Position numbers and translations under genes: made by a program. The notes beneath the pieces are model-generated. The model searched no databases. It worked only from the letters and a program-made list of their open reading frames with translations, and was not told the origin of the DNA. A DNA stretch of 64,000 bases from positions 1 to 64,000 of the forward strand of contig JARLGX010000002.1 of NCBI GenBank assembly GCA_031292575.1, in the 5' to 3' direction. Below are positions 1 through 64,000 of the stretch, piece after piece. The stretch's first letter is position 1. Each line of letters starts with the position of its first letter. This DNA comes from Paludibacter sp. (GTDB lineage Bacteria > Bacteroidota > Bacteroidia > Bacteroidales > Paludibacteraceae).

Positions 1-1
1 C

Positions 2-3000
2 GGAAGTATCAGCAATACAGCAAGCGTGGCTGTCCCAACCGGATTTACAGACCCTACACCGGGAAATAATACTTCTTCGGCAGCTACAACAACCATTAAC
101 CGCCAAGCAGATCTTTCTATTACAAAAAGTGCTGCGGCATCAGTAATAGCAGGACAAAATCTAACCTATACAATTACCGTTACTAATAACGGACCATCCT
201 CTATTTTACCTGCTGACCAGTTTACTGTTTCGGATTATTTACCTGGGGGATATACTGCAACTTCATTTACACCAAGTTCAGGTGTTTATGATCAAGCTAC
301 AGGTAATTGGTCTGGAGTTTCTATGACTAATGGACAAAGTGTCACTCTATCTATTTCAGGAATCGTGAATGCGGGCATTACAGGAACTCTCACTAATACA
401 GCAACAGTTGCCCCAAATGGAATTCCAGATCCCGATTATTCAAATAATACAACAGCCAATGTAAACACTACTACTTCTAAACAAACAGATTTATCTGTTT
501 CGAAAGTTGTTGATAATTTAACTCCTGACATCAACAGTGATGTAACTTTTACTATAACAGCGAAAAATAATGGAACAAGTAATGCAACTGGAGTAACGGT
601 TAATGACATATTGCCTTCAGGGTATACATTTGTTAGTATATCTTCTACCAAAGGAAGTTGGACTGATCCAACATGGAATATTGGGAATTTGCTAAGTGGC
701 GAATCAGAAACTTTAAGCTTAATTGCTACTGTAAATGGGACAGGGATATATACGAATACAGCAACAATAACTGGAAGCCAGACCGACCCAAATATGGGAA
801 ATAATAGTGCAACTTGTACTCCGGTTCCCAAACCATTTATAGGTATCTCTAATCCAACTGTGAACGAAGGAAGCAATGAAGTATTTACTATTTCATTGAG
901 TATTCCAAGTTCTACCCCAGTTATTTTCACTCCCGTATTAACAAGTGTTACTGCTACAATAGGAACAGACACAGGTACACCAATTCAATATAGTATTGAT
1001 GGTGGGAATACGTGGACAATCTGGGCAAGCGGAAGTATCAGCATTCCGGCTGGAATTACTTCAATAAAAATAAGCGTTCCTACAATTGATGATAATATTG
1101 CAGAACCCACTGAAACATTCAACCTTTCAGCAAATATAACAAGTGGAAATACTACCAATGTTAGTGAAACAGGAACTGCAACAATTTTGGATAATGATGT
1201 CACAACCATTTCAGTAAGCAGTCCTACCGTGACAGAAGGTGCAGATGAAGTTTTTTCAATTACACTAAGCAACCCAAGTTCAACTCCGGTAAACTTCACT
1301 CCTTCACTCACAAGTATTACTGCCACAGTCGGAATTGATACAGGGACACCAATTCAATACAGTATAGATGGTGGAAATACATGGACTACTTGGATAAGTG
1401 GAAATATTAGTATTCCGGCAGGCATTACTGTTTTAAAAATATGCATTCCTACAATTGATGATAACATTGTAGAACCTACTGAAACTTTTTCTTTAACAAC
1501 AACAGTTACAAGTGGGAATACAACTAACGGTAGTGCGAGTGGTATCGGCACTATCATTGATAATGATGCCGCAACCTTGGCTTTGACCGGATTTACTGTC
1601 ACGGAAACTGATGGATCACAAACACAAAACTTTATCGCAAAAATTGATAAACCCGCCGCAAAAGACATCGTTTTAAGTTTTAATACTACTGATGGTACTG
1701 CCTTGGCTGGCAGTGACTATACAGCTCAAGCAGGTACAGTAGTAACCATTCCCGCAGGGAGTACAAGTGTCAATATCCCTGTTGTTATTTTGGGAGATTT
1801 AATTGCTGAACCTACCGAAACATTTACTGGAACAGTAACACTTACGAATGCAAACGGACAAACGGTAACCTTAGGAACAACAACTGCCACGGCAACAATA
1901 ATTGATAACGATGCTCTGAATGTATCAATCAATGATGTGACCGTAAATGAAAATGCCGGAACAGCTACCTTTACAGTTACCCTGGGAGGTTCTACTGAAA
2001 ACTCTGTCAGTGTTGATTTTGCAACTGCTGATAATACTGCTCTGGCTGGAAGTGATTATACCACAACATCAGGAACTGTAACTTTCCCTGCAGGAAGTGT
2101 AAGTGGAACTACAAAAAATATTACTGTGCCTATATTGGATGACAATATAGTAGAACCTACTGAAACGTTCTTTGTAAACTTAAGTAATTTGGTCAGTTCA
2201 AGCACGGCTACAATTAGCGATAACCAAGGTATAGGAACTATCATTGATAATGATGCAATTGCTTCCAATGACATTATAACAACCAATGAAGATACACCAA
2301 TTAAAATAAATGTCTTAGCAAATGACACCTTTGCACCTGATGATATAGTGAAAGTGACAGATGTTAGTACCCCTGCAAATGGAAGCGTAGTCATAAATCC
2401 GGATGGGACGGTGACTTACACTCCAGCTCCGGACTTTAACGGAACCGATACCTTTACTTATACCGTAACCGTGACAAATCCCGATGGTACAAAAACAACG
2501 GAAACAGCAACTGTAACTGTGAATGTTACTCCGGTACCTGATGTTAAAGATGATACGGTAACAACACCCGAAGATACGTCTGTAACTATCTCAGTGTTAG
2601 CAAACGATACCTTCAAAGGTACAAATCACGCATTGACCGGTGTTACTCAACCTGCTAATGGAAGCGTGGTTATTAATCCGGATGGAACGGTGACTTACAA
2701 ACCAAATCTTAATTTTAACGGGACTGATACATTTACCTATACTGTAACCGTGACAAATCCCGATGGAACTAAGACAACGGAAACTGCAACTGTAACCGTA
2801 AATGTTACTCCGGTAAATGACCCTCCGGTTGGAAATGATGTTCATATCACAACACCTGAAGATACTCCATTCAGCGGAAAAATAACAGCGACTGATGTTG
2901 ATGGTGATATTCTGACATATAAGAAGGGTACTGACCCAACTAATGGGACGGTAGTTGTAAATCCAGATGGAACATACATCTATACTCCTAATTTAAATTA

Positions 3001-4141
3001 TAACGGGAATGATATCTTTACCGTTACAGTTGACGATGGTAATGGAGGGGTCATAACGATAACCGTTTATGTAACAGTGACTCCAGTTAATGATGCACCA
3101 GTGGCAATTGATGATGTTTATACTACTTTAGAAGACAAATCATTATCGGGCAATACTTTGACAAACGACACTGATGCTGATGGAGATAAATTAACGCTAA
3201 TAAACTTTACAGTAAATGGCGTTACTAACCTTGCTGGAACAAATGCAAACCTTCCAAATGTTGGAAACATTGAAATAAATTCTGATGGTACATTTATATT
3301 TACCCCTGCTGCAAACTATTATGGAACTGTTCCAACAATTACCTATACTGTTAGCGATGGAAGCTTGACTGACACAGCCAATGTTCTGATTACAGTACTT
3401 CCTTTACCAGAGGTTTATAAAAGTTCAAGTAAACCTATGATGAATAATGATGGAACATTTAAATGGATATATACAATAAAATTAGTGAATGACACGAACC
3501 ATGATATTGATTCTATTCAGGTTGAAGATAATTTAGATGATGTATTCAAAAGCAAGGGTTGTACCTATACTGTAACAAGCATAACAGCTTCAGGCAAATT
3601 AGTTGGCAATGGGTTATATAACGGTTCAAGTTACATCGGAACTCTGATTGACGGAGGCAAATTGAAAGCTAATGAAACTGATTCTATTATGATAGAAGTA
3701 AAGGTAGATACTCAAGGACAGACTGATTCAATATCAGTTTATAATCAAGCAGACTTTACAGGAATAATCTACGCAGCCAAGGTATCAATACTTTCTGACG
3801 ATGTAAGTATTATTGGAACACAAAATCCAACTAAAACAGTTATCCCAGAAGCTAATTTATTTATTCCAGATGCTTTTTCGCCTAACGGAGATGGCTTTAA
3901 TGATAAATTTGTAATTATTCATCCTGCACAAATGAAAATTGAGTTTGAAGTTTTTAACCGATGGGATAACAAGGTTTATTCAAATAAAAACTATCAAAAT
4001 GATTGGGATGGTAAGGGTACAAATAACTTTCTAGGGCAAGATCTTCCAAATGGAACATATTATTGCACTTATAAAGCAATTAACTCTAAAAATGGAACAA
4101 TAATAGCTCAAGGAGTTAAATATATAACTTTAAGACGTTAA
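2..4141 (+). CDS. Large multi-domain T9SS type B surface adhesin (5' end outside window)
   Basis: Predicted cell-surface adhesin-like protein exported by the type IX secretion system. The frame is open from the first bases, so the gene starts outside the window; the GTG at 26 is an internal Val in a DUF11 repeat, not a start. In order I see two DUF11-like repeats (about 95-830), four Calx-beta domains (about 836-2260, ending in I-DND type motifs), four cadherin/Ig-like repeats with T-EDT and NPDGT motifs (about 2261-3400), another beta-rich segment (3410-3830), and a C-terminal CHU_C/gliding-motility type B sorting domain (about 3840-4138; FIPDAFSPNGDGFND, DWDGKG, LPNGTYYCTY). No enzymatic motif is visible. 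PorP and a PorE-like gene follow on the same strand, the usual setting for SprB-type adhesins. Adhesion or biofilm function is inferred from domains only. Confidence 0.85.
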   Translation, partial: GSISNTASVAVPTGFTDPTPGNNTSSAATTTINRQADLSITKSAAASVIAGQNLTYTITVTNNGPSSILPADQFTVSDYLPGGYTATSFTPSSGVYDQATGNWSGVSMTNGQSVTLSISGIVNAGITGTLTNTATVAPNGIPDPDYSNNTTANVNTTTSKQTDLSVSKVVDNLTPDINSDVTFTITAKNNGTSNATGVTVNDILPSGYTFVSISSTKGSWTDPTWNIGNLLSGESETLSLIATVNGTGIYTNTATITGSQTDPNMGNNSATCTPVPKPFIGISNPTVNEGSNEVFTISLSIPSSTPVIFTPVLTSVTATIGTDTGTPIQYSIDGGNTWTIWASGSISIPAGITSIKISVPTIDDNIAEPTETFNLSANITSGNTTNVSETGTATILDNDVTTISVSSPTVTEGADEVFSITLSNPSSTPVNFTPSLTSITATVGIDTGTPIQYSIDGGNTWTTWISGNISIPAGITVLKICIPTIDDNIVEPTETFSLTTTVTSGNTTNGSASGIGTIIDNDAATLALTGFTVTETDGSQTQNFIAKIDKPAAKDIVLSFNTTDGTALAGSDYTAQAGTVVTIPAGSTSVNIPVVILGDLIAEPTETFTGTVTLTNANGQTVTLGTTTATATIIDNDALNVSINDVTVNENAGTATFTVTLGGSTENSVSVDFATADNTALAGSDYTTTSGTVTFPAGSVSGTTKNITVPILDDNIVEPTETFFVNLSNLVSSSTATISDNQGIGTIIDNDAIASNDIITTNEDTPIKINVLANDTFAPDDIVKVTDVSTPANGSVVINPDGTVTYTPAPDFNGTDTFTYTVTVTNPDGTKTTETATVTVNVTPVPDVKDDTVTTPEDTSVTISVLANDTFKGTNHALTGVTQPANGSVVINPDGTVTYKPNLNFNGTDTFTYTVTVTNPDGTKTTETATVTVNVTPVNDPPVGNDVHITTPEDTPFSGKITATDVDGDILTYKKGTDPTNGTVVVNPDGTYIYTPNLNYNGNDIFTVTVDDGNGGVITITVYVTVTPVNDAPVAIDDVYTTLEDKSLSGNTLTNDTDADGDKLTLINFTVNGVTNLAGTNANLPNVGNIEINSDGTFIFTPAANYYGTVPTITYTVSDGSLTDTANVLITVLPLPEVYKSSSKPMMNNDGTFKWIYTIKLVNDTNHDIDSIQVEDNLDDVFKSKGCTYTVTSITASGKLVGNGLYNGSSYIGTLIDGGKLKANETDSIMIEVKVDTQGQTDSISVYNQADFTGIIYAAKVSILSDDVSIIGTQNPTKTVIPEANLFIPDAFSPNGDGFNDKFVIIHPAQMKIEFEVFNRWDNKVYSNKNYQNDWDGKGTNNFLGQDLPNGTYYCTYKAINSKNGTIIAQGVKYITLRR
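2378..2820 (+). repeat. Near-identical tandem Ig-like repeat units inside the adhesin gene
   Basis: Two consecutive units of about 165 nt (from about 2378 and about 2657) encode almost the same Ig/cadherin-like repeat, sharing GSVVINPDGTVTY and FNGTDTFTYTVTVTNPDGTK. They differ mainly at third codon positions and in a short central stretch. Such DNA can expand or contract by recombination. Confidence 0.8.
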
Positions 4142-4263
4142 CAGTAACAATTATATCTACATTTTTTTGACTATAAATCACAAATTGATTTGTTTTCAAA
4201 AAATATTGATACAAAAGTATTTATTTAAAGAAAAAACTAAACCGAAATAAATAGCTAGGGATT

Positions 4264-5226
4264 ATGTTACAAAATATATTCTTAAACTTTAGAATTGTAA
4301 AAAATCTATTGAAAATCCAGTTAATAGTTGGTTCCTTACTCTTGCTAGTGGCTACTCCTTTAAAAGCACAGCAAGAGCCAATGTATTCGCAGTACATGTT
4401 CAATATGTTAAATGTAAATCCCGCTTACGCCGGTAATAGGGCAGTGGATAATATTTCTCTTTTGTATAGAATACAATGGGTAAATATATCCGGTGCTCCA
4501 AAAACTGGTACTATTTCATGGGATAGACGACAAGAAGGAACGAATGTAGGTTATGGGTTGCAAGTATACAATGATCAATTGGGAATTGAAAGTACTTCTG
4601 GAATGCAAGCATTTTATTCATATCGTATTTCTTTTTCTGAATCATTCTTATCTTTTGGATTGAGTGCTGGAGTTCTATACTATCGTGCAGCATATTCACA
4701 AGCTTCTACTACTCAAAGTGGAGACCCTCTATTTTATCAAGATGTAACTGGCTGGTTACCAACAATTGGAATTGGGGCTTTGTATGCCACCGACAATTGG
4801 TATGTTGGTCTTTCAGTCCCGGCTTTATTAAACACAAAACTTAATATTTACAATCAGGGAGTGGCAACGGGGGCAAACAATCACTATTTTCTAACAGGAG
4901 GGTATATTGTTAATGCATCTGATGTTTTTAAACTAAAACCTTCACTAATGGTAAAAGCAGTAGCAGGAGCACCAATTGAATATGATTTTAATTTAAATGG
5001 TTGGATTAATGATGTTGTTGGATTAGGTGTGAGTTATCGAACTAATGATGCATTCGTTGGAATGTTCGAATTACAAATTTCACCTAAACTCAGAGTTGGA
5101 TATGCTTACGATTATCTTGTTTCGAATTTAAAAACATACACCAAAGGAACACATGAATTAATGTTAAGATATGAATTTAATCACGATAAAAAAAATCAAC
5201 GTATTTTATCACCACGTTATTATTAA
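4264..5226 (+). CDS. PorP/SprF family T9SS-associated outer-membrane protein
   Basis: Outer-membrane beta-barrel protein of the PorP/SprF family. Family members are needed for export or surface attachment of type B sorted adhesins such as SprB. It has 320 residues with a hydrophobic signal peptide (about residues 17-35, likely cleaved after LKA before QQEP), followed by the family signature QYMFNMLNVNPAYAGNR and alternating beta strands rich in Tyr and Gly to the C-terminus. ATG 4264 is the only plausible start that keeps a complete signal peptide. It lies 122 nt after the adhesin stop and 38 nt before the PorE-like gene. No strong promoter is seen in the gap, so cotranscription with the adhesin is likely. 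By analogy it would be the dedicated partner of the upstream adhesin (inference). Confidence 0.9.
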   Translation: MLQNIFLNFRIVKNLLKIQLIVGSLLLLVATPLKAQQEPMYSQYMFNMLNVNPAYAGNRAVDNISLLYRIQWVNISGAPKTGTISWDRRQEGTNVGYGLQVYNDQLGIESTSGMQAFYSYRISFSESFLSFGLSAGVLYYRAAYSQASTTQSGDPLFYQDVTGWLPTIGIGALYATDNWYVGLSVPALLNTKLNIYNQGVATGANNHYFLTGGYIVNASDVFKLKPSLMVKAVAGAPIEYDFNLNGWINDVVGLGVSYRTNDAFVGMFELQISPKLRVGYAYDYLVSNLKTYTKGTHELMLRYEFNHDKKNQRILSPRYY

Positions 5227-5264
5227 GTTGCCGTTAGAATCAAAATTTCAACATTGAAATCAAA

Positions 5265-7964
5265 ATGAAACAACAAAACATCAAACATATTGTATTCATA
5301 ATTCTGCTTTTTGCCAGCACATTCGGAATAAGTGAACTTCATGCAAATGCACGATTAAATACAAAAGAAGACGAAGCAATTCTAAGGAAAGCTGACGATG
5401 CATATCAGAATCAGAGTTATTCCATTGCATCAATTTATTACGAAAACTACCTCGATGACGCAGGAAATTCAAAACTTGCTGAACTTGCAAAATTGGCAGA
5501 TTGTTATTGGAAAATGAGAGAATATAACGACGCTCTTCGTGTTTATTTACTTCTGTTTCCGAATGGTAGCGAAAAAGCTTCGAGGCAACAACAACTTCGT
5601 ATTGGAGAGTTATATGCCCGTTTTGGTCAATATCAACAAGCCTCACAGTGGCTTCTGGGAGTAAAAGGCTATCAACCAAAAGCTGATACCTATAACGATA
5701 AATCAAAGTTGGAAGAAATGAAAAAGGATTCCCTTAACTGGACATTGGGATTTCTGAATGTAAACACTAATCATCGGGAATTTTCTCCGGTTCTTATTGA
5801 TAACACCTTGTTCTTTTGCAGCAACAAACCGTTAAATAGTCGAAAGAAAGCGAACAGTTGGGATGGAGATTCTTATACTCGTTTATGGAAAGTTCCCGTA
5901 TCAAGTTTGCATAACATGACCGATGAAGAAATTAAAACTAACCAAACAAAACCCATAAAACCTTCTAAGAAAAACAAATCTAAATCCGTTGCAGGCGTAT
6001 ATGAATGTGCTGACACAAAGCCAGTTGCAAATGATAATATTGATAATATTGACACAAAATATGTAAGTGATAAAAACAAAACTGTGGCTTCATTAGTTCA
6101 GGGACTGAATGGATTTAAGTATAATTCAGGAACAATTTCAATGGACAAAAACTCACATGTCTATTTTTCGGCCAATTATCCAAATGCAAAAAATGGAGTT
6201 AATCGAATACATTTAATGGAAGGTATTTATACACCATCAGGTGTCGTAAAAAAACATGCTTTACCTTTTGGCGATCCAAATTCATATTCAGTGATGCATC
6301 CAGCAGTAAATCAGGCTGGAACAATACTGGTTTTCAGTAGCGACAAGCCTGATGGAAGAGGAGGTTTTGATTTGTATTATGTTGAACGTTCAGACATAAA
6401 TAAACCATGGGGTCCCTTAAATACTTTTGACGAAAATATAAATACACTTGGTAATGAGGTATTTCCAAACATAACCCCAGATGGGTTTTTATATTTTAGT
6501 AGTGACTTATTGCCAGGTTTAGGTGGTTTGGATATTTTCCGAATACCATTGAAAGATGCGATGAATCGGATTGGAAAAGTTGAGCATTTGAGCTATCCAA
6601 TTAATAGTTCATCCGATGACTTTGGTTGGACTCAAGATAGTACCGGCACTAAGGGTTATTTTACTTCAGATCGTAAAAACGAAAACGACAATTTATATAG
6701 TTTCTTCTATAAAATTCAAAGTGTCAGTGAGGTTAATACCGACAGCACAATTATTGAGAACAGTAGTAGCAATAATAATAGCAATATAAGCAAAATAGAA
6801 AAAAGAATCAAACAATCTTTAATTGAAGGTTATGTACTGGATAAAATAACTATGAAACCTATACTTGGTGCTACAGTCTTTTTGTTAAACAAACGAAATG
6901 GTAAAGTTATGGTTGCCAAAACTGATGAAAATGGAAAATATAATTTTGTTTTACCTGCTGGTGATGAGTTCTTAATAAAAGCAATAAGCAGTGGATACTC
7001 TAATGATTGTAATGCATTTGATGCAACTGACATTTTACAAAATGATCAAGAAGTTAATAAAACTCAGGATTTATTGTTAGGGAAATATTATATAGGGAAA
7101 AAATGGAAATTAAAAAATATCCATTATGACTTTAATAAATTTAATATTAGACCTGATGCCAGACCTATTTTAGATAGTTTGATTGAAATTTTGAAAACCT
7201 ATCCAATAACTGCTGAACTAGGATCACATACCGACAGTCGTGGATCAAATGAATACAACCAACGCTTGTCTCAACATCGGGCCGACGCAGCAGTAGCTTA
7301 TTTGGTGGAACATGGAATTGACAAAAATAGAATAACAGCCAAAGGATATGGTGAAACTCAGTTGCTAAACAAATGTGAAGATGGAGTTCCATGTAGTGAG
7401 GCTGCTCATCAAGAAAATCGACGAACAGAAGTGAAAGTAACCGGGTACACCACTCCTGAATCTGATATGGACATTGTAAATCCTGACAAGTTCAAAGATG
7501 GCCAAGAAATTAATAAAACGGATTTACCTACTAATTTCTTCGATTCGTGTAACAAAGAAAATATTCATCAAATTGTAGAACCGGATAGTTCATCCCCTTC
7601 TGAAATAAGCAATCAATCTCAGGTTTTTCCTATTAATCAACCATCATTAGAGGATTCACCAATGGTTGAGCAAAGAAATGAACAGCAGTCACAAGAAAAG
7701 TTGGACAAAAACGAAAAGTACATTGCTAATGAAACAATTACACCTGGTGGCAGGTTAGCTCTATTTGCAAGAATGTATTATGGAAACAGAGATTTTTGGT
7801 GTTATATTTATCGGGAAAATAAAAATATAATCCCTGATCCCGATCATATTCCAGTAGGTACAGTAATTCGAATTCCAAAGTTAGATCCAAGTTTAATTGA
7901 CACAAAGAATCCTGAATGTATCCGCAAAGCACGTGAGTTGGATATTCAGTATTTAAAACAATAA
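5265..7964 (+). CDS. PorE-like OmpA-family protein: TPR, beta-propeller, carboxypeptidase-regulatory, OmpA, plus C-terminal LysM
   Basis: Periplasmic or outer-membrane-associated protein expected to tether a T9SS/adhesin complex to peptidoglycan. After a signal peptide (residues 1-29) come TPR-like helices (about 36-140), a PD40/WD40-like beta-propeller (about 155-490; FCSNKP, YFSANYPN, FSSDKPDG, YFSSDLLPG and YFTSDR blades), a carboxypeptidase-regulatory-like domain (about 512-600) and an OmpA_C peptidoglycan-binding domain (about 610-730; IHYDFNKFNIRPDA, SHTDSRGSNEYNQRLSQHRA). The first four domains match the order known for Porphyromonas PorE. After a low-complexity linker the last ~60 residues (GGRLALFARMYYGNRDFWCY ... 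VGTVIRIPKL) look like a LysM domain, which is not part of the classical PorE layout. It is the last gene before the 8035-8105 hairpin. Substrate specificity is unknown. Confidence 0.85.
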   Translation: MKQQNIKHIVFIILLFASTFGISELHANARLNTKEDEAILRKADDAYQNQSYSIASIYYENYLDDAGNSKLAELAKLADCYWKMREYNDALRVYLLLFPNGSEKASRQQQLRIGELYARFGQYQQASQWLLGVKGYQPKADTYNDKSKLEEMKKDSLNWTLGFLNVNTNHREFSPVLIDNTLFFCSNKPLNSRKKANSWDGDSYTRLWKVPVSSLHNMTDEEIKTNQTKPIKPSKKNKSKSVAGVYECADTKPVANDNIDNIDTKYVSDKNKTVASLVQGLNGFKYNSGTISMDKNSHVYFSANYPNAKNGVNRIHLMEGIYTPSGVVKKHALPFGDPNSYSVMHPAVNQAGTILVFSSDKPDGRGGFDLYYVERSDINKPWGPLNTFDENINTLGNEVFPNITPDGFLYFSSDLLPGLGGLDIFRIPLKDAMNRIGKVEHLSYPINSSSDDFGWTQDSTGTKGYFTSDRKNENDNLYSFFYKIQSVSEVNTDSTIIENSSSNNNSNISKIEKRIKQSLIEGYVLDKITMKPILGATVFLLNKRNGKVMVAKTDENGKYNFVLPAGDEFLIKAISSGYSNDCNAFDATDILQNDQEVNKTQDLLLGKYYIGKKWKLKNIHYDFNKFNIRPDARPILDSLIEILKTYPITAELGSHTDSRGSNEYNQRLSQHRADAAVAYLVEHGIDKNRITAKGYGETQLLNKCEDGVPCSEAAHQENRRTEVKVTGYTTPESDMDIVNPDKFKDGQEINKTDLPTNFFDSCNKENIHQIVEPDSSSPSEISNQSQVFPINQPSLEDSPMVEQRNEQQSQEKLDKNEKYIANETITPGGRLALFARMYYGNRDFWCYIYRENKNIIPDPDHIPVGTVIRIPKLDPSLIDTKNPECIRKARELDIQYLKQ

Positions 7965-8034
7965 ATTGTGTGACAGAGGTAAAAATAGTATTAAAGATAG
8001 TATTGTATGTGATAATATTGACGTGAATTGACAC

Positions 8035-8105
8035 TAGCATTTAGTTGATAAGAAAAAAGGTGAGACTATATAAATCTCACCTTTTTTCTTATCAACTAAA
8101 TGCTA
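8035..8105. terminator. 31-bp perfect hairpin, bidirectional terminator
   Basis: Arms 8035-8065 and 8075-8105 are exact reverse complements over 31 nt, with a 9-nt loop. The inner part, AAAAAAGGTGAGA / TCTCACCTTTTTT, gives a G/C core followed by a T-run on either strand. It sits between the convergent PorE-like (+) and butyrate kinase (-) genes. Confidence 0.85.
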
Positions 8106-8150
8106 TAATTCAAAACCTATTTCAAATTATACTTCATATCTTGGGAATTA

Positions 8151-9215
8151 TCAATACTCCTTACTCTTTTCACCTCTTAGAACTCTTAACCCACTCATTG
8201 CCAGAGCCTCCATTTCGTCTTCGCCCGGGTAAACAGTAACTTTAACCATGGGCGAAATCATTTTTTTAATATATTCAACAATATATAAACTGTATGCAAT
8301 TCCACCTGTGAGAATAACTGCATCAGCTTCACCTTGAAGTACTGCTAACATACTTCCAATTTCTTTTGCCACGTTATATGCCATTGCCTCAAGAACTAAA
8401 GTAGCATGCTCATCACCCATTACAGCCTTCTTTTCAGCAACAAGTTCCTCATTTGTGCCTAAATGTGCCATCAAACCACCATTTCCTACAAGCAACTTTC
8501 TAATCTCATCGTGCGTATACTTCCCGCTAAAACATAAATCAACCAATTGTCCGGCATCAAGTGTACCTGCGCGTTCGGGCGAAAATGGACCATAACCATC
8601 CAACCCCTGATTAGAGTCAATCACTTTGCCATATTTATGCGCTGCAACTGAAATTCCACCACCTAAATGTGCAATTACCAATTTTAACTTCTCATACGAA
8701 GTTCCGTTTGCAGCAGCATATTTACGAGCTATTGCCTTGTGATTCAATGCATGAAATTGTGATTTACGTGGAATTTGAGGCAAACCGCTTATACGTGCCA
8801 CATCCTGATATTCGTCAACCACAATTGGATCGGCAATAAAAGCTTTACAACCGCTAATACTTTCTGCAATTTCCCGGGCAATAACTCCACCCAAATTACT
8901 GGCATGTTCTGCAGTATGCTGAGATTTTAAATCGGCAATCATTTTATCATTTACCTCATAAACTCCGGATTCCAGCGGGTGAACCATACCACCACGTCCG
9001 ACAACTGCAGATAAATCTGATAAAATGATTCCATCTTTTTTCAAATAATCCAACATTAACGATTTTCGAAACTGGTACTGCTCGAACAAATTATTAAAGG
9101 GTTTAAGCTCCTCAGCTGTATGACGAATGGTATGTAGACAAACCAATGTTTCATCTTCATACACAGCAAATTTAGTAGAAGTAGAACCTGGATTAACAGA
9201 TAATATTTTATACAT
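8151..9215 (-). CDS. buk: Butyrate kinase
   Basis: Acetate/butyrate kinase family enzyme (ASKHA fold). It interconverts butyryl phosphate + ADP with butyrate + ATP, giving substrate-level phosphorylation in the last step of butyrate fermentation; branched-chain acyl kinases look similar. At 354 residues it is the usual length for Buk rather than acetate kinase (~400). Motifs: NPGSTSTK (8-15), VGRGG (72-76), AHLGGGISVA (182-191), DGYGPFSPERAG (206-217) and ILTGGIAYS near the C-terminus. The phosphotransbutyrylase gene ptb, often the neighbour, is not next to it. Upstream on its strand, CAAAGATA at 9258-9265 reads TATCTTTG, a good -7 element, though the -33 box is weak. Specificity for butyrate versus isobutyrate cannot be told from sequence. 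Confidence 0.9.
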   Translation of the reverse strand: MYKILSVNPGSTSTKFAVYEDETLVCLHTIRHTAEELKPFNNLFEQYQFRKSLMLDYLKKDGIILSDLSAVVGRGGMVHPLESGVYEVNDKMIADLKSQHTAEHASNLGGVIAREIAESISGCKAFIADPIVVDEYQDVARISGLPQIPRKSQFHALNHKAIARKYAAANGTSYEKLKLVIAHLGGGISVAAHKYGKVIDSNQGLDGYGPFSPERAGTLDAGQLVDLCFSGKYTHDEIRKLLVGNGGLMAHLGTNEELVAEKKAVMGDEHATLVLEAMAYNVAKEIGSMLAVLQGEADAVILTGGIAYSLYIVEYIKKMISPMVKVTVYPGEDEMEALAMSGLRVLRGEKSKEY

Positions 9216-9406
9216 GGCAACTCAATTTTTCAATTTATAATTTTCAATTATGACAGACAAAGATAATAGTTAGAAAGTAAAAATGAATCAAGCTCACTTT
9301 ATAATTTTAGAAATATGTATTGGAATATCAATTAATAATGAAATCAATATCCATTTAGCTCTAAAAAAAACTATATTTTAAAGTTACAGAAATTTTATCA
9401 TAAATC

Positions 9407-9438
9407 TTTGTATCATAAAGAATTATTTTGTACTTTTG
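9407..9438 (+). promoter_or_regulatory. Bacteroidota-type promoter for rimP-nusA-infB
   Basis: TTTG at 9407-9410 and TACTTTTG at 9431-9438 are separated by 20 bp. This is a full match to the Bacteroidota -33/-7 consensus TTTG-N19-21-TAnnTTTG. Confidence 0.85.
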
Positions 9439-9459
9439 CACACGAAATAGGATATGGAG

Positions 9460-9479
9460 GAGGGGACAACAGTCCCCTC
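9460..9479 (+). promoter_or_regulatory. rimP 5' leader hairpin
   Basis: GAGGGGAC (9460-9467) and GTCCCCTC (9472-9479) form an 8-bp G/C-rich stem with an AACA loop, just after the promoter and about 20 nt before the rimP start. The T-run after it is short, so a leader structure or weak attenuator is as likely as a terminator. Confidence 0.6.
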
Positions 9480-9500
9480 GTTTGTTAATATAATGCAACT

Positions 9501-9968
9501 ATGATTTCAAAAGACACTATAAACCAACTAGTTGAAAACTATATTATAGACACTGATTATTATTTGGTAGATGTAAAAATCACTCCTGATAATAGAATAT
9601 CTGTGGAAATTGATTCATTTGAAGGAGTAACAATTGAATTTTGCGCCGGGTTGAATCGTTATATTGAATCTCAATTGGACCGTGAAGTGGAAGATTTTGA
9701 ACTTGAAGTTAGTTCATCTGGATTAACAGAGCCATTCAAAGTTTTGAAACAATACAAGAAAAATATTGGCAATGAGGTGGAAACACTTACTAAAACAGGT
9801 ATCAAGATTTGTGGAATCCTGACAGAAGTGTACGAAAAAGAATTTGTTTTACAAGTAGAAAAAACGGAGAAAATGGAAGGAACAAAACGAAAAACAACTG
9901 TGATAGAAAACCTTACGTTCACTTACGAAGATATTAAACATACAAAATATATTATTAGATTCAAATAA
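9501..9968 (+). CDS. rimP: Ribosome maturation factor RimP
   Basis: Cytoplasmic 30S assembly factor. It has 155 residues, the normal length, with an N-terminal alpha/beta domain (VDVKITPDNRISVEID, CAGLNRYIE, LEVSSSGLTEPFK) and a C-terminal SH3-like barrel from about residue 85. It starts the conserved rimP-nusA-infB operon, with nusA beginning 3 nt after its stop. The promoter at 9407-9438 and leader hairpin at 9460-9479 lie directly upstream. Identification rests on both the sequence pattern and the operon context. Confidence 0.93.
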   Translation: MISKDTINQLVENYIIDTDYYLVDVKITPDNRISVEIDSFEGVTIEFCAGLNRYIESQLDREVEDFELEVSSSGLTEPFKVLKQYKKNIGNEVETLTKTGIKICGILTEVYEKEFVLQVEKTEKMEGTKRKTTVIENLTFTYEDIKHTKYIIRFK

Positions 9969-9971
9969 GCC

Positions 9972-11231
9972 ATGAGCAAAAAAGAAACTATCAGCTTAAT
10001 TGACACTTTTTCAGAGTTTAAAGAGCTAAAAAGCATCGACAGAAGTACATTAATCAGCGTAATGGAAGAGTCATTTCGCAATGTGATTTCGAAATTGTTT
10101 GGAACAGATGAAAATTATGATGTTATTATAAACCCAGATAAAGGTGACTTTGAAATTTATCGCAATCGCACTGTGGTAGCTGATGATGAATTGGAAGATG
10201 CAAACCTTGAGATTTCACTTTCGGATGCAAAAATAATAGATACCGACTTTGAAATTGGTGAAGAAGTAACAGAAACTGTTGATTTCTTAAGCTTTGGACG
10301 TCGGGCAATTTTGACCTTGCGTCAAACTTTGTCATCAAAAATTCTTGAGCTTCAAAAAGATAATGTTTTTAGTAAATATAGCGAAAAAGTTGGTCAGATT
10401 GTAAGTGCCGAACTATATCAAATTTGGAAAAAAGAAATGTTGCTTATAGATGATGAGGGCAATGAACTTTATTTACCAAAATCGGAACAAATCCCAACAG
10501 ACTTTTATCGCAAAGGCGACACTGTACGTGCCGTTGTTGCTATGGTTGAAAACAAAAATAATAACCCCAAAATTATTCTTTCACGCATTTCACCCGTATT
10601 TTTGGAAAGGCTTTTTGAACTGGAAGTACCTGAGATTCATGAAGGATTGATTACTATTAAAAAAATTGCCCGGATTCCAGGTGAACGCGCCAAAGTGGCC
10701 GTTGAATCGTACGACGACCGTATTGATCCGGTTGGAGCTTGTGTGGGTGTAAAAGGGTCGCGTATTCACGGCATCGTTCGCGAATTACGCAATGAGAACA
10801 TTGATGTAATAAATTACACAAACAACATTAATCTATTTATATCACGTGCTTTAAGCCCTGCCAAGATTTCTTCAATCCGATTAAATGAAGTTGAAAAGAA
10901 AGCCGAAATTTACCTGAAACCCGAAGAAGTTTCACAAGCAATTGGGAAAGGCGGTTTAAATATTAAGTTAGCCGGTATGCTTTCGGGTTACACGCTCGAC
11001 GTATTCCGCGAAATGGATGAAGATACTGAAAGTGAAGATATTTACTTAGATGAGTTCAGCGACGAAATAGATCAATGGGTTATTGATGCATTGAAAGCAA
11101 TCGGTTGCGATACAGCTAAAAACGTGTTAGCAATTCCTCGTCAGGACTTGATTCGCCGTACCGATTTGGAAGAAGAAACAATTGACGATGTTTTAGCAAT
11201 TCTGAACTCCGAATTTGAAAGTGAAGAGTAA
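9972..11231 (+). CDS. nusA: Transcription termination/antitermination factor NusA
   Basis: RNA-polymerase-binding elongation factor that modulates pausing, termination and antitermination. Domain order: N-terminal RNAP-binding domain (about 1-125), S1 domain (about 130-205), and KH1/KH2 (about 225-350; VGACVGVKGSRIHGIVREL and SQAIGKGGLNIKLA are the two KH GxxG loops). The last ~60 residues hold a helix-hairpin-helix-like segment (ALKAIGCDTAKNVLAI). At 419 residues it lacks the long acidic C-terminal repeats of enterobacterial NusA, as is usual for Bacteroidota. It lies between rimP and infB. Confidence 0.95.
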   Translation: MSKKETISLIDTFSEFKELKSIDRSTLISVMEESFRNVISKLFGTDENYDVIINPDKGDFEIYRNRTVVADDELEDANLEISLSDAKIIDTDFEIGEEVTETVDFLSFGRRAILTLRQTLSSKILELQKDNVFSKYSEKVGQIVSAELYQIWKKEMLLIDDEGNELYLPKSEQIPTDFYRKGDTVRAVVAMVENKNNNPKIILSRISPVFLERLFELEVPEIHEGLITIKKIARIPGERAKVAVESYDDRIDPVGACVGVKGSRIHGIVRELRNENIDVINYTNNINLFISRALSPAKISSIRLNEVEKKAEIYLKPEEVSQAIGKGGLNIKLAGMLSGYTLDVFREMDEDTESEDIYLDEFSDEIDQWVIDALKAIGCDTAKNVLAIPRQDLIRRTDLEEETIDDVLAILNSEFESEE

Positions 11232-11328
11232 ATCACTCTGCATTTTGCTTTCCGCCTTCGGAACAAATCTGGAAATTAACCGGATGTCGGATATTTTTTA
11301 AAATAATTGAAAACTGTAATTATAGAAT

Positions 11329-14300
11329 ATGTCCATAAGATTAAGTAAAGCCTGTAAAGATTTGAATGTTGGTATGTCTACCGCTTTGGAATTTTTGGCA
11401 AAAAAAGGTCATAAATTAGCTCACGACCCCAATTTGAAGTTGGAGGACGACTTGCACCTTTTACTTGCAAAAGAATTTAATAAAGATATGGCTCTGAAAA
11501 TTGAATCAGAGCGATTAAGTCAGGAAAGACTACTTAAAGACAAAGCCCCCAGTGTGTCTATTGAAGGCTATAATCAGCCTAAGCCAGTTGAAAAACCGGT
11601 TGAAACAATCCATGTGAGCATTCATGAAGATCAGTTACCTCATTTCAAATCTGTTGGACATATCGATTTGGAAACGAAGGAAAAACATCATGAAGCTAAA
11701 CAGGAAATTAAAGTACAACCTCCAGTAGTTGAAAAAAACATTGTGGTTGAAGAAAAAGTTATTGAGGACAAAGTAATAAGTCCAAAAGAAGAAATTAAAG
11801 TTGCTAAACCGCCTGTAGTAGCTGTTGAAGCAGAAAAAATAGAAGCTATTGAGCCACCAACAATACCTGAGCCTCTACAAAAAATTGAAAAAGAAATCAT
11901 TCCAATTAAAATTGTAGAAGAGCAGAAAGAAGAAGTAAAGGTCATTTTTGACAAAGAGCACAAAACAAATCCAAAACCTAAAATTGAACTTACAAAACCA
12001 GTCAAAAAATTTGAAGTTAAGGAAGAAGTAGAACCAATAACAGACTTAAATACAGAGACAAAAGATAATGACCACGAAGAGGATGAAGTATTTTCTTTAT
12101 CACGCCCAACAATTGATGTTGCCCCTGTTGTAGTAGGAACGATTGATTTAGAACTTTTAAATCAAAGTACACGTCCAAAGCCAAAATCGAAAGAACAGAA
12201 ACGCAAAGAAAGAGAGGATAAAAATAAATTATATACAGAAAGCAAGAAAACTGTTATAGTAGGAGATAAAAAAATTCTTCGTACTGCGGCAGAAGTTGCT
12301 GCAGATCCATCATCGGCTCATCCTAAAAAGAAGCGCGAACGTTTCTCTAATCAAAAAGTAGATATTAACAAAGTACCTCAAACAAACGGACCAACACAAG
12401 GATTTGCGCATCCAAAAAAAGTCACTCCGGGAACTATAGGTGGAGGAGGTGCAGCAAAGCCAGCAGCAAGTAAAGACCGAATTAAAAAATCAATTAAAAC
12501 GGTTGTAAACGAAGAAGACGTACAAAAACAAATTAAAGAAACCTTGGCTCGTCTTTCGGGAGCAAATAAAAAAGGAAAAGGTTCAAAATATCGCCGTGAT
12601 AAGCGCGACAGCAACAGCGCCCGCCAACAAGAGCAGGCACAACGTGAACGCGACGAGGAAAGCGTAATAAAACTTACTGAATTTGTGACTGCCAGCGAAT
12701 TAGCAGTAATGATGGATGTTAGCGTTAATCAGGTTATAGCAACTTGCATGAACATTGGTCTGATGGTATCAATCAATCAACGATTAGATGCTGAAACTAT
12801 CAATATTGTAGCTGAAGAATTTGGTTTTACAACTGAATACGTGAGTGCTGATGTAATTGAAGCCATTGGTGAAGAAGAAGTTGATTCGGCAGAGGATTTA
12901 GTACCTCGCGCTCCAATTGTAACAGTTATGGGACATGTCGACCATGGTAAAACATCGCTGCTCGACTATATACGCAAAACAAATGTGATTGCCGGTGAAG
13001 CCGGTGGTATTACACAACATATTGGTGCTTATAATGTAAAACTCGAAAATGGCCAACGTATTACATTCCTTGATACTCCAGGTCACGAAGCGTTTACTGC
13101 TATGCGTGCACGTGGTGCCAAAGTAACCGATATTGCCATTATTATTGTAGCTGCTGATGACAATGTGATGCCTCAAACTATAGAAGCAATAAATCACGCT
13201 GCTGCTGCGAATGTTCCAATGATTTTTGCTATTAATAAAGTAGATAAACCAGGTGCAAATCCCGAAAAAATAAAGGAAACACTGGCCCAAATGAATTATC
13301 TGGTGGAAGATTGGGGTGGAAAATACCAATCACAGGATATTTCGGCTAAAAAAGGTGATGGCGTAGCTGAATTGCTCGAAAAAGTATTGCTCGAAGCCGA
13401 ATTACTTGAGTTGAAAGCAAATCCAAATAAACGTGCCATTGGTTCAGTAATCGAATCGACATTGGATAAAGGCCGCGGTTATGTTTCAACTATTCTGGTT
13501 GAAAACGGGACTCTTCATTTAAGTGATGTCGTCTTAGCAGGAACTTACTTCGGGAAAGTAAAAGCTATGTTTAATGAACGTAATCAACGTATTACCGAAG
13601 TAAAGCCAGGTGAACCTGCATTAATACTTGGATTGAACGGTGCGCCGCAAGCCGGTGATAATTTCAATGTAATGTCCACCGAACATGAAGCCCGCGAAAT
13701 TGCAAACAAACGTGAACAATTGCAACGAGAACAGAGCATACGTACTAAAAAACACTTTACACTCGACGAGCTTGGTAGACGTATTGCGCTTGGCGATTTC
13801 AAAGAATTAAATATCATTGTGAAAGGTGATGTGGATGGTTCAGTTGAAGCACTTGCAGACTCATTATTGAAACTTTCTACCGAAAATATCCAGGTAAATG
13901 TAATTCACAAAGCAGTTGGTGCTATTTCCGATTCAGATATTTTATTGGCTGCAGCTTCCAATGCGATTATTTGTGGATTCCAGGTTCGTCCGACTTCTAC
14001 AGCACGTAAAATGGCTGATAAGGAAGAAATTGATATCCGTTTGTATTCTATCATTTACGATGCAATTGAAGAAATTAAATCGGCTATGGAAGGTATGCTT
14101 TCTCCTGAAATTAAAGAAGAAATTACCGCCACAGTTGAAATCCGTGAAGTGTTTAAAATCACAAAAGTGGGTACAGTTGCCGGTTGCTTGGTTCGCGAAG
14201 GAAAAATCAAGCGTGGAAACAAGGTTCGTATCATTCGCGATGGTATCGTAGTTTATACCGGTGAATTGGATTCGTTGAAACGATTCAAAGACGATGTAAA

Positions 14301-14412
14301 AGAAGTTGGAACGAATTATGAATGCGGTTTAAATATCAAAAACTATCAGGATATCCGTGTTGGTGATATGGTAGAAAGCTTTGAAGAAACCGAAGTAAGA
14401 AAAACACTATAA
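11329..14412 (+). CDS. infB: Translation initiation factor IF-2
   Basis: GTPase that brings fMet-tRNA to the 30S subunit and promotes subunit joining. It has 1027 residues. A short IF2_N helix domain opens the protein, followed by a long Lys/Glu/Pro-rich linker (about 60-440) typical of this phylum and a second IF2_N-like helix. The G domain starts near residue 530 ([12 protein letters not shown] = G1; [10 protein letters not shown] = G2; DTPGHEAF = G3; NKVDKPGA = G4), and IF2 domains II-IV complete it. About 97 nt separate it from nusA. The gene ends at a tandem 14-nt repeat and a strong terminator. Confidence 0.96.
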
Positions 14413-14438
14413 CAGTGATCAGTTAACAGTGATCAGTT
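14411..14438 (+). repeat. Two tandem copies of a 14-nt unit after infB
   Basis: AACAGTGATCAGTT occurs twice head to tail, beginning within the infB stop codon. The unit contains the palindrome TGATCA. No function is apparent. Confidence 0.8.
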
Positions 14439-14439
14439 G

Positions 14440-14482
14440 AAATAAAAATGCCGGATTCATAGTGAGTCCGGCATTTTTATTT
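14440..14482. terminator. Bidirectional terminator between infB and trpA
   Basis: Arms 14440-14455 and 14467-14482 are perfect 16-nt reverse complements (core ATGCCGGA / TCCGGCAT) with an 11-nt loop. A/T runs flank the core so it can terminate on both strands. It serves convergent infB (+) and trpA (-). Confidence 0.9.
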
Positions 14483-14499
14483 GAATAAAATCAAGAAAA

Positions 14500-15270
14500 T
14501 TACTTTTCCAGATTCTCTAATAACAATTTCACTCCTTTTTCCACATCCTGCGTTTCCTGCAAAGCTTTGATAAAAGCACTGCCGATAATGGCTCCCGACG
14601 AATACAGGTTTACCATATTGCGGGTAGATTTATTAGAAATTCCAAAACCTACAAGCCGTGGATTTTTCAGATTCATTGAGTTTATACGATTGAAATATTC
14701 TACTTTATTGTCGAATGACGTTTGAGTTCCTGTTACCGCAGCCGACGAAACCATGTAGATAAATCCATTGGTGTGACTGTCAATTTCGCGAATGCGTTCT
14801 TCGGAAGTTTCAGGCGTTATCAGGAATATAAATTTCAATCCGTAACGCGAGGCAATTTCTTTGTATTCACTCAGGAAATCTGACATGGGCAAATCAGGAA
14901 TAATCATACCATCCACTCCTACCCGATGGCATTCTTTGCAAAAGGCTTCAAACCCAAATTGCATAATTGGGTTCAAATAGCCCATCATAATCAACGGAAT
15001 ATGAATTTCAGTACGTACCGCAGTAAGTTGTTCAAAAAGTTTACGAATGCTCATACCATTTTGCAATGCCGCATGACTACTATTCTGAATAACCAACCCA
15101 TCTGCCATTGGATCGGAGAACGGCACTCCGATTTCCACCAAATCTACACCGTTGGCTTGAAGGCATTGAAGTGTCGGTACAGTGTCTTCTAATTTTGGAA
15201 ATCCTGCCGTGAAATAAACCGAAAGAATGTTCTCGGATTTTTGTTGGAATAATTGATTAATTCTGTTCAT
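14500..15270 (-). CDS. trpA: Tryptophan synthase alpha subunit
   Basis: Cleaves indole-3-glycerol phosphate to indole and glyceraldehyde 3-phosphate, passing indole to TrpB in the alpha2-beta2 complex. It has 256 residues, a complete TIM barrel. Catalytic residues are visible: Glu46 in DLVEIGVPFSDP and Asp57 in DPMADG. It is the last gene of trpBEGDCFA, about 37 nt after trpF, and is followed by the 14440-14482 terminator. Unlike trpB, trpE, trpG and trpF it keeps a normal N-terminus (MNRINQLFQ) with no repeat-coded extension. Confidence 0.96.
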   Translation of the reverse strand: MNRINQLFQQKSENILSVYFTAGFPKLEDTVPTLQCLQANGVDLVEIGVPFSDPMADGLVIQNSSHAALQNGMSIRKLFEQLTAVRTEIHIPLIMMGYLNPIMQFGFEAFCKECHRVGVDGMIIPDLPMSDFLSEYKEIASRYGLKFIFLITPETSEERIREIDSHTNGFIYMVSSAAVTGTQTSFDNKVEYFNRINSMNLKNPRLVGFGISNKSTRNMVNLYSSGAIIGSAFIKALQETQDVEKGVKLLLENLEK

Positions 15271-15307
15271 TTTATTTAGGAATAAGAAACAAGGAGTAAG
15301 TAATTAG

Positions 15308-15979
15308 TTAGTTTTTTAGCTCAAGAATAAAACTCTTGAGCAAATCAATATTTTTCAGCCCAGGTTTCAATTCGAATTTACTATTCAAGTCGATTCCGGC
15401 AAATTTTTTATGTTCAATTTTCAAAATCGCTTCGGCATCGTCGGCAGCAATGCCACCGCTAAGCAAAAAAGGTGTTTCGCCAAGGTATTCATCCAACATT
15501 TTCCAATTAAATTTCAATCCAGAACCGCCGTAAGCATCCGTTTTCGTGTCGAAAAGGAAATAATCGCACGCACCTTCATAGTCTTTTGTTACTTTGAAAT
15601 TATATGCCTCTGCAATAGGAAATGCTTTGATAACAATGTATCCAACCTTTTTGAGTTCTGTACACATATCCACCAACTCAGTGCCGTGAAGTTGCACGCC
15701 GTCAAGGTCATATTTATAGGCAATAGTCAGGATATTCTCCAGATTTTCATTCACAAACACGCCAATCTTTTTGATGCTTTTAGGCAATGCTTTCAACGTG
15801 GCAATGTCCAACGGTTCGGCAAAGCGAGGAGACTTCGGGTAAAAGATAAAACCCATAAAATCGGGCTTTAATACCGCCACCGCTTGTATGTTTTCGGGGA
15901 ATTTCATCCCGCAGATTTTGATAAGACCCCTAACCCCTAAAGGGGAATTGAAGTCACTTTTGTCACTAAAATTTTCCAT
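15308..15979 (-). CDS. trpF: Phosphoribosylanthranilate isomerase with repeat-encoded N-terminus
   Basis: Amadori isomerase converting N-(5-phosphoribosyl)anthranilate to CdRP. It has 223 residues. The enzyme proper starts at IKICGMKFPEN (catalytic Cys23) and includes GGIAADDAEAI and the catalytic Asp in GIDLNSKFE. Residues 1-18 are an extension ending NSPLGVRG encoded by one arm of the 15925-16042 inverted repeat. TrpF proteins usually begin M-IKICG; here the Met position reads CTT (Leu), so translation must enter from the ATG at 15979, which lies in the element's loop. It follows trpC by 54 nt. Confidence 0.94.
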   Translation of the reverse strand: MENFSDKSDFNSPLGVRGLIKICGMKFPENIQAVAVLKPDFMGFIFYPKSPRFAEPLDIATLKALPKSIKKIGVFVNENLENILTIAYKYDLDGVQLHGTELVDMCTELKKVGYIVIKAFPIAEAYNFKVTKDYEGACDYFLFDTKTDAYGGSGLKFNWKMLDEYLGETPFLLSGGIAADDAEAILKIEHKKFAGIDLNSKFELKPGLKNIDLLKSFILELKN

Positions 15980-16042
15980 AATAAGAAGACTTTCAACAAT
16001 CGGTTGTAATATTTTTTCCTCCCCCTTTAGGGGTTAGGGGTT
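15925..16042. repeat. Inverted-repeat (SPLG) element at the trpC/trpF junction
   Basis: Arm 1 (15925-15957) contains ACCCCTAACCCCTAAAGGGG; arm 2 (15998-16042) carries the same core inverted. Arm 1 encodes the TrpF peptide NSPLGVRG. Arm 2 contains the trpC stop codon (TAA at 16036-16034), so the last TrpC residues (KNP) are element-encoded. The trpF ATG is in the loop. SPLG is a working label used in this annotation. Confidence 0.85.
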
Positions 16043-16819
16043 CTTTAATTTTTCAATAAAATTATTCAATGCTTCCGCCGGATTTTCTTCTTTCATAAAG
16101 TTCTCACCCATTAGGAAACCTTTATAACCGGCTTTGCGCAATTCTTTTACAGTTTCTACTTTTGAAATACCACTTTCGCTCACTTTCACAAACTGGTCCG
16201 GAATTAAAGCAGCCAAATCAAACGACGTTTGGATGCTTTGTTCAAACGTTTTCAGGTTGCGGTTGTTCACACCGAGCATATCCACGTAGTCGTTTGCATG
16301 ACCGAGTTCTTCCGCATTATGCACTTCGAGCAATACTTCCAATCCAAGTTCATGAGCTTTGCGGGCAAGTTCCAGTGTTTGTTCTACCGGTAGAGCCGCA
16401 GCAATGAGCAACACCACATCAGCACCAATAGCTTTGGCTTCGTAAAGCTGGTATTCGTCAATCACAAAATCTTTTCGCAAAATAGGGCACGACACGGACG
16501 ATCGGGAAGCAATTATGTCGAACGGAGAACCGCCAAAGAATTCCATGTCTGTGAGAATGGAAATGCCCGAAGCACCCGCAGCACTATACCCCGAAGTCAC
16601 TTCCATCACGTCGGCATCCTCGTTAATCCAACCGAGTGACGGTGATTTACGCTTGAACTCCGAAATTATTCCCGAATCGGAATTCAACAGACTTTGCTTC
16701 ATCGACAAGCATGCACGTAAAAATGCAGGAGCTTTCTCTAACACCGAAATGGGCATTGAGAGTTTACGCGCAGCAACTTCAACCTTTTTACTTTCTATTA
16801 TTCTATCTAAGATTGTCAT
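16034..16819 (-). CDS. trpC: Indole-3-glycerol phosphate synthase
   Basis: Converts CdRP to indole-3-glycerol phosphate. It has 261 residues, a complete TIM barrel: ISEFKRKSPSLGWI (52-65), LRKDFVIDEYQLYEA, LEVLLEVHNAEEL, LGVNNRNLKTF and VSESGI hold the usual catalytic Lys, Glu, Asn and Ser. TrpC and TrpF are separate proteins here, not fused as in enterobacteria. The C-terminus ends LKNP and its stop codon falls inside an inverted-repeat arm (15998-16042). The trpD-trpC gap of 200 nt is full of short hairpins. Confidence 0.96.
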   Translation of the reverse strand: MTILDRIIESKKVEVAARKLSMPISVLEKAPAFLRACLSMKQSLLNSDSGIISEFKRKSPSLGWINEDADVMEVTSGYSAAGASGISILTDMEFFGGSPFDIIASRSSVSCPILRKDFVIDEYQLYEAKAIGADVVLLIAAALPVEQTLELARKAHELGLEVLLEVHNAEELGHANDYVDMLGVNNRNLKTFEQSIQTSFDLAALIPDQFVKVSESGISKVETVKELRKAGYKGFLMGENFMKEENPAEALNNFIEKLKNP

Positions 16820-16830
16820 ATTCTATTTTA

Positions 16831-17017
16831 GAAACCTGAAAGGGTTTAATTTGAATAACCGTGGCTAAAACCCACGGATACTGAGAAACTACTGACCCAA
16901 CCCCAGAGGGGTTGAACTATCTTGCATGTTATTCAACCAATTCGTGGTTGCTTTGTTCGTACTTCATTCCGTGGGTTGCACCCACGGTTATTCACATTCA
17001 GCCACTTCGTGGCAGCC
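16831..17017. repeat. Cluster of short palindromic repeats in the trpD-trpC gap
   Basis: The 200-nt gap holds a series of small hairpins: AAACCTGAAAGGGTTT, CCGTGGCTAAAACCCACGG, CAACCCCAGAGGGGTTG, CAACCAATTCGTGGTTG, CCGTGGGTTGCACCCACGG and GCCACTTCGTGGC. The CCGTGGG/CCCACGG motif occurs twice, and the unit resembles intergenic palindromic repeats I associate with Bacteroidota genomes. This family differs from the SPLG elements nearby. No gene is present. Confidence 0.8.
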
Positions 17018-17019
17018 AA

Positions 17020-18015
17020 TCATTTATAAATCTCCACAAACTTCACAAAAGCTTTTTTAGCATAACCTCCGGCTAATGATTCAGCAGCTTCGGCTTTACA
17101 TTGTTCCAATGGTTTTTGTGGACAGCGTGTTTGTATGGCAATGGCCGAATTAATTACAACAGCATCGCGCTGTGCATCGGTAGCTTTATTTTCAAGCACA
17201 TTCATAAATATCCTGGCAGCATCGTCCACCGAATTTCCACCCCAAAGTTCTTCTTGTTTCAGTTTCTTGAACCCAAGTTGCTCAGGCGTGTAAACAAATT
17301 CGCCACTGTTATTCACAATTTTGCAAGTATCGGTGAGCGAAATTTCATCATACCCATCCAACGAATGAACAATAGAATACTGGCAACCCAGGTTTTGGTA
17401 AATATAATTATATAACCGCATCATCTTCAAATTATAAACGCCCAGGCATTGGTAGTGCGGTTGAACAGGACTAATCAAGGGCCCGAGGACATTGAAAAAC
17501 GTCCGAACTCCCAGATTTTTACGTACCGGAGCCACATTTTTCATGGCAGGATTGCAAAACGGAGCATGCAGATATGCAAAGTGCGCTTCGTCCAACGAAC
17601 GTTTAATGATGTCCTGATCAACAGTGAATTTTGCGCCGTAATACTCCAATACATTAGACGAGCCGCTCACCGAAGTTGCACCATAGTTTCCATGTTTGGC
17701 TACCGTATAACCCGCACCCGCTACAGCGAAACAGCTGGCGGTAGAGATATTGAAGGTATTTTTACCATCGCCACCTGTACCAACAATATCCAGAGGTTCA
17801 AAATCCGACAGATTCATCGGAATGGCCGTATTCAGCAAGGCGTCCCGAAAACCGATCACTTCATCCAGTTCAATGCTGCGCATTAAAAACACGGAGATAA
17901 AAGCCGCAATCTCCGATTCGTTGTATTTTCCCAACGCTATATTCGTCATCACCTCGGCAGCTTCCTGCTTGCTAAGCGACTGATGATTGAATAATTGATT
18001 AAGTATTTGTTTCAT
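17020..18015 (-). CDS. trpD: Anthranilate phosphoribosyltransferase
   Basis: Transfers phosphoribose from PRPP to anthranilate. It has 331 residues with the helical N-terminal domain (residues 1-70), the PRPP-binding GTGGDGKNTFN (79-89), KHGNYGATSVSGSSNVLE and the anthranilate-site segment RTFFNVLGPL. The start at 18015 gives a canonical N-terminus (MKQILNQLF). TrpD is a stand-alone protein, not fused to TrpG. Upstream lies the 18081-18395 tandem array, downstream the palindrome cluster, so its mRNA is flanked by structured spacers on both sides. Confidence 0.96.
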   Translation of the reverse strand: MKQILNQLFNHQSLSKQEAAEVMTNIALGKYNESEIAAFISVFLMRSIELDEVIGFRDALLNTAIPMNLSDFEPLDIVGTGGDGKNTFNISTASCFAVAGAGYTVAKHGNYGATSVSGSSNVLEYYGAKFTVDQDIIKRSLDEAHFAYLHAPFCNPAMKNVAPVRKNLGVRTFFNVLGPLISPVQPHYQCLGVYNLKMMRLYNYIYQNLGCQYSIVHSLDGYDEISLTDTCKIVNNSGEFVYTPEQLGFKKLKQEELWGGNSVDDAARIFMNVLENKATDAQRDAVVINSAIAIQTRCPQKPLEQCKAEAAESLAGGYAKKAFVKFVEIYK

Positions 18016-18080
18016 AAAATTTTATTATTTCAATTTGAAATAGACTGTTTTATTTTTTCTAAACCGTTATTTGGCAAACA

Positions 18081-18395
18081 CACAATGACGTCTGACAAGC
18101 GCACAATGACATCTGTCAACCTTCACAGTGGCATCTGACAACCTTCACAATGCCATTTTTCATCCGCACAATGCCATCTGTCATCTTCACAATGACATCT
18201 GTCAACCTTCACAATGCCATCTTTCATCCGCACAATGGCATCTGACAACCTTCACAATGACATCTGTCAACCTTCACAATGGCATCTGTCGAGCGTGCAA
18301 TGACGTCTTTCATCCGCGCAATGGCATCTTTCTTTCGCACAATGACGTATGACAACCATCACAATGGCATCTATCAATTGTACAATGACATCAGA
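18081..18395. repeat. Degenerate 21-22 bp tandem array (15 units) between trpG and trpD
   Basis: CACAATG-like anchors begin at 18081, 18102, 18124, 18146, 18167, 18188, 18210, 18231, 18253, 18275, 18296, 18317, 18338, 18360 and 18381, so the spacing is always 21 or 22 bp. A typical unit is CACAATGACATCTGTCAACC. Many units contain the inverted repeat TGACA-TC-TGTCA; others read GCCATCTTTCATC. The array starts a few bases after the trpG stop and fills most of the 384-nt trpG-trpD gap. No protein-coding frame is conserved across units, because 21+22 is not a multiple of three. Confidence 0.9.
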
Positions 18396-18399
18396 AAAT

Positions 18400-19029
18400 T
18401 TATTTTTCCAGCCAATTCTTCAACATTTGCTCCCCATCGGGAGTCAAAACCGATTCCGGATGAAACTGAACGCCACGCACATCGTACGTTTTATGTGCCA
18501 ACGCCATTATCATTCCTTCTTCGTCAACAGCAGTAATGTTCAGACATTCCGGCAATGTCGATTTCTCGGCAGCCCACGAATGGTAACGTCCCACTTCGAG
18601 CCTCTTGGCCAACCCGTTGAACAAAACATCTTCTTCCAACACATCCACCATAGAACTTACGCCATGATGCACTTCAGTCAGATTAATCAATGTTCCGCCA
18701 AAGGCTTCGGCAATGGCTTGCTCGCCCAGACAAACTCCCAGAATGCTTTTGGTTGGTGCATAAGTTCTGATAACATCCAGCAAAATGCCCGATTCGGAAG
18801 GAACTCCGGGTCCCGGCGAAAGAATGATTTTATCAAAATGTGCAATATCTTCCAATGCTATCTTGTCGTTGCGATGCACTTCCACGTCGGTGTAACCCAA
18901 CTTTTTCACTGCGTGTACCAAATTATAGGTAAACGAGTCGTAATTATCGAAAACTAAAATACGACAACCCCTATCCCCTGAAGGGGAACTGGAGTTAGTA
19001 TCATTTTGTATATTTATCTGAGTACTCAT
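18400..19029 (-). CDS. trpG: Anthranilate synthase glutamine amidotransferase subunit with repeat-encoded N-terminus
   Basis: Type 1 glutamine amidotransferase supplying ammonia to TrpE. I choose ATG 19029 (MSTQINIQ) over an in-frame TTG 24 nt upstream, giving 209 residues. The enzyme proper starts at RILVFDNYDSFTYNLVH; catalytic Cys lies in GVCLGEQAI (many homologues have H where this has E) and His/Glu in GVQFHPES. The extension contains NSSSPSGDRG, encoded by the element arm at 18966-18999. Homologues normally start M-RILVFDNYDS; here the Met position is TGT (Cys), so the native start is gone. Confidence 0.95.
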   Translation of the reverse strand: MSTQINIQNDTNSSSPSGDRGCRILVFDNYDSFTYNLVHAVKKLGYTDVEVHRNDKIALEDIAHFDKIILSPGPGVPSESGILLDVIRTYAPTKSILGVCLGEQAIAEAFGGTLINLTEVHHGVSSMVDVLEEDVLFNGLAKRLEVGRYHSWAAEKSTLPECLNITAVDEEGMIMALAHKTYDVRGVQFHPESVLTPDGEQMLKNWLEK

Positions 19030-19128
19030 AAGATTTCTAAATTTCAATTTCAAAATAATCGGTTGTAATTCAGTCCCCCTTTAGGGGTTAGGGGTTCTTT
19101 TCTTCCTCCCCTTTAGGGGTCGGGGGTC
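18966..19128. repeat. Inverted-repeat (SPLG) element plus an extra arm at the trpE/trpG junction
   Basis: Arm 1 (18966-18999) contains AACCCCTATCCCCTGAAGGG and encodes TrpG residues NSSSPSGDRG. Arm 2 (19057-19097) contains CCCCTTTAGGGGTTAGGGGT in inverse orientation. A third partial copy (19105-19128) touches the trpE stop codon (TGA, 19129-19127). The trpG ATG is in the loop. Confidence 0.85.
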
Positions 19129-20593
19129 ATCTCCCTGACGCCACATCCACCGCTTTTTTCAACGCAGCCAGTTTATTATTCACTTCCTGCAGTTCGCTTT
19201 CTTCGTCCGATTTGGCAACAATTCCGGCACCAGCCTGATAGTAAAGTGTATTATTTTTACTGACGAACGAACGGATTGTTATTGCTTGGTTCATGCTTCC
19301 ATCAAAACCGATATACCCCAAACAGCCACCATACGGACCGCGGTCGTGCGGCTCAATGCTGTCGATCAATTGCATCGCCTTAATCTTCGGAGCCCCCGAA
19401 AGCGTTCCGGCAGGGAACGTATCGGCAAAGAGTTTAATCACTTTCGTGTCGGGCTTTAGCTTGCCACTCACGCTCGAAACCAAGTGAAGTACGTGCGAAT
19501 AATACTGCACTTCGCGAAATACTTCTACTTCCACATGATCGGCATTGCGACTCAAATCATTCCGTGCCAGATCCACCAGCATCACGTGCTCAGCATTCTC
19601 CTTTTTATCAACACGGAGTTTTTCGGCCAGTTGAAAATCTTTTTCATCATCACCGGTGCGCCGGAATGTTCCTGCAATCGGTTTGATATATGCTTTCTGT
19701 TTCTTGGCGTCCACTACCAAATGCGCTTCGGGCGACGATCCAAAAATACGGAAATCTCCAAAGTTGAAGTAAAACAAATACGGCGACGGATTCACCGAGC
19801 GCAAGGTGCGGTACAGCATAAAATCATCACCTTTAAACTCTTGGTAAAAACGGCGCGACAGCACAATCTGGAACACATTTCCTTTAAAACATTCCAGTTT
19901 ACCGCGCGTCACCATTTTTTTATAATCCTCGTTCGAAATGTCTGATTTTTCTTCACCAACCGCAGAAAAATTATATGTCGCAATATTGTTATTAGTCAGA
20001 ATTTCTTCAATATCGGCAATAGCAGAAATTTCATTCTCCAGTAAATTCTCTATAATCGTCAGTTCGTTGTTGAAATGATTCACTGCAATAATGTATTTAA
20101 ACAGCACATAATGCAAGCCCGGCATGCTTCCCGGAACGGTTTCGCGAGCCTTGAGTTTTACGTCTTCGAAATACTGTACCGATTCGTAAGAAGAATAGCC
20201 AAACAAGCCGTCAATGCCCACCGGATTGTCATTTTTCACCAACTCTACCGATTTAAGAAATGCATCGAAACGCTCTGCTACAGTAAGTTTTCCAGTTACG
20301 GGCGTTTCAATTTTGCTCCCATCGGGGTATTCCTCTTTAATTACAAAATGATTCACCGATATTCCACCAATCGGACAAAAACCGATGTAGGAATAGCTAT
20401 TTTCCACACCATGATAATCGGAACTTTCCAACAGTACCGAGTTGGTATATAAATCGCGTATTTTGAGATAAATTCCTACCGGCGTCTGCAAATCGGCCAG
20501 CATTTTTTTTGAGTTTACAAAAAGCCTACCCCTAGCCCCTAAAGGGGAACTGAAGTTAGTTTTGTCTCCTAAATTTATATTTTGACTTTCCAT
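19127..20593 (-). CDS. trpE: Anthranilate synthase component I with repeat-encoded N-terminus
   Basis: Chorismate-utilising enzyme making anthranilate with TrpG-derived ammonia; usually feedback-inhibited by Trp. It has 488 residues with a C-terminal chorismate-binding domain: FQIVLSRRFYQEF, NPSPYLFYFNF, GSSPEAHL, PIAGTFRRTGDDEKD, FPAGTLSGAPKIKAM and IDSIEPHDRGPYGGCLGY. The N-terminal regulatory part includes LLESSDYH, the usual site of the LLES Trp-binding motif, so feedback inhibition is expected. Residues 12-22 (KTNFSSPLGARG region) are encoded by the 20527-20562 repeat arm, directly before LFVNSKKMLADLQ. Confidence 0.95.
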   Translation of the reverse strand: MESQNINLGDKTNFSSPLGARGRLFVNSKKMLADLQTPVGIYLKIRDLYTNSVLLESSDYHGVENSYSYIGFCPIGGISVNHFVIKEEYPDGSKIETPVTGKLTVAERFDAFLKSVELVKNDNPVGIDGLFGYSSYESVQYFEDVKLKARETVPGSMPGLHYVLFKYIIAVNHFNNELTIIENLLENEISAIADIEEILTNNNIATYNFSAVGEEKSDISNEDYKKMVTRGKLECFKGNVFQIVLSRRFYQEFKGDDFMLYRTLRSVNPSPYLFYFNFGDFRIFGSSPEAHLVVDAKKQKAYIKPIAGTFRRTGDDEKDFQLAEKLRVDKKENAEHVMLVDLARNDLSRNADHVEVEVFREVQYYSHVLHLVSSVSGKLKPDTKVIKLFADTFPAGTLSGAPKIKAMQLIDSIEPHDRGPYGGCLGYIGFDGSMNQAITIRSFVSKNNTLYYQAGAGIVAKSDEESELQEVNNKLAALKKAVDVASGR

Positions 20594-20655
20594 ACAAATA
20601 AATTAAATAATCAGTACTAATATTTCTTTCTCCCATTTAGGGATTGGGGGTTATT
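20527..20655. repeat. Inverted-repeat (SPLG) element at the trpB/trpE junction
   Basis: Arm 1 (20527-20562) contains ACCCCTAGCCCCTAAAGGGG and encodes the TrpE peptide NFSSPLGARG. Arm 2 (20625-20655) is a degenerate inverse copy (CCCATTTAGGGATTGGGGGT) reaching the trpB stop codon. The trpE ATG (20593) lies between the arms. Confidence 0.82.
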
Positions 20656-21898
20656 ATTGTTTAAAATATTTCACGTAAGTATCCATATCCTTATCGCCCC
20701 TACCCGAAACCGTGATGACCACAATATCATCGGGTTTGAAAGTATCTCTTTCTTTTTTCAAAAGAGCGAGTGCATGAGCCGATTCAATAGCCGGAATAAT
20801 TCCTTCCAACCTTGTTAATTCAAAAGCTGCTTCCAACGCTTCATCATCGTTAATAGGATGAACCTTGGTACGGCCAATTTTAGCAAAAAATGCATGTGCC
20901 GGACCAATTCCGGGATAATCCAAACCTGCTGAGATAGAATACGGTTCGATAATCTGTCCGTCTTCATCCTGAATGAGCAATGTTTTGGCTCCGTGAATAA
21001 TTCCGGTTGTACCCAAACTAATCGTTGCTGCAGTTTCTCCGGTTTCAATTCCTAATCCGCCAGCCTCAGCCGAAATGATTTTCACGCGTTCGTCGTTCAG
21101 ATAATGGTAGTAAGTTCCCATAGCGTTGCTTCCACCACCCACGCAAGCCATCAAATAATCGGGATAATCGCGGCCAATTTGTTCCTGCAACTGCCATTTA
21201 ATTTCCTCGCTGATAACAGACTGGAAAAATCCAACCATATCAGGGTAAGGGTGAGCTCCCACCGTAGAACCTACAATATAAAACGAATCAGGATTTGAAC
21301 ACCAATAACGAAAGGCATCATTAGTGGCATCTTTTAGCGTCATGTTTCCACTTGTTACTGACTCTACTGTTGCCCCCAACATACGCATTTTCTGAACGTT
21401 GAGAAACTGACGCTCTACATCGGTTTTCCCCATGAATACAATGCATTCCAAACCCATCAACGCACAAGCGGTAGCAGTGGCCACACCGTGTTGTCCGGCA
21501 CCGGTTTCGGCAATAATGCGGGTTTTACCCATGCGCTTTGCCAGGAGTATTTGTCCCAATGCATTATTGATTTTATGAGCACCGGTGTGGTTCAGATCTT
21601 CCCGTTTCAGGTAAACGTTCGTGCCGTATTCAGCCGACAAACGCTTTGCAAAATACAATGGCGACGGGCGTCCCACGTAGTTCTTCAGCAAATCGTAGTA
21701 TTCAGCCTTAAACGAAGCATTGTCTTTGATAGCATAAAAAGCTTCTTTGAGCCTTTCGAATGATCCATGCAGAATTTCAGGAATATATGCTCCTCCAAAT
21801 TCGCCGTAGTAACCGTTATTATCTATTGAAAAACGACCCCCAACCCCTGAAGGGGAGCTGAAGTTAGTGTTGTTTTGCATATCTTTCTCTTTATTCAT
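20654..21898 (-). CDS. trpB: Tryptophan synthase beta subunit with repeat-encoded N-terminus
   Basis: PLP enzyme condensing indole with serine to make tryptophan. It has 414 residues. PLP Lys109 lies in HTGAHKINNALGQ, phosphate binding in CVGGGSNAMG, and the start of the fold is YYGEFGGAYIPE. The N-terminus MNKEKDMQNN then NFSSPSGVGG comes from the 21836-21869 repeat arm; ATG 21880 (MQNN) is an alternative start that still includes it. As first gene of trpBEGDCFA it follows the trp attenuator (21961-22099). This is the TrpB1 type, with TrpA encoded at the far end of the operon. Confidence 0.96.
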   Translation of the reverse strand: MNKEKDMQNNTNFSSPSGVGGRFSIDNNGYYGEFGGAYIPEILHGSFERLKEAFYAIKDNASFKAEYYDLLKNYVGRPSPLYFAKRLSAEYGTNVYLKREDLNHTGAHKINNALGQILLAKRMGKTRIIAETGAGQHGVATATACALMGLECIVFMGKTDVERQFLNVQKMRMLGATVESVTSGNMTLKDATNDAFRYWCSNPDSFYIVGSTVGAHPYPDMVGFFQSVISEEIKWQLQEQIGRDYPDYLMACVGGGSNAMGTYYHYLNDERVKIISAEAGGLGIETGETAATISLGTTGIIHGAKTLLIQDEDGQIIEPYSISAGLDYPGIGPAHAFFAKIGRTKVHPINDDEALEAAFELTRLEGIIPAIESAHALALLKKERDTFKPDDIVVITVSGRGDKDMDTYVKYFKQ

Positions 21899-21955
21899 AC
21901 TAGTTGTTTTTAAATAAACAGTTGTAATTTAGTTCCCCTTCAGGGGCTAGGGGTT
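21836..21955. repeat. Inverted-repeat (SPLG) element at the 5' end of trpB
   Basis: Arm 1 (21836-21869, with CCCCTGAAGGGGAGCTGAAG) encodes TrpB residues NFSSPSGVGG. Arm 2 (21920-21955) is the inverse copy (AGTTCCCCTTCAGGGGCTAG) lying in the mRNA leader, between attenuator and start codon. The trpB start is in the loop. If folded, the pair would bury the trpB start. Confidence 0.85.
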
Positions 21956-21960
21956 AAATA

Positions 21961-21994
21961 AAAAAGGCTTATCGTGAGTCCGACAAGCCTTTTT
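21961..21994 (-). terminator. trp attenuator terminator
   Basis: On the minus strand AAAAAGGCTT (21994-21985) pairs with AAGCCTTTTT (21970-21961), giving a G/C core followed by a run of U. It stands upstream of trpB, so it is a premature (regulatory) terminator rather than the end of a gene. Confidence 0.88.
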
Positions 21995-22042
21995 GTAATA
22001 TCTTTTTAATTTGACAATATACATAGGTGTAACATCTCACGA

Positions 22043-22099
22043 TTAGCTAATCTGCAAGTGCCACCACCAAAATTTGTTTATTGTCAAAAGTGAGTTCAT
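22043..22099 (-). CDS. trpL: trp operon leader peptide (18 aa, WWW)
   Basis: Reads MNSLLTINKFWWWHLQIS and stops at TAA. The three consecutive TGG codons lie at 22069-22061. AAAGGA directly precedes the ATG as a possible ribosome-binding site. Three Trp codons in a row in an 18-codon frame between the promoter and a premature terminator is the hallmark of an attenuator leader; it is too short and too placed to be chance. Confidence 0.88.
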   Translation of the reverse strand: MNSLLTINKFWWWHLQIS

Positions 22100-22124
22100 T
22101 TCCTTTTTGTTTATTTTATGACTG

Positions 22125-22156
22125 CAAAGATGATAAATTATTTTTATTTGAGCAAG
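22125..22156 (-). promoter_or_regulatory. Promoter of the trp operon
   Basis: On the minus strand CTTG (22156-22153) and CATCTTTG (22132-22125) are separated by 20 bp. Each box has one mismatch to the Bacteroidota -33/-7 consensus. The predicted transcript starts about 20 nt before the leader-peptide ATG. Confidence 0.65.
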
Positions 22157-22216
22157 AAAAATATCATTTTTAATGAAATTCGCACCTAAATCCAGCGACA
22201 GATAGGAAGAAAATAA

Positions 22217-22963
22217 CTATTCATTTAAGATCTTCCGGTAAATACAAGTCGCATTTGAACATATTTTGCAGCCATATTCATGATGTTTCAGGTGTTTACC
22301 AATACCGATAATTCCGCTTACGGATTTGCGTGGAGTCATCAAACAAGAGTCGCTCAACGTAATACCCGTTTTGTTTTCTCCAATCAAATTAAACAATGTT
22401 TTTTGGTCAGCCAACGGCCAGTTGCAATAACCCGGACTGTACCGGTTGGATATTTTTAATTGTTTTGAAAGAAATGAATCACGCAGGTTTTCCTGAATTT
22501 TATCCATGGCTTTTTCAACAGTTAATGAACCAATTGCATCCAGAATGTAAGCTTCCATGATGTCGCCTTGTTCATTAAGTTGGTTTGTCATTCGGGTAAA
22601 ATCTTCGCCGGCTGTGCAAAGAAACAAAGCGGCATGCGTGGATTCTTTGATATACCCGCACACTTGCCGGCCAAGGTTCAATTCCTGACCATCAATTCGA
22701 ATCATTCCCTGTTTTGCATTCAGCTCTTCAATATCCTTTACAAGGTATCCACCCGAAATCGCGGTATCGAAGTTTAATTCAGCCAGTATTTCACGAATAA
22801 AAATAACAGCCGGATGCTCTTCCTCCAAATCAGCAGATTGTACAAATTCGATTATTTCATCGAATGTAGGTGCTACTTCGGCAAAAGTAAAATGAAAGAA
22901 ACCCCCATCCCCTAAAGGGGGGCTAAAGTTACTTTTAACTTTTGGATATTCTAAATCATTCAT
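22217..22963 (-). CDS. MetH activation-domain-like protein with repeat-encoded N-terminus
   Basis: 248-residue stand-alone protein resembling the SAM-binding activation domain of cobalamin-dependent methionine synthase: RYSPGYCNWPLADQKTLF and GITLSDSCLMTPRKSVSG match its SAM-site signatures. In MetH this domain helps reductive remethylation of cob(II)alamin. Genes of this kind accompany corrinoid methyltransferases, so reactivation of, or interaction with, the 24018-24689 corrinoid protein is inferred. A C-terminal Cys cluster (CKICSNATC) could bind a metal or Fe-S centre. N-terminal residues about 11-21 (SNFSPPLGDGG) come from the 22899-22932 repeat arm. It is last in a ten-gene minus-strand run; no terminator is obvious between it and the trp promoter. 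Confidence 0.78.
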   Translation of the reverse strand: MNDLEYPKVKSNFSPPLGDGGFFHFTFAEVAPTFDEIIEFVQSADLEEEHPAVIFIREILAELNFDTAISGGYLVKDIEELNAKQGMIRIDGQELNLGRQVCGYIKESTHAALFLCTAGEDFTRMTNQLNEQGDIMEAYILDAIGSLTVEKAMDKIQENLRDSFLSKQLKISNRYSPGYCNWPLADQKTLFNLIGENKTGITLSDSCLMTPRKSVSGIIGIGKHLKHHEYGCKICSNATCIYRKILNE

Positions 22964-23021
22964 TATAATAAATTTAATGTCGGTGGAACTAATATTGTTC
23001 CCCTTTAGGGGTTAGGGGTTT
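22899..23021. repeat. Inverted-repeat (SPLG) element between the MtaA-like gene and the MetH-activation-like gene
   Basis: Arm 1 (22899-22932, AACCCCCATCCCCTAAAGGG) is translated as NFSPPLGDGG. Arm 2 (22985-23021, TTCCCCTTTAGGGGTTAGGG) is the inverse copy starting just after the upstream gene's stop. The downstream ATG (22963) lies in the loop. Confidence 0.85.
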
Positions 23022-23023
23022 AT

Positions 23024-24016
23024 TTATGAATTATAAGCTTCTACGGTTTCCAAAAATGCGCGGATATTCACTTCGGGCACATGTGGAGGCAAATCGCAAC
23101 CGCTTGAAATGACAAAGTTTTTATAGCCTGCCATTTTTTGGAGTAATGACCGTGTTTCAAGTTTAACTGACTCTACGCTTCCTTGTTTGAAAACGCCTAC
23201 AGGATTCAGGTTTCCCATAACAACAACATCGGACGGACATTGTTTCAAGACTCCTTCCATGTCAATAGCGTTTCCGAAATGCAAAGCCCTTGCTCCGCTT
23301 GCAACCATGGCATCCGTACATTGGCCGGTATTGCCGCAATTATGCAATATCACGGTGAAGCCATCATCCTGAACTGCATCAACAATTTGTTTCACAAAAG
23401 CAGTAGAATAAACCATGCAATCGTCGTTTGAAAGCAATCCTGCGGCGGGCTCTGCAATGATTACTCCTGCTGTTCCGGTAGCTTTTAAAGCTTTGCAATA
23501 ATTCACAAGAAGTTCTGTGCATTTCGATAAAAGACTCAACATGGTTTCCGGGTCGATATAAATTGCCACCATAATTTCGGACATATCATACAACCTTCCT
23601 GCCAAAGAGTATGGCCCAATACAACCGGAAAAAACAGGTTTATCTTTAATATTTTCAGCAGCAAGCTTATTTGCTAATAAATATTGCGGAATGCGGCCCT
23701 TATCAAGTGTTGGAACTACGAGTGCTTCAACTGAATCGACATCTGAAACAAGTCGTTCCAAAACAGAAGGAACTTCATTTTCAGGAAGATTAATTTTGGA
23801 ACCAAAAGCCTCAGCTTCTACCGTTAAATCCATGATGGAAGTACAAGCAGTCGTATTAAAATTGTCAGACAAATATTGAATGGCCTGATATTGTACATTC
23901 CCATCTGTAACTGCATCTCGAACTGTTTTTCCAAGTGCCTCGATACCCGGATGTGTCATGATAGGCAGGGCCGCCACATTGGGACTTTGCAAAATTTGAT
24001 CTATAAATTGTTTCAT
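23024..24016 (-). CDS. MtaA/CmuA-type methylcobamide methyltransferase (UroD family)
   Basis: 330-residue uroporphyrinogen-decarboxylase-fold protein of the MtaA/MtbA/CmuA branch. Its zinc-ligand set is present: His225 and Cys227 in LHNCGNT, Cys307 in SSGCDLPP; in characterised members these activate a thiol acceptor or bind the methyl-acceptor site. True HemE lacks this Cys motif, so haem synthesis is not the role. The start is 1 nt beyond the stop of the corrinoid-protein gene, indicating tight coupling; the likely job is moving a methyl group between the corrinoid protein and a carrier. Bacteroidota are not known to make coenzyme M, so the acceptor (perhaps tetrahydrofolate) is uncertain. 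Confidence 0.85.
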   Translation of the reverse strand: MKQFIDQILQSPNVAALPIMTHPGIEALGKTVRDAVTDGNVQYQAIQYLSDNFNTTACTSIMDLTVEAEAFGSKINLPENEVPSVLERLVSDVDSVEALVVPTLDKGRIPQYLLANKLAAENIKDKPVFSGCIGPYSLAGRLYDMSEIMVAIYIDPETMLSLLSKCTELLVNYCKALKATGTAGVIIAEPAAGLLSNDDCMVYSTAFVKQIVDAVQDDGFTVILHNCGNTGQCTDAMVASGARALHFGNAIDMEGVLKQCPSDVVVMGNLNPVGVFKQGSVESVKLETRSLLQKMAGYKNFVISSGCDLPPHVPEVNIRAFLETVEAYNS

Positions 24017-24017
24017 T

Positions 24018-24689
24018 TTAAGCTGATATTTTATCTAACCACAGAATGCCTTCCTGCGGATTTTTCCCGTAACCGTCGGCACCAATTGATGCGGCAAATT
24101 CGGCAGAAAGCGGTGCTCCTCCAACGATGACTTTTGTTTCGGGAACAGCCGATTTAATAGCCTCAATCACAGGTTTCATGTGGACCATAGTTGTTGTTAG
24201 CAAGGCTGAAATTCCTACAACTGCATTCGGATTTTGCTGAACAGCTTCCACGAATTTCTCTATTTTTACATCAATTCCAAGGTCAATTACTTCCCAGCCG
24301 GCACCTTCTACCATCATGCTAAAGAGATTTTTGCCAATGTCATGCAAATCACCAAAAACAGTTCCGATAATGAATATTCCCTTGCGTTTAACCGAACCAT
24401 TTGCAAAAAACGGTTTTAAATGAATCATTGAAGCACTCATCGCTTTTGCCGAGAGCAACATCTGGGGAACAAATATTTTATTTTCACTAAACTTCTGACC
24501 CACTTTGTTCATGGCAGAGATTAATGCTTCGTTCAAAATCTCACCAGGTGTAACCCCTGCTTCCAATGCTTCTTTTGTGATCTCATCCGCACCGGGCATT
24601 CCTTTCATTTGTGGCGGATAAGGCGATGCAAGATTAATTTTACCAAACTCTACGCATTCGGATAGTTTTTCTAATAATTCCTGATTCAT
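24018..24689 (-). CDS. Corrinoid (B12)-binding methyltransferase protein, MtaC/MtmC type
   Basis: 223-residue methyl carrier. An N-terminal four-helix cap domain (about 1-95) is followed by a Rossmann-like B12 domain with the lower-ligand motif D114-L-H116-D-I-G119 in VFGDLHDIGKN, then SALLTTTM (161-168) and GGAPLS (190-195). His116 would coordinate cobalt. This layout equals MtaC, MtmC and the B12 modules of MetH. It is followed directly by the MtaA-like gene and preceded 26 nt upstream by rhaT. No methanol, methylamine or MttB-type partner is present; the nearby UroD-fold genes are the candidate substrate methyltransferases. Confidence 0.93.
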   Translation of the reverse strand: MNQELLEKLSECVEFGKINLASPYPPQMKGMPGADEITKEALEAGVTPGEILNEALISAMNKVGQKFSENKIFVPQMLLSAKAMSASMIHLKPFFANGSVKRKGIFIIGTVFGDLHDIGKNLFSMMVEGAGWEVIDLGIDVKIEKFVEAVQQNPNAVVGISALLTTTMVHMKPVIEAIKSAVPETKVIVGGAPLSAEFAASIGADGYGKNPQEGILWLDKISA

Positions 24690-24715
24690 AATTTATTATT
24701 GTGTTTTATTTTGTT

Positions 24716-25777
24716 TTATTTCCCGGCTAAAATTTGTTCTCCATAATAGCTCCCGTAGGATATAATGACGGATGAAGCGAATAAAAGTACTAATGCAAAA
24801 ATTAAAATGTAATATGTTCGTTTCGAAACCTGTTTCCATTCTTTCATAAAAAGTCCGACGCCGTAGCTAAAGAAGATCAGCATCGTCATGTGCAGTACCC
24901 AACTAATAAACTGAAAATTACCCATGCGCACATGTCCTAAACCATAAAAGAAAAACTGTCCATACCAGAGCGCTCCGGCCAAAGCCGACCACATCGTATT
25001 TTTCGCACGTTGACCCAGACTGATGCCACTTGAAGCCGTGAATTCTTTGAGCGTTTTATCTTTTATTCCGGCAATGATAAACCAGATAAGATTTACTCCA
25101 AAACATCCGGCCGTAGAAACGATCAGCTTGGCATTTCCTTCAAATTCGCCGGCTCCGTGAAGTGCTGCCATGTCGGCAATGGGCTTTCCGGTTTCAAGTG
25201 AAATATTAAATACAGCAGATAGCAGTCCGCCAATAATCGCCAGTACCAAACCGGTTGTCATATTAAAGTGGGCGGAATCTTTTAATTCGCCTAAATCTTT
25301 TTCTTTTTTGAAACCCGCCAGCCCGATAAAGATAATTCCGGCAATAGCTATGATCATTCCAACAAGCACAATGCTACTTCCGGGTCGGTTAAAGTAATGC
25401 AACACTTCTCCGTGTAGCAGCAAGGGCGTCATGGTTCCCAAAATAGCCGAAAGTCCTATGCTTATGGAATAAGTGAGCGAATATCCAATCTGACGAATGG
25501 CAAACCCAAACGACATACCGCCGAAACCATACACTCCCCCCAGCCAAAATGCGCCCCAGAATGCCGATGACGGAGCTGTTTTTAGAATATAAAAGAAATC
25601 GGGGACAGTCAGATATCCGACAATCAGCGGCATAATGAGCCATGCAAAAGCCGATTGCACAAGCCAGAATGTTCCCCACGACCAACGTTTTGTTTTTTGA
25701 CTGGGTAAATAACAGGTTGAAGCCGAAGCACCACCTACCGCGTGAAAAAATGTACCAAGTAATGGATTTGAAGTCAT
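24716..25777 (-). CDS. rhaT: L-rhamnose/H+ symporter RhaT family
   Basis: 353-residue inner-membrane transporter with about ten membrane segments. The N-terminus (NPLLGTFFHAVGGASASTCYLP) and WGTFWLVQSAFAWLIMP match the RhaT family, which imports L-rhamnose and related 6-deoxyhexoses with a proton. It lies between rhaM and the corrinoid-protein gene. No rhamnose isomerase, kinase or aldolase is in the window. Position in this cluster makes a modified deoxy-sugar a possible substrate (inference). Confidence 0.9.
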   Translation of the reverse strand: MTSNPLLGTFFHAVGGASASTCYLPSQKTKRWSWGTFWLVQSAFAWLIMPLIVGYLTVPDFFYILKTAPSSAFWGAFWLGGVYGFGGMSFGFAIRQIGYSLTYSISIGLSAILGTMTPLLLHGEVLHYFNRPGSSIVLVGMIIAIAGIIFIGLAGFKKEKDLGELKDSAHFNMTTGLVLAIIGGLLSAVFNISLETGKPIADMAALHGAGEFEGNAKLIVSTAGCFGVNLIWFIIAGIKDKTLKEFTASSGISLGQRAKNTMWSALAGALWYGQFFFYGLGHVRMGNFQFISWVLHMTMLIFFSYGVGLFMKEWKQVSKRTYYILIFALVLLFASSVIISYGSYYGEQILAGK

Positions 25778-25880
25778 ATGCGAAATTATTAGTCTCCAAA
25801 ATTCCCGAATGGGTACTTTAAGACCAAGTTTATCAAATTAGATTGATGAAAAATATCGATAATAAGATATTGCACTATTT

Positions 25881-25910
25881 AAGTCTCCCTTCGGGAATTT
25901 AGGAGGCTAT
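25881..25910. repeat. Hairpin repeat overlapping the rhaM stop codon
   Basis: AGTCTCCCTTCGGGAATTTA followed by GGAGGCT forms an imperfect hairpin (AGTCTCC ... GGAGGCT, with CCCTTCGGG inside). The rhaM stop (TAG, 25909-25907) lies inside it. It resembles the SPLG arms in style but not in core sequence. Confidence 0.6.
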
Positions 25911-26227
25911 ACATGAAAAATTTCTTCCATATCCGCCCAAAACTCACCTACATTACGAGTTTCGATAGGTTGCATCAACGGTTTTACCAGATCCCACCAA
26001 CACTGGGTTTCGGAATCGGCAGCCATTTTTCTCATATCACCTTCAAAATCATCTCCAACATATTCAAAATAGGAAAACAATACATTATCCTTTTTATAGA
26101 TGGAATAGTTCTGTATGTTGCAAGCTGTTATCATAACCAAAACCCCCGGCCAAACGGCTGCATGTTGTTTCACATATTCGTCGGCACATTCGGGTTTCAG
26201 ATGAATTATTTGTCCAAAACGTTTCAT
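25907..26227 (-). CDS. rhaM: L-rhamnose mutarotase
   Basis: Interconverts alpha and beta anomers of L-rhamnose so that imported sugar can be used. It has 106 residues, normal for RhaM (~104), with a ferredoxin-like dimeric alpha-beta barrel fold. Expected active-site positions are present: Tyr18 and His22 in EYVKQHAAVWPG, Tyr in NYSIY and the Trp pair in CWWDLVKP. It lies 43 nt after a UroD-family gene and 129 nt before rhaT. The stop codon falls in a hairpin repeat. L-fucose mutarotase is a different family, so rhamnose or a close analogue is favoured. Confidence 0.92.
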   Translation of the reverse strand: MKRFGQIIHLKPECADEYVKQHAAVWPGVLVMITACNIQNYSIYKKDNVLFSYFEYVGDDFEGDMRKMAADSETQCWWDLVKPLMQPIETRNVGEFWADMEEIFHV

Positions 26228-26246
26228 AATATTTTTGTTTTATAGA

Positions 26247-26274
26247 GTAGAGACGCACTGCAGTGCGTCTCTAC
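26247..26274. repeat. 28-bp perfect palindrome at a gene end
   Basis: GTAGAGACGCACTG (26247-26260) is followed directly by its exact reverse complement (26261-26274), with no loop. The stop codon (TAG) of the 26271-27362 gene is inside it. Similar GAGACGC palindromes recur in many genomes as dispersed repeats. Confidence 0.9.
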
Positions 26275-27362
26275 GAGTTGATTGCATTAAACATCGCCTC
26301 CACATTTGCTGGTGGAATATCGGGCAAAATAGCTTCGTGACTGGGTGAAATAATTAATCCGGTCGGAAATAATTGTTTCAATTCATGAACTTTAGCTGTA
26401 ATTTCATTAGGTTTGCCATTGACCAATAAATGTTGCGCATCCACGCCACCACAGAAGGATGTTTTTCCAGCAAATCCTTTTTTTAGCGTTTGCGCATCCA
26501 TGTCAGCTGCCAATGCCTGAATGGGATGAATGGAATCAACACCCAACTCAATTAAATCCTGAATAATCGGGTAAATGGACCCGCACGAATGATGAATCAC
26601 CTTCAGTCCGTAACGCTTAGCCTGATCAATCAGTTTTTTCGTTCCCGGAAAAACATAGGTCCGCAATGAATCGGGATCGACCATCAAACCATTTTGACTG
26701 CCAAAATCATTCCCAATCAAAACAGCATCTAAATAACCTTTTGTTGCTTCGTAAAAAAGCTCGTTTGCCTTCAGATAAAATTCAGTTATCCGGTCAATCA
26801 CAGCTGTAAACATATCGGGGTTCATCAACATCACCATCAATGCTTTTTCCATACCAAAAGCGGCACAGGCATCCTGAAAATGAGCACTCCACATTACGCC
26901 CATTCTCACATAATCCGGATTGGCAGCCATAGCTAACCGGCGCGATGCTTCAACATCAAGATACAAAGCCGGATCGGGCCAGGGAAAAGTATCAACCAAA
27001 GTCGGATCGTCAATATCTTCGAAAAAACCGGGAGCAGTCAGCGTTCTTTCATCAGGTTTGTCGTCGTGAGAAACTTTAGCAAATTTGAATGCACAGGCAA
27101 TGTGATTCGACGGCGGAAAATTATAGGGAACTTCAATCGGGTATATATCATCGTCGAGTTTTATTTTCAATTCATCAATGGAATTTACTTTGAAATATTC
27201 CAGTAAACCCGGAACAGCTGCAGGCACCGGCAATCCGAGCCACGAAGCCGGACGATCGACCGGTTGGTTGGCAATGGTGGCGAGGAAACGTTCTTTGTGA
27301 GTCATAGAACCCCTAGCCCCTAAAGGGGAACTGAGATTACTATTGTTTATTTTGTTTTCCAT
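26271..27362 (-). CDS. UroD-family methyltransferase-like protein with repeat-encoded N-terminus
   Basis: 363-residue uroporphyrinogen-decarboxylase-fold protein. It begins properly at MTHKERFLATIANQPVDRP, a common UroD-like start; the preceding 19 residues (with NLSSPLGARG) come from the 27308-27340 repeat arm. Here, unlike in trpG or trpF, an ATG (Met20) is kept after the repeat and could be used. His248 and Cys250 in HHSCGSIYP and Cys304 in SFCGGVD resemble the zinc/thiol site of MtaA-type enzymes rather than HemE. With the corrinoid protein downstream it is a candidate substrate:corrinoid methyltransferase. The substrate is unknown. Confidence 0.83.
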   Translation of the reverse strand: MENKINNSNLSSPLGARGSMTHKERFLATIANQPVDRPASWLGLPVPAAVPGLLEYFKVNSIDELKIKLDDDIYPIEVPYNFPPSNHIACAFKFAKVSHDDKPDERTLTAPGFFEDIDDPTLVDTFPWPDPALYLDVEASRRLAMAANPDYVRMGVMWSAHFQDACAAFGMEKALMVMLMNPDMFTAVIDRITEFYLKANELFYEATKGYLDAVLIGNDFGSQNGLMVDPDSLRTYVFPGTKKLIDQAKRYGLKVIHHSCGSIYPIIQDLIELGVDSIHPIQALAADMDAQTLKKGFAGKTSFCGGVDAQHLLVNGKPNEITAKVHELKQLFPTGLIISPSHEAILPDIPPANVEAMFNAINS

Positions 27363-27419
27363 TTTTATAAAAGTATAAATACTAACATTTCTTATTTCCC
27401 TTTAAGGGTTAGGTGTCAT
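27308..27419. repeat. Inverted-repeat (SPLG) element between the SSS transporter and UroD-family gene
   Basis: Arm 1 (27308-27340, AACCCCTAGCCCCTAAAGGG) is translated as NLSSPLGARG. Arm 2 (27392-27419) is a degenerate inverse copy (TTCCCTTTAAGGGTTAGGTG) ending at the SSS stop. The ATG (27362) lies in the loop. A short relic (ATTAGGGGTT, 28991-29000) sits at the other end of the SSS gene. Confidence 0.8.
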
Positions 27420-28982
27420 TTAATTAAAAAACAAATACAGCCCCACCATCACAATAATCAATACAATCCACGAAGCCCAAACGGTTTTGGAAGTTGCCGG
27501 GAGTTTTTCCAGTCCAAGGGTGTTTTCAGAAACGGATTTGGTATCGAGTAATGAAACTACAATTGTAACAATAGCCAAAATGACAAACAGATAGAACGAA
27601 ATCATCATAAAATGTGGCCAGAAATGGTATTTTTCAATGGGGAAAATCCACCAATAAAAAACAGCAATTGTAAGACAAAAGGCCGTTCCTGCAGTCAGAA
27701 TCAGATTCACAGCTTTGGGTGTTGTTTTTTTCCAAAATACGGCAAAAAGAAATACTACCGACATGGATGGTGCCAGAAAACCAAGTACCGACTGGAAAAT
27801 ATTAAAGAGATTCAAGCCCTTAATACTATCAATTGCCAGTGCCACAATCACTGATATAATGGCACTAAACACCGTTACCCAACGTCCGATTTTTATGATT
27901 TCCGCATTGGTTGCATTGGGTTTATTCTTCTTCAGGTAAATATCCATGGTGTAAACCGTACTGACAGAATTAAGCGACGAACCTATATTTCCCAACAGCG
28001 CAGCCAGCAATACGACGATAATCAGCCCTTTCATTCCATCCGGAAAAAGGTTGGTAACCATTACCAGATAAGCTTCGCTTGAATCTTTCAGGTGTGGAAA
28101 AAGTACAAAGCAAATAATACCGGGAAGTATAAATAAAGGTACATCGAGAATTTTAAGCCAACCAATAAAGCTGGCTCCCAATTGTCCTTGTTTGAGACTT
28201 TTAGCACCTAAAACCGATTGCACCATCGATTGCTCGGTGCACCAGAACCACACACCCATAATCGGATATCCCAGTACAATTGGCAACCAGGGAAAATCTT
28301 TGTCAGTCATAGGTTGGAATAATTTCCAGTAATGTGCCGGTGTTGCATGAAAAAGTGCTGAAAAACCTCCCACCTTCGATAGGCCCATAAGAGTCAGTGT
28401 CAAAGACACGCCAATTAGCAATAACATTTGAAAAACACTGGTATAAGCAATAGCTTTCAGTCCGCCGGCAGCAGTAAGCAGGGATGCAAAAACAACCATG
28501 ATAATGACCGATTCCCACATGGGAATGCCAAGTATTTGTTTCACCAGAATTCCTCCGGCAAACAATCCAAGCGATAGCCACGAAATCAAAATAGTGATAA
28601 GTGTATACCAGGCAAGAAGATAGCGGGTTGATTGACCGAAACGTTTGCCCATATATTCAGGCAACGTTGACGCTTTGGCTCCCAGATACCGAGGAGCAAA
28701 AACAAAAGCCAACATCATGATAAAAAGAAAAGCATACCAGGCAAAATTCCCCGAAACAATTCCCGAACTATACCCGGCACTTGCCGAAGCAAGTAACATG
28801 GACGGGCCAACATTGGTGCCCCACATGGTCAATCCGATGGCAAACCATCCCAGACTTTTATTAGCCAGAAAAAGATTATCATTTTTTTTTTTGTTCCTGC
28901 TTGCCCAAAAAGCAATTCCAAAAAGGATAACAATGTATCCCATTATGACTGAAAAATCAATTGGATTTAATGCGATTTTCAT
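27420..28982 (-). CDS. Sodium:solute symporter (SSS family)
   Basis: 520-residue integral membrane protein with about 13-14 transmembrane segments. Features of the SSS/SGLT fold are visible: MWGTNVGPSMLLASASAGY near the start, GGLKAIAYTSVFQ and NIGSSLNSVSTVYTMDIY in the later sodium-site helices. Relatives carry sugars, sugar acids or amino acids; those closest in style are sugar carriers (inference). It lies between two UroD-family genes in the minus-strand run, so it probably imports the substrate of that pathway. An internal poly-T stretch near the start codes for basic NKKKND. Confidence 0.9.
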   Translation of the reverse strand: MKIALNPIDFSVIMGYIVILFGIAFWASRNKKKNDNLFLANKSLGWFAIGLTMWGTNVGPSMLLASASAGYSSGIVSGNFAWYAFLFIMMLAFVFAPRYLGAKASTLPEYMGKRFGQSTRYLLAWYTLITILISWLSLGLFAGGILVKQILGIPMWESVIIMVVFASLLTAAGGLKAIAYTSVFQMLLLIGVSLTLTLMGLSKVGGFSALFHATPAHYWKLFQPMTDKDFPWLPIVLGYPIMGVWFWCTEQSMVQSVLGAKSLKQGQLGASFIGWLKILDVPLFILPGIICFVLFPHLKDSSEAYLVMVTNLFPDGMKGLIIVVLLAALLGNIGSSLNSVSTVYTMDIYLKKNKPNATNAEIIKIGRWVTVFSAIISVIVALAIDSIKGLNLFNIFQSVLGFLAPSMSVVFLFAVFWKKTTPKAVNLILTAGTAFCLTIAVFYWWIFPIEKYHFWPHFMMISFYLFVILAIVTIVVSLLDTKSVSENTLGLEKLPATSKTVWASWIVLIIVMVGLYLFFN

Positions 28983-29025
28983 GTAATTCGATTAGGGGTT
29001 ATAAACTTTGGAAAAATTGTTATAA

Positions 29026-30090
29026 TCATCGATAGCGTTCAACAATTTTCAATGCCTGTTCAATTTCTTTTTCCGATTTAAAATCGACATTGATATGCAA
29101 ACCCTGATTTCCGACGTTGTCAATCAGCGGTTCAAGTTCATCCAACGTTACCCAGTTGGCCATCACCGATTTTCCACCTGCCAATATCTTCTTATATAAA
29201 TCGTACCACTGTGGACTTCCGCCTTGGGGCTGACCATAACCCGGGGTCCATTGTACAGCGTTTAGTTTATCCAGTTCCAATACTGCATCCAAATGACGAA
29301 TGGCATCCACACCATCCAAATGATAAAGTGTATAATCGATTTTTTCAGTTTGTTCGCGCAAAAATGGCATACAAAACGTGCGATAATCTTCTTGCGAAAT
29401 CATAATAGACAAATCAACCTGCAACTTCGAAACTTTACCCGGTGCCCAAAGCGAGAAATAGCAAAATGCCATTTCGCCGTTCACATTTATAATATCGTAA
29501 ATTTCATTGAAAACTTTGAAATAGACATTGTTGATTTCCTGCAATTGTTGCAAGGTGTTATCCGGATCCATAATCAAGTCCATCAGCACGTTGTCCGAAC
29601 CTTTCAGACTGGCCAATACGTCTAATCCTTCCACCAAGTCGGGGCAACCAATCAAGTAATTCCCATGCGATTTTTCTTTACATGCAGACAGTAACTCTTT
29701 GTGTAATTGCCACCATTTGTTGCTTTCGTCGAAAATAATTTGACCATCGAAACCTTCTTTTTCCCGAATCCAGATCGTGTCCTCCCTTCCTTCAAGTTCA
29801 GCCCCAAGCATTGATGCCAGTGAACCCGGGCCAAGTTGCGTATTGGCAACCGGTAGAATATCGGCCATATACGAATTTCGCGACATGGTATAATGCAAGT
29901 AATCAGCACGCCATTGTGGATCGAACCAAAACTGATTCATATCTTTATGTGGCGGTGGTGGCAATATTGTTTCATAAGGAGCTCCGTCTTTAAAAAGATG
30001 TTCCCACATGGTTAGCACAATTCCTTTTCCATTCCACCAGTCGGTATAATGCTTTTTCGTTTCTTCAAAATTTGATTTCCAGGTTTGCAT
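29026..30090 (-). CDS. Divergent UroD/methionine-synthase-like TIM-barrel protein
   Basis: 354-residue cytoplasmic protein that I place in the wider UroD/corrinoid-methyltransferase superfamily from its length, the late VQWTPGYGQPQGG and YHLDGVDAIRHLD (255-267) segments, and gene context. The position taken by H-x-C-G in MtaA-type enzymes is YHLDG here, so the Cys ligand is missing and zinc-thiol chemistry is doubtful. Aromatic residues are very frequent (WWNGKG, FWFDPQW, NKWWQLHKE), which suggests a carbohydrate- or aromatic-binding pocket. It may be the substrate-recognising methyltransferase of the cluster; that is inference. No signal peptide. Confidence 0.65.
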   Translation of the reverse strand: MQTWKSNFEETKKHYTDWWNGKGIVLTMWEHLFKDGAPYETILPPPPHKDMNQFWFDPQWRADYLHYTMSRNSYMADILPVANTQLGPGSLASMLGAELEGREDTIWIREKEGFDGQIIFDESNKWWQLHKELLSACKEKSHGNYLIGCPDLVEGLDVLASLKGSDNVLMDLIMDPDNTLQQLQEINNVYFKVFNEIYDIINVNGEMAFCYFSLWAPGKVSKLQVDLSIMISQEDYRTFCMPFLREQTEKIDYTLYHLDGVDAIRHLDAVLELDKLNAVQWTPGYGQPQGGSPQWYDLYKKILAGGKSVMANWVTLDELEPLIDNVGNQGLHINVDFKSEKEIEQALKIVERYR

Positions 30091-30103
30091 AATATTTTGT
30101 TTA

Positions 30104-30157
30104 ACCGCAGAGAACGCTAAGCATTCGCAAAGATCACGCTGCTAAAATCTCCGCGGT
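30104..30157. repeat. Inverted repeat before the UroD-like gene (GCAGAGA family)
   Basis: ACCGCAGAGA (30104-30113) and TCTCCGCGGT (30148-30157) pair with one mismatch across a 34-nt loop, filling most of the gap after the GH31 gene. The text resembles a dispersed repeat common in several phyla. Confidence 0.7.
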
Positions 30158-30171
30158 CTCAGGGTTTTATT

Positions 30172-32382
30172 TTAAAATTTTAGTTCAATTACTTTTTTAA
30201 AGTCCATCTCATCCGTACAGTTTACATCTTCTGGATACAAAGGAATTGAAGCACCTTGTTTCACAAAAACAGGCATTTCATCCAGCGGGACTTTTACTTT
30301 TTTCAACCAGCGATTTCCTTCGAAAACCTCTTTTGTAAAGAAATGAACCCAATTTCCTTCAGGCAAATAAATATCCCGAACATTTTCACTGTTCATCACC
30401 GGGGCTACCAGCATATTATCTCCAAAATAATATTGATCATCAATCTGGCGACAAGTTTTATCATCAGGATGATGTAAAATTAATGCCCTCAAAACAGGAA
30501 AACCTGTTTTGGTCGTTTTCTCGCTTTGTTGTAAAATATATGGAATCAGTTTGTAACGCAACTTCAGCCATTTACGAATAATGGGTGCAATATTTGGATA
30601 ATGCCATGGTTCTCGTTGGTGTGAACCATGAAAACGCAGATGCGATGAAAAAACACCAAACTGAGTCCAGCGAACGTAAATATCTTCGGGCAAAACAGAA
30701 TTCATAAAATTCGGGACACCATGAAAACCAGGCACATCATGACTCCAGAACCCAAAACCCGAAAGTCCGAGTTGCAAGCCGCCTTTAAGCGAACCGGCCA
30801 ATCCATCCCACGAGCAAGCTGAATCGCCGCCCCAGTGCAATGGGTAACGCTGACAACCGGCCCAACCTGCACGTGCCCAGATAATGCCGTCGCCGGTAAT
30901 TTCCTTGGTAACTTCGTAAGCAGCTTTCTGGTAGAGCAATGGATAAAGATTATGCAATTTTTCAGGTGACATATTCCGATATTCTGCGTCGAGGTGAATG
31001 TCTTCGCCAAAATCGGTTTTGATACACGCCACGCCCATTTCCAATAATTTGCGGAGCAAATCTTTATACCATTCTGTTGCTTTATCGTAGGTAAAATCTA
31101 TTGTTCCGGCAAAATCCTGTACGCTGAAATTGGACGAACCGGATATTTTGCGTTCACTTTTACTGATATATTCTTTTTCATCAGCTTCCTTGTACTGAAT
31201 GGCATTATACGAAATGTATGGCAATTGCCACAAACTGACACGATAGCCTTTATCTTTGAGGTTTTGAATAAATTCCTTTGGATTTGGAAAACGTTCATCA
31301 TTGAATTTCCACTCACAAAGCCAGTCCGTTTCGAACCAACCGGTATCTAAATGAATCACATCACATGGAAAATCTTCTGTGCGCATCCGATCGCAGATTT
31401 CATTCACTTCGTTGGCCGAAAAATAAGTCATGCGGCTCATCCACGTTCCAAAACTCCAAAGTGGCGGCATAGTTGGGAAGCCCGTCAATTGCCGATAACC
31501 AAACAAAATTTCTTCTGACGTATCGCCACCAATTAAGAAAAAATCAACCATCGGTTCTTCCACTAATACCTGCGCCGAACGCGTTGAATGATCGGCCAAC
31601 GATAGTTTTCCAAAGGAAGTTGTATGCAAAAACATCCCGTAATTTTCGGAAGAAATATAAAATGGAATATTCTTATAAGCTCGACGATTATTCACACCCT
31701 GTCCATCCTGATTGCGAAGCTGAAAAGTCTTACCGGATAAATCCATTTTAGTGAAACGTTCGCCGGTGCCATAAAAACATTCATCTGCTTTGGCTTGAAA
31801 TGAAAAAGTAGTACGATGCGGTTTCCCGTTTCGCTCCACAAAAGCCAGAGCAAAAGCATCATGGCGGGCAGGCGAAAACATATCATAAGCCGAAAGTGCA
31901 ACTTCTTTTTGGGTATCAGGAAAGAAACTCAGCTGAATCGTTTCAGCAGGTGCCGGTACAAGATCACTCCACCAGTCAATTTCAGGCTGGCGGAAGCTGA
32001 TGATTGCTTTTTTATTACCAGTGGAATCTTTAACAATCCATTCCAATTCAGTTTTCTCGAAAGTCAAAGCATTTATTTTCAAATCAGGATTCATTTCCAA
32101 CATTTCAGAATGCTCCATAATTTGACCAGCAAAAGCCAAGGATGCGCGTAAAATTTTAGTGCCAAGTGCTTGAATTCTTAGCACATATTCCTTTTTCGGA
32201 ACGGATAAATCGGGCGTTATTTCATTGGAATTATTTTGTTGTTGAAACGGAATGGTAATAAATATTTCACCATTTCGCTCTTCCATAGCAGTTGGCGAAC
32301 AAGCCCGCCAAAGACGGTCTCCTTCATTCAGCTCGGGACTAAAATCTAAAAAGTCAAAAAGCTGATAATTTGTTTGTTGCAT
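30172..32382 (-). CDS. GH31 family glycosidase, alpha-xylosidase-like (YicI type)
   Basis: 736-residue glycoside hydrolase. The catalytic nucleophile is Asp457 in CIKTDFGED and the acid/base is Asp520 in LHWGGDSACSWDG; WARAGWAGCQRYP and SHDVPGF also match GH31. KTDFGE is the form seen in alpha-xylosidases such as YicI, whereas alpha-glucosidases usually have WxDMNE. An N-terminal beta-sandwich (about 1-300) and C-terminal beta domains complete the fold. No signal peptide is seen, so it should act on imported oligosaccharides in the cytoplasm. A related alpha-glycosidase specificity cannot be excluded. It is second in the minus-strand cluster. Confidence 0.88.
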   Translation of the reverse strand: MQQTNYQLFDFLDFSPELNEGDRLWRACSPTAMEERNGEIFITIPFQQQNNSNEITPDLSVPKKEYVLRIQALGTKILRASLAFAGQIMEHSEMLEMNPDLKINALTFEKTELEWIVKDSTGNKKAIISFRQPEIDWWSDLVPAPAETIQLSFFPDTQKEVALSAYDMFSPARHDAFALAFVERNGKPHRTTFSFQAKADECFYGTGERFTKMDLSGKTFQLRNQDGQGVNNRRAYKNIPFYISSENYGMFLHTTSFGKLSLADHSTRSAQVLVEEPMVDFFLIGGDTSEEILFGYRQLTGFPTMPPLWSFGTWMSRMTYFSANEVNEICDRMRTEDFPCDVIHLDTGWFETDWLCEWKFNDERFPNPKEFIQNLKDKGYRVSLWQLPYISYNAIQYKEADEKEYISKSERKISGSSNFSVQDFAGTIDFTYDKATEWYKDLLRKLLEMGVACIKTDFGEDIHLDAEYRNMSPEKLHNLYPLLYQKAAYEVTKEITGDGIIWARAGWAGCQRYPLHWGGDSACSWDGLAGSLKGGLQLGLSGFGFWSHDVPGFHGVPNFMNSVLPEDIYVRWTQFGVFSSHLRFHGSHQREPWHYPNIAPIIRKWLKLRYKLIPYILQQSEKTTKTGFPVLRALILHHPDDKTCRQIDDQYYFGDNMLVAPVMNSENVRDIYLPEGNWVHFFTKEVFEGNRWLKKVKVPLDEMPVFVKQGASIPLYPEDVNCTDEMDFKKVIELKF

Positions 32383-32412
32383 TTAATAGGTCTTTTGTCA
32401 ATTTTTCTAATG

Positions 32413-33093
32413 TTAGTTCTCAATAGTTTTAAACGTCACCCAAGTTGTCCCTTTTGGTGCATCTTCAATACCTTCCTGATACCGGCTCATCATTTTGTTC
32501 CATTCATTTACACGCGGATTGTTTTCAGTCGTTTTTGGGTTAAGTTCATCAAGCGTTTTACCTTTTGGAATGCTGATTACCAGCATCAACTGCCGACCGG
32601 TTCTGAACACAAGCACCTGTTGAAAATCCGCATTACAAAAACCTTTAGAAACTTCGGGCCATTTTTTAAATTGCGTCCGGTGATATTCCATGTACTGCTT
32701 TTGCATCGTTGTATCTGCAACTAAATTTGCAGTCATGATAACATTATTCCATTCATTAAATGCCTTTTTTCCGCATTGCCTTTGACGATTGAAATTATAG
32801 AATGGTTTATCGTAAAGTTTAATTATTAAGCTTGGGAAACGACTCTCAAGCTTTGTTTTAATAGTTTTTATTTCTTTCAAATCGTCATAAATTATCCAAT
32901 GGTTTTGCCATTCGTAAATCGTTGATTTATCAATATTATTTTCATTCGAAAAATTTAGTAAAATTTTAGTCGAGAAGTGGTAGTCTAAATCGATAATTTC
33001 TAACACTGCCGGAGATTGCAATCGTCGCGGAGAGCAGCCGGTTACAAATGATACCAAGATGAATAGATAAAACAGTTTATGTATGTGTTTCAT
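32413..33093 (-). CDS. Lipoprotein with C-terminal L-rhamnose mutarotase-like domain
   Basis: 226-residue predicted lipoprotein: signal peptide with lipobox VTGC (Cys20). The C-terminal half (about 115-226) resembles the RhaM/dimeric alpha-beta barrel family: MQKQYMEYHRTQFKKWPEV aligns with the RhaM Tyr/His segment, followed by QVLVFRTGRQLMLVISIP and RVNEWNKMMSRYQ. The N-terminal half is similar in size and may be a second, degenerate copy (STIYEWQNHWIIYDD). It is first in the cluster and would put a mutarotase on the cell envelope, where RhaM is normally cytoplasmic. Enzymatic activity is uncertain. Confidence 0.72.
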   Translation of the reverse strand: MKHIHKLFYLFILVSFVTGCSPRRLQSPAVLEIIDLDYHFSTKILLNFSNENNIDKSTIYEWQNHWIIYDDLKEIKTIKTKLESRFPSLIIKLYDKPFYNFNRQRQCGKKAFNEWNNVIMTANLVADTTMQKQYMEYHRTQFKKWPEVSKGFCNADFQQVLVFRTGRQLMLVISIPKGKTLDELNPKTTENNPRVNEWNKMMSRYQEGIEDAPKGTTWVTFKTIEN

Positions 33094-35002
<1,909 letters not shown>

Positions 35003-35058
35003 TACTGAACACCATTATCTTAATAATTGGAAATTAAACAATTGGAAATTAGAAATTT

Positions 35059-36978
35059 ATGGATAAAAATACAATTCTGGGTTTTATATTGATTGCACTT
35101 ATTTTTGTTGGATATATGCAACTTACCAAACCGAGCGAGAAAGAAATTGCTGAAAGAAAACGCTACAATGATTCGATTGCTCTGGTTCAACAAAATAAAC
35201 CTGATTTAGCATCTGTCAAAGCTTCAAACGGAACAGCTGTTGCTAAAGATTCAGTAACAGTAAATGATACAACTTCGAAGGCTAAAAATGCAGATACTTT
35301 TGGTGAATTCAGTGCTTCATCGCAAGGAGTAGAAAAGTTTTACACATTAGAAAATTCACTTATAAAAATAACACTAAGCAGTAAAGGTGGAAGAATTTAT
35401 TCAGTTCAATTAAAAAAGTATTCAAAACGCGATTCATTAAACCAAAATCATCCATTGATTTTATTTGATGCCAATGAAAGTAACTTAGGCTTTACTTTTG
35501 TGACTAACAATAATCGGGTGATAAACAGTTCTAATTTATTTTTTGAACCAGTTTCGGGGATTACTAAAGATTCAAAAGGAAATCAAACGCTTATTTTTCG
35601 GCTGAAAACTGTTGGGGCTGCTTACATGGATTTTGCATATACACTCCCATCAGACAATTATATGCTAAGTTTTGGTATAAAAGCCAATGGAATGAACACA
35701 GTAATGCCTGCGGGAATAAATTCGTTAGACATGCAGTGGTCTTCTAAAATTCGCCAACAAGAAATAGGACGCAAATTTGAAGATCGCTATTCATCACTTC
35801 AATACAAATATGAGGCTGAAAGTGCTGTAGAGAAACTTAGTGAAAGCAAAAATGACGAAAAAAAACTCGAGAACAAAGTAAAATGGATTGCCTTTAAAGA
35901 TCAGTTTTTCAGTAGTATCTTAATTGCTAATGATGCAATGAATTCTACTACACTAAAAAGCACGCTTGAAAGTGAGAACTCAGGTTATTTAAAAGATTAC
36001 TCGGCCGAAATGTCTGTTCCTTTTGACCCAACAGGAAAAATGCCAACAACATTCAGATGGTTTTTTGGACCAGACCAATACAAAGTACTTGCAGCCTATG
36101 ATAAGGGCGTAAAAGGAGACTCAAAATTACGACTGAATAATTTAATTCCACTTGGTTGGGGAATTTTTGGATGGGTAAATCGCTTCGCAATTATTCCAAT
36201 GTTCAACTTTTTCAGCATGTTTATGAGTAATTTCGGTTTGATTATTTTATTGATGACCGTAGTTATTAAACTAGTATTATTTCCACTAACGTACAAATCA
36301 TATATTTCAAGTGCCAAAATGCGGGTATTGAAACCTGAAATTGATGAAATCAATGCTCGCATTCCTGCCGACAAAGCAATGGAACGTCAAAAAGCGACAA
36401 CAGAATTATATAATAAAGTAGGTGTTAGTCCTTTAAGTGGGTGTATACCTTCTTTGTTACAGATGCCAATTCTGTTTGCAATGTTTAGTTTCTTTCCTGC
36501 TGCAATTGAGTTACGTCAACAAAGTTTCCTTTGGGCACCAGATTTATCGGCTTACGATTCAATTATGAAACTGCCGTTTACTGTCCCTTTTGGATTTGGT
36601 AATCATGTAAGCTTGTTTTGTTTGCTAATGACTGCAACCAATATTGTTTTCACGAAACTCAACATGGCCAATCAAACTACTACTGACCAACCCGGTGGTG
36701 CTATGATGAAATGGATGATGTACTTAATGCCACTTATGTTCTTATTTATGTTCAACAATTATGCATCAGGTTTGAGTTATTACTATTTTATTTCCACATT
36801 GATTTCAATTATTCAAACTTATGCTATCCGTGCCACTGTTGACGAAAAGAAAATGCTTGCTCAACTACACGCTAAACGCAACAATAGTAGTAAAAATCCT
36901 CCTAAAAAGGCAGGGTTTATGGAACGTTTGGAAAAAATGCAGCGTGAACAACAAAAGACTGTCCAAAAACGCAAATAA
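35059..36978 (+). CDS. yidC: Membrane protein insertase YidC
   Basis: Inserts and folds inner-membrane proteins with or without Sec. It has 639 residues. An N-terminal membrane helix (4-20) is followed by the large periplasmic beta-sandwich domain typical of Gram-negatives (about 95-355), and a C-terminal insertase core of five helices (from about 360; SPLSGCIPSLLQMPILFAMF and NNYASGLSYYYFISTLIS). A basic tail (AKRNNSSKNPPKK ... VQKRK) may contact the ribosome. Its neighbours pyrG and gldB point to a conserved Bacteroidota arrangement. Confidence 0.96.
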   Translation: MDKNTILGFILIALIFVGYMQLTKPSEKEIAERKRYNDSIALVQQNKPDLASVKASNGTAVAKDSVTVNDTTSKAKNADTFGEFSASSQGVEKFYTLENSLIKITLSSKGGRIYSVQLKKYSKRDSLNQNHPLILFDANESNLGFTFVTNNNRVINSSNLFFEPVSGITKDSKGNQTLIFRLKTVGAAYMDFAYTLPSDNYMLSFGIKANGMNTVMPAGINSLDMQWSSKIRQQEIGRKFEDRYSSLQYKYEAESAVEKLSESKNDEKKLENKVKWIAFKDQFFSSILIANDAMNSTTLKSTLESENSGYLKDYSAEMSVPFDPTGKMPTTFRWFFGPDQYKVLAAYDKGVKGDSKLRLNNLIPLGWGIFGWVNRFAIIPMFNFFSMFMSNFGLIILLMTVVIKLVLFPLTYKSYISSAKMRVLKPEIDEINARIPADKAMERQKATTELYNKVGVSPLSGCIPSLLQMPILFAMFSFFPAAIELRQQSFLWAPDLSAYDSIMKLPFTVPFGFGNHVSLFCLLMTATNIVFTKLNMANQTTTDQPGGAMMKWMMYLMPLMFLFMFNNYASGLSYYYFISTLISIIQTYAIRATVDEKKMLAQLHAKRNNSSKNPPKKAGFMERLEKMQREQQKTVQKRK

Positions 36979-36999
36979 TTAAAATACACCTATATTAAG

Positions 37000-37042
37000 A
37001 AGCGCAATATGCAAATTTACATTTTGCGTTTGCGCTTTTTTT
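37000..37042 (+). terminator. Terminator after yidC
   Basis: AAGCGCAA (37000-37007) pairs with TTGCGCTT (37030-37037); inner ATGCAAAT / ATTTTGCG pairs extend the stem with a bulge. A T-run follows at 37036-37042. Confidence 0.75.
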
Positions 37043-37063
37043 ATCAATATTTTCTAAGGAAGG

Positions 37064-38083
37064 ATGAAAATGAAAAAAAAACACGTAATTATAATTTATT
37101 CTTTGGGATTAATATGCTTACTCGGATCATGCAGCAGTGGAAATCGATTCAAAATTGACACTTCAAAAAACAGAGTTGAAGTAAAAATTCACAGATTCGA
37201 TAAAGATTTACTTTCAATTGACACTACAAACATGGCAGCCGGAATCGATAGCTTATATGCCCGCTATCCCGATTTTTTGCCTGTTTACACAAACGAAATT
37301 CTGGATACTACATCCAGCGATACTGCTACTGTCAAGCATTTGTTTCACGAATTTCTTACGGATACACTATTTTCAAAAGTAAACCAGAAAGAACGCGAAA
37401 TTTATTCTAACGTTTCTGATATTGAGAAAAAAGTCTCGGATGCCTACACATATATTCATTATTATTTCCCCAGGGTAAAGCTTCCCGAAATTTATTTTTT
37501 TGTTTCTGGATTCAATCGTTCAATTATGATGAATGATAAATTTATTGGAATGGGCACCGATCTGTATTTAGGAAGCAATTATCCGCTTTACAAGGATTAT
37601 ACGTACCAATATATGATTCCAAATATGAAGCGGGAATGCGTTGCTACAGATTTGGTGTCAGCAACTCTATTCAGAATGTTTGTTATGAATAGTTCCGAAT
37701 ATAGATTATTGGACAACATGCTTTTCCGTGGAAAGGTAATGTATCTTTTATCGGTTTTTATGCCAAATGAAAAACCGGAAAATCTTATGGGTTACAGCCC
37801 TGAACAATGGAAATGGTGCAAAAAAAATGAAAGGCAAATTTGGGCTTATGTAATTGATCAGAAGCATCTGTTTTCAACTGATATACAACTTATTCGAAAA
37901 TACATGAACGATGCACCGTTCACGGCTCCTGTTTCACAAGATTCTCCGGGAAGACTTGGAACATGGCTTGGCTGGCAAATTGTGGAAAGTTATATGAATA
38001 AAAATCCGAAAATAAGCCTTACTGATTTGATGAACGAAAATAATTATCAGAAAATGCTTGAAAATTCAGGATTCAAACCTTAA
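37064..38083 (+). CDS. gldB: Gliding motility lipoprotein GldB
   Basis: 339-residue lipoprotein with a lipobox at Cys23 (LICLLGSC). Family features include the segment VEVKIHRFDKDLLSID, the DSLYARYPDFLPVY motif and MGTDLYLGSNYPLYKDY. GldB is needed for gliding and T9SS function in Flavobacterium; it is present in many non-gliding Bacteroidota. The fold relates to a zinc-peptidase superfamily, but I see no HExxH, so it is probably not catalytic. It stands downstream of yidC but separated by a terminator. Confidence 0.88.
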   Translation: MKMKKKHVIIIYSLGLICLLGSCSSGNRFKIDTSKNRVEVKIHRFDKDLLSIDTTNMAAGIDSLYARYPDFLPVYTNEILDTTSSDTATVKHLFHEFLTDTLFSKVNQKEREIYSNVSDIEKKVSDAYTYIHYYFPRVKLPEIYFFVSGFNRSIMMNDKFIGMGTDLYLGSNYPLYKDYTYQYMIPNMKRECVATDLVSATLFRMFVMNSSEYRLLDNMLFRGKVMYLLSVFMPNEKPENLMGYSPEQWKWCKKNERQIWAYVIDQKHLFSTDIQLIRKYMNDAPFTAPVSQDSPGRLGTWLGWQIVESYMNKNPKISLTDLMNENNYQKMLENSGFKP

Positions 38084-38086
38084 AAA

Positions 38087-38115
38087 AAGACCTACTCGTA
38101 AAACGAGTAGGTCTT
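38087..38115 (-). terminator. Terminator between gldB and ferredoxin
   Basis: A 13-bp perfect stem, AAGACCTACTCGT / ACGAGTAGGTCTT, with a 3-nt loop. On the minus strand it is followed by TTTTTTT, so it mainly serves the ferredoxin gene; it may also stop gldB transcripts. Confidence 0.85.
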
Positions 38116-38139
38116 AATTATAAATCGAGGTATCCATTT

Positions 38140-38307
38140 TTATGCTGGACTGATTGCTTCTGAAGGACAAACATCGGCACATGTGCCACAATCTGTGCAA
38201 ACATCAGCGTCAATTACATAGATATCACCTTCTGAAATCGCTTCAACAGGACATTCGCTGATGCATGAACCGCAAGCAATACAATCTTCTGAAATTACGT
38301 AAGCCAT
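38140..38307 (-). CDS. 2[4Fe-4S] ferredoxin, 55 aa
   Basis: Small cytoplasmic electron carrier with two low-potential cubane clusters. It starts MAYVISEDCIACGSC and carries two CxxCxxCxxxCP motifs (CIACGSCISECP and CTDCGTCADVCP), the clostridial-type arrangement. The second half repeats the first, as in ancestral duplicated ferredoxins. Such a ferredoxin suits anaerobic metabolism (pyruvate:ferredoxin oxidoreductase, hydrogenase, corrinoid activation). CAAAAGTA at 38345-38352 reads TACTTTTG on its strand, a clear -7 element. It is monocistronic, with its own terminator downstream. Confidence 0.96.
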   Translation of the reverse strand: MAYVISEDCIACGSCISECPVEAISEGDIYVIDADVCTDCGTCADVCPSEAISPA

Positions 38308-38746
38308 TTTTCTTTATATTTTTTGTTAGTACTAATTAGTTCTGCAAAAGTATAACTTTTTCCAGACCAAAAAAAACTTTTCAAATGTTTTTTTAATTCC
38401 AATAGTTAAAAGCAGAGACTTGTTCATTTTTTTTAATATTTTGCACATTCAACTTTTCAATCCAAAGCTTATTAAACTTACCGGATTTGTACAAAATAAT
38501 CTTTTTTTAAAGTGAATGGAATTATTTGCCTAAAATTAAATATTAATTTTATAACCTTCCTTATTCCAGACAGATAAATTCATATTACATTTATATTAAA
38601 TTTATAAGAATTTATGATTACATTAAATAGTTTTAGTACTTTTGCAGTGGTCAAATTTAGACGTAAACAATAAAACTGGATAACAATTATTCATTAACTA
38701 GGATTTAAACAAGTAATAAATTATTATTTACAAAAAACATTTTGTC
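38308..38746. other. Divergent intergenic region, ferredoxin / phosphate transport genes
   Basis: 439 nt of very AT-rich DNA with no ORF of note. It carries a -7 element for the ferredoxin at 38352-38345 (minus) and the DUF47/Pit promoter at 38613-38644 (plus). The long untranslated leader before 38747 shows no riboswitch that I recognise. Confidence 0.7.
38613..38644 (+). promoter_or_regulatory. Promoter of the DUF47-Pit operon
   Basis: TATG (38613-38616) and TACTTTTG (38637-38644) are separated by 20 bp. The -7 box is a full match, the -33 box has one mismatch. Confidence 0.7.
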
Positions 38747-39394
38747 ATGAACAATTCATTTCTCAACAAATTCACTCCAAAAGAGCCAAAATTTTTTCCA
38801 ATATTAAAAGAAATGGCAGACGTAATACTGGTTGCGTCAGATCTTATAATTGAATGTGTACAAAATAGTGATCATGAAAAAGCAATTGAATACTATAAAA
38901 AAATTAAAGAACAAGAGCGAAAAGGAGATGCGCTATCTGCAAAGATTTTTGATGAATTAAACACCACGTTTATTACTCCTTTTGATCGTGAAGATATTCA
39001 TCATTTAGCTGACAGATTAGATGATGTTACCGATTTTATTAATAGTTGCGCTAAACGAATCGTTCTCTACAACCCAAAACAAATACCTTCCAGTGCTGTA
39101 GAAATGGCAAATTTTATTAGAGAATCTGCGCTTTGTATTGGGAAAGCTGTTGACGAATTGGATGTTTTGAAAAAGAATTCAAAAAAAATCAAAGAATATT
39201 GTGTGGATTTGCACGTTATTGAAAATAAAGCAGATGATGTTTATGAAAATTTCTTAATTGATTTATTTGAAAACCAGAAAGATGCTGTAGAAATTATCAA
39301 GTTGAAAGAAATAATGAATGAACTTGAAAGAGCAACAGATGCGGCCGAATATGTAGGTAAAATTATTAAAACTATTATTGTAAAATACGCATAA
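38747..39394 (+). CDS. DUF47/PhoU-like phosphate transport accessory protein
   Basis: 215-residue all-helical cytoplasmic protein of the DUF47 (Pit accessory, PhoU-like) family. Typical pieces are EKAIEYYKKIKEQERKGDAL, TFITPFDREDIHHLADRLDDVTDFI and the late ERATDAAEYVGKIIKTI. The conserved Asp/Glu sets probably bind metal, as in PhoU. It lies 16 nt before the Pit-type transporter, the standard pairing, and is thought to regulate it. It has a strong promoter upstream. Confidence 0.92.
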   Translation: MNNSFLNKFTPKEPKFFPILKEMADVILVASDLIIECVQNSDHEKAIEYYKKIKEQERKGDALSAKIFDELNTTFITPFDREDIHHLADRLDDVTDFINSCAKRIVLYNPKQIPSSAVEMANFIRESALCIGKAVDELDVLKKNSKKIKEYCVDLHVIENKADDVYENFLIDLFENQKDAVEIIKLKEIMNELERATDAAEYVGKIIKTIIVKYA

Positions 39395-39410
39395 TAATCG
39401 AAGAAAACCC

Positions 39411-40427
39411 ATGACGCTTTTAATAACCATAATCGTATTGGCACTTTTTTTCGACTATACAAACGGGTTTCACGATGCAGCAAATTCTATAGCAACAATC
39501 GTGTCAACCAAAGTGCTTACTCCTTTTCAGGCTGTTCTTTGGGCAGCATTTTTTAATTTCGCTGCATTTTTTGTTGCAAAATATGTAATTGGTGAATTTG
39601 GAATTGCCAATACAGTTTCGAAAACTGTTTACGAACAATTCATTACCCTTCCTGTAATTTTCTCGGGTATAGTTGCAGCAATTATTTGGAATTTAGCCAC
39701 TTGGTGGCTTGGGATTCCATCATCTTCCTCCCATACATTAATTGGAGGTTTTGCTGGTGCCGCTATAATGCATGGAGGATTTAAAGCCGTTCAAAACAGT
39801 GTAATTATAAAAATTACCACTTTTATTGTTTTAGCTCCATTTATTGGATTGGTTATTTCGGCCGTATTATCCATTATAATTTATTATCTCTGCCGCAAAG
39901 TTAACCCACATAAAGCTAATAATTGGTTTAAACATTTGCAATTAGTTTCATCGGGTTTGCTAAGTATTGGACACGGGTTAAATGATTCACAGAAAGTGAT
40001 GGGAATCATTGCAGCTGCCTTGATTGCTGCTCACCAGCTTGGGCTCAGTGTTGGCATTCAATCTATGTCACAAATGCCCGATTGGGTTCCATTTGCATGC
40101 TTCACCATGATTTCGCTGGGAACTATGTCAGGAGGATGGAGAATTGTAAAAACAATGGGATCAAGAATAACAAAAGTATCACCATTCGAAGGTGTAACTG
40201 CAGAAACCGCTGGTGCGATAACACTTTTCATTACTGAAATTTTAAAAATTCCGGTAAGTACAACGCACACCATTACAGGTGCAATCATTGGAGTTGGTTC
40301 AGTGAAACGACTATCGGCTGTAAGGTGGGGTGTTACCAGAAATCTTTTGGTTGCCTGGCTGCTAACAATCCCTGTAAGTGGTGCATTAGCTGCTTTGATT
40401 TTTTACTTAGTTGGAGGAATTATTTAA
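39411..40427 (+). CDS. Inorganic phosphate transporter, Pit family
   Basis: 338-residue inner-membrane low-affinity phosphate transporter. It has about ten membrane helices and the two inverted Pit signatures: NGFHDAANSIATIVSTKVLT near the start and SIGHGLNDSQKVMGIIAAAL in the middle; also SSSHTLIGG and STTHTITGAIIG. Metal-phosphate complexes are symported with protons or sodium. It forms an operon with the DUF47 gene and ends at a hairpin terminator. Confidence 0.95.
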   Translation: MTLLITIIVLALFFDYTNGFHDAANSIATIVSTKVLTPFQAVLWAAFFNFAAFFVAKYVIGEFGIANTVSKTVYEQFITLPVIFSGIVAAIIWNLATWWLGIPSSSSHTLIGGFAGAAIMHGGFKAVQNSVIIKITTFIVLAPFIGLVISAVLSIIIYYLCRKVNPHKANNWFKHLQLVSSGLLSIGHGLNDSQKVMGIIAAALIAAHQLGLSVGIQSMSQMPDWVPFACFTMISLGTMSGGWRIVKTMGSRITKVSPFEGVTAETAGAITLFITEILKIPVSTTHTITGAIIGVGSVKRLSAVRWGVTRNLLVAWLLTIPVSGALAALIFYLVGGII

Positions 40428-40449
40428 AAAAATAGCGATTTAATGAATT

Positions 40450-40482
40450 AAGGTTGTTTCATGGAGGAACAACCTTTTTTTT
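40450..40482 (+). terminator. Terminator of the DUF47-Pit operon
   Basis: AAGGTTGTT (40450-40458) pairs with AACAACCTT (40468-40476) across a 9-nt loop, followed by a run of T. Confidence 0.85.
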
Positions 40483-40599
40483 AATTTTAGTATTGAATAT
40501 CTGTAAACTTCGAATAATCTAATTACTTCGTTAGTTACTTTCATTGTGCAATAATCATTTTTTTTGTACGTTTGTATTTTACATAACTTGTAATTCAAT

Positions 40600-41292
40600 A
40601 TGCTAAAAACCAAAATCAATAAATTAACTATACTTGTTTCTGTTTTATTGGGGTTGTCATTTACTGCTAAATCGCAAGGAAATCTTCCATATGTTGATGG
40701 CAAACTAATTCATTTTGGATTTTCGTTAGGGTTAAATGCAATGGATTTCAAGGTAACGCCAAAATCAGATTCTGTTAATGCCCGTGTTTCAACATTAAAT
40801 CCAGGCTTTTCTGTAGGAATAATAAGCGACTTGAGATTAAACAGGTATTTAAATTTGCGATTTAATCCTACATTACATTTTGGGGAACGCCAATTGAGTT
40901 ATTTTCCAAAAACTGGCAATGACTCCATAATAATTTCATCAATTCCAATAAATTTACCTATTTACCTAAAATACAGTGCTGAACGAAAAGGAAATTTTCG
41001 TCCTTATTTAATTTGGGGTGCTGGCATTTCATTTGATTTTGCAACAAATAAAGAAAATCCGGTACTGTTGAAACCTGTAGATTTGTTTACTGAGTTTGGC
41101 GTGGGCTGCGATATTTACTTTCTATTCTTTAAACTAGCTCCTGAACTTAAATACTCGGTGGGTTTCAATAATATTTTTACACCTCTTGATCAACGAAACG
41201 CAGGACAAATATTAGGCCCAAATCAGAGATTTTCATCTGCACTTTCAGGTTTAAAATCTCGTATGTTGACACTTACATTTAATTTTGAATAA
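40600..41292 (+). CDS. porT: PorT/SprT family T9SS outer-membrane protein
   Basis: 230-residue outer-membrane beta-barrel of the PorT/SprT family, required for T9SS secretion in Porphyromonas and gliding in Flavobacterium. It has a signal peptide (1-25, ending TAKSQ) then the family segment NLPYVDGKLIHFGFSLGLNAMDF, alternating strands (YLNLRFNPTLHFGERQ, NLPIYLKYSAERKGNFRPYL) and a C-terminal strand ending in aromatic Phe (LTLTFNFE). It is monocistronic here, between Pit and a convergent small gene. Confidence 0.87.
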   Translation: MLKTKINKLTILVSVLLGLSFTAKSQGNLPYVDGKLIHFGFSLGLNAMDFKVTPKSDSVNARVSTLNPGFSVGIISDLRLNRYLNLRFNPTLHFGERQLSYFPKTGNDSIIISSIPINLPIYLKYSAERKGNFRPYLIWGAGISFDFATNKENPVLLKPVDLFTEFGVGCDIYFLFFKLAPELKYSVGFNNIFTPLDQRNAGQILGPNQRFSSALSGLKSRMLTLTFNFE

Positions 41293-41336
41293 ATAAAATC
41301 ACACAAAAGTCAACTTAAATTACATTATTCGTAAAA

Positions 41337-41615
41337 TTATAGTCCTTCAATTCGTTTAATTATTTTGTCCATTTCAAGTTGCCAATCACTAAATAACTTT
41401 CGAAAATAAGCTTTTACTATTGTGGGATTTTCTTTTCCATCAGGGCGGTTTGAGCGCAATACGAATTCACGATTTAATGCCATAATATCAACAACCAAGT
41501 CATCAACTTTCTTATTATCAATATCTTTCGACATTAAACAACGAAAATAAATATCTGTGATTAATTCTGAAGAAACAAATTTAATTGTTTGTTTCAATTT
41601 TCTACGACTTGACAT
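41337..41615 (-). CDS. Small conserved Bacteroidota protein of unknown function
   Basis: 92-residue soluble, helical, charged protein (MSSRRKLKQTIKFVSSELITD ...). It resembles small conserved proteins seen in Bacteroidota that start with a Lys/Arg-rich segment followed by an S-E-L helix; I know no function. No membrane segment, metal site or catalytic motif is visible. It is convergent with porT and divergent from the beta-helix lipoprotein gene. Confidence 0.75.
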   Translation of the reverse strand: MSSRRKLKQTIKFVSSELITDIYFRCLMSKDIDNKKVDDLVVDIMALNREFVLRSNRPDGKENPTIVKAYFRKLFSDWQLEMDKIIKRIEGL

Positions 41616-41743
41616 GTTAGTGTTCTTTTGATGTTTATAACCACAAATGTAAGCCTAAATTATGATAAAGACATCTTTTTAGTGTAAATTTGTCGAAAAA
41701 ATAATCAATCATTATTTCAGTTTTTACCTAAGCAAAATAAAGT

Positions 41744-43213
41744 ATGATTCCAATTTTTGATAATATAAAATTATTACTCTTCAGTATTTCTTTATTATTC
41801 ATTAGTTTTAGTTTCAGCGCTTGTAATGATAATATTTATTCTACTAACCCAAAAGACAGACTTTCATTTTCATCAGACACACTTACTTTCGACACTGTTT
41901 TTACTACCATAGGTAGTGCGACATCAAAAATTATGATTTATAACCGCAACAATGTGGCACTAAAAATAAGTCATATAGGAATTGCAGGTGGAAAAGAATC
42001 TTCATTTAAAATCAACGTTGATGGGAGTCTGAATACTAATAACCAATTTGATAATGTAGAAATTGGTGCCAAGGACAGCCTGTACGTTTTTGTAGCTGTA
42101 AATGTCAATCCAACTAGTTCTAACTCACCGGTATTTATTCGTGATTCAATTGTTTTTCAGACAAATGGCATAAATCAAAGTGTAAAACTTCAGGCTTTTG
42201 GCCAAGATGTAAAGATTTTTAGAAACAAATATATTCTGAATGACACGACATTAACTTCGGAAAAGCCATACATTGTATATGGTTACCTGGCAATTGACAC
42301 TGCCAAAACTCTAACCATTAATCCGGGATGCAAATTTTATTTTCATAATAATGCCAACCTAATTGTTTATGGTAACCTGAAAGCAGAAGGTACTGCCGAA
42401 GCACCTATCAGTATGAGAGGCGATAGACTGGACAACGTAAAGTTTTCAACACCATTCCCTTACAATAATGTTTCTGGACAATGGGGAGGATTGTATTTAC
42501 TTTGGGAAGGCGGGAATCATACATTACAGCATGTAAATTTGAACAGTGGATATGTTGGAGTTTATTTTTCAAATAGCAATAGAAATAGCATTCCAAATCT
42601 TGAAATTAATGACTGCCGCATTCAAAACTTTCTGTTATATGGATTAATTGTTGAAAACGGAAATGTTCAGGTCACAAATACAGAAATTTCAAATTCAAGC
42701 AGCTATAGTGTCTTGCTAAGCGGAGGAAAACACACATTTATTCAAAGTACAATTGCCAATTATTTCGACAATAGCAGCATACAACCCGTTTCTCGGGACG
42801 GAAAACCTGCAGTAATGATTATGAATCTAAATCGTGTGTCACCTATGGAATCAGTATTTAGAAATTGTATTATCAGTGGAAGCGCCGATAATGAATTTAG
42901 TCTGGCTTCGCTATACTTAAAGCAATACAATGGAATCTTCGATCATTGTTACATTCGTAAACCCGATTCGTTAAATTTACCTCAATTTACAAATATCCGT
43001 TGGTCTCAAAAAAACGACAATATTTTTAAAAGTGTCAGTTACAATTTAGATAAAAATACTTATTTCGATTTTAGTCTTGATTCTCTATCTCCGGCTCGTG
43101 GGTTAGCCAATCCTACTACGGCTGCACAGTTTCCAATCGATTTAAATGGCAATAACCGACTTGTTGGAAATAAGCCCGATGCCGGAGCTTACCAATGGGA
43201 ACCAACCAAATAA
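41744..43213 (+). CDS. Lipoprotein with right-handed beta-helix fold, unknown function
   Basis: 489-residue predicted lipoprotein: signal peptide with lipobox FSAC (Cys28). An N-terminal Ig-like domain (about 40-160; SSDTLTFDTVFTTIGSATSK) is followed by an extended region of short, repeated beta strands (about 165-430; GNLKAEGTAEAPI, GLIVENGNVQVTNTEISNSSS) consistent with a parallel beta-helix, as in surface polysaccharide-binding or lyase-like proteins. No lyase catalytic triad is identifiable. The C-terminus (SPARGLANPT ... DLNGNNRLVGNKPDAGAYQ) is a common ending in such beta-helix proteins. It precedes a secreted nuclease-type gene by a few bases. Confidence 0.82.
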   Translation: MIPIFDNIKLLLFSISLLFISFSFSACNDNIYSTNPKDRLSFSSDTLTFDTVFTTIGSATSKIMIYNRNNVALKISHIGIAGGKESSFKINVDGSLNTNNQFDNVEIGAKDSLYVFVAVNVNPTSSNSPVFIRDSIVFQTNGINQSVKLQAFGQDVKIFRNKYILNDTTLTSEKPYIVYGYLAIDTAKTLTINPGCKFYFHNNANLIVYGNLKAEGTAEAPISMRGDRLDNVKFSTPFPYNNVSGQWGGLYLLWEGGNHTLQHVNLNSGYVGVYFSNSNRNSIPNLEINDCRIQNFLLYGLIVENGNVQVTNTEISNSSSYSVLLSGGKHTFIQSTIANYFDNSSIQPVSRDGKPAVMIMNLNRVSPMESVFRNCIISGSADNEFSLASLYLKQYNGIFDHCYIRKPDSLNLPQFTNIRWSQKNDNIFKSVSYNLDKNTYFDFSLDSLSPARGLANPTTAAQFPIDLNGNNRLVGNKPDAGAYQWEPTK

Positions 43214-43220
43214 AACGCTT

Positions 43221-44249
43221 ATGAAAAATATAATTACTTTACAATTTGTTTTGTTTTTGACCTTTCAGCTTCATGCACAAAAAAATGAAAAACAAAATTT
43301 CAAAATAATGAGCTACAATGTTGAAAATTTCTATGATTGCGTCCATGATTCTTTAATTAATGATAATGAATTTTTGCCATCAGGGATGCGAGCATGGAAT
43401 TTTACAAAATATAAAAAGAAACAAGCCAATATAGCCAAAGTGATTACAGCCGTTGGTGGCTGGGATGCACCGGCATTAGTGGGTCTGTGCGAAGTAGAAA
43501 ATGACAAATGTTTGTATGACTTGACTCATTATTCAGGTCTAAAAAACCTCAGATATAAATATTTACATCATGAATCTCCCGATCCAAGGGGAATTGACGT
43601 AGCTTTACTGTATCAGCCAAATCAGTTCAGGCCAATACATGATGAAGCAATCAAAATTCGCTATCCGCAAGCCCCTGCAAGCAGAACGCGCGATATTTTA
43701 TATGCTTCAGGTGTTATTCCGTCAGGTGACACTTTACACATTTTTGTATGTCATTTTCCCTCGCGATTAGGTGGAGAAATGGAATCGGAAGATAAAAGGA
43801 TATATGTGGCTTCGGTGGTTCGAAGTAAAGTTGATAGTCTTTTCGCTGTTAAAAGCCATCCAAATATTGTTATTATGGGCGATTTTAATGATTTTCCGAC
43901 AAATGCGAGTATTTCTGAAATAATGAAAGCAAGACCAATTTCAGATTCAATTTCCTCACATTGTTTATATAACCTGATGTATAAATTACATGCCGAAGGT
44001 AAAGGTTCGAATAAATATTTAGGCGATTGGGGTGCTTTAGACCAAATGATTATCTCAGGGAATTTACTAAATCCGAGAAATTCAATTTTTACAAGTCAAA
44101 GCAATTCTCATTTTTTTGATGCTGATTTTCTACTAGAAAATGATAATACATATTTAGGGAAACAACCTTTCAGAACTTATGCAGGCATGAAATATCAAGG
44201 CGGTTTTTCCGACCATTTGCCAATTTACACTGACTTTTGGTATTATTAG
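43221..44249 (+). CDS. Secreted endonuclease/exonuclease/phosphatase family protein
   Basis: 342-residue EEP-fold phosphoesterase, probably exported: signal peptide MKNIITLQFVLFLTFQLHA. Catalytic motifs: MSYNVENFYD (N), CEVEND (E), GDFNDFP (D-x-N) and SDHLPIY (D-H). I chose ATG 43221, which gives the signal peptide; an in-frame start further upstream would overlap the beta-helix gene without adding a domain. It could hydrolyse nucleic acids or phospho-sugars; substrate unknown. It lies 7 nt after the upstream gene. Confidence 0.9.
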   Translation: MKNIITLQFVLFLTFQLHAQKNEKQNFKIMSYNVENFYDCVHDSLINDNEFLPSGMRAWNFTKYKKKQANIAKVITAVGGWDAPALVGLCEVENDKCLYDLTHYSGLKNLRYKYLHHESPDPRGIDVALLYQPNQFRPIHDEAIKIRYPQAPASRTRDILYASGVIPSGDTLHIFVCHFPSRLGGEMESEDKRIYVASVVRSKVDSLFAVKSHPNIVIMGDFNDFPTNASISEIMKARPISDSISSHCLYNLMYKLHAEGKGSNKYLGDWGALDQMIISGNLLNPRNSIFTSQSNSHFFDADFLLENDNTYLGKQPFRTYAGMKYQGGFSDHLPIYTDFWYY

Positions 44250-44267
44250 AATTTTAAACTAAAAAAC

Positions 44268-44987
44268 ATGGACGTTCAACTTTTTATACCCTGCTACATC
44301 GACCAGTTTTATCCTCAAACCGGATTCAACACTATTAAGATTTTAGAAAAGGCTGGATGTACAGTCCATTACAATTCGAAACAAACCTGTTGTGGACAGC
44401 CTGCTTTTAATAGTGGATATTGGAAAGAAACAGCACAATTAGCCGAAAAATTTCTCACCGATTTTCAACCGGATATGCCAATAATCTCACCTTCGGGTTC
44501 GTGTTCAGGCTTTGTAATTCATCATTATCAGAAAGTATTGTCTGAAAGACCTGACCTACTTGAGCGACATACACTGATAAAAAACAAGATTTATGAGTTG
44601 TCTGATTTTCTAGTCAATGTTCTGAAAGTTGAAAAACTTGGTGCAAAGTTTCCACATACAGTTACTTTTCATGATTCATGCTCTGCCCTGCGGGAATATG
44701 GTATTAAAGATGAACCACGCCAACTTCTTACACAGGTTGAAGGTTTGGAGTTAATTGAAATGCCAGAAAGTGAAACTTGTTGCGGATTTGGCGGAACATT
44801 TGCAGTAAAAAACAAGGCAATATCTACTGCTATGGCCGAAAAGAAAGCGTTCAATGCACTTACTACCAATGCGGAATTTATTGTCAGTACCGAGGCTTCC
44901 TGTTTGATGAACATTAATGGTTACTGTACAAAAAACAAACTCCCTATTAAAGGAATTCATTTAGCTGATATATTAGCAAACTTTTAA
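44268..44987 (+). CDS. LutA/YkgE-like (Fe-S)-binding subunit, stand-alone
   Basis: 239-residue cytoplasmic protein with two cysteine-rich (CCG) domains: TCCGQPAFNSGY and ETCCGFGGTFAVKN, plus PSGSCSGF and DSCSALREYG. This is the LutA/GlcF C-terminal-like layout, which binds a 4Fe-4S cluster and acts in L-lactate or glycolate oxidation. The partner genes lutB and lutC are not adjacent, so it may work with subunits encoded elsewhere. The 19-nt gap to the upstream nuclease gene suggests a shared transcript; a strong bidirectional terminator follows. Confidence 0.88.
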   Translation: MDVQLFIPCYIDQFYPQTGFNTIKILEKAGCTVHYNSKQTCCGQPAFNSGYWKETAQLAEKFLTDFQPDMPIISPSGSCSGFVIHHYQKVLSERPDLLERHTLIKNKIYELSDFLVNVLKVEKLGAKFPHTVTFHDSCSALREYGIKDEPRQLLTQVEGLELIEMPESETCCGFGGTFAVKNKAISTAMAEKKAFNALTTNAEFIVSTEASCLMNINGYCTKNKLPIKGIHLADILANF

Positions 44988-45010
44988 AATAAGTATTTTG
45001 AAATATACAA

Positions 45011-45040
45011 AAAAAAGACCCGAGAATTCGAGTCTTTTTT
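45011..45040. terminator. Bidirectional terminator between LutA-like and USP genes
   Basis: AAAAAAGAC ... GTCTTTTTT with inner CGA/TCG pairs and a GAAT loop; A and T runs lie on both sides. Confidence 0.85.
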
Positions 45041-45044
45041 TATT

Positions 45045-46148
45045 TTAAACGTGAGTAACAAATAGTGGTGTGTCAGAATGCAATACCATTTTGTAAGCCA
45101 ATCCAGGATTGAATAACCTTAAGAATAAATTCCTTCGACGGGCATTAAAAGCCAACACATCAATTTGATGAGTTGACATGTAATTGTTAAGCAACTCGGG
45201 TGAATCAGTAGCACTCAACAAGTCGTAATTAGTAACTAACGCTGGGTAATGATTTGAAAAATAAGTTTTTATACCAGACAGCATAACTTCACTCCAAGCC
45301 TCATTTTTGTCGGAAGCATGTATAAAGTACATTTCTACATTTTCAGAATCGAATAGAGAAATTGCCCGGTCAATAGCAATTAAATCTTTTTGATCAAAAT
45401 TAGTCAGAAAAGCAACGCGCTTTATATCATTCGGCGATTGCATTTTCATTAAAACAGGCACTGCAAAGACTGGAGAAACACAGGCTTCCATCACTTCGGC
45501 GGTTACACTTCCAATTAATTCAGTTGATATTTTCTTTCCATGGGTTCCCATTACTACCAATGCAGGATTATGTTTCTTGCAATAGTCAATTATTTGATCT
45601 TCAGGAACACCTTCTTTCATTTCAAAAGTAAATGGAATATTCGGAAGTTCACCTTTGGAAATCCTGCTATGAATGGCCTTGGTCATAGCGTCAATTTCAG
45701 CATTGGCAGAAGTAATAATCCGACGAAGCAACTCGCTGTCAGTAATACTATAAGTACTTATATCATTGTTAGATGATATGGTGAAAGCAGGACTAAAATA
45801 GACATATAAAAACACAACTTCAGCTGCAAGTACGTCTGCAAAATGGAAACCAAAATCGGTAGCTTTTGTGACTTGGTCGGAAAAATCTATAGGTATTAAA
45901 ACCTTTTGGGTAAATTTGGCTCCTGTAGAAGGTTCATGTTCCCATGCACTTTCCATTTCTTCTACTATTTTAAGTGCACGAGGTAAATCGCTCTCTTTTA
46001 TTCGAACACGAACACCAACTGCCAACTCAGGATGTTCAAGATTCAAATTATGAATCACAGTTTCAATGCCGTTTTCATCTAATACAGTTTTAATCATTTG
46101 CGCCCGTTGGAAAGTGCGAATGGCCAGAGTAACTAATTTGTCTTCCAT
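45045..46148 (-). CDS. DUF2007-like plus double universal stress protein
   Basis: 367-residue cytoplasmic protein. The N-terminal ~65 residues (LVTLAIRTFQRAQMIKTVLD ... LPRALKIVEEMES) resemble the DUF2007 putative signal-transducing domain, followed by two universal stress protein domains: USP1 (about 83-230; KVLIPIDFSDQVTKATDFGF, LVVMGTHGKK and SVTAEVMEACVSPVFAVP form the ATP-type site) and a degenerate USP2 (about 240-367; RVAFLTNFDQKD ... VDVLAFNARRRNLFLRLFN). The fusion of DUF2007 to a tandem USP is less common. It likely senses stress or nucleotide; specific role unknown. It is monocistronic. Confidence 0.85.
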   Translation of the reverse strand: MEDKLVTLAIRTFQRAQMIKTVLDENGIETVIHNLNLEHPELAVGVRVRIKESDLPRALKIVEEMESAWEHEPSTGAKFTQKVLIPIDFSDQVTKATDFGFHFADVLAAEVVFLYVYFSPAFTISSNNDISTYSITDSELLRRIITSANAEIDAMTKAIHSRISKGELPNIPFTFEMKEGVPEDQIIDYCKKHNPALVVMGTHGKKISTELIGSVTAEVMEACVSPVFAVPVLMKMQSPNDIKRVAFLTNFDQKDLIAIDRAISLFDSENVEMYFIHASDKNEAWSEVMLSGIKTYFSNHYPALVTNYDLLSATDSPELLNNYMSTHQIDVLAFNARRRNLFLRLFNPGLAYKMVLHSDTPLFVTHV

Positions 46149-46331
46149 ATTGTTATTATTTGATTGGTTTTCAAATTAAAGCTATTGTCTCGGTTTTGAA
46201 TTTATTATTTCTTGAAGACGAGGTAAAGATAGCCATTTTTAAATTACACTTAATTACTTTTTAAATAAAATTTAAGTGAATCGAAAAAATTGAGTTATAT
46301 TTGTGACCTGTAAAACTTTTAATCATAAAAT

Positions 46332-46715
46332 ATGAATCCTAAAGTAAAAAAAGTGCTTACAATTGGAACAGTTGTAATTGTCTTAGTGTTCGCGTGTACG
46401 ATATTTTTCAAATTTTATTTTGTATTTGGAGATGGAGTAAAAGCCGGTGAGCTCAATTATTTTGTTCATAAAGGCTATATTTTCAAAACATATGAAGGTA
46501 AAATCATACAATCTGGATTTCGGTCACAAACTACCGGAACAATTCAATCTTATGAATTCCCATTTTCAGTTGAAGACAAAACAGTAGCAGATTCGTTGAT
46601 GCGCTGTAGTGGTAAGATGGTTGAACTTCATTATAAAGAATACTTGGGAGTTCTTCCGTGGAGAGGTGTAAACAATTATGTTGTAGATAAAATTGTATCG
46701 GTAAAGAATCCTTAA
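46332..46715 (+). CDS. Membrane-anchored conserved hypothetical protein
   Basis: 127-residue protein with one N-terminal membrane helix (about 8-30; KVLTIGTVVIVLVFACTIFF) and a compact beta-rich soluble domain (YEGKIIQSGFRSQTTGTIQS, EFPFSVEDK, VELHYKEYLGVLPWRG, YVVDKIVSV). I recall similar small Bacteroidota proteins that carry odd database names, but no enzyme motif is present here. TATATTTG at 46296-46303 is a good -7 element just upstream. It stands alone, before gldE. Confidence 0.8.
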   Translation: MNPKVKKVLTIGTVVIVLVFACTIFFKFYFVFGDGVKAGELNYFVHKGYIFKTYEGKIIQSGFRSQTTGTIQSYEFPFSVEDKTVADSLMRCSGKMVELHYKEYLGVLPWRGVNNYVVDKIVSVKNP

Positions 46716-46855
46716 TCAGGAATAAAGATGTCGATTTGAAATTAAAAACAGAATGCCTATAAGAGTTTACAATAGGTTTTCCAATACTCTTTTTATTTTT
46801 AAACTCACTTTTTACTAAAAAACAAGTACCTTTGTAATTACATCAATTTATTTTT

Positions 46856-48232
46856 TTGCAATATTTACAAATTCATAATCCATTGAAAACGGACACTTTA
46901 TACTCTTTAATTAGTAGCATTTCTATTAATACAATAACTTCTCCAGCCTTAATTTCGGCAACAATTTCACTTATTGTAAGTATAATGCTCCTGATTTTTT
47001 CAGCTATAATTTCAGCATCTGAAGTAGCTTTCTTTTCACTTGACCCACAAGCAATAAATGAGCTTGAAGAAAGTGAACGGAAAACAGACCTGAGTATTCT
47101 CCGTTTACTAAAAACACCACAGCGCCTTTTGGCAACTATTTTAATAGGAAGTAACTTCTTAAATGTGGCTGTTATTTTATTGCTAACGCATTTCACAACT
47201 ACGATTCTTAACTTTGACAATGCTCCATTACTTGGATTTATTTTTCAGGCAATTATTATAACTTTCGTTCTTTTACTTTTTGGCGAAATTATGCCTAAAG
47301 TTTATGCAACAGAATTTGCAAAAAAAACTGCTCTATATGCAATTCCATTTATCAATTTCTTAGAAAAAATATTTGGTCCGTTTGTAAGTTTTTTAGTCAA
47401 TTCAACTTCTATTGTCAACCGTAAACTCGCAAAACACAGCAGATCAAATATCTCTATGGACGAGTTATCGCATGCATTAGAGTTAACTTCAAACAATAAA
47501 GATGAGAACACTGAAATATTGGAAGGAATTATTAAATTTGGGAATATTCAAGTAGTCGATATTATGACTTCGCGCATGGATATGGTAATGATTGACATCA
47601 AAATCAATTACAAACAACTATTAGAAACCATTATAAAATCAGGTTATTCACGTATCCCCGTTTATACCGGAACGCGCGACAATATCAAAGGTTTACTTTA
47701 CAGCAAAGATATGTTACCTCATTTAGACAAGCCTGCAAATTTTCGCTGGCAAAGCTTAGTTCGTCCGGCTTATTACGTTCCTGAAACAAAAAAAATTGAC
47801 GATTTGTTAAATGAATTTCAGGAAAACAGAGTGCATTTAGCAATTGTTGTGGACGAGTATGGTGGCACTTCAGGACTGGTAACCCTGGAAGATATTTTGG
47901 AAGAAATTGTTGGTGATATCGGCGATGAATACGATGATGAAGAACAATTGTTTACCAAAATTGACAATCATACGTTTATATTTGAAGCTAAAATTCTATT
48001 AAACGATTTTTTCAAAATTGCTGAAATTGAAGAAGAAGACTTTGTGAAAGTTATTGAAGAAGTTGAAACACTGGCAGGATTAATATTGGAATTGAAAGGT
48101 GACATTCCGGCTAAAAATGAACAAATTGATTACGGAAGATATGTCTTTGAAATAATATCAGTTGACAATCGCCGCATAAAAAAAGTAAAATTATACATTA
48201 AAGAAGATTTCAACAAAACGGAAGATAGTTAA
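46856..48232 (+). CDS. gldE: Gliding motility protein GldE (CNNM/CorC-like membrane protein)
   Basis: 458-residue membrane protein: an N-terminal DUF21/CNNM transmembrane domain (about 25-190; SAIISASEVAFFSL), a tandem CBS domain pair (about 210-345; VDIMTSRMDMV, GYSRIPVYTGTRDNI, VDEYGGTSGLVTLEDILEEIVGDIGDE) and a CorC/HlyC C-terminal domain (about 360-450). It is adjacent to gldD, the standard pairing. The start is uncertain: I give TTG 46856; TTG 46883 is another option, and the first ATG (46984) would cut into the membrane domain. TACCTTTG (46827-46834) is a likely -7 element. Confidence 0.88.
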   Translation: MQYLQIHNPLKTDTLYSLISSISINTITSPALISATISLIVSIMLLIFSAIISASEVAFFSLDPQAINELEESERKTDLSILRLLKTPQRLLATILIGSNFLNVAVILLLTHFTTTILNFDNAPLLGFIFQAIIITFVLLLFGEIMPKVYATEFAKKTALYAIPFINFLEKIFGPFVSFLVNSTSIVNRKLAKHSRSNISMDELSHALELTSNNKDENTEILEGIIKFGNIQVVDIMTSRMDMVMIDIKINYKQLLETIIKSGYSRIPVYTGTRDNIKGLLYSKDMLPHLDKPANFRWQSLVRPAYYVPETKKIDDLLNEFQENRVHLAIVVDEYGGTSGLVTLEDILEEIVGDIGDEYDDEEQLFTKIDNHTFIFEAKILLNDFFKIAEIEEEDFVKVIEEVETLAGLILELKGDIPAKNEQIDYGRYVFEIISVDNRRIKKVKLYIKEDFNKTEDS

Positions 48233-48279
48233 GGGTAATGGCTAAATATGTATTTCAAATTTTTAAAATAAAGTTTAAA

Positions 48280-48864
48280 ATGAAATTATTTCGATATATA
48301 AATATAACATTGATAATTTGCCTGTCAGCATCTTGCAACAAAACTTCAATTCCTCGTCCTTATGGTTATTTCAGGGTAGATTTGCCACAACATACCTATC
48401 GAATGATTGACACATTAAATCTTCCATATCGGTTTGATTTACCAGGAAATGCAGTGCTAACTAGCAGAATATCTAAAGGAGATGAATATTGGATAGATAT
48501 AACTTATCCAAAATTGAACGCAACTATATATTGCAGTTACAAACCGGTAAAAGGAGATTTGCCGGATTTATTAGAAGACACTCGAAAAATTGTTTATAAA
48601 CACAGCGTTAGGGCTGATGGAATTGGTGAAAAGGTTTTTGATAATCCTGAGAAAAATGTACATGGAATTTTGTATGATTTAGCTGGAAATACAGCCTCAC
48701 AAGTACAATTTATTCTAACTGACAGTACAAAGAATTTTTTTCGTGGGGCTTTGTATTTCAACAATGTACCAAACAAAGATTCAATAGCTCCAATGTCAAA
48801 TTATATTCGCGAAGATATATTAAGAATTATGGAAAGTTTTGAATGGAAAAGAAATATAAAATAA
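48280..48864 (+). CDS. gldD: Gliding motility lipoprotein GldD
   Basis: 194-residue lipoprotein required for gliding/T9SS in Flavobacterium. I choose ATG 48280 because it gives a normal lipoprotein signal (MKLFRYINITLIICLSASC, lipobox Cys19); an in-frame ATG at 48238 would add 14 unlikely residues. Family features are IPRPYGYFRVDLPQHTY, the beta-rich core and the C-terminal FRGALYFNNVPNKDSIAPM. It follows gldE in what looks like a gldE-gldD-sfp-GGGPS operon. Confidence 0.9.
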   Translation: MKLFRYINITLIICLSASCNKTSIPRPYGYFRVDLPQHTYRMIDTLNLPYRFDLPGNAVLTSRISKGDEYWIDITYPKLNATIYCSYKPVKGDLPDLLEDTRKIVYKHSVRADGIGEKVFDNPEKNVHGILYDLAGNTASQVQFILTDSTKNFFRGALYFNNVPNKDSIAPMSNYIREDILRIMESFEWKRNIK

Positions 48865-48917
48865 AAAAATTAATGGGGCTTTAGTCAACGATTAAAACGG
48901 ATGTTGAGATAACACTT

Positions 48918-49535
48918 ATGCCAATAAATAAAATCATTTCAGAAGGGGACGCTCGAATATTAGTTTGGGAATTAACAGAAAGTTTTGAAGAATTAAAATT
49001 GAGACTTTCGGGAATTCACAAAAAAAAATTAAAGAAATTTTCATCTGAAAAGCGAAAATTAGAATATCTATGTGTTCGCGTGGCAATGAAAGAATTATTG
49101 GGAAAGGAAACCTTAATAGAATATGACAATGATGGCAAGCCATATTTGGCGGATAAAAGTGCTCAAATTAGCATTTCTCATTCTAAAAGTTGGATAGCTG
49201 TTATGGTTCATCCAAGCAAATCTGTGGGTTTGGATATTGAATGTCCAACCGATAAAATAGGCAAAATTTATACCCGGTTTTTGAATGAAGCTGAACAAAA
49301 AGAGTTATCGAACGGACATAATATAAGCCAATTACAATTAGCATGGTCTGCTAAAGAAACATTGTATAAAATTATAGGAAAAGACGCTGTGGATTTTTCG
49401 ACTCAATTGCAAATATTCTCTTTCGAAGTAAAAACAATGGGAGAAATTACAGCGCAACACATTCCTGCAAAAAAACTATACCAATTACATTATATCCAAC
49501 AGTTAGCCTACAACCTGGTGTATTGTGTGGATTAA
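48918..49535 (+). CDS. 4'-phosphopantetheinyl transferase (Sfp type)
   Basis: Activates acyl-carrier or peptidyl-carrier proteins by attaching phosphopantetheine from CoA. It has 205 residues, the usual Sfp/AcpT size: ISISHSKSWIAVM, VGLDIECP (Mg-binding Asp and Glu) and WSAKETLYKIIG (Mg-binding Glu and catalytic Lys). It stands between gldD and the GGGP synthase. The target carrier protein cannot be told from the window; no PKS or NRPS is nearby. Confidence 0.93.
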   Translation: MPINKIISEGDARILVWELTESFEELKLRLSGIHKKKLKKFSSEKRKLEYLCVRVAMKELLGKETLIEYDNDGKPYLADKSAQISISHSKSWIAVMVHPSKSVGLDIECPTDKIGKIYTRFLNEAEQKELSNGHNISQLQLAWSAKETLYKIIGKDAVDFSTQLQIFSFEVKTMGEITAQHIPAKKLYQLHYIQQLAYNLVYCVD

Positions 49536-49547
49536 AAACCATTTTTC

Positions 49548-50303
49548 ATGAAAAACATTTATAAAACAATTCTTTTGAACAGAGAAGCAAATCGCAAAAT
49601 GCTGGCTGTGCTTCTTGATCCCGATCAATGTCGTGGAGGAATTCTGGCAAGTACAATAGCTATACTCAAATCGAATACTCCCGATTTAATTTTTGTAGGT
49701 GGCAGTCATACCGTTACCTCTATCGATTCATTAATTGATTTGCTAAAAGAAGAAATAAAAACCAACATTGTACTATTTCCGGGCAATGCCTCGCAATTTA
49801 GCACTCAAGCAGATGCACTTTTGTACCTTTCACTTTTATCTGGTCGTAATGCAGAGTTTCTAATTGGCCAACATTTAACTTCGGCCATTGCAATAAAGAA
49901 GTCTGATATAGAAGTAATTCCAACAGGCTATTTGTTAATTGATGGAGGTAAACCAAGCTCTGTGGAATATATCAGCAATACTCGCCCGATACCTCGCGAC
50001 AAAAAAGAAATAGCACTTTCTACGGCTGTTGCTGCAGAACTTTTGGGTATGAGACTAGTTTATCTTGAAGCAGGAAGTGGTGCCAATTTACCTATTCCAT
50101 CAGATATGATTGAATATGTAAGAAGTGGTTTATCATTACCAATTATTGTAGGTGGCGGGATAAAAAATACAAATCAATTAACAGAAGCATTTGATGCAGG
50201 TGCAGATATTGTTGTTGTTGGGAATATTTTTGAAACAGAGCCCGACAAAATTTCAGAGTTTGTGGTTTGTACTCATTCTTATGGCAAAGAAACTTCCAAT
50301 TAA
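49548..50303 (+). CDS. Geranylgeranylglyceryl phosphate synthase family protein (bacterial GGGPS/PcrB)
   Basis: 251-residue TIM-barrel prenyltransferase that makes ether-linked polyprenylglyceryl phosphate from glycerol-1-phosphate and a polyprenyl diphosphate. Markers: AVLLDPDQC near the start, VGGSHTVTS, LFPGNASQFS, YLEAGSGANLPIP and VVGGGIKNTNQ / VVVGNIFE (phosphate-binding). GGGPS-type enzymes are known in several Bacteroidota, where their lipid role is poorly defined. It is the last gene of the gldE run. Confidence 0.9.
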   Translation: MKNIYKTILLNREANRKMLAVLLDPDQCRGGILASTIAILKSNTPDLIFVGGSHTVTSIDSLIDLLKEEIKTNIVLFPGNASQFSTQADALLYLSLLSGRNAEFLIGQHLTSAIAIKKSDIEVIPTGYLLIDGGKPSSVEYISNTRPIPRDKKEIALSTAVAAELLGMRLVYLEAGSGANLPIPSDMIEYVRSGLSLPIIVGGGIKNTNQLTEAFDAGADIVVVGNIFETEPDKISEFVVCTHSYGKETSN

Positions 50304-50310
50304 ATACTAA

Positions 50311-50856
50311 TTATTTTGTTGGTTTTGTGGAGATTCGGTCGAAAAATGGATTTTTTGACGAACAACTTATCGGAATTCCATAGATATTGCTGCAACCTGG
50401 CATCATTTCCAACTCTTGAGCCACACGACCCACTGAAAACATTACTCGACTATCTACACGTTTGTCGGCTGCAACAGAGCAAGCTGAACCAATGGCAATT
50501 CCGACATCTACAGAATTAAGCGAACATGGAATTTCAGGAAATTCATTTTTGGCTGCACAAGTCTGAAAACCACAGTAACCACAATTCAGGCTATGTATAT
50601 GTTGTTTTGTTCCAATCAACACAATTGCATCGGCATAAAGTATGTTTGCGGCATCGCGTAATATAAATTTCAAACCTGATTTTTCGCTATAAACTAACAT
50701 TGCATCCGAAAGTTGTTTGATAGTTTCGCCCGTAACTGTTATAACTTCAATAATGTCAAACCCCTTTCCTTTCGGAGCTGTGCGTGCAGCAGTCATCATT
50801 TCATTTGCCACTTGCAGTGAACGTTCGTGGCGTGTATCTCTTTCGTTGATTAGCAT
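50311..50856 (-). CDS. DUF2148 ferredoxin-domain protein
   Basis: 181-residue cytoplasmic protein of the DUF2148 family, which carries a likely Fe-S or metal site: the CGYCGFQTC cluster (about residues 91-99) and other conserved Cys (SACSVAADKR). Family function is unsettled. The start ATG is directly adjacent to an inverted-repeat arm (50857-50891), so its mRNA 5' region is made of the repeat. It follows the IMPase gene on the same strand with a gap of 99 nt. Confidence 0.83.
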   Translation of the reverse strand: MLINERDTRHERSLQVANEMMTAARTAPKGKGFDIIEVITVTGETIKQLSDAMLVYSEKSGLKFILRDAANILYADAIVLIGTKQHIHSLNCGYCGFQTCAAKNEFPEIPCSLNSVDVGIAIGSACSVAADKRVDSRVMFSVGRVAQELEMMPGCSNIYGIPISCSSKNPFFDRISTKPTK

Positions 50857-50967
50857 AAACCCTGACCCATAAAAGGGGAATTAAATTGGTATTAATTGTT
50901 TCTATATAGAATTCAGAAAATAAAAATTAAGAGACAGAGCTAATCCAGTTCCCCTTTAGGAGTTATA
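50857..50967. repeat. Degenerate inverted-repeat (SPLG) element between IMPase and DUF2148 genes
   Basis: Arm 1 (50857-50891, CCCTGACCCATAAAAGGGGA) is adjacent to, and not translated in, the DUF2148 gene. Arm 2 (50936-50967, AGTTCCCCTTTAGGAGTTAT) is the inverse copy and carries the IMPase stop codon (TAA), so its last residues NS are element-encoded. It is the only copy found outside 15-28 kb. Confidence 0.75.
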
Positions 50968-51753
50968 TTCATTAACCTTCTGCAACATCAATTCATCTAA
51001 CAATCCATTTGTTGCTACAATTTCCCTCCCGAAAAGAAAATCGTTGCCACCTTTGTAATCAGAAACTGTTCCCCCCGCTTCTTTTACAATTACAGCTCCG
51101 GCAGCCACATCCCACGGCTTGAGGTCGTATTCCCAAAAAGCATCAAACCTACCGCAGGCCACATAAGCCAGGTCTGTTGCAGCTGAACCCAACCGACGTA
51201 CTCCTCGGGCATTTTTCATGGTCCATTCCAAAAACGACATGTAACTTTCCATTTTGCTAAAATCGTTATATGGAAATCCGGTAGCCAAAAGGGTATCATG
51301 AATATCGCTCCGCACTGAAACACGAATGATTTCACCGTTCAGATACGCTCCACCATTTTTCCATGCATAAAAACATTCGTCTCTGCCAACTTCGTATACA
51401 ACACCCAGCACAAGTTCTTCACCATCCAGCAAACCAATGCTAACAGCGTAAACCGGTACACCCTGAATAAAATTTGTAGTTCCATCCAGCGGGTCAATCA
51501 CCCAATTATACCGTTCGCCATGCTTGTTGGAAGTTCCTTCTTCGGCAATAAACCCTGATTCGGGTAATAGATCCGACAGTTGCCTGATAATTCTTTTTTC
51601 TGATTCTTTATCAACATAACTCACCAAATCGTGTAAGCCTTTGGTTTCAATCATCGAAGCATCAAAACTCTTACGTTCTTCCGCAATAAATTCCCCGACT
51701 TCGCGCGCTATTTCGCAAGTAGCAAGTGTAAGTTGTTGATATATTGTTTCCAT
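50956..51753 (-). CDS. Inositol-1-monophosphatase family protein (SuhB-like)
   Basis: 265-residue Mg-dependent phosphatase. Metal and catalytic motifs: EEGTSN (Glu), WVIDPLDGTTNFIQGVP (DPLDGT) and WDVAAGAVIVKEAGG (WD). It may act on inositol phosphates or, as SuhB, on RNA-linked processes; substrate not determined. The C-terminus ends YNS just before a stop inside the repeat arm 50936-50967. The ATG at 51753 overlaps the last base of the valS stop codon, indicating cotranscription with valS. Confidence 0.93.
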   Translation of the reverse strand: METIYQQLTLATCEIAREVGEFIAEERKSFDASMIETKGLHDLVSYVDKESEKRIIRQLSDLLPESGFIAEEGTSNKHGERYNWVIDPLDGTTNFIQGVPVYAVSIGLLDGEELVLGVVYEVGRDECFYAWKNGGAYLNGEIIRVSVRSDIHDTLLATGFPYNDFSKMESYMSFLEWTMKNARGVRRLGSAATDLAYVACGRFDAFWEYDLKPWDVAAGAVIVKEAGGTVSDYKGGNDFLFGREIVATNGLLDELMLQKVNEYNS

Positions 51754-54368
51754 TATTTTTGTAATGATGTTATACTTTCTTTCAACGAAGCAATTTTACT
51801 TTCGGCATCTGCTTTTTTCTTCCGTTCGGCTTCTACCACTTCTGGTTTTGCATTAGCCACAAAGCGTTCGTTACCAAGTTTTTTCATTACCGATTCAATA
51901 AAACCTTCAAAATATTTAATCTCAGCGTCCATTTTGGCAATTTCTTCATCAGCATTAATCAAATTCCCCATTGGAATAGAAAATTCTGTCGTCCCTACTA
52001 GGAACGAGATTGATCCGGCTGTTTTATCAGTAACATTGTCAATGGTTTCCAAATTCCCAAGCTTTGCAATCACAGCATCGAAATCAGCCATGTACTCACC
52101 TACGACTTGTAAATTCAGTCTTTCTTTATTTGGAATATTTTTTTGCAAACGAACCGAACGAATTCCAGCAATAATTTCCTTAGCATATTCAAATTCGGAA
52201 ATCAGTTTTTCGTCAACAGTAATTGTTTTTGGTTGTAACTGAATCATAATACTTTCCCCGTCTTTGCGTTCTTCCAGTGCCTGCCAAAGTTCTTCGGTAA
52301 TAAATGGCATAAATGGATGCAATACTTTCAGCAGCGAATCAAAGAAACCAAGAGTAGCTTCATAAGTCACTCGGTCAATTGGTTGTTGATAAGCTGGTTT
52401 CGCCATTTCCAGATACCAGGCCGAGAATTCGTCCCAAAACAATTTATAAACTGCCATTAATGCTTCTGATAAGCGATATTTGGAGAATAAATCATCAATT
52501 TCAAGCAATGTTTTTCCAAGTTGCGCTTCGAACCATTTCACCGCCATGCAAGCCGATTCCGGTTGTTCAATGTCAGCTACCTCCCACCCTTTTACCAAGC
52601 GGAAAGCATTCCAGATTTTGTTGTTGAAGTTCCGTCCTTGTTCGCACAGACTATCGTCGTATGGCAAATCGTTTCCGGCTGGCGAAGTCAGCAACATCCC
52701 CAAACGTACCGCATCAGCACCAAAATGAGCAATCAAATCAAGCGGATCAGGCGAGTTTCCAAGCGATTTTGACATCTTACGTCCCAATTTATCGCGAACG
52801 ATACCGGTTAGATAAACATTTTTGAAAGGCATTTCGCTTTTGTATTCGTATCCGGCAATAATCATTCGTGCCACCCAAAAAAATAAAATTTCGGGAGCCG
52901 TAACCAAATCATTTGTAGGATAATAGTAATTAATATCTTCATTTTCAGGATTGTTAATGCCATCGAAAACAGAAATGGGCCATAACCACGACGAAAACCA
53001 TGTATCCAGCACATCTTCGTCCTGACGAAGGTCTTCAATAGTTAACGAGTAGTTTACAATAGAAAGTGCTTTTTCGTAAGCTTCTTCTTTGGAATTAGCC
53101 ACCACAAAACCACCTTGTGGTAAAAAATAAGCAGGAATACGGTGACCCCACCAAAGTTGGCGCGAAACACACCAGTCTTTCACATTTTCCATCCAATGGC
53201 GATAGGTGTTCTTGAATTTTGGTGGATAAAGTTTAATATCATCTTCCAACACCGCTTTCAAAGCGGGCTTAGCCAACTCTTCCATTTTTACAAACCATTG
53301 CATCGAAAGTTTTGGCTCGATTACCGCATCGGTTCGCTCAGAATAACCAATTTTGTTAGTATAGGCTTCCGTTTTTTCGAGTAATCCGGCAGCTTCCAGG
53401 TCTTTTTCAATTTGCTTGCGAACATCAAAACGATCCATTCCGGCATATTGGGTTCCGTTTTCGTTCAACGTACCATTGTCATTAAAAATATCGATGGAAG
53501 GCAAATTGTATTTTTCTCCTAGCATGTAGTCGTTTACGTCGTGAGCCGGAGTCACTTTCAGGCAACCTGTCCCAAATTCAATATCTACATATTCGTCTTC
53601 AATAACCGGAATTACCCTATTAATCAGCGGAACAATTACTTTTTTACCACGCAAATGAGCATTTTTCGGATCATTTGGATTGATGCACATAGCCGTATCG
53701 CCCATTATTGTTTCCGGACGAGTCGTTGCCACAACTGCAAATCCATCCTCCCCATCAATTTTATATTTTAAATAGAACAACTTTCCTTGTTGTTCTTTAA
53801 AAATTACTTCTTCATCCGACAAAGCCGTCAATGCTTTCGGATCCCAGTTTACCATGCGCACACCACGGTAAATCAATCCTTTGTTATACAAGTCAATAAA
53901 AACTTTTATCACACTTTCCGAACGGGCTTCATCCATGGTGAATGCAGTTCTGTCCCAGTCGCACGAAGCACCAAGTTTTTTCAACTGCTCTAGAATAATG
54001 CCACCGTGTTTGTGAGTCCATTCCCAGGCATGTTCCAAAAATTCATCGCGGGTCAGGTCAGTTTTCTTTACTCCTTCGGCAGCCAGCTTTCCAACCACCT
54101 TAGCTTCGGTAGCAATGGAAGCATGATCGGTTCCGGGAACCCAACAAGCATTTTTACCCAGCATACGTGCCCTGCGAACTAAAATATCCTGAATGGTATT
54201 GTTCAACATATGACCCATATGCAACACACCGGTTACATTAGGTGGAGGAATAACGATGGTATAAGGCTCACGACCATCAGGTTTTGAACTAAAAAGACCA
54301 TTATCTAACCAATATTGATACCATTTCGATTCGATGTCAGTAGGATTGTACTTACTTGCAAGTTCCAT
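51753..54368 (-). CDS. valS: Valyl-tRNA synthetase
   Basis: Charges tRNA-Val; class I synthetase, 871 residues, typical for bacteria. HIGH motif as HMGH in [23 protein letters not shown] as KMSKSLGN, an editing CP1 domain between ([31 protein letters not shown]), an anticodon-binding domain, and a C-terminal coiled coil (from about residue 800; [15 protein letters not shown]). It is the first gene of valS-IMPase-DUF2148 on the minus strand. Confidence 0.97.
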
Positions 54369-54477
54369 AAATAATTAATTCACAATTTATAATGCATAAT
54401 TCGTAACTTTCAGAATACAAATAAACATATCTCTTTTTCAATAAAATACATTTAGTTCTGCTTTGAAAAACGGAATG

Positions 54478-54508
54478 CAAAGATAAGAAAAAAAGAGGTT
54501 TGTTGAAA
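54478..54508 (-). promoter_or_regulatory. Promoter of valS
   Basis: On the minus strand TTTC (54508-54505) and TATCTTTG (54485-54478) are separated by 19 bp; the -7 box is a full match. Confidence 0.6.
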
Positions 54509-54530
54509 ATTAAAATTCTTGAAAACAAAA

Positions 54531-54561
54531 CGGTCATCCCAAAACCAATTTGAGATGACCG
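54531..54561 (-). terminator. Terminator after the type A sorted protein gene
   Basis: CGGTCATC (54531-54538) pairs with GATGACCG (54554-54561) as a hairpin between the 54584-55381 gene and the valS promoter. Confidence 0.75.
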
Positions 54562-54583
54562 ATTTTACAATTTTTAAATAAAA

Positions 54584-55381
54584 CTATTGTGCTATCACTC
54601 GATATGTTTTTCCATTAATCTGAAGCAGGTAAGCGCCCGATTTGACTGGTTGTATAAATTGATTAGATACAAAAGTTGATCGGATTAATTGACCTGTTAC
54701 AGTATACAACTTTACCTGCGCATCACCTGTAAAACGAGCATCTATGTTTCCTTCCTGAGAATATATCTTAACTGGAAATTCATTTAAAGAATTAATATTA
54801 GTTGCAGCATTCATCTTAGTAAAAGTCGCTTTATATCCCGAAGTTGAAGCATTATAGGCAACAGTCTGACCACCTGGAACCATACTATTCCAATTTCCAC
54901 CAGTATAATATTGATTTTTAGACATGACTACTTCTAACGTATAAGTATTTAAACCGGGCAATACTGCAAAAGCAAGAATATCAATTGAAGCATCTGATTT
55001 ATCGAATATGAAATTGTTTCCATTATGATAGGAAGGATTTATCAGGTCCATAGAACTCCAATTTCCAGGTATTGCAGTTGATTCATAAACGCGGTAATAA
55101 ATTTTAAATGATGTTGCATCATAACCGGGACTATCAGATGTCCATGCATTTCCGGCTCCACCATTTAGAACTAAAGTGGTAGGAGTTCCAAAATCGAAGC
55201 TATCGAAAGCTGTATTCGAACCCCAAGTTCCATCTGTCCAACCTTGGTTATTTAAAACATACAAATAGGAAGAACTTCCATCTTTTGTTAAAGATACGGC
55301 ACTTGTACCCCAATCTCCTCCTGCAGAAACCATACCAACAGCTAAAATTAGCATAAAAACTAAAAGAGTAATTTTTTTCAT
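54584..55381 (-). CDS. Secreted T9SS type A sorted protein of unknown function
   Basis: 265-residue secreted protein: signal peptide MKKITLLVFMLILAVGMVSA, a beta-rich central part with many aromatic and Gly residues (GWTDGTWGSNTAFD, YRVYESTAIPGNWSSMD, YTGGNWNSMVPGG) and a C-terminal type A T9SS sorting domain (about 195-265; VKIYSQEGNIDARF, VKLYTVTGQLIRS, GAYLLQINGKTYRVIAQ). The central part could bind carbohydrate, but I recognise no family. It is small for a T9SS substrate. Good -7 element TAACTTTG upstream (55418-55411, minus). Confidence 0.82.
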   Translation of the reverse strand: MKKITLLVFMLILAVGMVSAGGDWGTSAVSLTKDGSSSYLYVLNNQGWTDGTWGSNTAFDSFDFGTPTTLVLNGGAGNAWTSDSPGYDATSFKIYYRVYESTAIPGNWSSMDLINPSYHNGNNFIFDKSDASIDILAFAVLPGLNTYTLEVVMSKNQYYTGGNWNSMVPGGQTVAYNASTSGYKATFTKMNAATNINSLNEFPVKIYSQEGNIDARFTGDAQVKLYTVTGQLIRSTFVSNQFIQPVKSGAYLLQINGKTYRVIAQ

Positions 55382-55588
55382 AAAACTTTAATTTAGAGGG
55401 TTAATAATATCAAAGTTACTAACTTCGTTAAATAAAAACACCATAAAATCAAATTAATGAGAAAAAAAATTATGCAATCGTTTGTAATTTAACATAAGCT
55501 CACTTGCTTTTGCATAGTAACTTCAGCAGAATTAGATTTAGAATTGATAGATTTATTGTATTTTTGCACAAAAGAATAATACAACTTT

Positions 55589-55966
55589 ATGAAAAAGATA
55601 ATCAATACACCCAATGGACCTGCAGCTATTGGACCATATAGTCAGGCAGTTGAAGCTAACGGAACACTTTATATTTCTGGTCAATTACCAATCAATCCTT
55701 TAATTGGAAAAATAGAAGCAACAGAAATCACTTCGCAAACCGAACAGGTTTTTGCAAATATCAATGCTATCTTAACGGAAGCGGGGTATACTTTTACTGA
55801 TGTAGTAAAATCGACTGTTTTTTTATCGGATATTGCCGATTTTGCGGGTATGAATGAAGTATACAAAAAGTATTATCTGACTGAATGTCCGGCACGTTCG
55901 GCTTTTGCAGTGAAAGCTTTGCCACTAGGGGCTTTGGTGGAAATTGAAACGATAGCTGCGAAATAA
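55589..55966 (+). CDS. ridA: RidA family imine/enamine deaminase
   Basis: 125-residue member of the YjgF/RidA family. It hydrolyses reactive 2-aminoacrylate and related imines, protecting PLP enzymes. Markers: NTPNGPAAIGPYSQAVEANG, ISGQLPINP, and the Arg/Glu active-site region near CPARSAFAVKALPLGALVEIE. A typical homotrimer. TATTTTTG at 55559-55566 is a full -7 match 23 nt upstream. The gene is monocistronic and convergent with fmt. Confidence 0.95.
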   Translation: MKKIINTPNGPAAIGPYSQAVEANGTLYISGQLPINPLIGKIEATEITSQTEQVFANINAILTEAGYTFTDVVKSTVFLSDIADFAGMNEVYKKYYLTECPARSAFAVKALPLGALVEIETIAAK

Positions 55967-56056
55967 AATGTGCTGATTTGAAAATATGCCAATCTGCCAA
56001 TTTAAAGACAAATTCTCTTTATTAGCACATTGGCATATTATTTTATTGGCATATTG
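55966..56056. repeat. AT-rich inverted repeat between ridA and fmt
   Basis: AATGTGCTGAT and ATTAGCACATT, and AATATGCCAAT and ATTGGCATATT, face each other across the gap, with a second copy of ATTGGCATATT. It may act as a weak terminator; it also looks like a dispersed intergenic repeat. Confidence 0.6.
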
Positions 56057-56069
56057 AATGATTGGTATA

Positions 56070-57008
56070 CTAAAACCGAATTCCTCGCAGCAGTTCACCT
56101 ATTTCCATTCGTTTTTTTCCGGGAGCTTGAATTGATTTCAATTGAATAAATCCGTCAGTCAAAGCAATTTTTGCAAACTTTTTTCCGTCGGTTACAATTG
56201 TTCCTAAAGCCAAACTGTGTTTCTCAAACTCTTTTTCAGTGTCAAAAACTTTCAAAACTATTTTATCTGAATGGTTTGGAAATTGAAGTTCCACCCAAGC
56301 TGCCGGATAGGGTGAAAGACCACGAACAAAATTATAAATTCGTTCAACATTCCACGACAAATCAATCTGGCAGGTTTCTTTAAAAATCTTTGGAGCCGCT
56401 TTCAGTTCCAGACCTGAATGAATAAATTGTGCCTGATCCACCGCATATGTTTTTCCTTCTATCAACATATCCACGGTTTTCTTCACCAGCTTCGCTCCCA
56501 TTTCCATCAATCTGTCGTGCACGATTCCGGCATTATCAATTTCAGAAATTGCCATTTTTTCTTGCAAAATAATTTTACCTGTATCAATTTCGTGTGTAAG
56601 GAAAAAGGTCGTTGCCCCGGTTTCTTTTTCACCGTTGATTATCGCCCAGTTGATGGGTGCAGCCCCACGATATTGAGGCAATAACGACGCATGTAAATTA
56701 AATGTCCCAAAACGTGGCATATTCCAAACCACTTCAGGCAACATGCGGAAAGCAACTACAATCTGTAAATCAGCATTTAAGTTTCGGAGTTCTTTCAAAA
56801 AAGTTTCATCCTTCAATCTTTCAGGTTGCAAAATCCGTAAGTTCTGCTCTAGTGCGTATCGCTTCACTGACGAGACCTGAACTTGATGTCCTCTTCCAGC
56901 AGGCTTATCGGGCATAGTAATCACACCCACAACATCATATTTGTTTTCAACTAATATTTTGAGACTTTCCACCGCAAATTCCGGCGTACCCATAAAAACT
57001 ATTCTCAT
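56070..57008 (-). CDS. fmt: Methionyl-tRNA formyltransferase
   Basis: Formylates Met-tRNA for initiation using 10-formyl-THF. It has 312 residues: FMGTPEFAVESL near the start, the catalytic region FNLHASLLPQYRGAAPINWAIINGEKETGATTF (Asn, His, then Asp in LTHEIDTGKI) and an OB-fold C-terminal domain. It is convergent with ridA and about 111 nt downstream of nadK. Confidence 0.96.
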   Translation of the reverse strand: MRIVFMGTPEFAVESLKILVENKYDVVGVITMPDKPAGRGHQVQVSSVKRYALEQNLRILQPERLKDETFLKELRNLNADLQIVVAFRMLPEVVWNMPRFGTFNLHASLLPQYRGAAPINWAIINGEKETGATTFFLTHEIDTGKIILQEKMAISEIDNAGIVHDRLMEMGAKLVKKTVDMLIEGKTYAVDQAQFIHSGLELKAAPKIFKETCQIDLSWNVERIYNFVRGLSPYPAAWVELQFPNHSDKIVLKVFDTEKEFEKHSLALGTIVTDGKKFAKIALTDGFIQLKSIQAPGKKRMEIGELLRGIRF

Positions 57009-57119
57009 AATTTGTGTTTCCTGTTTGAAGTTAAATGTTCAATGTTTCATTTCCTATTTTATCCTGTTATTAGAACAAATTAAAACGGAAAACATTGAAT
57101 ATGAGACGTAAGACGTAAT

Positions 57120-57992
57120 TTAGTTTCTTTTATCAACTCCCCACATCAACTTATTTTTCAATGTATCAAAAAAAGTATGATTTAATTGTTTGACAACCTT
57201 AATAGTATAGTCGGCTTTTGTAATTCTTAGTTTTGAAGAAAGATCTAATACTTTCGAGCGTCCATCCAATGCCACCAAATAACATTGGCTCCTGCTATGA
57301 ACTTCCAATTCAAAAGTCCATGTATCGGGGACTATTAATGGTCTGACATTCAAACTATGAGAAGCAATAGGAGAAAGTATGAAGTTTTCAGCTTCGGGAA
57401 CTACCAGCGGACCACCAACACTCATTGAATAAGCAGTTGAACCGGTAGGAGTTGAAACTAACAATCCATCAGCATGATATGTATGAACCATTTCACCGTT
57501 AACGCTGGCAGTAATACTCATCATAGACGAGCTATCCTGCTTTAATACAGATACTTCGTTCAAAGCATACGGATAATCGAATGTAATTCCATCGGAAGTT
57601 TCGACGTAAAGCAAGGTTCTTTGCTGAATACTATATTTTTTATCCAATATTGCATCCAAAGCTGGAAGTATTTCTTCGTTTGATACATCGGCCAAAAAAC
57701 CTAATCTCCCCGTATTTATACCTAAAATTGGTATTTGTTTTCTTCCTATTCGGGCTGCCGTATTTAAAAAAGTACCATCGCCACCAATGCTTAAAGCTAA
57801 ATCGGCCTCGAAATTATCATTGAGAATTATCTCAGTTCTATCCATGCAACATTTACCATGCTCGTTTACAAACTCGTACAGTTCTTTGTCAAGTAAAAGA
57901 ACAACATCTTTATTATGAAAATATTCAAATAAAAGTTGAATATGCGAAAGTAAAACGCTGCGGTAGATATTCCCAAAAACGGCTATTCTCAT
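57120..57992 (-). CDS. nadK: NAD kinase
   Basis: Phosphorylates NAD to NADP. It has 290 residues with the GGDGT motif in SIGGDGTFLNTAARIG, the substrate loop NEVSVLKQDSSSM, and the Gly-rich PTGSTAYSMSVGGPLVVPE. Its neighbour on the other strand is pdxJ, a pairing I associate with Bacteroidota. Confidence 0.95.
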   Translation of the reverse strand: MRIAVFGNIYRSVLLSHIQLLFEYFHNKDVVLLLDKELYEFVNEHGKCCMDRTEIILNDNFEADLALSIGGDGTFLNTAARIGRKQIPILGINTGRLGFLADVSNEEILPALDAILDKKYSIQQRTLLYVETSDGITFDYPYALNEVSVLKQDSSSMMSITASVNGEMVHTYHADGLLVSTPTGSTAYSMSVGGPLVVPEAENFILSPIASHSLNVRPLIVPDTWTFELEVHSRSQCYLVALDGRSKVLDLSSKLRITKADYTIKVVKQLNHTFFDTLKNKLMWGVDKRN

Positions 57993-58322
57993 GTTGTATA
58001 GATATTTATAAGTTTCGAGATCAATCGAAATAGAGCATTGAAAGGTCTATCTGGTTTCGACTTAAAAGTTTAAAAATAATTGAAAGATAAACATCTTCTG
58101 ATACGCTTCAGTTTTTTTTAATTATTTTTGTAGCATATATTTTCATAAATCGAAATTGCTTTGCAAAGGAACTAAATGAAAATGACTCTTGCAAGTGTTT
58201 TAACGATGAGAGGGGTATATGATTTTGCAAAATAAAAACCTCTCAAATTTCAACAACTAACTATTTGATTGGAGATTACGTTATACTCCAAACACGTCAA
58301 TGAATAAATTAATTACAAATAA
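57993..58322. other. Divergent region nadK/pdxJ with possible small leader ORF
   Basis: 330 nt. TATTTTTG at 58123-58130 is a -7 match for pdxJ (TTCTG upstream is only a weak -33). A 19-codon frame (ATG 58176 to TAA 58235) preceded by AAAGGA follows the presumed transcription start. GAGAGG (58209-58214) and CCTCTC (downstream of the frame) and TTGGAG/CTCCAA could form hairpins before the pdxJ ATG. No known riboswitch is recognised. Confidence 0.5.
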
Positions 58323-59036
58323 ATGACTAAACTAAGCGTTAATATCAATAAAATAGCCACATTGCGAAATGCTCGAGGCGGTAATGTCCCAAATGTTTGT
58401 CAGGTTGCTCTAGATTGTGAACAATTTGGGGCACAAGGAATTACCGTTCATCCACGCCCTGATGAACGTCATGTTCGCTATCAGGATGTATGGGATTTAC
58501 GTCCAATACTAAAAACCGAATTCAATATTGAAGGTTATCCTTCGCCGGACTTTATCAAATTGGTAAAATCAGTAAAACCACATCAAGTAACTTTAGTTCC
58601 CGATCCGCCTGAAGCAATAACTTCCAGCGCCGGTTGGGATACTGTAAAAAATCTGGAGTTTCTGAAAGATATAGTTGCTGATTTTCAAAGTGCCGGGATA
58701 AGAGTTTCCATATTTATTGATACAAATTTAAGAAATATTGAATTTGCGGCTAAAACCGGCACTGATCGGGTGGAGCTATATACCGAACCGTATGCAACTA
58801 ATTATCCACAAAATAAAGAACAAGCCATAGCACCATTTGTTGAAGCAGCCAAATTAGTAAAAAAGTTAGGATTAGGATTGAATGCCGGACATGATTTGAG
58901 CCTTGAAAATTTGGCTTATTTCCATTCTCTTATTCCCTGGTTAGACGAAGTTTCAATTGGTCATGCACTTATTTCCGACGCATTATATTTCGGACTTGAA
59001 GACACAATAAAACGTTACAAAAAACAGTTAGAATAA
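58323..59036 (+). CDS. pdxJ: Pyridoxine 5'-phosphate synthase
   Basis: Condenses 3-amino-2-oxopropyl phosphate (1-amino-acetone-3-P) with DXP to make pyridoxine 5'-phosphate. It has 237 residues with TIM-barrel markers: [17 protein letters not shown], the His/Arg loop [32 protein letters not shown] and the C-terminal [13 protein letters not shown] and [12 protein letters not shown]. The presence of pdxJ indicates the DXP-dependent B6 route. The tonB-like gene follows 63 nt downstream. Confidence 0.95.
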
Positions 59037-59099
59037 GTTGTATCTTAAAAATACGGTATAAAATTTGTAATTCAACTATATCATCTCAAAAATAGCATC

Positions 59100-59927
59100 G
59101 TGAATAAAGCTAATTTGTACGGTCTTCTTGGTTCGACCTTGTCAAGCATAATACTTTTTCTAATCCTTTGGTTTGTTGTTTTACCTCCAATAATGGCAAC
59201 GAAACCAAATGATGATGACGGTCTTATGGTAAGTTTTGGCGATAGTTATGATGGTGGTGGAATGGGTGAGAAAACAGCTGGAATCCCGATTCCAACAAAA
59301 TCTGTAGAAAAGGCAGAGCAAAGTAAGCAAGTAAAACAAACTGTAACAGCTTCAAAACCTGACAATCAATCACTCATTACGCAGCAAAGTAATTCAGAGG
59401 CAATTGCAGAACAAAACGAAAAGAAACGCGTTAGAAAAGAACAACAAGCAATAGAACTTCAACAAATACAAACAAAGAAACGAATTGCAGAGCAAAACCG
59501 AAAAGAGCAAGAAGCCATTAACAATGCAAATGCTGTAAACGGGCTATTCGGCAACAACGGGAGTACCAAGACAGGTTCAGGAACCGGCACAGGAAAAGGA
59601 ATAGGTTCGGGTTCGGGAAATGGAATACAGGGAAATCCTGCCGGTAATGGAACTTCAGGAGTTGGATCAAGCTTTAGACTTGGAAATCGCAAATATTATG
59701 GAAACCCTGCAAGACCAAATTATCCGAAAGATATTGAAGGAAAAATTACAGTAAATATTCGAGTTGACGAAAATGGAGTCGTTACAGGTACATCCATAGG
59801 CTCACCTACAACTATTTCTGATTCTGAAATGAGAAGAGATGCTATTTCTGCTGCCAACAAAACCCGATTTACAAAAGGCACAGGGATAGAAACCGGAACT
59901 ATTACGTACAATTATAAATTAGAATAA
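59100..59927 (+). CDS. TonB-like energy transducer
   Basis: 275-residue inner-membrane-anchored protein: N-terminal helix (about 12-32), a low-complexity periplasmic span rich in Lys/Gln/Glu (about 80-150) and Gly/Ser (150-195, GSGTGTGKGIGSGSG), and a C-terminal TonB-type domain (about 200-275; ITVNIRVDENGVVTG). It would couple the proton motive force to TonB-dependent outer-membrane receptors. The start is GTG at 59100. In Bacteroidota with this pdxJ neighbourhood, exbB and exbD commonly lie between pdxJ and tonB; here they do not. Confidence 0.85.
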   Translation: MNKANLYGLLGSTLSSIILFLILWFVVLPPIMATKPNDDDGLMVSFGDSYDGGGMGEKTAGIPIPTKSVEKAEQSKQVKQTVTASKPDNQSLITQQSNSEAIAEQNEKKRVRKEQQAIELQQIQTKKRIAEQNRKEQEAINNANAVNGLFGNNGSTKTGSGTGTGKGIGSGSGNGIQGNPAGNGTSGVGSSFRLGNRKYYGNPARPNYPKDIEGKITVNIRVDENGVVTGTSIGSPTTISDSEMRRDAISAANKTRFTKGTGIETGTITYNYKLE

Positions 59928-59932
59928 AACAG

Positions 59933-60475
59933 ATGAAAGCATATATATTTCTGGCTGAAGGTTTTGAAGAAATTGAAGCCATTGCACCAATTGATATTTT
60001 TAGACGAGCTGAAATTAATGTTTCAACAATATCTATGTCAGAGAATAAGACAGTTAATGGTTCTCATGGAATTCCTGTTGTTGCCGATAACTTGTTTTCA
60101 GAAATTGATTTTTCTGACAATGATATACTTTATTTGCCCGGCGGAATGCCCGGAACAAAAAATTTAGAAAACCACGAAGGATTAAAACAGCTGATTCTTA
60201 AACAAGTAATGGAGAATAAAAATATTGCTGCCATTTGTGCTGCTCCTTCTATACTTGGAAAAATGGGATTATTGGATGGTAAAGAAGCAATTTGTTATCC
60301 TGGGTTTGAGAATCAATTAGTTGGCGCCATTCTGTCGGTAAATAAAATAGCAAAATCAGGAAATATACTTACAGCCAAAGGAGCCGGAGTGGCCGTTCAG
60401 TTTGCTCTAAAATTGGTTGAAGAATTAAAAGGCAGAAATATTGCTGAAAAAGTTGCGCAATTAATCTGCATTTAG
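59933..60475 (+). CDS. DJ-1/PfpI family protein (YajL type)
   Basis: 180-residue cytoplasmic protein. The nucleophile Cys lies in AAICAAPSILGKMGLL and the acid pocket near EGFEEIEAIAPIDIFRRAE. Family roles include deglycation, chaperone and oxidative-stress functions; the exact role is not settled. It starts 5 nt after the tonB-like stop, so it is probably in the same transcript, and ends before the 60518-60549 terminator. Confidence 0.93.
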   Translation: MKAYIFLAEGFEEIEAIAPIDIFRRAEINVSTISMSENKTVNGSHGIPVVADNLFSEIDFSDNDILYLPGGMPGTKNLENHEGLKQLILKQVMENKNIAAICAAPSILGKMGLLDGKEAICYPGFENQLVGAILSVNKIAKSGNILTAKGAGVAVQFALKLVEELKGRNIAEKVAQLICI

Positions 60476-60517
60476 TTCGTAAGACTTTTAAATTTCGAGC
60501 TACAAAAAGAAGTGCAA

Positions 60518-60549
60518 AAAAAAGGAATATGTGAACATATTCCTTTTTT
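60518..60549. terminator. Bidirectional terminator between DJ-1 and HU genes
   Basis: A near-perfect stem AAAAAAGGAATATGT / ACATATTCCTTTTTT with a tiny loop and A/T tails on both sides. Confidence 0.85.
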
Positions 60550-60569
60550 ATAAGACAATGCGTTAAATC

Positions 60570-60842
60570 TTAGTTAACTGCTGCTGTCAATTCAGCACCG
60601 GCTTTAAATTTAGCTACTTTTTTAGCTGCTATTTTAATAGGCTGTTTTGTTGCTGGATTGATACCCGGACGAGCAGCACGTTCAGCTACTGAGAATGTTC
60701 CGAAACCAACTAAACTAACTTTGTCGCCAGAAACTAAGGCGTCAGACACACTTTTAACAACTGCGTCAAGAGCTTTTTTTGCATCAACTTTGCTAAGACC
60801 TGCTTCAGCAGCGATGGCATTGATTAATTCTGCTTTGTTCAT
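60570..60842 (-). CDS. DNA-binding protein HU
   Basis: Histone-like nucleoid protein that bends and compacts DNA as a dimer. It has 90 residues from ATG 60842: MNKAELINAIAAEAGLSKVD, KVSLVGFGTFSVAERAAR (beta-arm) and GINPATKQPIKI, the HU signature. A longer in-frame start (27 more residues at 60923) would add non-HU sequence and covers the promoter; I reject it. It is monocistronic, with a good promoter upstream and a terminator downstream. Confidence 0.97.
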   Translation of the reverse strand: MNKAELINAIAAEAGLSKVDAKKALDAVVKSVSDALVSGDKVSLVGFGTFSVAERAARPGINPATKQPIKIAAKKVAKFKAGAELTAAVN

Positions 60843-61170
60843 AAGATTTTGATTTTTTTTATTAGAAACTATAAACATAGATTTTTGATTTTGCAAATGT
60901 AGTAGTTTGTGAATAATATACAAGCGTTTAAATTAAAAAAAATCAGTTTATTTTATATCTTTTCGAAAAATGTGTTAGAAAACATGTTTTTGGCATTATT
61001 TTCATTACTTTTGTATGGCAAAATACAGTAGTTTAAAGCCGAATCGGAATTAATCCAATTTAAATTCTCCCTCTCATAATGCTTATTAATGTAACCTGAA
61101 ATTGCAATTTAAACTAAACTAACTGCGAATAGATGTTATTTAGCAAATCTAATTCAACTAATTTTATAAT
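60843..61170. other. Divergent region HU / rhomboid
   Basis: 328 nt, very AT-rich. It holds the HU promoter (60924-60894, minus) and a TACTTTTG -7 element at 61006-61013 for the rhomboid genes, whose -33 box is not clear. No RNA gene or repeat is recognised. Confidence 0.65.
60894..60924 (-). promoter_or_regulatory. Promoter of the HU gene
   Basis: On the minus strand CTTG (60924-60921) and TACATTTG (60901-60894) are separated by 19 bp; a full -7 match and one mismatch at -33. Confidence 0.75.
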
Positions 61171-61962
61171 ATGAATAATTATAGACCTTCGTTTTTAAAC
61201 TTAATACCTCCGGTAGTCAAAAACTTGATAGCCATAAATATAATATTGTGGTTAGCCAGTGTAGTTACTCCAGGCTTATTTAGCCGGTTTGGAGTTAACG
61301 TCGATTTGACAGATATTTTAGGCCTGCACTATTGGGCTTCATCTAAATTTAACCCTGCTCAGCTCGTAACTTACATGTTTATGCATGGTGGACTTTCACA
61401 TATATTTTTCAACATGTTTGCGTTATACATGTTTGGTGGCGTTTTGGAACAATTATGGGGAACGAAGCGTTTTTTATTTTTCTATTTAGTAACAGGAGTA
61501 GGTGCAGGAATTGTTCAAGAAATATTTTGGACAGTGGAGTATCAATCAGTTGTTTCAGTTCTTAATGAGGCTGTTTCTTCAAATTCCGCGCAAACATTAT
61601 TAAATCATCAAGATATTCTTGGTAAATATTTTAGATTAGAAAATATAGGTTCATTAGATGTGCCTGCACTTATTGAAATGAAACGAATGTTTCTGAATAT
61701 GCCAATCACCATTGGAGCTTCAGGAGCAGTATTTGGACTTTTACTGGCTTTTGGCTGGCTTTTCCCTGAAGTAAACCTCTACCTAATGTTTATTCCAATT
61801 CCCATTAAAGCAAAATACTTTGTAATCTTTTATGGTGTAGCTGAATTATTTGGAGGAGTAGCTCAATTTTCTGGCGATAACATTGCTCATTTTGCACATC
61901 TAGGTGGAATGCTCTTTGGGGCTATCTTAATTTTAATTTGGAAAAAGAAAAAGACTCTTTAA
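61171..61962 (+). CDS. Rhomboid family intramembrane serine protease (first copy)
   Basis: 263-residue polytopic membrane protease with about six helices. The catalytic Ser lies in ITIGASGAVFGLLLAF (GASG) and the His in HFAHLGGMLFGAIL; MHGGLSHIFFNMFALYMFGG is the conserved early helix. Substrates are unknown. A short loop (about 115-170) between helices is longer than in minimal rhomboids. The second copy starts 16 nt downstream. Confidence 0.94.
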   Translation: MNNYRPSFLNLIPPVVKNLIAINIILWLASVVTPGLFSRFGVNVDLTDILGLHYWASSKFNPAQLVTYMFMHGGLSHIFFNMFALYMFGGVLEQLWGTKRFLFFYLVTGVGAGIVQEIFWTVEYQSVVSVLNEAVSSNSAQTLLNHQDILGKYFRLENIGSLDVPALIEMKRMFLNMPITIGASGAVFGLLLAFGWLFPEVNLYLMFIPIPIKAKYFVIFYGVAELFGGVAQFSGDNIAHFAHLGGMLFGAILILIWKKKKTL

Positions 61963-61977
61963 ATCTATTTTTACAAA

Positions 61978-62868
61978 ATGAATCTTTTAGATAATATCAA
62001 ACAAACCTTTAAACAAGGAAATTCACTCATAAAACTGATTTATATAAACGTGAGTGTATTTCTATTATTAAGCTTATTGGATATAGCTCTAAAGCTTTTT
62101 ACATTATCGGGAAGTTATATTTGGACATACCTCGAAGTTCCATCTGATTTGTCACAATTATTCTATCATTTTTGGACTCCATTAACTTACATGTTCTTAC
62201 ATCAGAGTTTTATGCATATATTTTTCAATATGCTTGCACTTTTCTGGTTTGGAAAAATATTTTTAATGCACTTTTCCGAAAAACAACTGGTTGGATTATA
62301 CGTTATTGGTGGATTATTAGCGGCTTTTCTATATATTCTTGTTTACAATTTATTCCCATATTACTCGCCAGTTGTCCATCAAAGTATGTTATTAGGTGCT
62401 TCCGGGTCGATAATGGCAATTATTGTTGCAACAGCACTTCAATCACCCAACATGGAATTGCAGTTACTAATAATTGGAAACGTAAAACTGAAATATATAG
62501 CAATGGTGGCGGTGTTAACAAGTTTATTTGGGATTACATCGAACAATGGTGGAGGTGAAATTGCGCATTTAGGAGGTGCTTTGGCGGGTTATTTATTTAT
62601 TGTATCTTTGCGTCAGAGCAGAGATTTGACAAAAGGAGTCAGTAGTATTTTGGATATGATTTACAATTTGTTCCGGCCTCGTAAACTGAGAATAAAAAAG
62701 AACACATATCAAAAAGATACACGCATGTCTGATGCTGAATTCAACATGAGCAAAGCTCGTAAAATGGCAGATATTGACAAGATTCTGGATAAAATTAAGA
62801 CATCAGGATATGAAAGTTTATCATCTGAGGAAAAAAAGCGATTATTTAATCAAGGGAATAAAAACTGA
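61978..62868 (+). CDS. Rhomboid family intramembrane serine protease (second copy)
   Basis: 296-residue paralogue: LHQSFMHIFFNMLALFWFG, catalytic Ser in LLGASGSIMAI and His in IAHLGGALAGYLF. A cytoplasmic C-terminal tail (about 225-296), rich in Lys/Arg with a helical end (MADIDKILDKIKTSGYESLS), is not seen in the first copy. Cotranscription with the first copy is likely. The EEP gene follows 48 nt downstream. Confidence 0.94.
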   Translation: MNLLDNIKQTFKQGNSLIKLIYINVSVFLLLSLLDIALKLFTLSGSYIWTYLEVPSDLSQLFYHFWTPLTYMFLHQSFMHIFFNMLALFWFGKIFLMHFSEKQLVGLYVIGGLLAAFLYILVYNLFPYYSPVVHQSMLLGASGSIMAIIVATALQSPNMELQLLIIGNVKLKYIAMVAVLTSLFGITSNNGGGEIAHLGGALAGYLFIVSLRQSRDLTKGVSSILDMIYNLFRPRKLRIKKNTYQKDTRMSDAEFNMSKARKMADIDKILDKIKTSGYESLSSEEKKRLFNQGNKN

Positions 62869-62916
62869 TTTATATTACAAAATTCATAACTTTAAATTTA
62901 TGAATTATATACCATT

Positions 62917-64000
62917 ATGTTTGGAAAAGCAATAGTCAAATGGTTCATGATGGCCTCAAATTTAATTGTGGCAATATTTATGATCATGACTTTAATCGGT
63001 TCAGTTTTAAGTCCCGAAAAAATCATTTTCCCAGCATATTTTGCACTTATCTACCCATTTACCATTTTTTTAAATATTTTCTTTTTAATCTTTTGGTTAT
63101 TGGCACGCAAGTGGTTTTTCTTACTGTCTTTAAGCATGTTACTTTTTTCTGCTTCACAAATTGGCAACACTATTCCTGTTAATTTTGGAAAAACAGATTC
63201 AATAACGTCAAGTAAGACAATCAAAATACTTACCTATAACACCTTGATGAGTGGTCGATTAAAAAAATATACGACTAGAAGACCCAATATGGTGATGAAA
63301 TATGTTTTAGAATCGGATGCAGATATTGTTTGTTTACAAGAATTTACCCTAAGTGAAAATAAAGAATACCTAACTTTGGCTGATATTATGCGAATATTTT
63401 CAAAATATCCATACAAACACATCCAATACAGATTAAACGAAAGATTTAATCATCACGGCATTGCCACTTTTTCAAAATATCCCATTATAAACAAACAAGA
63501 AATTGACTATCCATCAAATTTCAATTTATCTATTTATTCTGACATCGTTATTAAAGGTGACACTATTCGCCTCATAAACAATCATTTGGAATCAAACAAG
63601 TTAACCGATAATGATAAAATAATGCCGTATAGTTTAAAAGATAAGTTTAGTGCCGAAAATCTCACAGGTATTACGCTTCATTTTTCACAAAAACTTGGTG
63701 CAGCCTATAAACTCAGGGCATTTCAAGCCGATGTTGTTGCCAGAGTCATAGCTAATTCGCCATATAAAGTAATTGTTTGTGGAGATTTCAACGATGTTCC
63801 AACGTCGTATGCATATACCAAGGTTAAAGGAAAGTTGAAAGATGCCTTTGCTGAAACAAGCACCGGCTTAGGCTGGACTTATAACGAAAGATATTACCAT
63901 TTTAGAATTGATTATATCCTTTACGATTCAAGTTCATTTACACCAATTTTGTATAAATCGGACAAAGTAAATTATTCTGATCATTTCCCTGTTTTATGCA
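62917..64000 (+). CDS. Membrane-anchored endonuclease/exonuclease/phosphatase family protein (3' end outside window)
   Basis: Reading from ATG 62917 the frame stays open to the window end (361 codons visible). It has two or three N-terminal membrane helices (about residues 8-95; WFMMASNLIVAIFMIMTLIG and WFFLLSLSMLLFSA) then a cytoplasmic or periplasmic EEP domain: LTYNT (N), LQEFT (E), GDFNDVP (D-x-N) and SDHFPV near the right edge (D-H). The last motif shows that little sequence is missing. Similar three-helix EEP proteins are common in Bacteroidota downstream of rhomboid genes. Substrate unknown. Confidence 0.9.
   Translation, partial: MFGKAIVKWFMMASNLIVAIFMIMTLIGSVLSPEKIIFPAYFALIYPFTIFLNIFFLIFWLLARKWFFLLSLSMLLFSASQIGNTIPVNFGKTDSITSSKTIKILTYNTLMSGRLKKYTTRRPNMVMKYVLESDADIVCLQEFTLSENKEYLTLADIMRIFSKYPYKHIQYRLNERFNHHGIATFSKYPIINKQEIDYPSNFNLSIYSDIVIKGDTIRLINNHLESNKLTDNDKIMPYSLKDKFSAENLTGITLHFSQKLGAAYKLRAFQADVVARVIANSPYKVIVCGDFNDVPTSYAYTKVKGKLKDAFAETSTGLGWTYNERYYHFRIDYILYDSSSFTPILYKSDKVNYSDHFPVLC

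Follow-up and report, generated by a model that had tools for sequence, protein, structure and literature searches.

Why do several biosynthetic genes of a Paludibacter contig begin inside inverted repeats, and what are these repeats? In the window, by which we mean the whole 64,000-nucleotide stretch analysed, a core search allowing up to 3 mismatches gave 13 matches, compared with 0 in 100 shuffles. Twelve of these form six inverted pairs, at the six junctions named by the original prediction. The six elements, the additional arm and the genes fused to the elements are on the minus strand. Element 1 (15927–16040) occupies the trpC/trpF junction, with its stop-side core at 16022–16040 and its start-side core at 15927–15945; the trpC stop codon (16034–16036) falls within its stop-side arm, as had been predicted, and its RNA stem has a z of −6.8. 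Element 2 (18968–19094) lies between trpE and trpG, and an additional copy of the stop-side arm, the thirteenth core (19108–19126), is found upstream of it. Element 3 (20529–20650) is at the trpB/trpE junction, where the trpB stop lies 3 nt ahead of it. Element 4 (21837–21953) separates the trp leader from trpB, element 5 (22902–23018) an MtaA-like from a MetH-activation-like gene, with profile matches, and element 6 (27310–27415) SSS from UroD; elements 2, 4, 5 and 6 likewise consist of a core pair with a computed RNA stem. The leader upstream of trpB, previously named from the letters, agrees with an Rfam Bacteroid-trp match at 21982–22119 (48.2 bits, slightly below the gathering score of 49). 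Against Rfam, the hairpins also gave MIR9486 matches, which fell far under the gathering score and were taken as chance.

The layout of each element is the inverted pair that had been described, but the loop, measuring 68–89 nt from core to core, is somewhat longer than the claimed 50–70 nt. All six copies form an RNA stem with an ATG in its loop (z −1.85 to −6.8), and both this ATG and the (N)FSSPLGARG-like peptides were confirmed on reading the sequence. No DUF559-type nuclease gene is present within the six window elements, which span 106–127 bp each.

The claim that the elements carry the start codon and N-terminal codons of the downstream gene was upheld by the reading frames and by profile matches. 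The fused trpF (15308–15979) starts at an ATG inside element 1 (15977–15979), giving the N-terminus MENFSDKSDFNSPLGVRG-, and the best TrpF profile matches from residue 20 on. Similarly, trpG (18400–19029) starts inside element 2 (19027–19029; MSTQINIQNDTNSSSPSGDRG-), with most TrpG profiles starting at residues 23–24; trpE (19127–20593) starts inside element 3 (20591–20593; MESQNINLGDKTNFSSPLGARG-); trpB (20654–21898) starts inside element 4 (21896–21898; MNKEKDMQNNTNFSSPSGVGG-), with TIGR00263 starting at residue 29; and the MetH-activation-domain-like gene (22217–22963), matched by PF02965, starts inside element 5 (22961–22963; MNDLEYPKVKSNFSPPLGDGG-). In these five genes, the next in-frame ATG past the element is at +19 or beyond. 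The UroD/MtaA-like gene (26271–27362) has a possible start inside element 6 (27360–27362; MENKINNSNLSSPLGARG-), and because a second ATG (27303–27305) directly follows the element, its fusion is optional. As judged from sequence, the native start codons of TrpF, TrpG and TrpB are replaced by the element, because their profiles (NCBIfam, Pfam) start within a few residues of the element end and because relatives without an element at these trp junctions have an ATG at the point where it ends. The predicted loss of the native starts of trpF and trpG is borne out at the level of sequence.

The frame in which the downstream arm is read had been described as uniform, and this uniformity had been taken as a sign of selection. 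We reject this reading. The start-side arm, TTCAGTTCCCCTTTAGGGGTTAGGGG, contains TAG in two of its three frames and leaves the SPLGVRG frame alone open, so the mostly uniform frame is largely imposed by the stops that the arm itself contains. Moreover, all three frames are in use genome-wide: among 22 elements of class A (those with the called start of the downstream gene inside the element, 24 of 52 co-directional pairs), the main SPLGVRG frame is used by 15, the second by 5 and the third by 2. All five second-frame elements have CTTCAG or a similar sequence for CTTTAG, and the stop is thereby removed. The stop-side arm, TGACCCCTAACCCCTAA, holds a stop codon in each frame. In a codon-position test, the peptide bore no mark of selection, either in 17 main-frame class A elements (2 synonymous to 20 nonsynonymous) or in 28 class B elements (8 to 36). 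Production of these N-terminal peptides is inferred, and the test lends it no support.

The Paludibacter genome (G000) holds 99+97 core matches, compared with 0 for a reversed-pattern control, and the 396 kb read contain 59 pairs and 38 single arms. Fifty-two of the 59 pairs lie between co-directional genes, and 42 of these 52 fill the junction tightly from stop to start; random placement gave a mean of 1.35 and a maximum of 7 in 2000 draws. This supports the proposed concentration at stop/start junctions. Element polarity matches gene direction in 44/52 (random flips: mean 26.1, maximum 36). The same placement is seen in G001, where 17/20 pairs are co-directional and 11 fill the junction tightly, and in G333/G380 of a different family (11/11 co-directional, 9 tight); G152, which has the 12-mer, carries a different repeat, with 2 pairs and 0 tight. 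Core counts are uneven within one genus (121 in G001 and 138 in G079; 1 each in G034 and G114), and the junctions that bear elements differ from species to species. One of the 59 pairs lies in frame within an aminotransferase (L060, 2249–3541). An overlapping ancestral stop and start is unsupported as the cause of flush placement, since the aligned TrpC and TrpF ends are 26 to 728 nt apart in seven other genomes or contigs having both genes. Sequence alone does not account for the flush filling of junctions.

Among the relatives of the elements that we found, the nearest are DUF559 nuclease units, whose arms are the same as theirs or resemble them. DUF559 matched PDB 3hrl with E-values of 5.7e-31 by profile and 9.0e-7 by fold, and 3r3p (I-Bth0305I) with 5.6e-6 and 6.4e-4, respectively. 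By sequence and fold, the predicted products are small nucleases related to this homing endonuclease, and twelve columns, including E24, D53, E64, D66, H70 and D79, are invariant in 42 DUF559 sequences. A core-like arm lies within 400 nt of DUF559 at 13 of 18 stand-alone loci, on both sides at 11 (9 of 14 and 7 without the four loci that came from core-selected stretches), and at 5 of 16 long-frame loci, on both sides at 3. In G033, G093 and G104, a listed core lies within 140 nt of 4/7 DUF559 matches. Flanking inverted repeats were found at 33/63 DUF559 loci in two sets, compared with 0/241 shifted controls. At a score of at least 14, they flank 23/34 loci (20/30 without the four core-selected ones) versus 0/135 controls in one set, and 10/29 versus 0/106 in the other. 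Five of the 18 stand-alone loci have no arm of this family, although an inverted repeat of another kind occurs at two of them (scores 33 and 19). Arms are confined to one side of the gene at L263 and L270, while those at L249 flank DUF559 in an unexpected orientation.

Within the family, a strong DUF559 match is present in 14/14 genomes that hold 10 or more arms versus 29/106 others (Fisher 1.2e-7); because genomes and loci are related to one another, such p-values are too small. Strong matches also occur in 13/80 genomes without arms, and DUF559 is present in 53/90 sampled class genomes. G000 has 4 DUF559 matches versus the 59 element pairs read. DUF559 is also found in frame inside conserved enzymes such as PurL and ValS, and the Pfam matches of ten such in-frame proteins include no intein or Hint splicing family. 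Descent by host gene is seen only in part; the DUF559 copies in the two PurL proteins belong to separate lineages. Composites of DUF559 and arms sit at trp junctions of sister species. At trpB/trpE, where G000 has a short element, G094 has DUF559 with arms; at trpE/trpG, G000 again has a short element, G094 has an element, and G061 has DUF559 with arms. In 3 of the 5 composites tested, two clear copies of the element enclose DUF559. The two copies could be recognised as repeats only weakly in G094 (score 34, shuffled maximum 28) and not in G079 (score 22, shuffled maximum 36).

From these comparisons, we think it fairly probable that the short elements are nuclease-less members of a mobile-element family whose full form combines palindromic arms of this kind with a homing-type endonuclease, DUF559 (EDxHD/Vsr-like), placed next to the arms or flanked by them. 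DUF559 would cut DNA and drive the spread of the elements; short copies would arise by its loss, or would receive it, and recombination between two copies around DUF559 would leave a single element. The stop-side arm would end upstream translation in three frames, the AT-rich loop would give the start, and the start-side arm would stay open in one frame. Because arms and loop carry stop, start and open frame, insertion over a stop/start junction would do little harm, and this limited harm would let elements persist in operons. The old upstream start, now useless, may be deleted, leaving the element flush with the stop codon. Because DUF559 lies between two elements in the Paludibacter composites, it could be a passenger there rather than the source, and dispersal to unrelated junctions departs from classical homing. 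The elements suggest a little-known kind of mobile DNA able to live in essential operons.

We hold a broader version of this proposal more tentatively, with slightly less than even confidence: a Bacteroidota-wide class of mobile elements would combine a small EDxHD/Vsr-type nuclease with ribosome-readable arms (three-frame stop, restart in the loop, one open frame), its full form inserting in frame in essential enzymes without splicing, or in operon junctions, and dozens of nuclease-less copies per genome having taken over the starts of biosynthetic genes, trp and nif among them. If true, selfish DNA that brings along its own signals for stopping and starting translation could spread in compact operons and leave them intact, and DUF559, a domain of unknown function, would be tied to mobility. 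The elements could also explain odd N-termini of annotated Bacteroidota proteins (trp, nif, his, signal peptides), and the reading makes testable predictions in peptide detection, nuclease cleavage and strain-level movement. We found no description of these elements in the open-access literature searched, which leaves out most subscription journals.

The polarity and junction filling, the RNA stem with an ATG in the loop of six window copies, and the two element copies flanking DUF559 in Paludibacter composites are also consistent with palindromes that the host built as intercistronic signals, for transcript stability or re-initiation, and that spread by gene conversion, DUF559 homing into abundant targets. 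However, the patchy core counts among close relatives and the varying occupied junctions argue against this, as do the in-frame copies within proteins (the L060 aminotransferase; DUF559 units in PurL and ValS), which have no intercistronic role; we consider it unlikely. The elements might instead be sequence remnants, with translation starting past them at non-ATG codons and the peptides never made. N-terminal REPs in other species are often thought extragenic, according to PMC3733652, and the negative codon-position test fits. Against this, 20/24 class A genes have no ATG in the 18 nt after the element, while an ATG lies 50–70 nt before the element end, and the last 60 nt are open, in 22/22 class A elements tested versus 8/28 of class B in each case, a contrast partly true by the definition of class A. 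We give this reading little credence.

It is equally doubtful, in our view, that the elements are REP/REPIN sequences mobilised by a RAYT (Y1) transposase, with junction placement reflecting what selection tolerates. The 59 pairs are palindromic units in inverted orientation, G000 has three Y1_Tnp genes, one with a degenerate core about 400 nt past it (L032, by eye), and known REPs prefer co-directional spacers (PMC3733652). Yet the outer ends of the arms read (T)GA|CCCC..GGGG|T, and base counts over 8 positions on each side reveal no GTAG that is constant there; moreover, the tight cases far exceed those predicted by random spacer placement. A core (up to 4 mismatches) lies within about 1.5 kb at 4 of 33 Y1_Tnp loci examined from 46 matches, which by rough estimate is unremarkable at this arm density, and the G000 RAYT genes stand among other palindromes (by eye). 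The presence of RAYT does not follow the arm-rich genomes (11/14, p 0.15), although its rank correlation is positive (0.37; DUF559 0.64); G039, G076 and G092 have 23–75 cores and no Y1_Tnp match, though their assemblies are 55–89% complete. RAYT as the mobiliser is therefore unsupported by flanks and co-occurrence. CGTC-tagged REPs have a CGTC/TGTC tag at one end and no transposase; here, TTCGTC occurs within 24 nt of the core in 7/52 start-side arms and 1/52 stop-side arms.

The mobile DUF559-related family that we favor resembles several known systems. As in REP/REPIN sequences, the palindromic units are short, come in inverted pairs and lie for the most part in co-directional spacers, and REP ends can provide a stop codon (PMC3733652); unlike REPs, the elements show neither a GTAG tag nor a RAYT link, and they have polarity, stop-to-start filling and a loop that holds a start codon. 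Rickettsia palindromic elements had been named as the closest analogue. The likeness holds in that palindromic insertions are tolerated in frame in proteins, as in 1 of our 59 pairs, and PMC3733652 reports in vivo expression of proteins that bear RPE-1 at their N terminus. However, most copies here are at gene junctions with stop and start function, there is a nuclease-bearing form, and the nearest relatives that we found are the DUF559 units. EDxHD (Vsr-like) homing endonucleases such as I-Bth0305I (DUF559/PF04480) share a nuclease domain homologous in sequence and fold, but the gene here lies outside any group I intron or intein, beside palindromic arms that are translated into linkers or provide the stop and start codons, and many copies are nuclease-less. 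As with inteins, nuclease-bearing insertions lie in frame in conserved enzymes; in contrast to inteins, with Pfam showing no splicing domains in ten such proteins, the arms here form Pro/Gly-rich linkers.

All six inverted pairs of the original prediction were present at the junctions claimed for them, against no match in 100 shuffles. Each is an inverted pair of palindromic arms sharing a core, a stop-side arm and a start-side arm around a loop with an ATG, and as RNA each can fold so that its arms pair in a long stem and enclose the start codon (z −1.85 to −6.8). Across the genome that contains the window (G000; 3,456,064 bases, 99.6% complete, the window being C40:1–64000), the core matched 99 times forward and 97 times in reverse at up to three mismatches; read backwards as a control, the same pattern had no match in G000. 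We read the window and 40 stretches around core matches, 396,422 bases in total, chosen among the matches listed (at least 100 places) plus TGAA variants, with some weaker copies lying outside them. At up to four mismatches this DNA held 156 arms, of which 38 were single and the rest made up 59 inverted pairs. A weak lone start-side arm in the window (50859–50877, four mismatches) lies directly before the gene at 50311–50856.

Genes were called with a simple hexamer-based caller (350 genes, 87.8% coding). Co-directional genes lay on both sides of 52 of the 59 pairs in the G000 DNA read; of the other seven, five belong to an array on contig C14, one is intragenic and one lies at a contig edge. 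Junctions with an arm were co-directional in 73 of 79 cases versus 173 of 230 for those without (Fisher, 6e-4). A pair was called tight when it filled the junction, with the upstream stop inside the element or no more than 15 nt ahead of it, and the downstream start inside the element or no more than 25 nt beyond its end. By this measure 42 of the 52 pairs were tight; randomising placement 2000 times over co-directional spacers without arms gave a mean of 1.35 and a maximum of 7. The upstream stop codon lay inside the element in 12 of the 52. The same placement test in G001, a genome of the same genus, gave 20 pairs, 17 co-directional and 11 tight, and the CCCCC arm variant in two genomes of another family (G333 and G380) gave 11 pairs, all co-directional and nine tight; neither of the two pairs of a different repeat in G152 was tight. 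The pairs are polar, in that the inner parts of their arms are unlike each other, and their polarity followed that of the genes in 44 of 52, where random flipping gave 26.1 on average and 36 at most. The feature is real and strongly non-random, and the core idea with which it was proposed, that elements at junctions supply start codons and N-terminal codons, stands.

The called start was inside the element in 24 of the 52 pairs (class A) and not in the remaining 28 (class B). All 22 class A elements whose start falls in the usual range have an ATG 50–70 nt before the element end and an open frame across the last 60 nt, versus 8 of 28 class B elements in each case, the class A result being partly true by definition. 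Four class A genes, including UroD, have an ATG at most 7 nt after the element, and in several the hydrophobic stretch of a signal peptide seems, by eye, to begin right after it. Insertion is tolerated because the stop-side arm, TGACCCCTAACCCCTAAAGGGG, has stop codons in all three frames and the start-side arm, its mirror image, has TAG in two frames and leaves one open; these stops and the open frame can be read directly from the sequence. The further argument from a uniform frame fails: class A elements use three frames (15, 5 and 2), and all five of the second kind carry TTCAG for TTTAG. The arm, when tested for synonymous bias, showed none. The N-terminal extensions of trpB differ in length between G000 and G001 by a multiple of three. 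Within the nif cluster of G000 (stretch L053, 12105–18146), elements are fused to NifB and NifV and also, judged by eye, to a nitrogenase-like subunit; elsewhere (L057, 15823–15841), a second, half element lies in frame within an ABC transporter gene whose start already lies in an element.

The trp operon was compared across ten genomes or contigs. Among the matches listed, which may omit records very close to the window, the closest named trpB locus was that of a Paludibacter MAG at 86% identity. At trpD/trpC, G001 and G079 carry an element fused to TrpC without its Met; the same junction in G000 has a native ATG and palindromes of other kinds. Start halves or elements are fused to trpB, trpE and trpG in G094, the CCCCC variant occurs at trpD, trpE or trpG in G072 and G089, and G034 keeps native ATGs in this operon. 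Since presence varies by genome across the trp junctions, the insertions are lineage-specific and recurrent. The core (at most two mismatches) was found in 40 of 120 family genomes, with counts inside the genus from 1 (G034, G114) to 138 (G079). The window's operon has other features. About twelve imperfect direct repeats, with a unit near CATTGTGAAGGTTGACAGATGTCATTGTG, occupy the trpG-trpD spacer (18085–18395), and by eye the corresponding spacer of nine relatives showed none. Several other short palindromes between trpD and trpC (16835–17015; CCGTGG..CCACGG, AACCCCTCTGGGGTT) resemble, by eye, those around G000 genes for the Y1_Tnp transposase RAYT. A Bacteroid-trp leader RNA (RF01692; 21982–22119) scored 48.2 bits, slightly under the gathering score, and is separated from trpB by one of the six window elements (element 4).

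A small gene between two elements of G000 (L057, 16047–16487, minus strand) matched DUF559 (PF04480; E 1.8e-31), a nuclease of the homing endonuclease kind. DUF559 genes with element arms on both sides lie in the trpB/trpE spacer of G094 and, as a broken copy, in the trpE/trpG spacer of G061; at each of these junctions G000 has a short element, which lacks the nuclease gene. DUF559 matched 45 times in 18 genomes, and we studied 34 of these loci. A core-like arm lay within 400 nt of 13 of 18 stand-alone genes (both sides, 11) and of 5 of 16 in long frames (both sides, 3); excluding four stand-alone loci from core-selected stretches left 9 of 14 (both sides, 7). Of seven DUF559 matches in G033, G093 and G104, four were within 140 nt of a listed core. 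A test blind to arm sequence (score at least 14; controls at shifted positions) found flanking inverted repeats at 23 of 34 loci versus 0 of 135 controls (20 of 30 without the four core-selected loci), and, in 90 class genomes, at 10 of 29 additional loci versus 0 of 106. The pooled figure is 33 of 63 (30 of 59 without those four), where some repeats belong to different sequence families and, several loci being orthologous, the counts are not independent. Over the 120 family genomes, in a tally made by hand that treated 14 genomes whose DUF559 matches were all weak as lacking it, and with statistics that ignore kinship, a strong DUF559 match occurred in 14 of 14 genomes with at least ten arms versus 29 of 106 others (Fisher, 1.2e-7); RAYT, the rival mobiliser, occurred in 11 of 14 versus 58 of 106 (p 0.15). 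A profile of 42 DUF559 domains matched PDB 3hrl (E 5.7e-31) and 3r3p (E 5.6e-6). By predicted fold (pLDDT 86), the best match was 3hrl and the second 3r3p, the homing endonuclease I-Bth0305I.

DUF559 also occurs in frame inside proteins. Pfam matches of ten proteins identified as hosts UvrA, class I tRNA synthetases (ValS and LeuS types), PurL, SpoIID, MeaB with methylmalonyl-CoA mutase, and MetH, with more cases found by eye; no intein family matched in these ten. ValS-type copies from three genera are broken near the same place, after residue 202–204 of the window's ValS (named by eye), which is the empty form; the insertion takes the place of a few residues in the loop and does not merely interrupt it. 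Among the ten proteins DUF559 is also fused ahead of HisF, and in G333 this unit directly follows TAAATCCGATG, as if entry had been just past the start codon. A short element lies in frame within an aminotransferase (PF01041) of G000.

A mechanism that would join the observed arms, their placement and polarity, the loss of native starts and the nuclease genes beside arms would begin with DUF559 cutting existing elements, or DNA at or close to gene starts, or close to existing elements, after which repair would copy the unit in. Short elements may be what remains once DUF559 is lost by recombination between flanking copies, and deletion of the leftover old start would bring the element flush with the stop. 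Direct repeats around DUF559 scored 52–60 in G001, G000 and G061 (shuffled maxima 23–28) and 34 in G094 (shuffled maximum 28); the score in G079, 22, was below its shuffled maximum of 36. Possibly the order was the reverse, with DUF559 homing into palindromes already there. We rate the elements as kin to known kinds, namely palindromic repeats and homing endonuclease elements, and there is a fair chance that they are a class of their own.

Other arrangements of arms and DUF559 genes were seen. The array on contig C14 of G000 (L046, 2437–3867) stands at the contig's end, away from any operon junction, and consists of 14 arms of the CCCCAAGCCCC type, five pairs and four singles, with a DUF559 gene among them. 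Single arms and a DUF559 gene occur in G001 at 749.8–752.1 kb. Another DUF559 gene of G000 (L258, 1389–1871) has a different, 39-nt inverted repeat, which itself sits in an apparent direct duplication of ~75 nt of the surrounding sequence.
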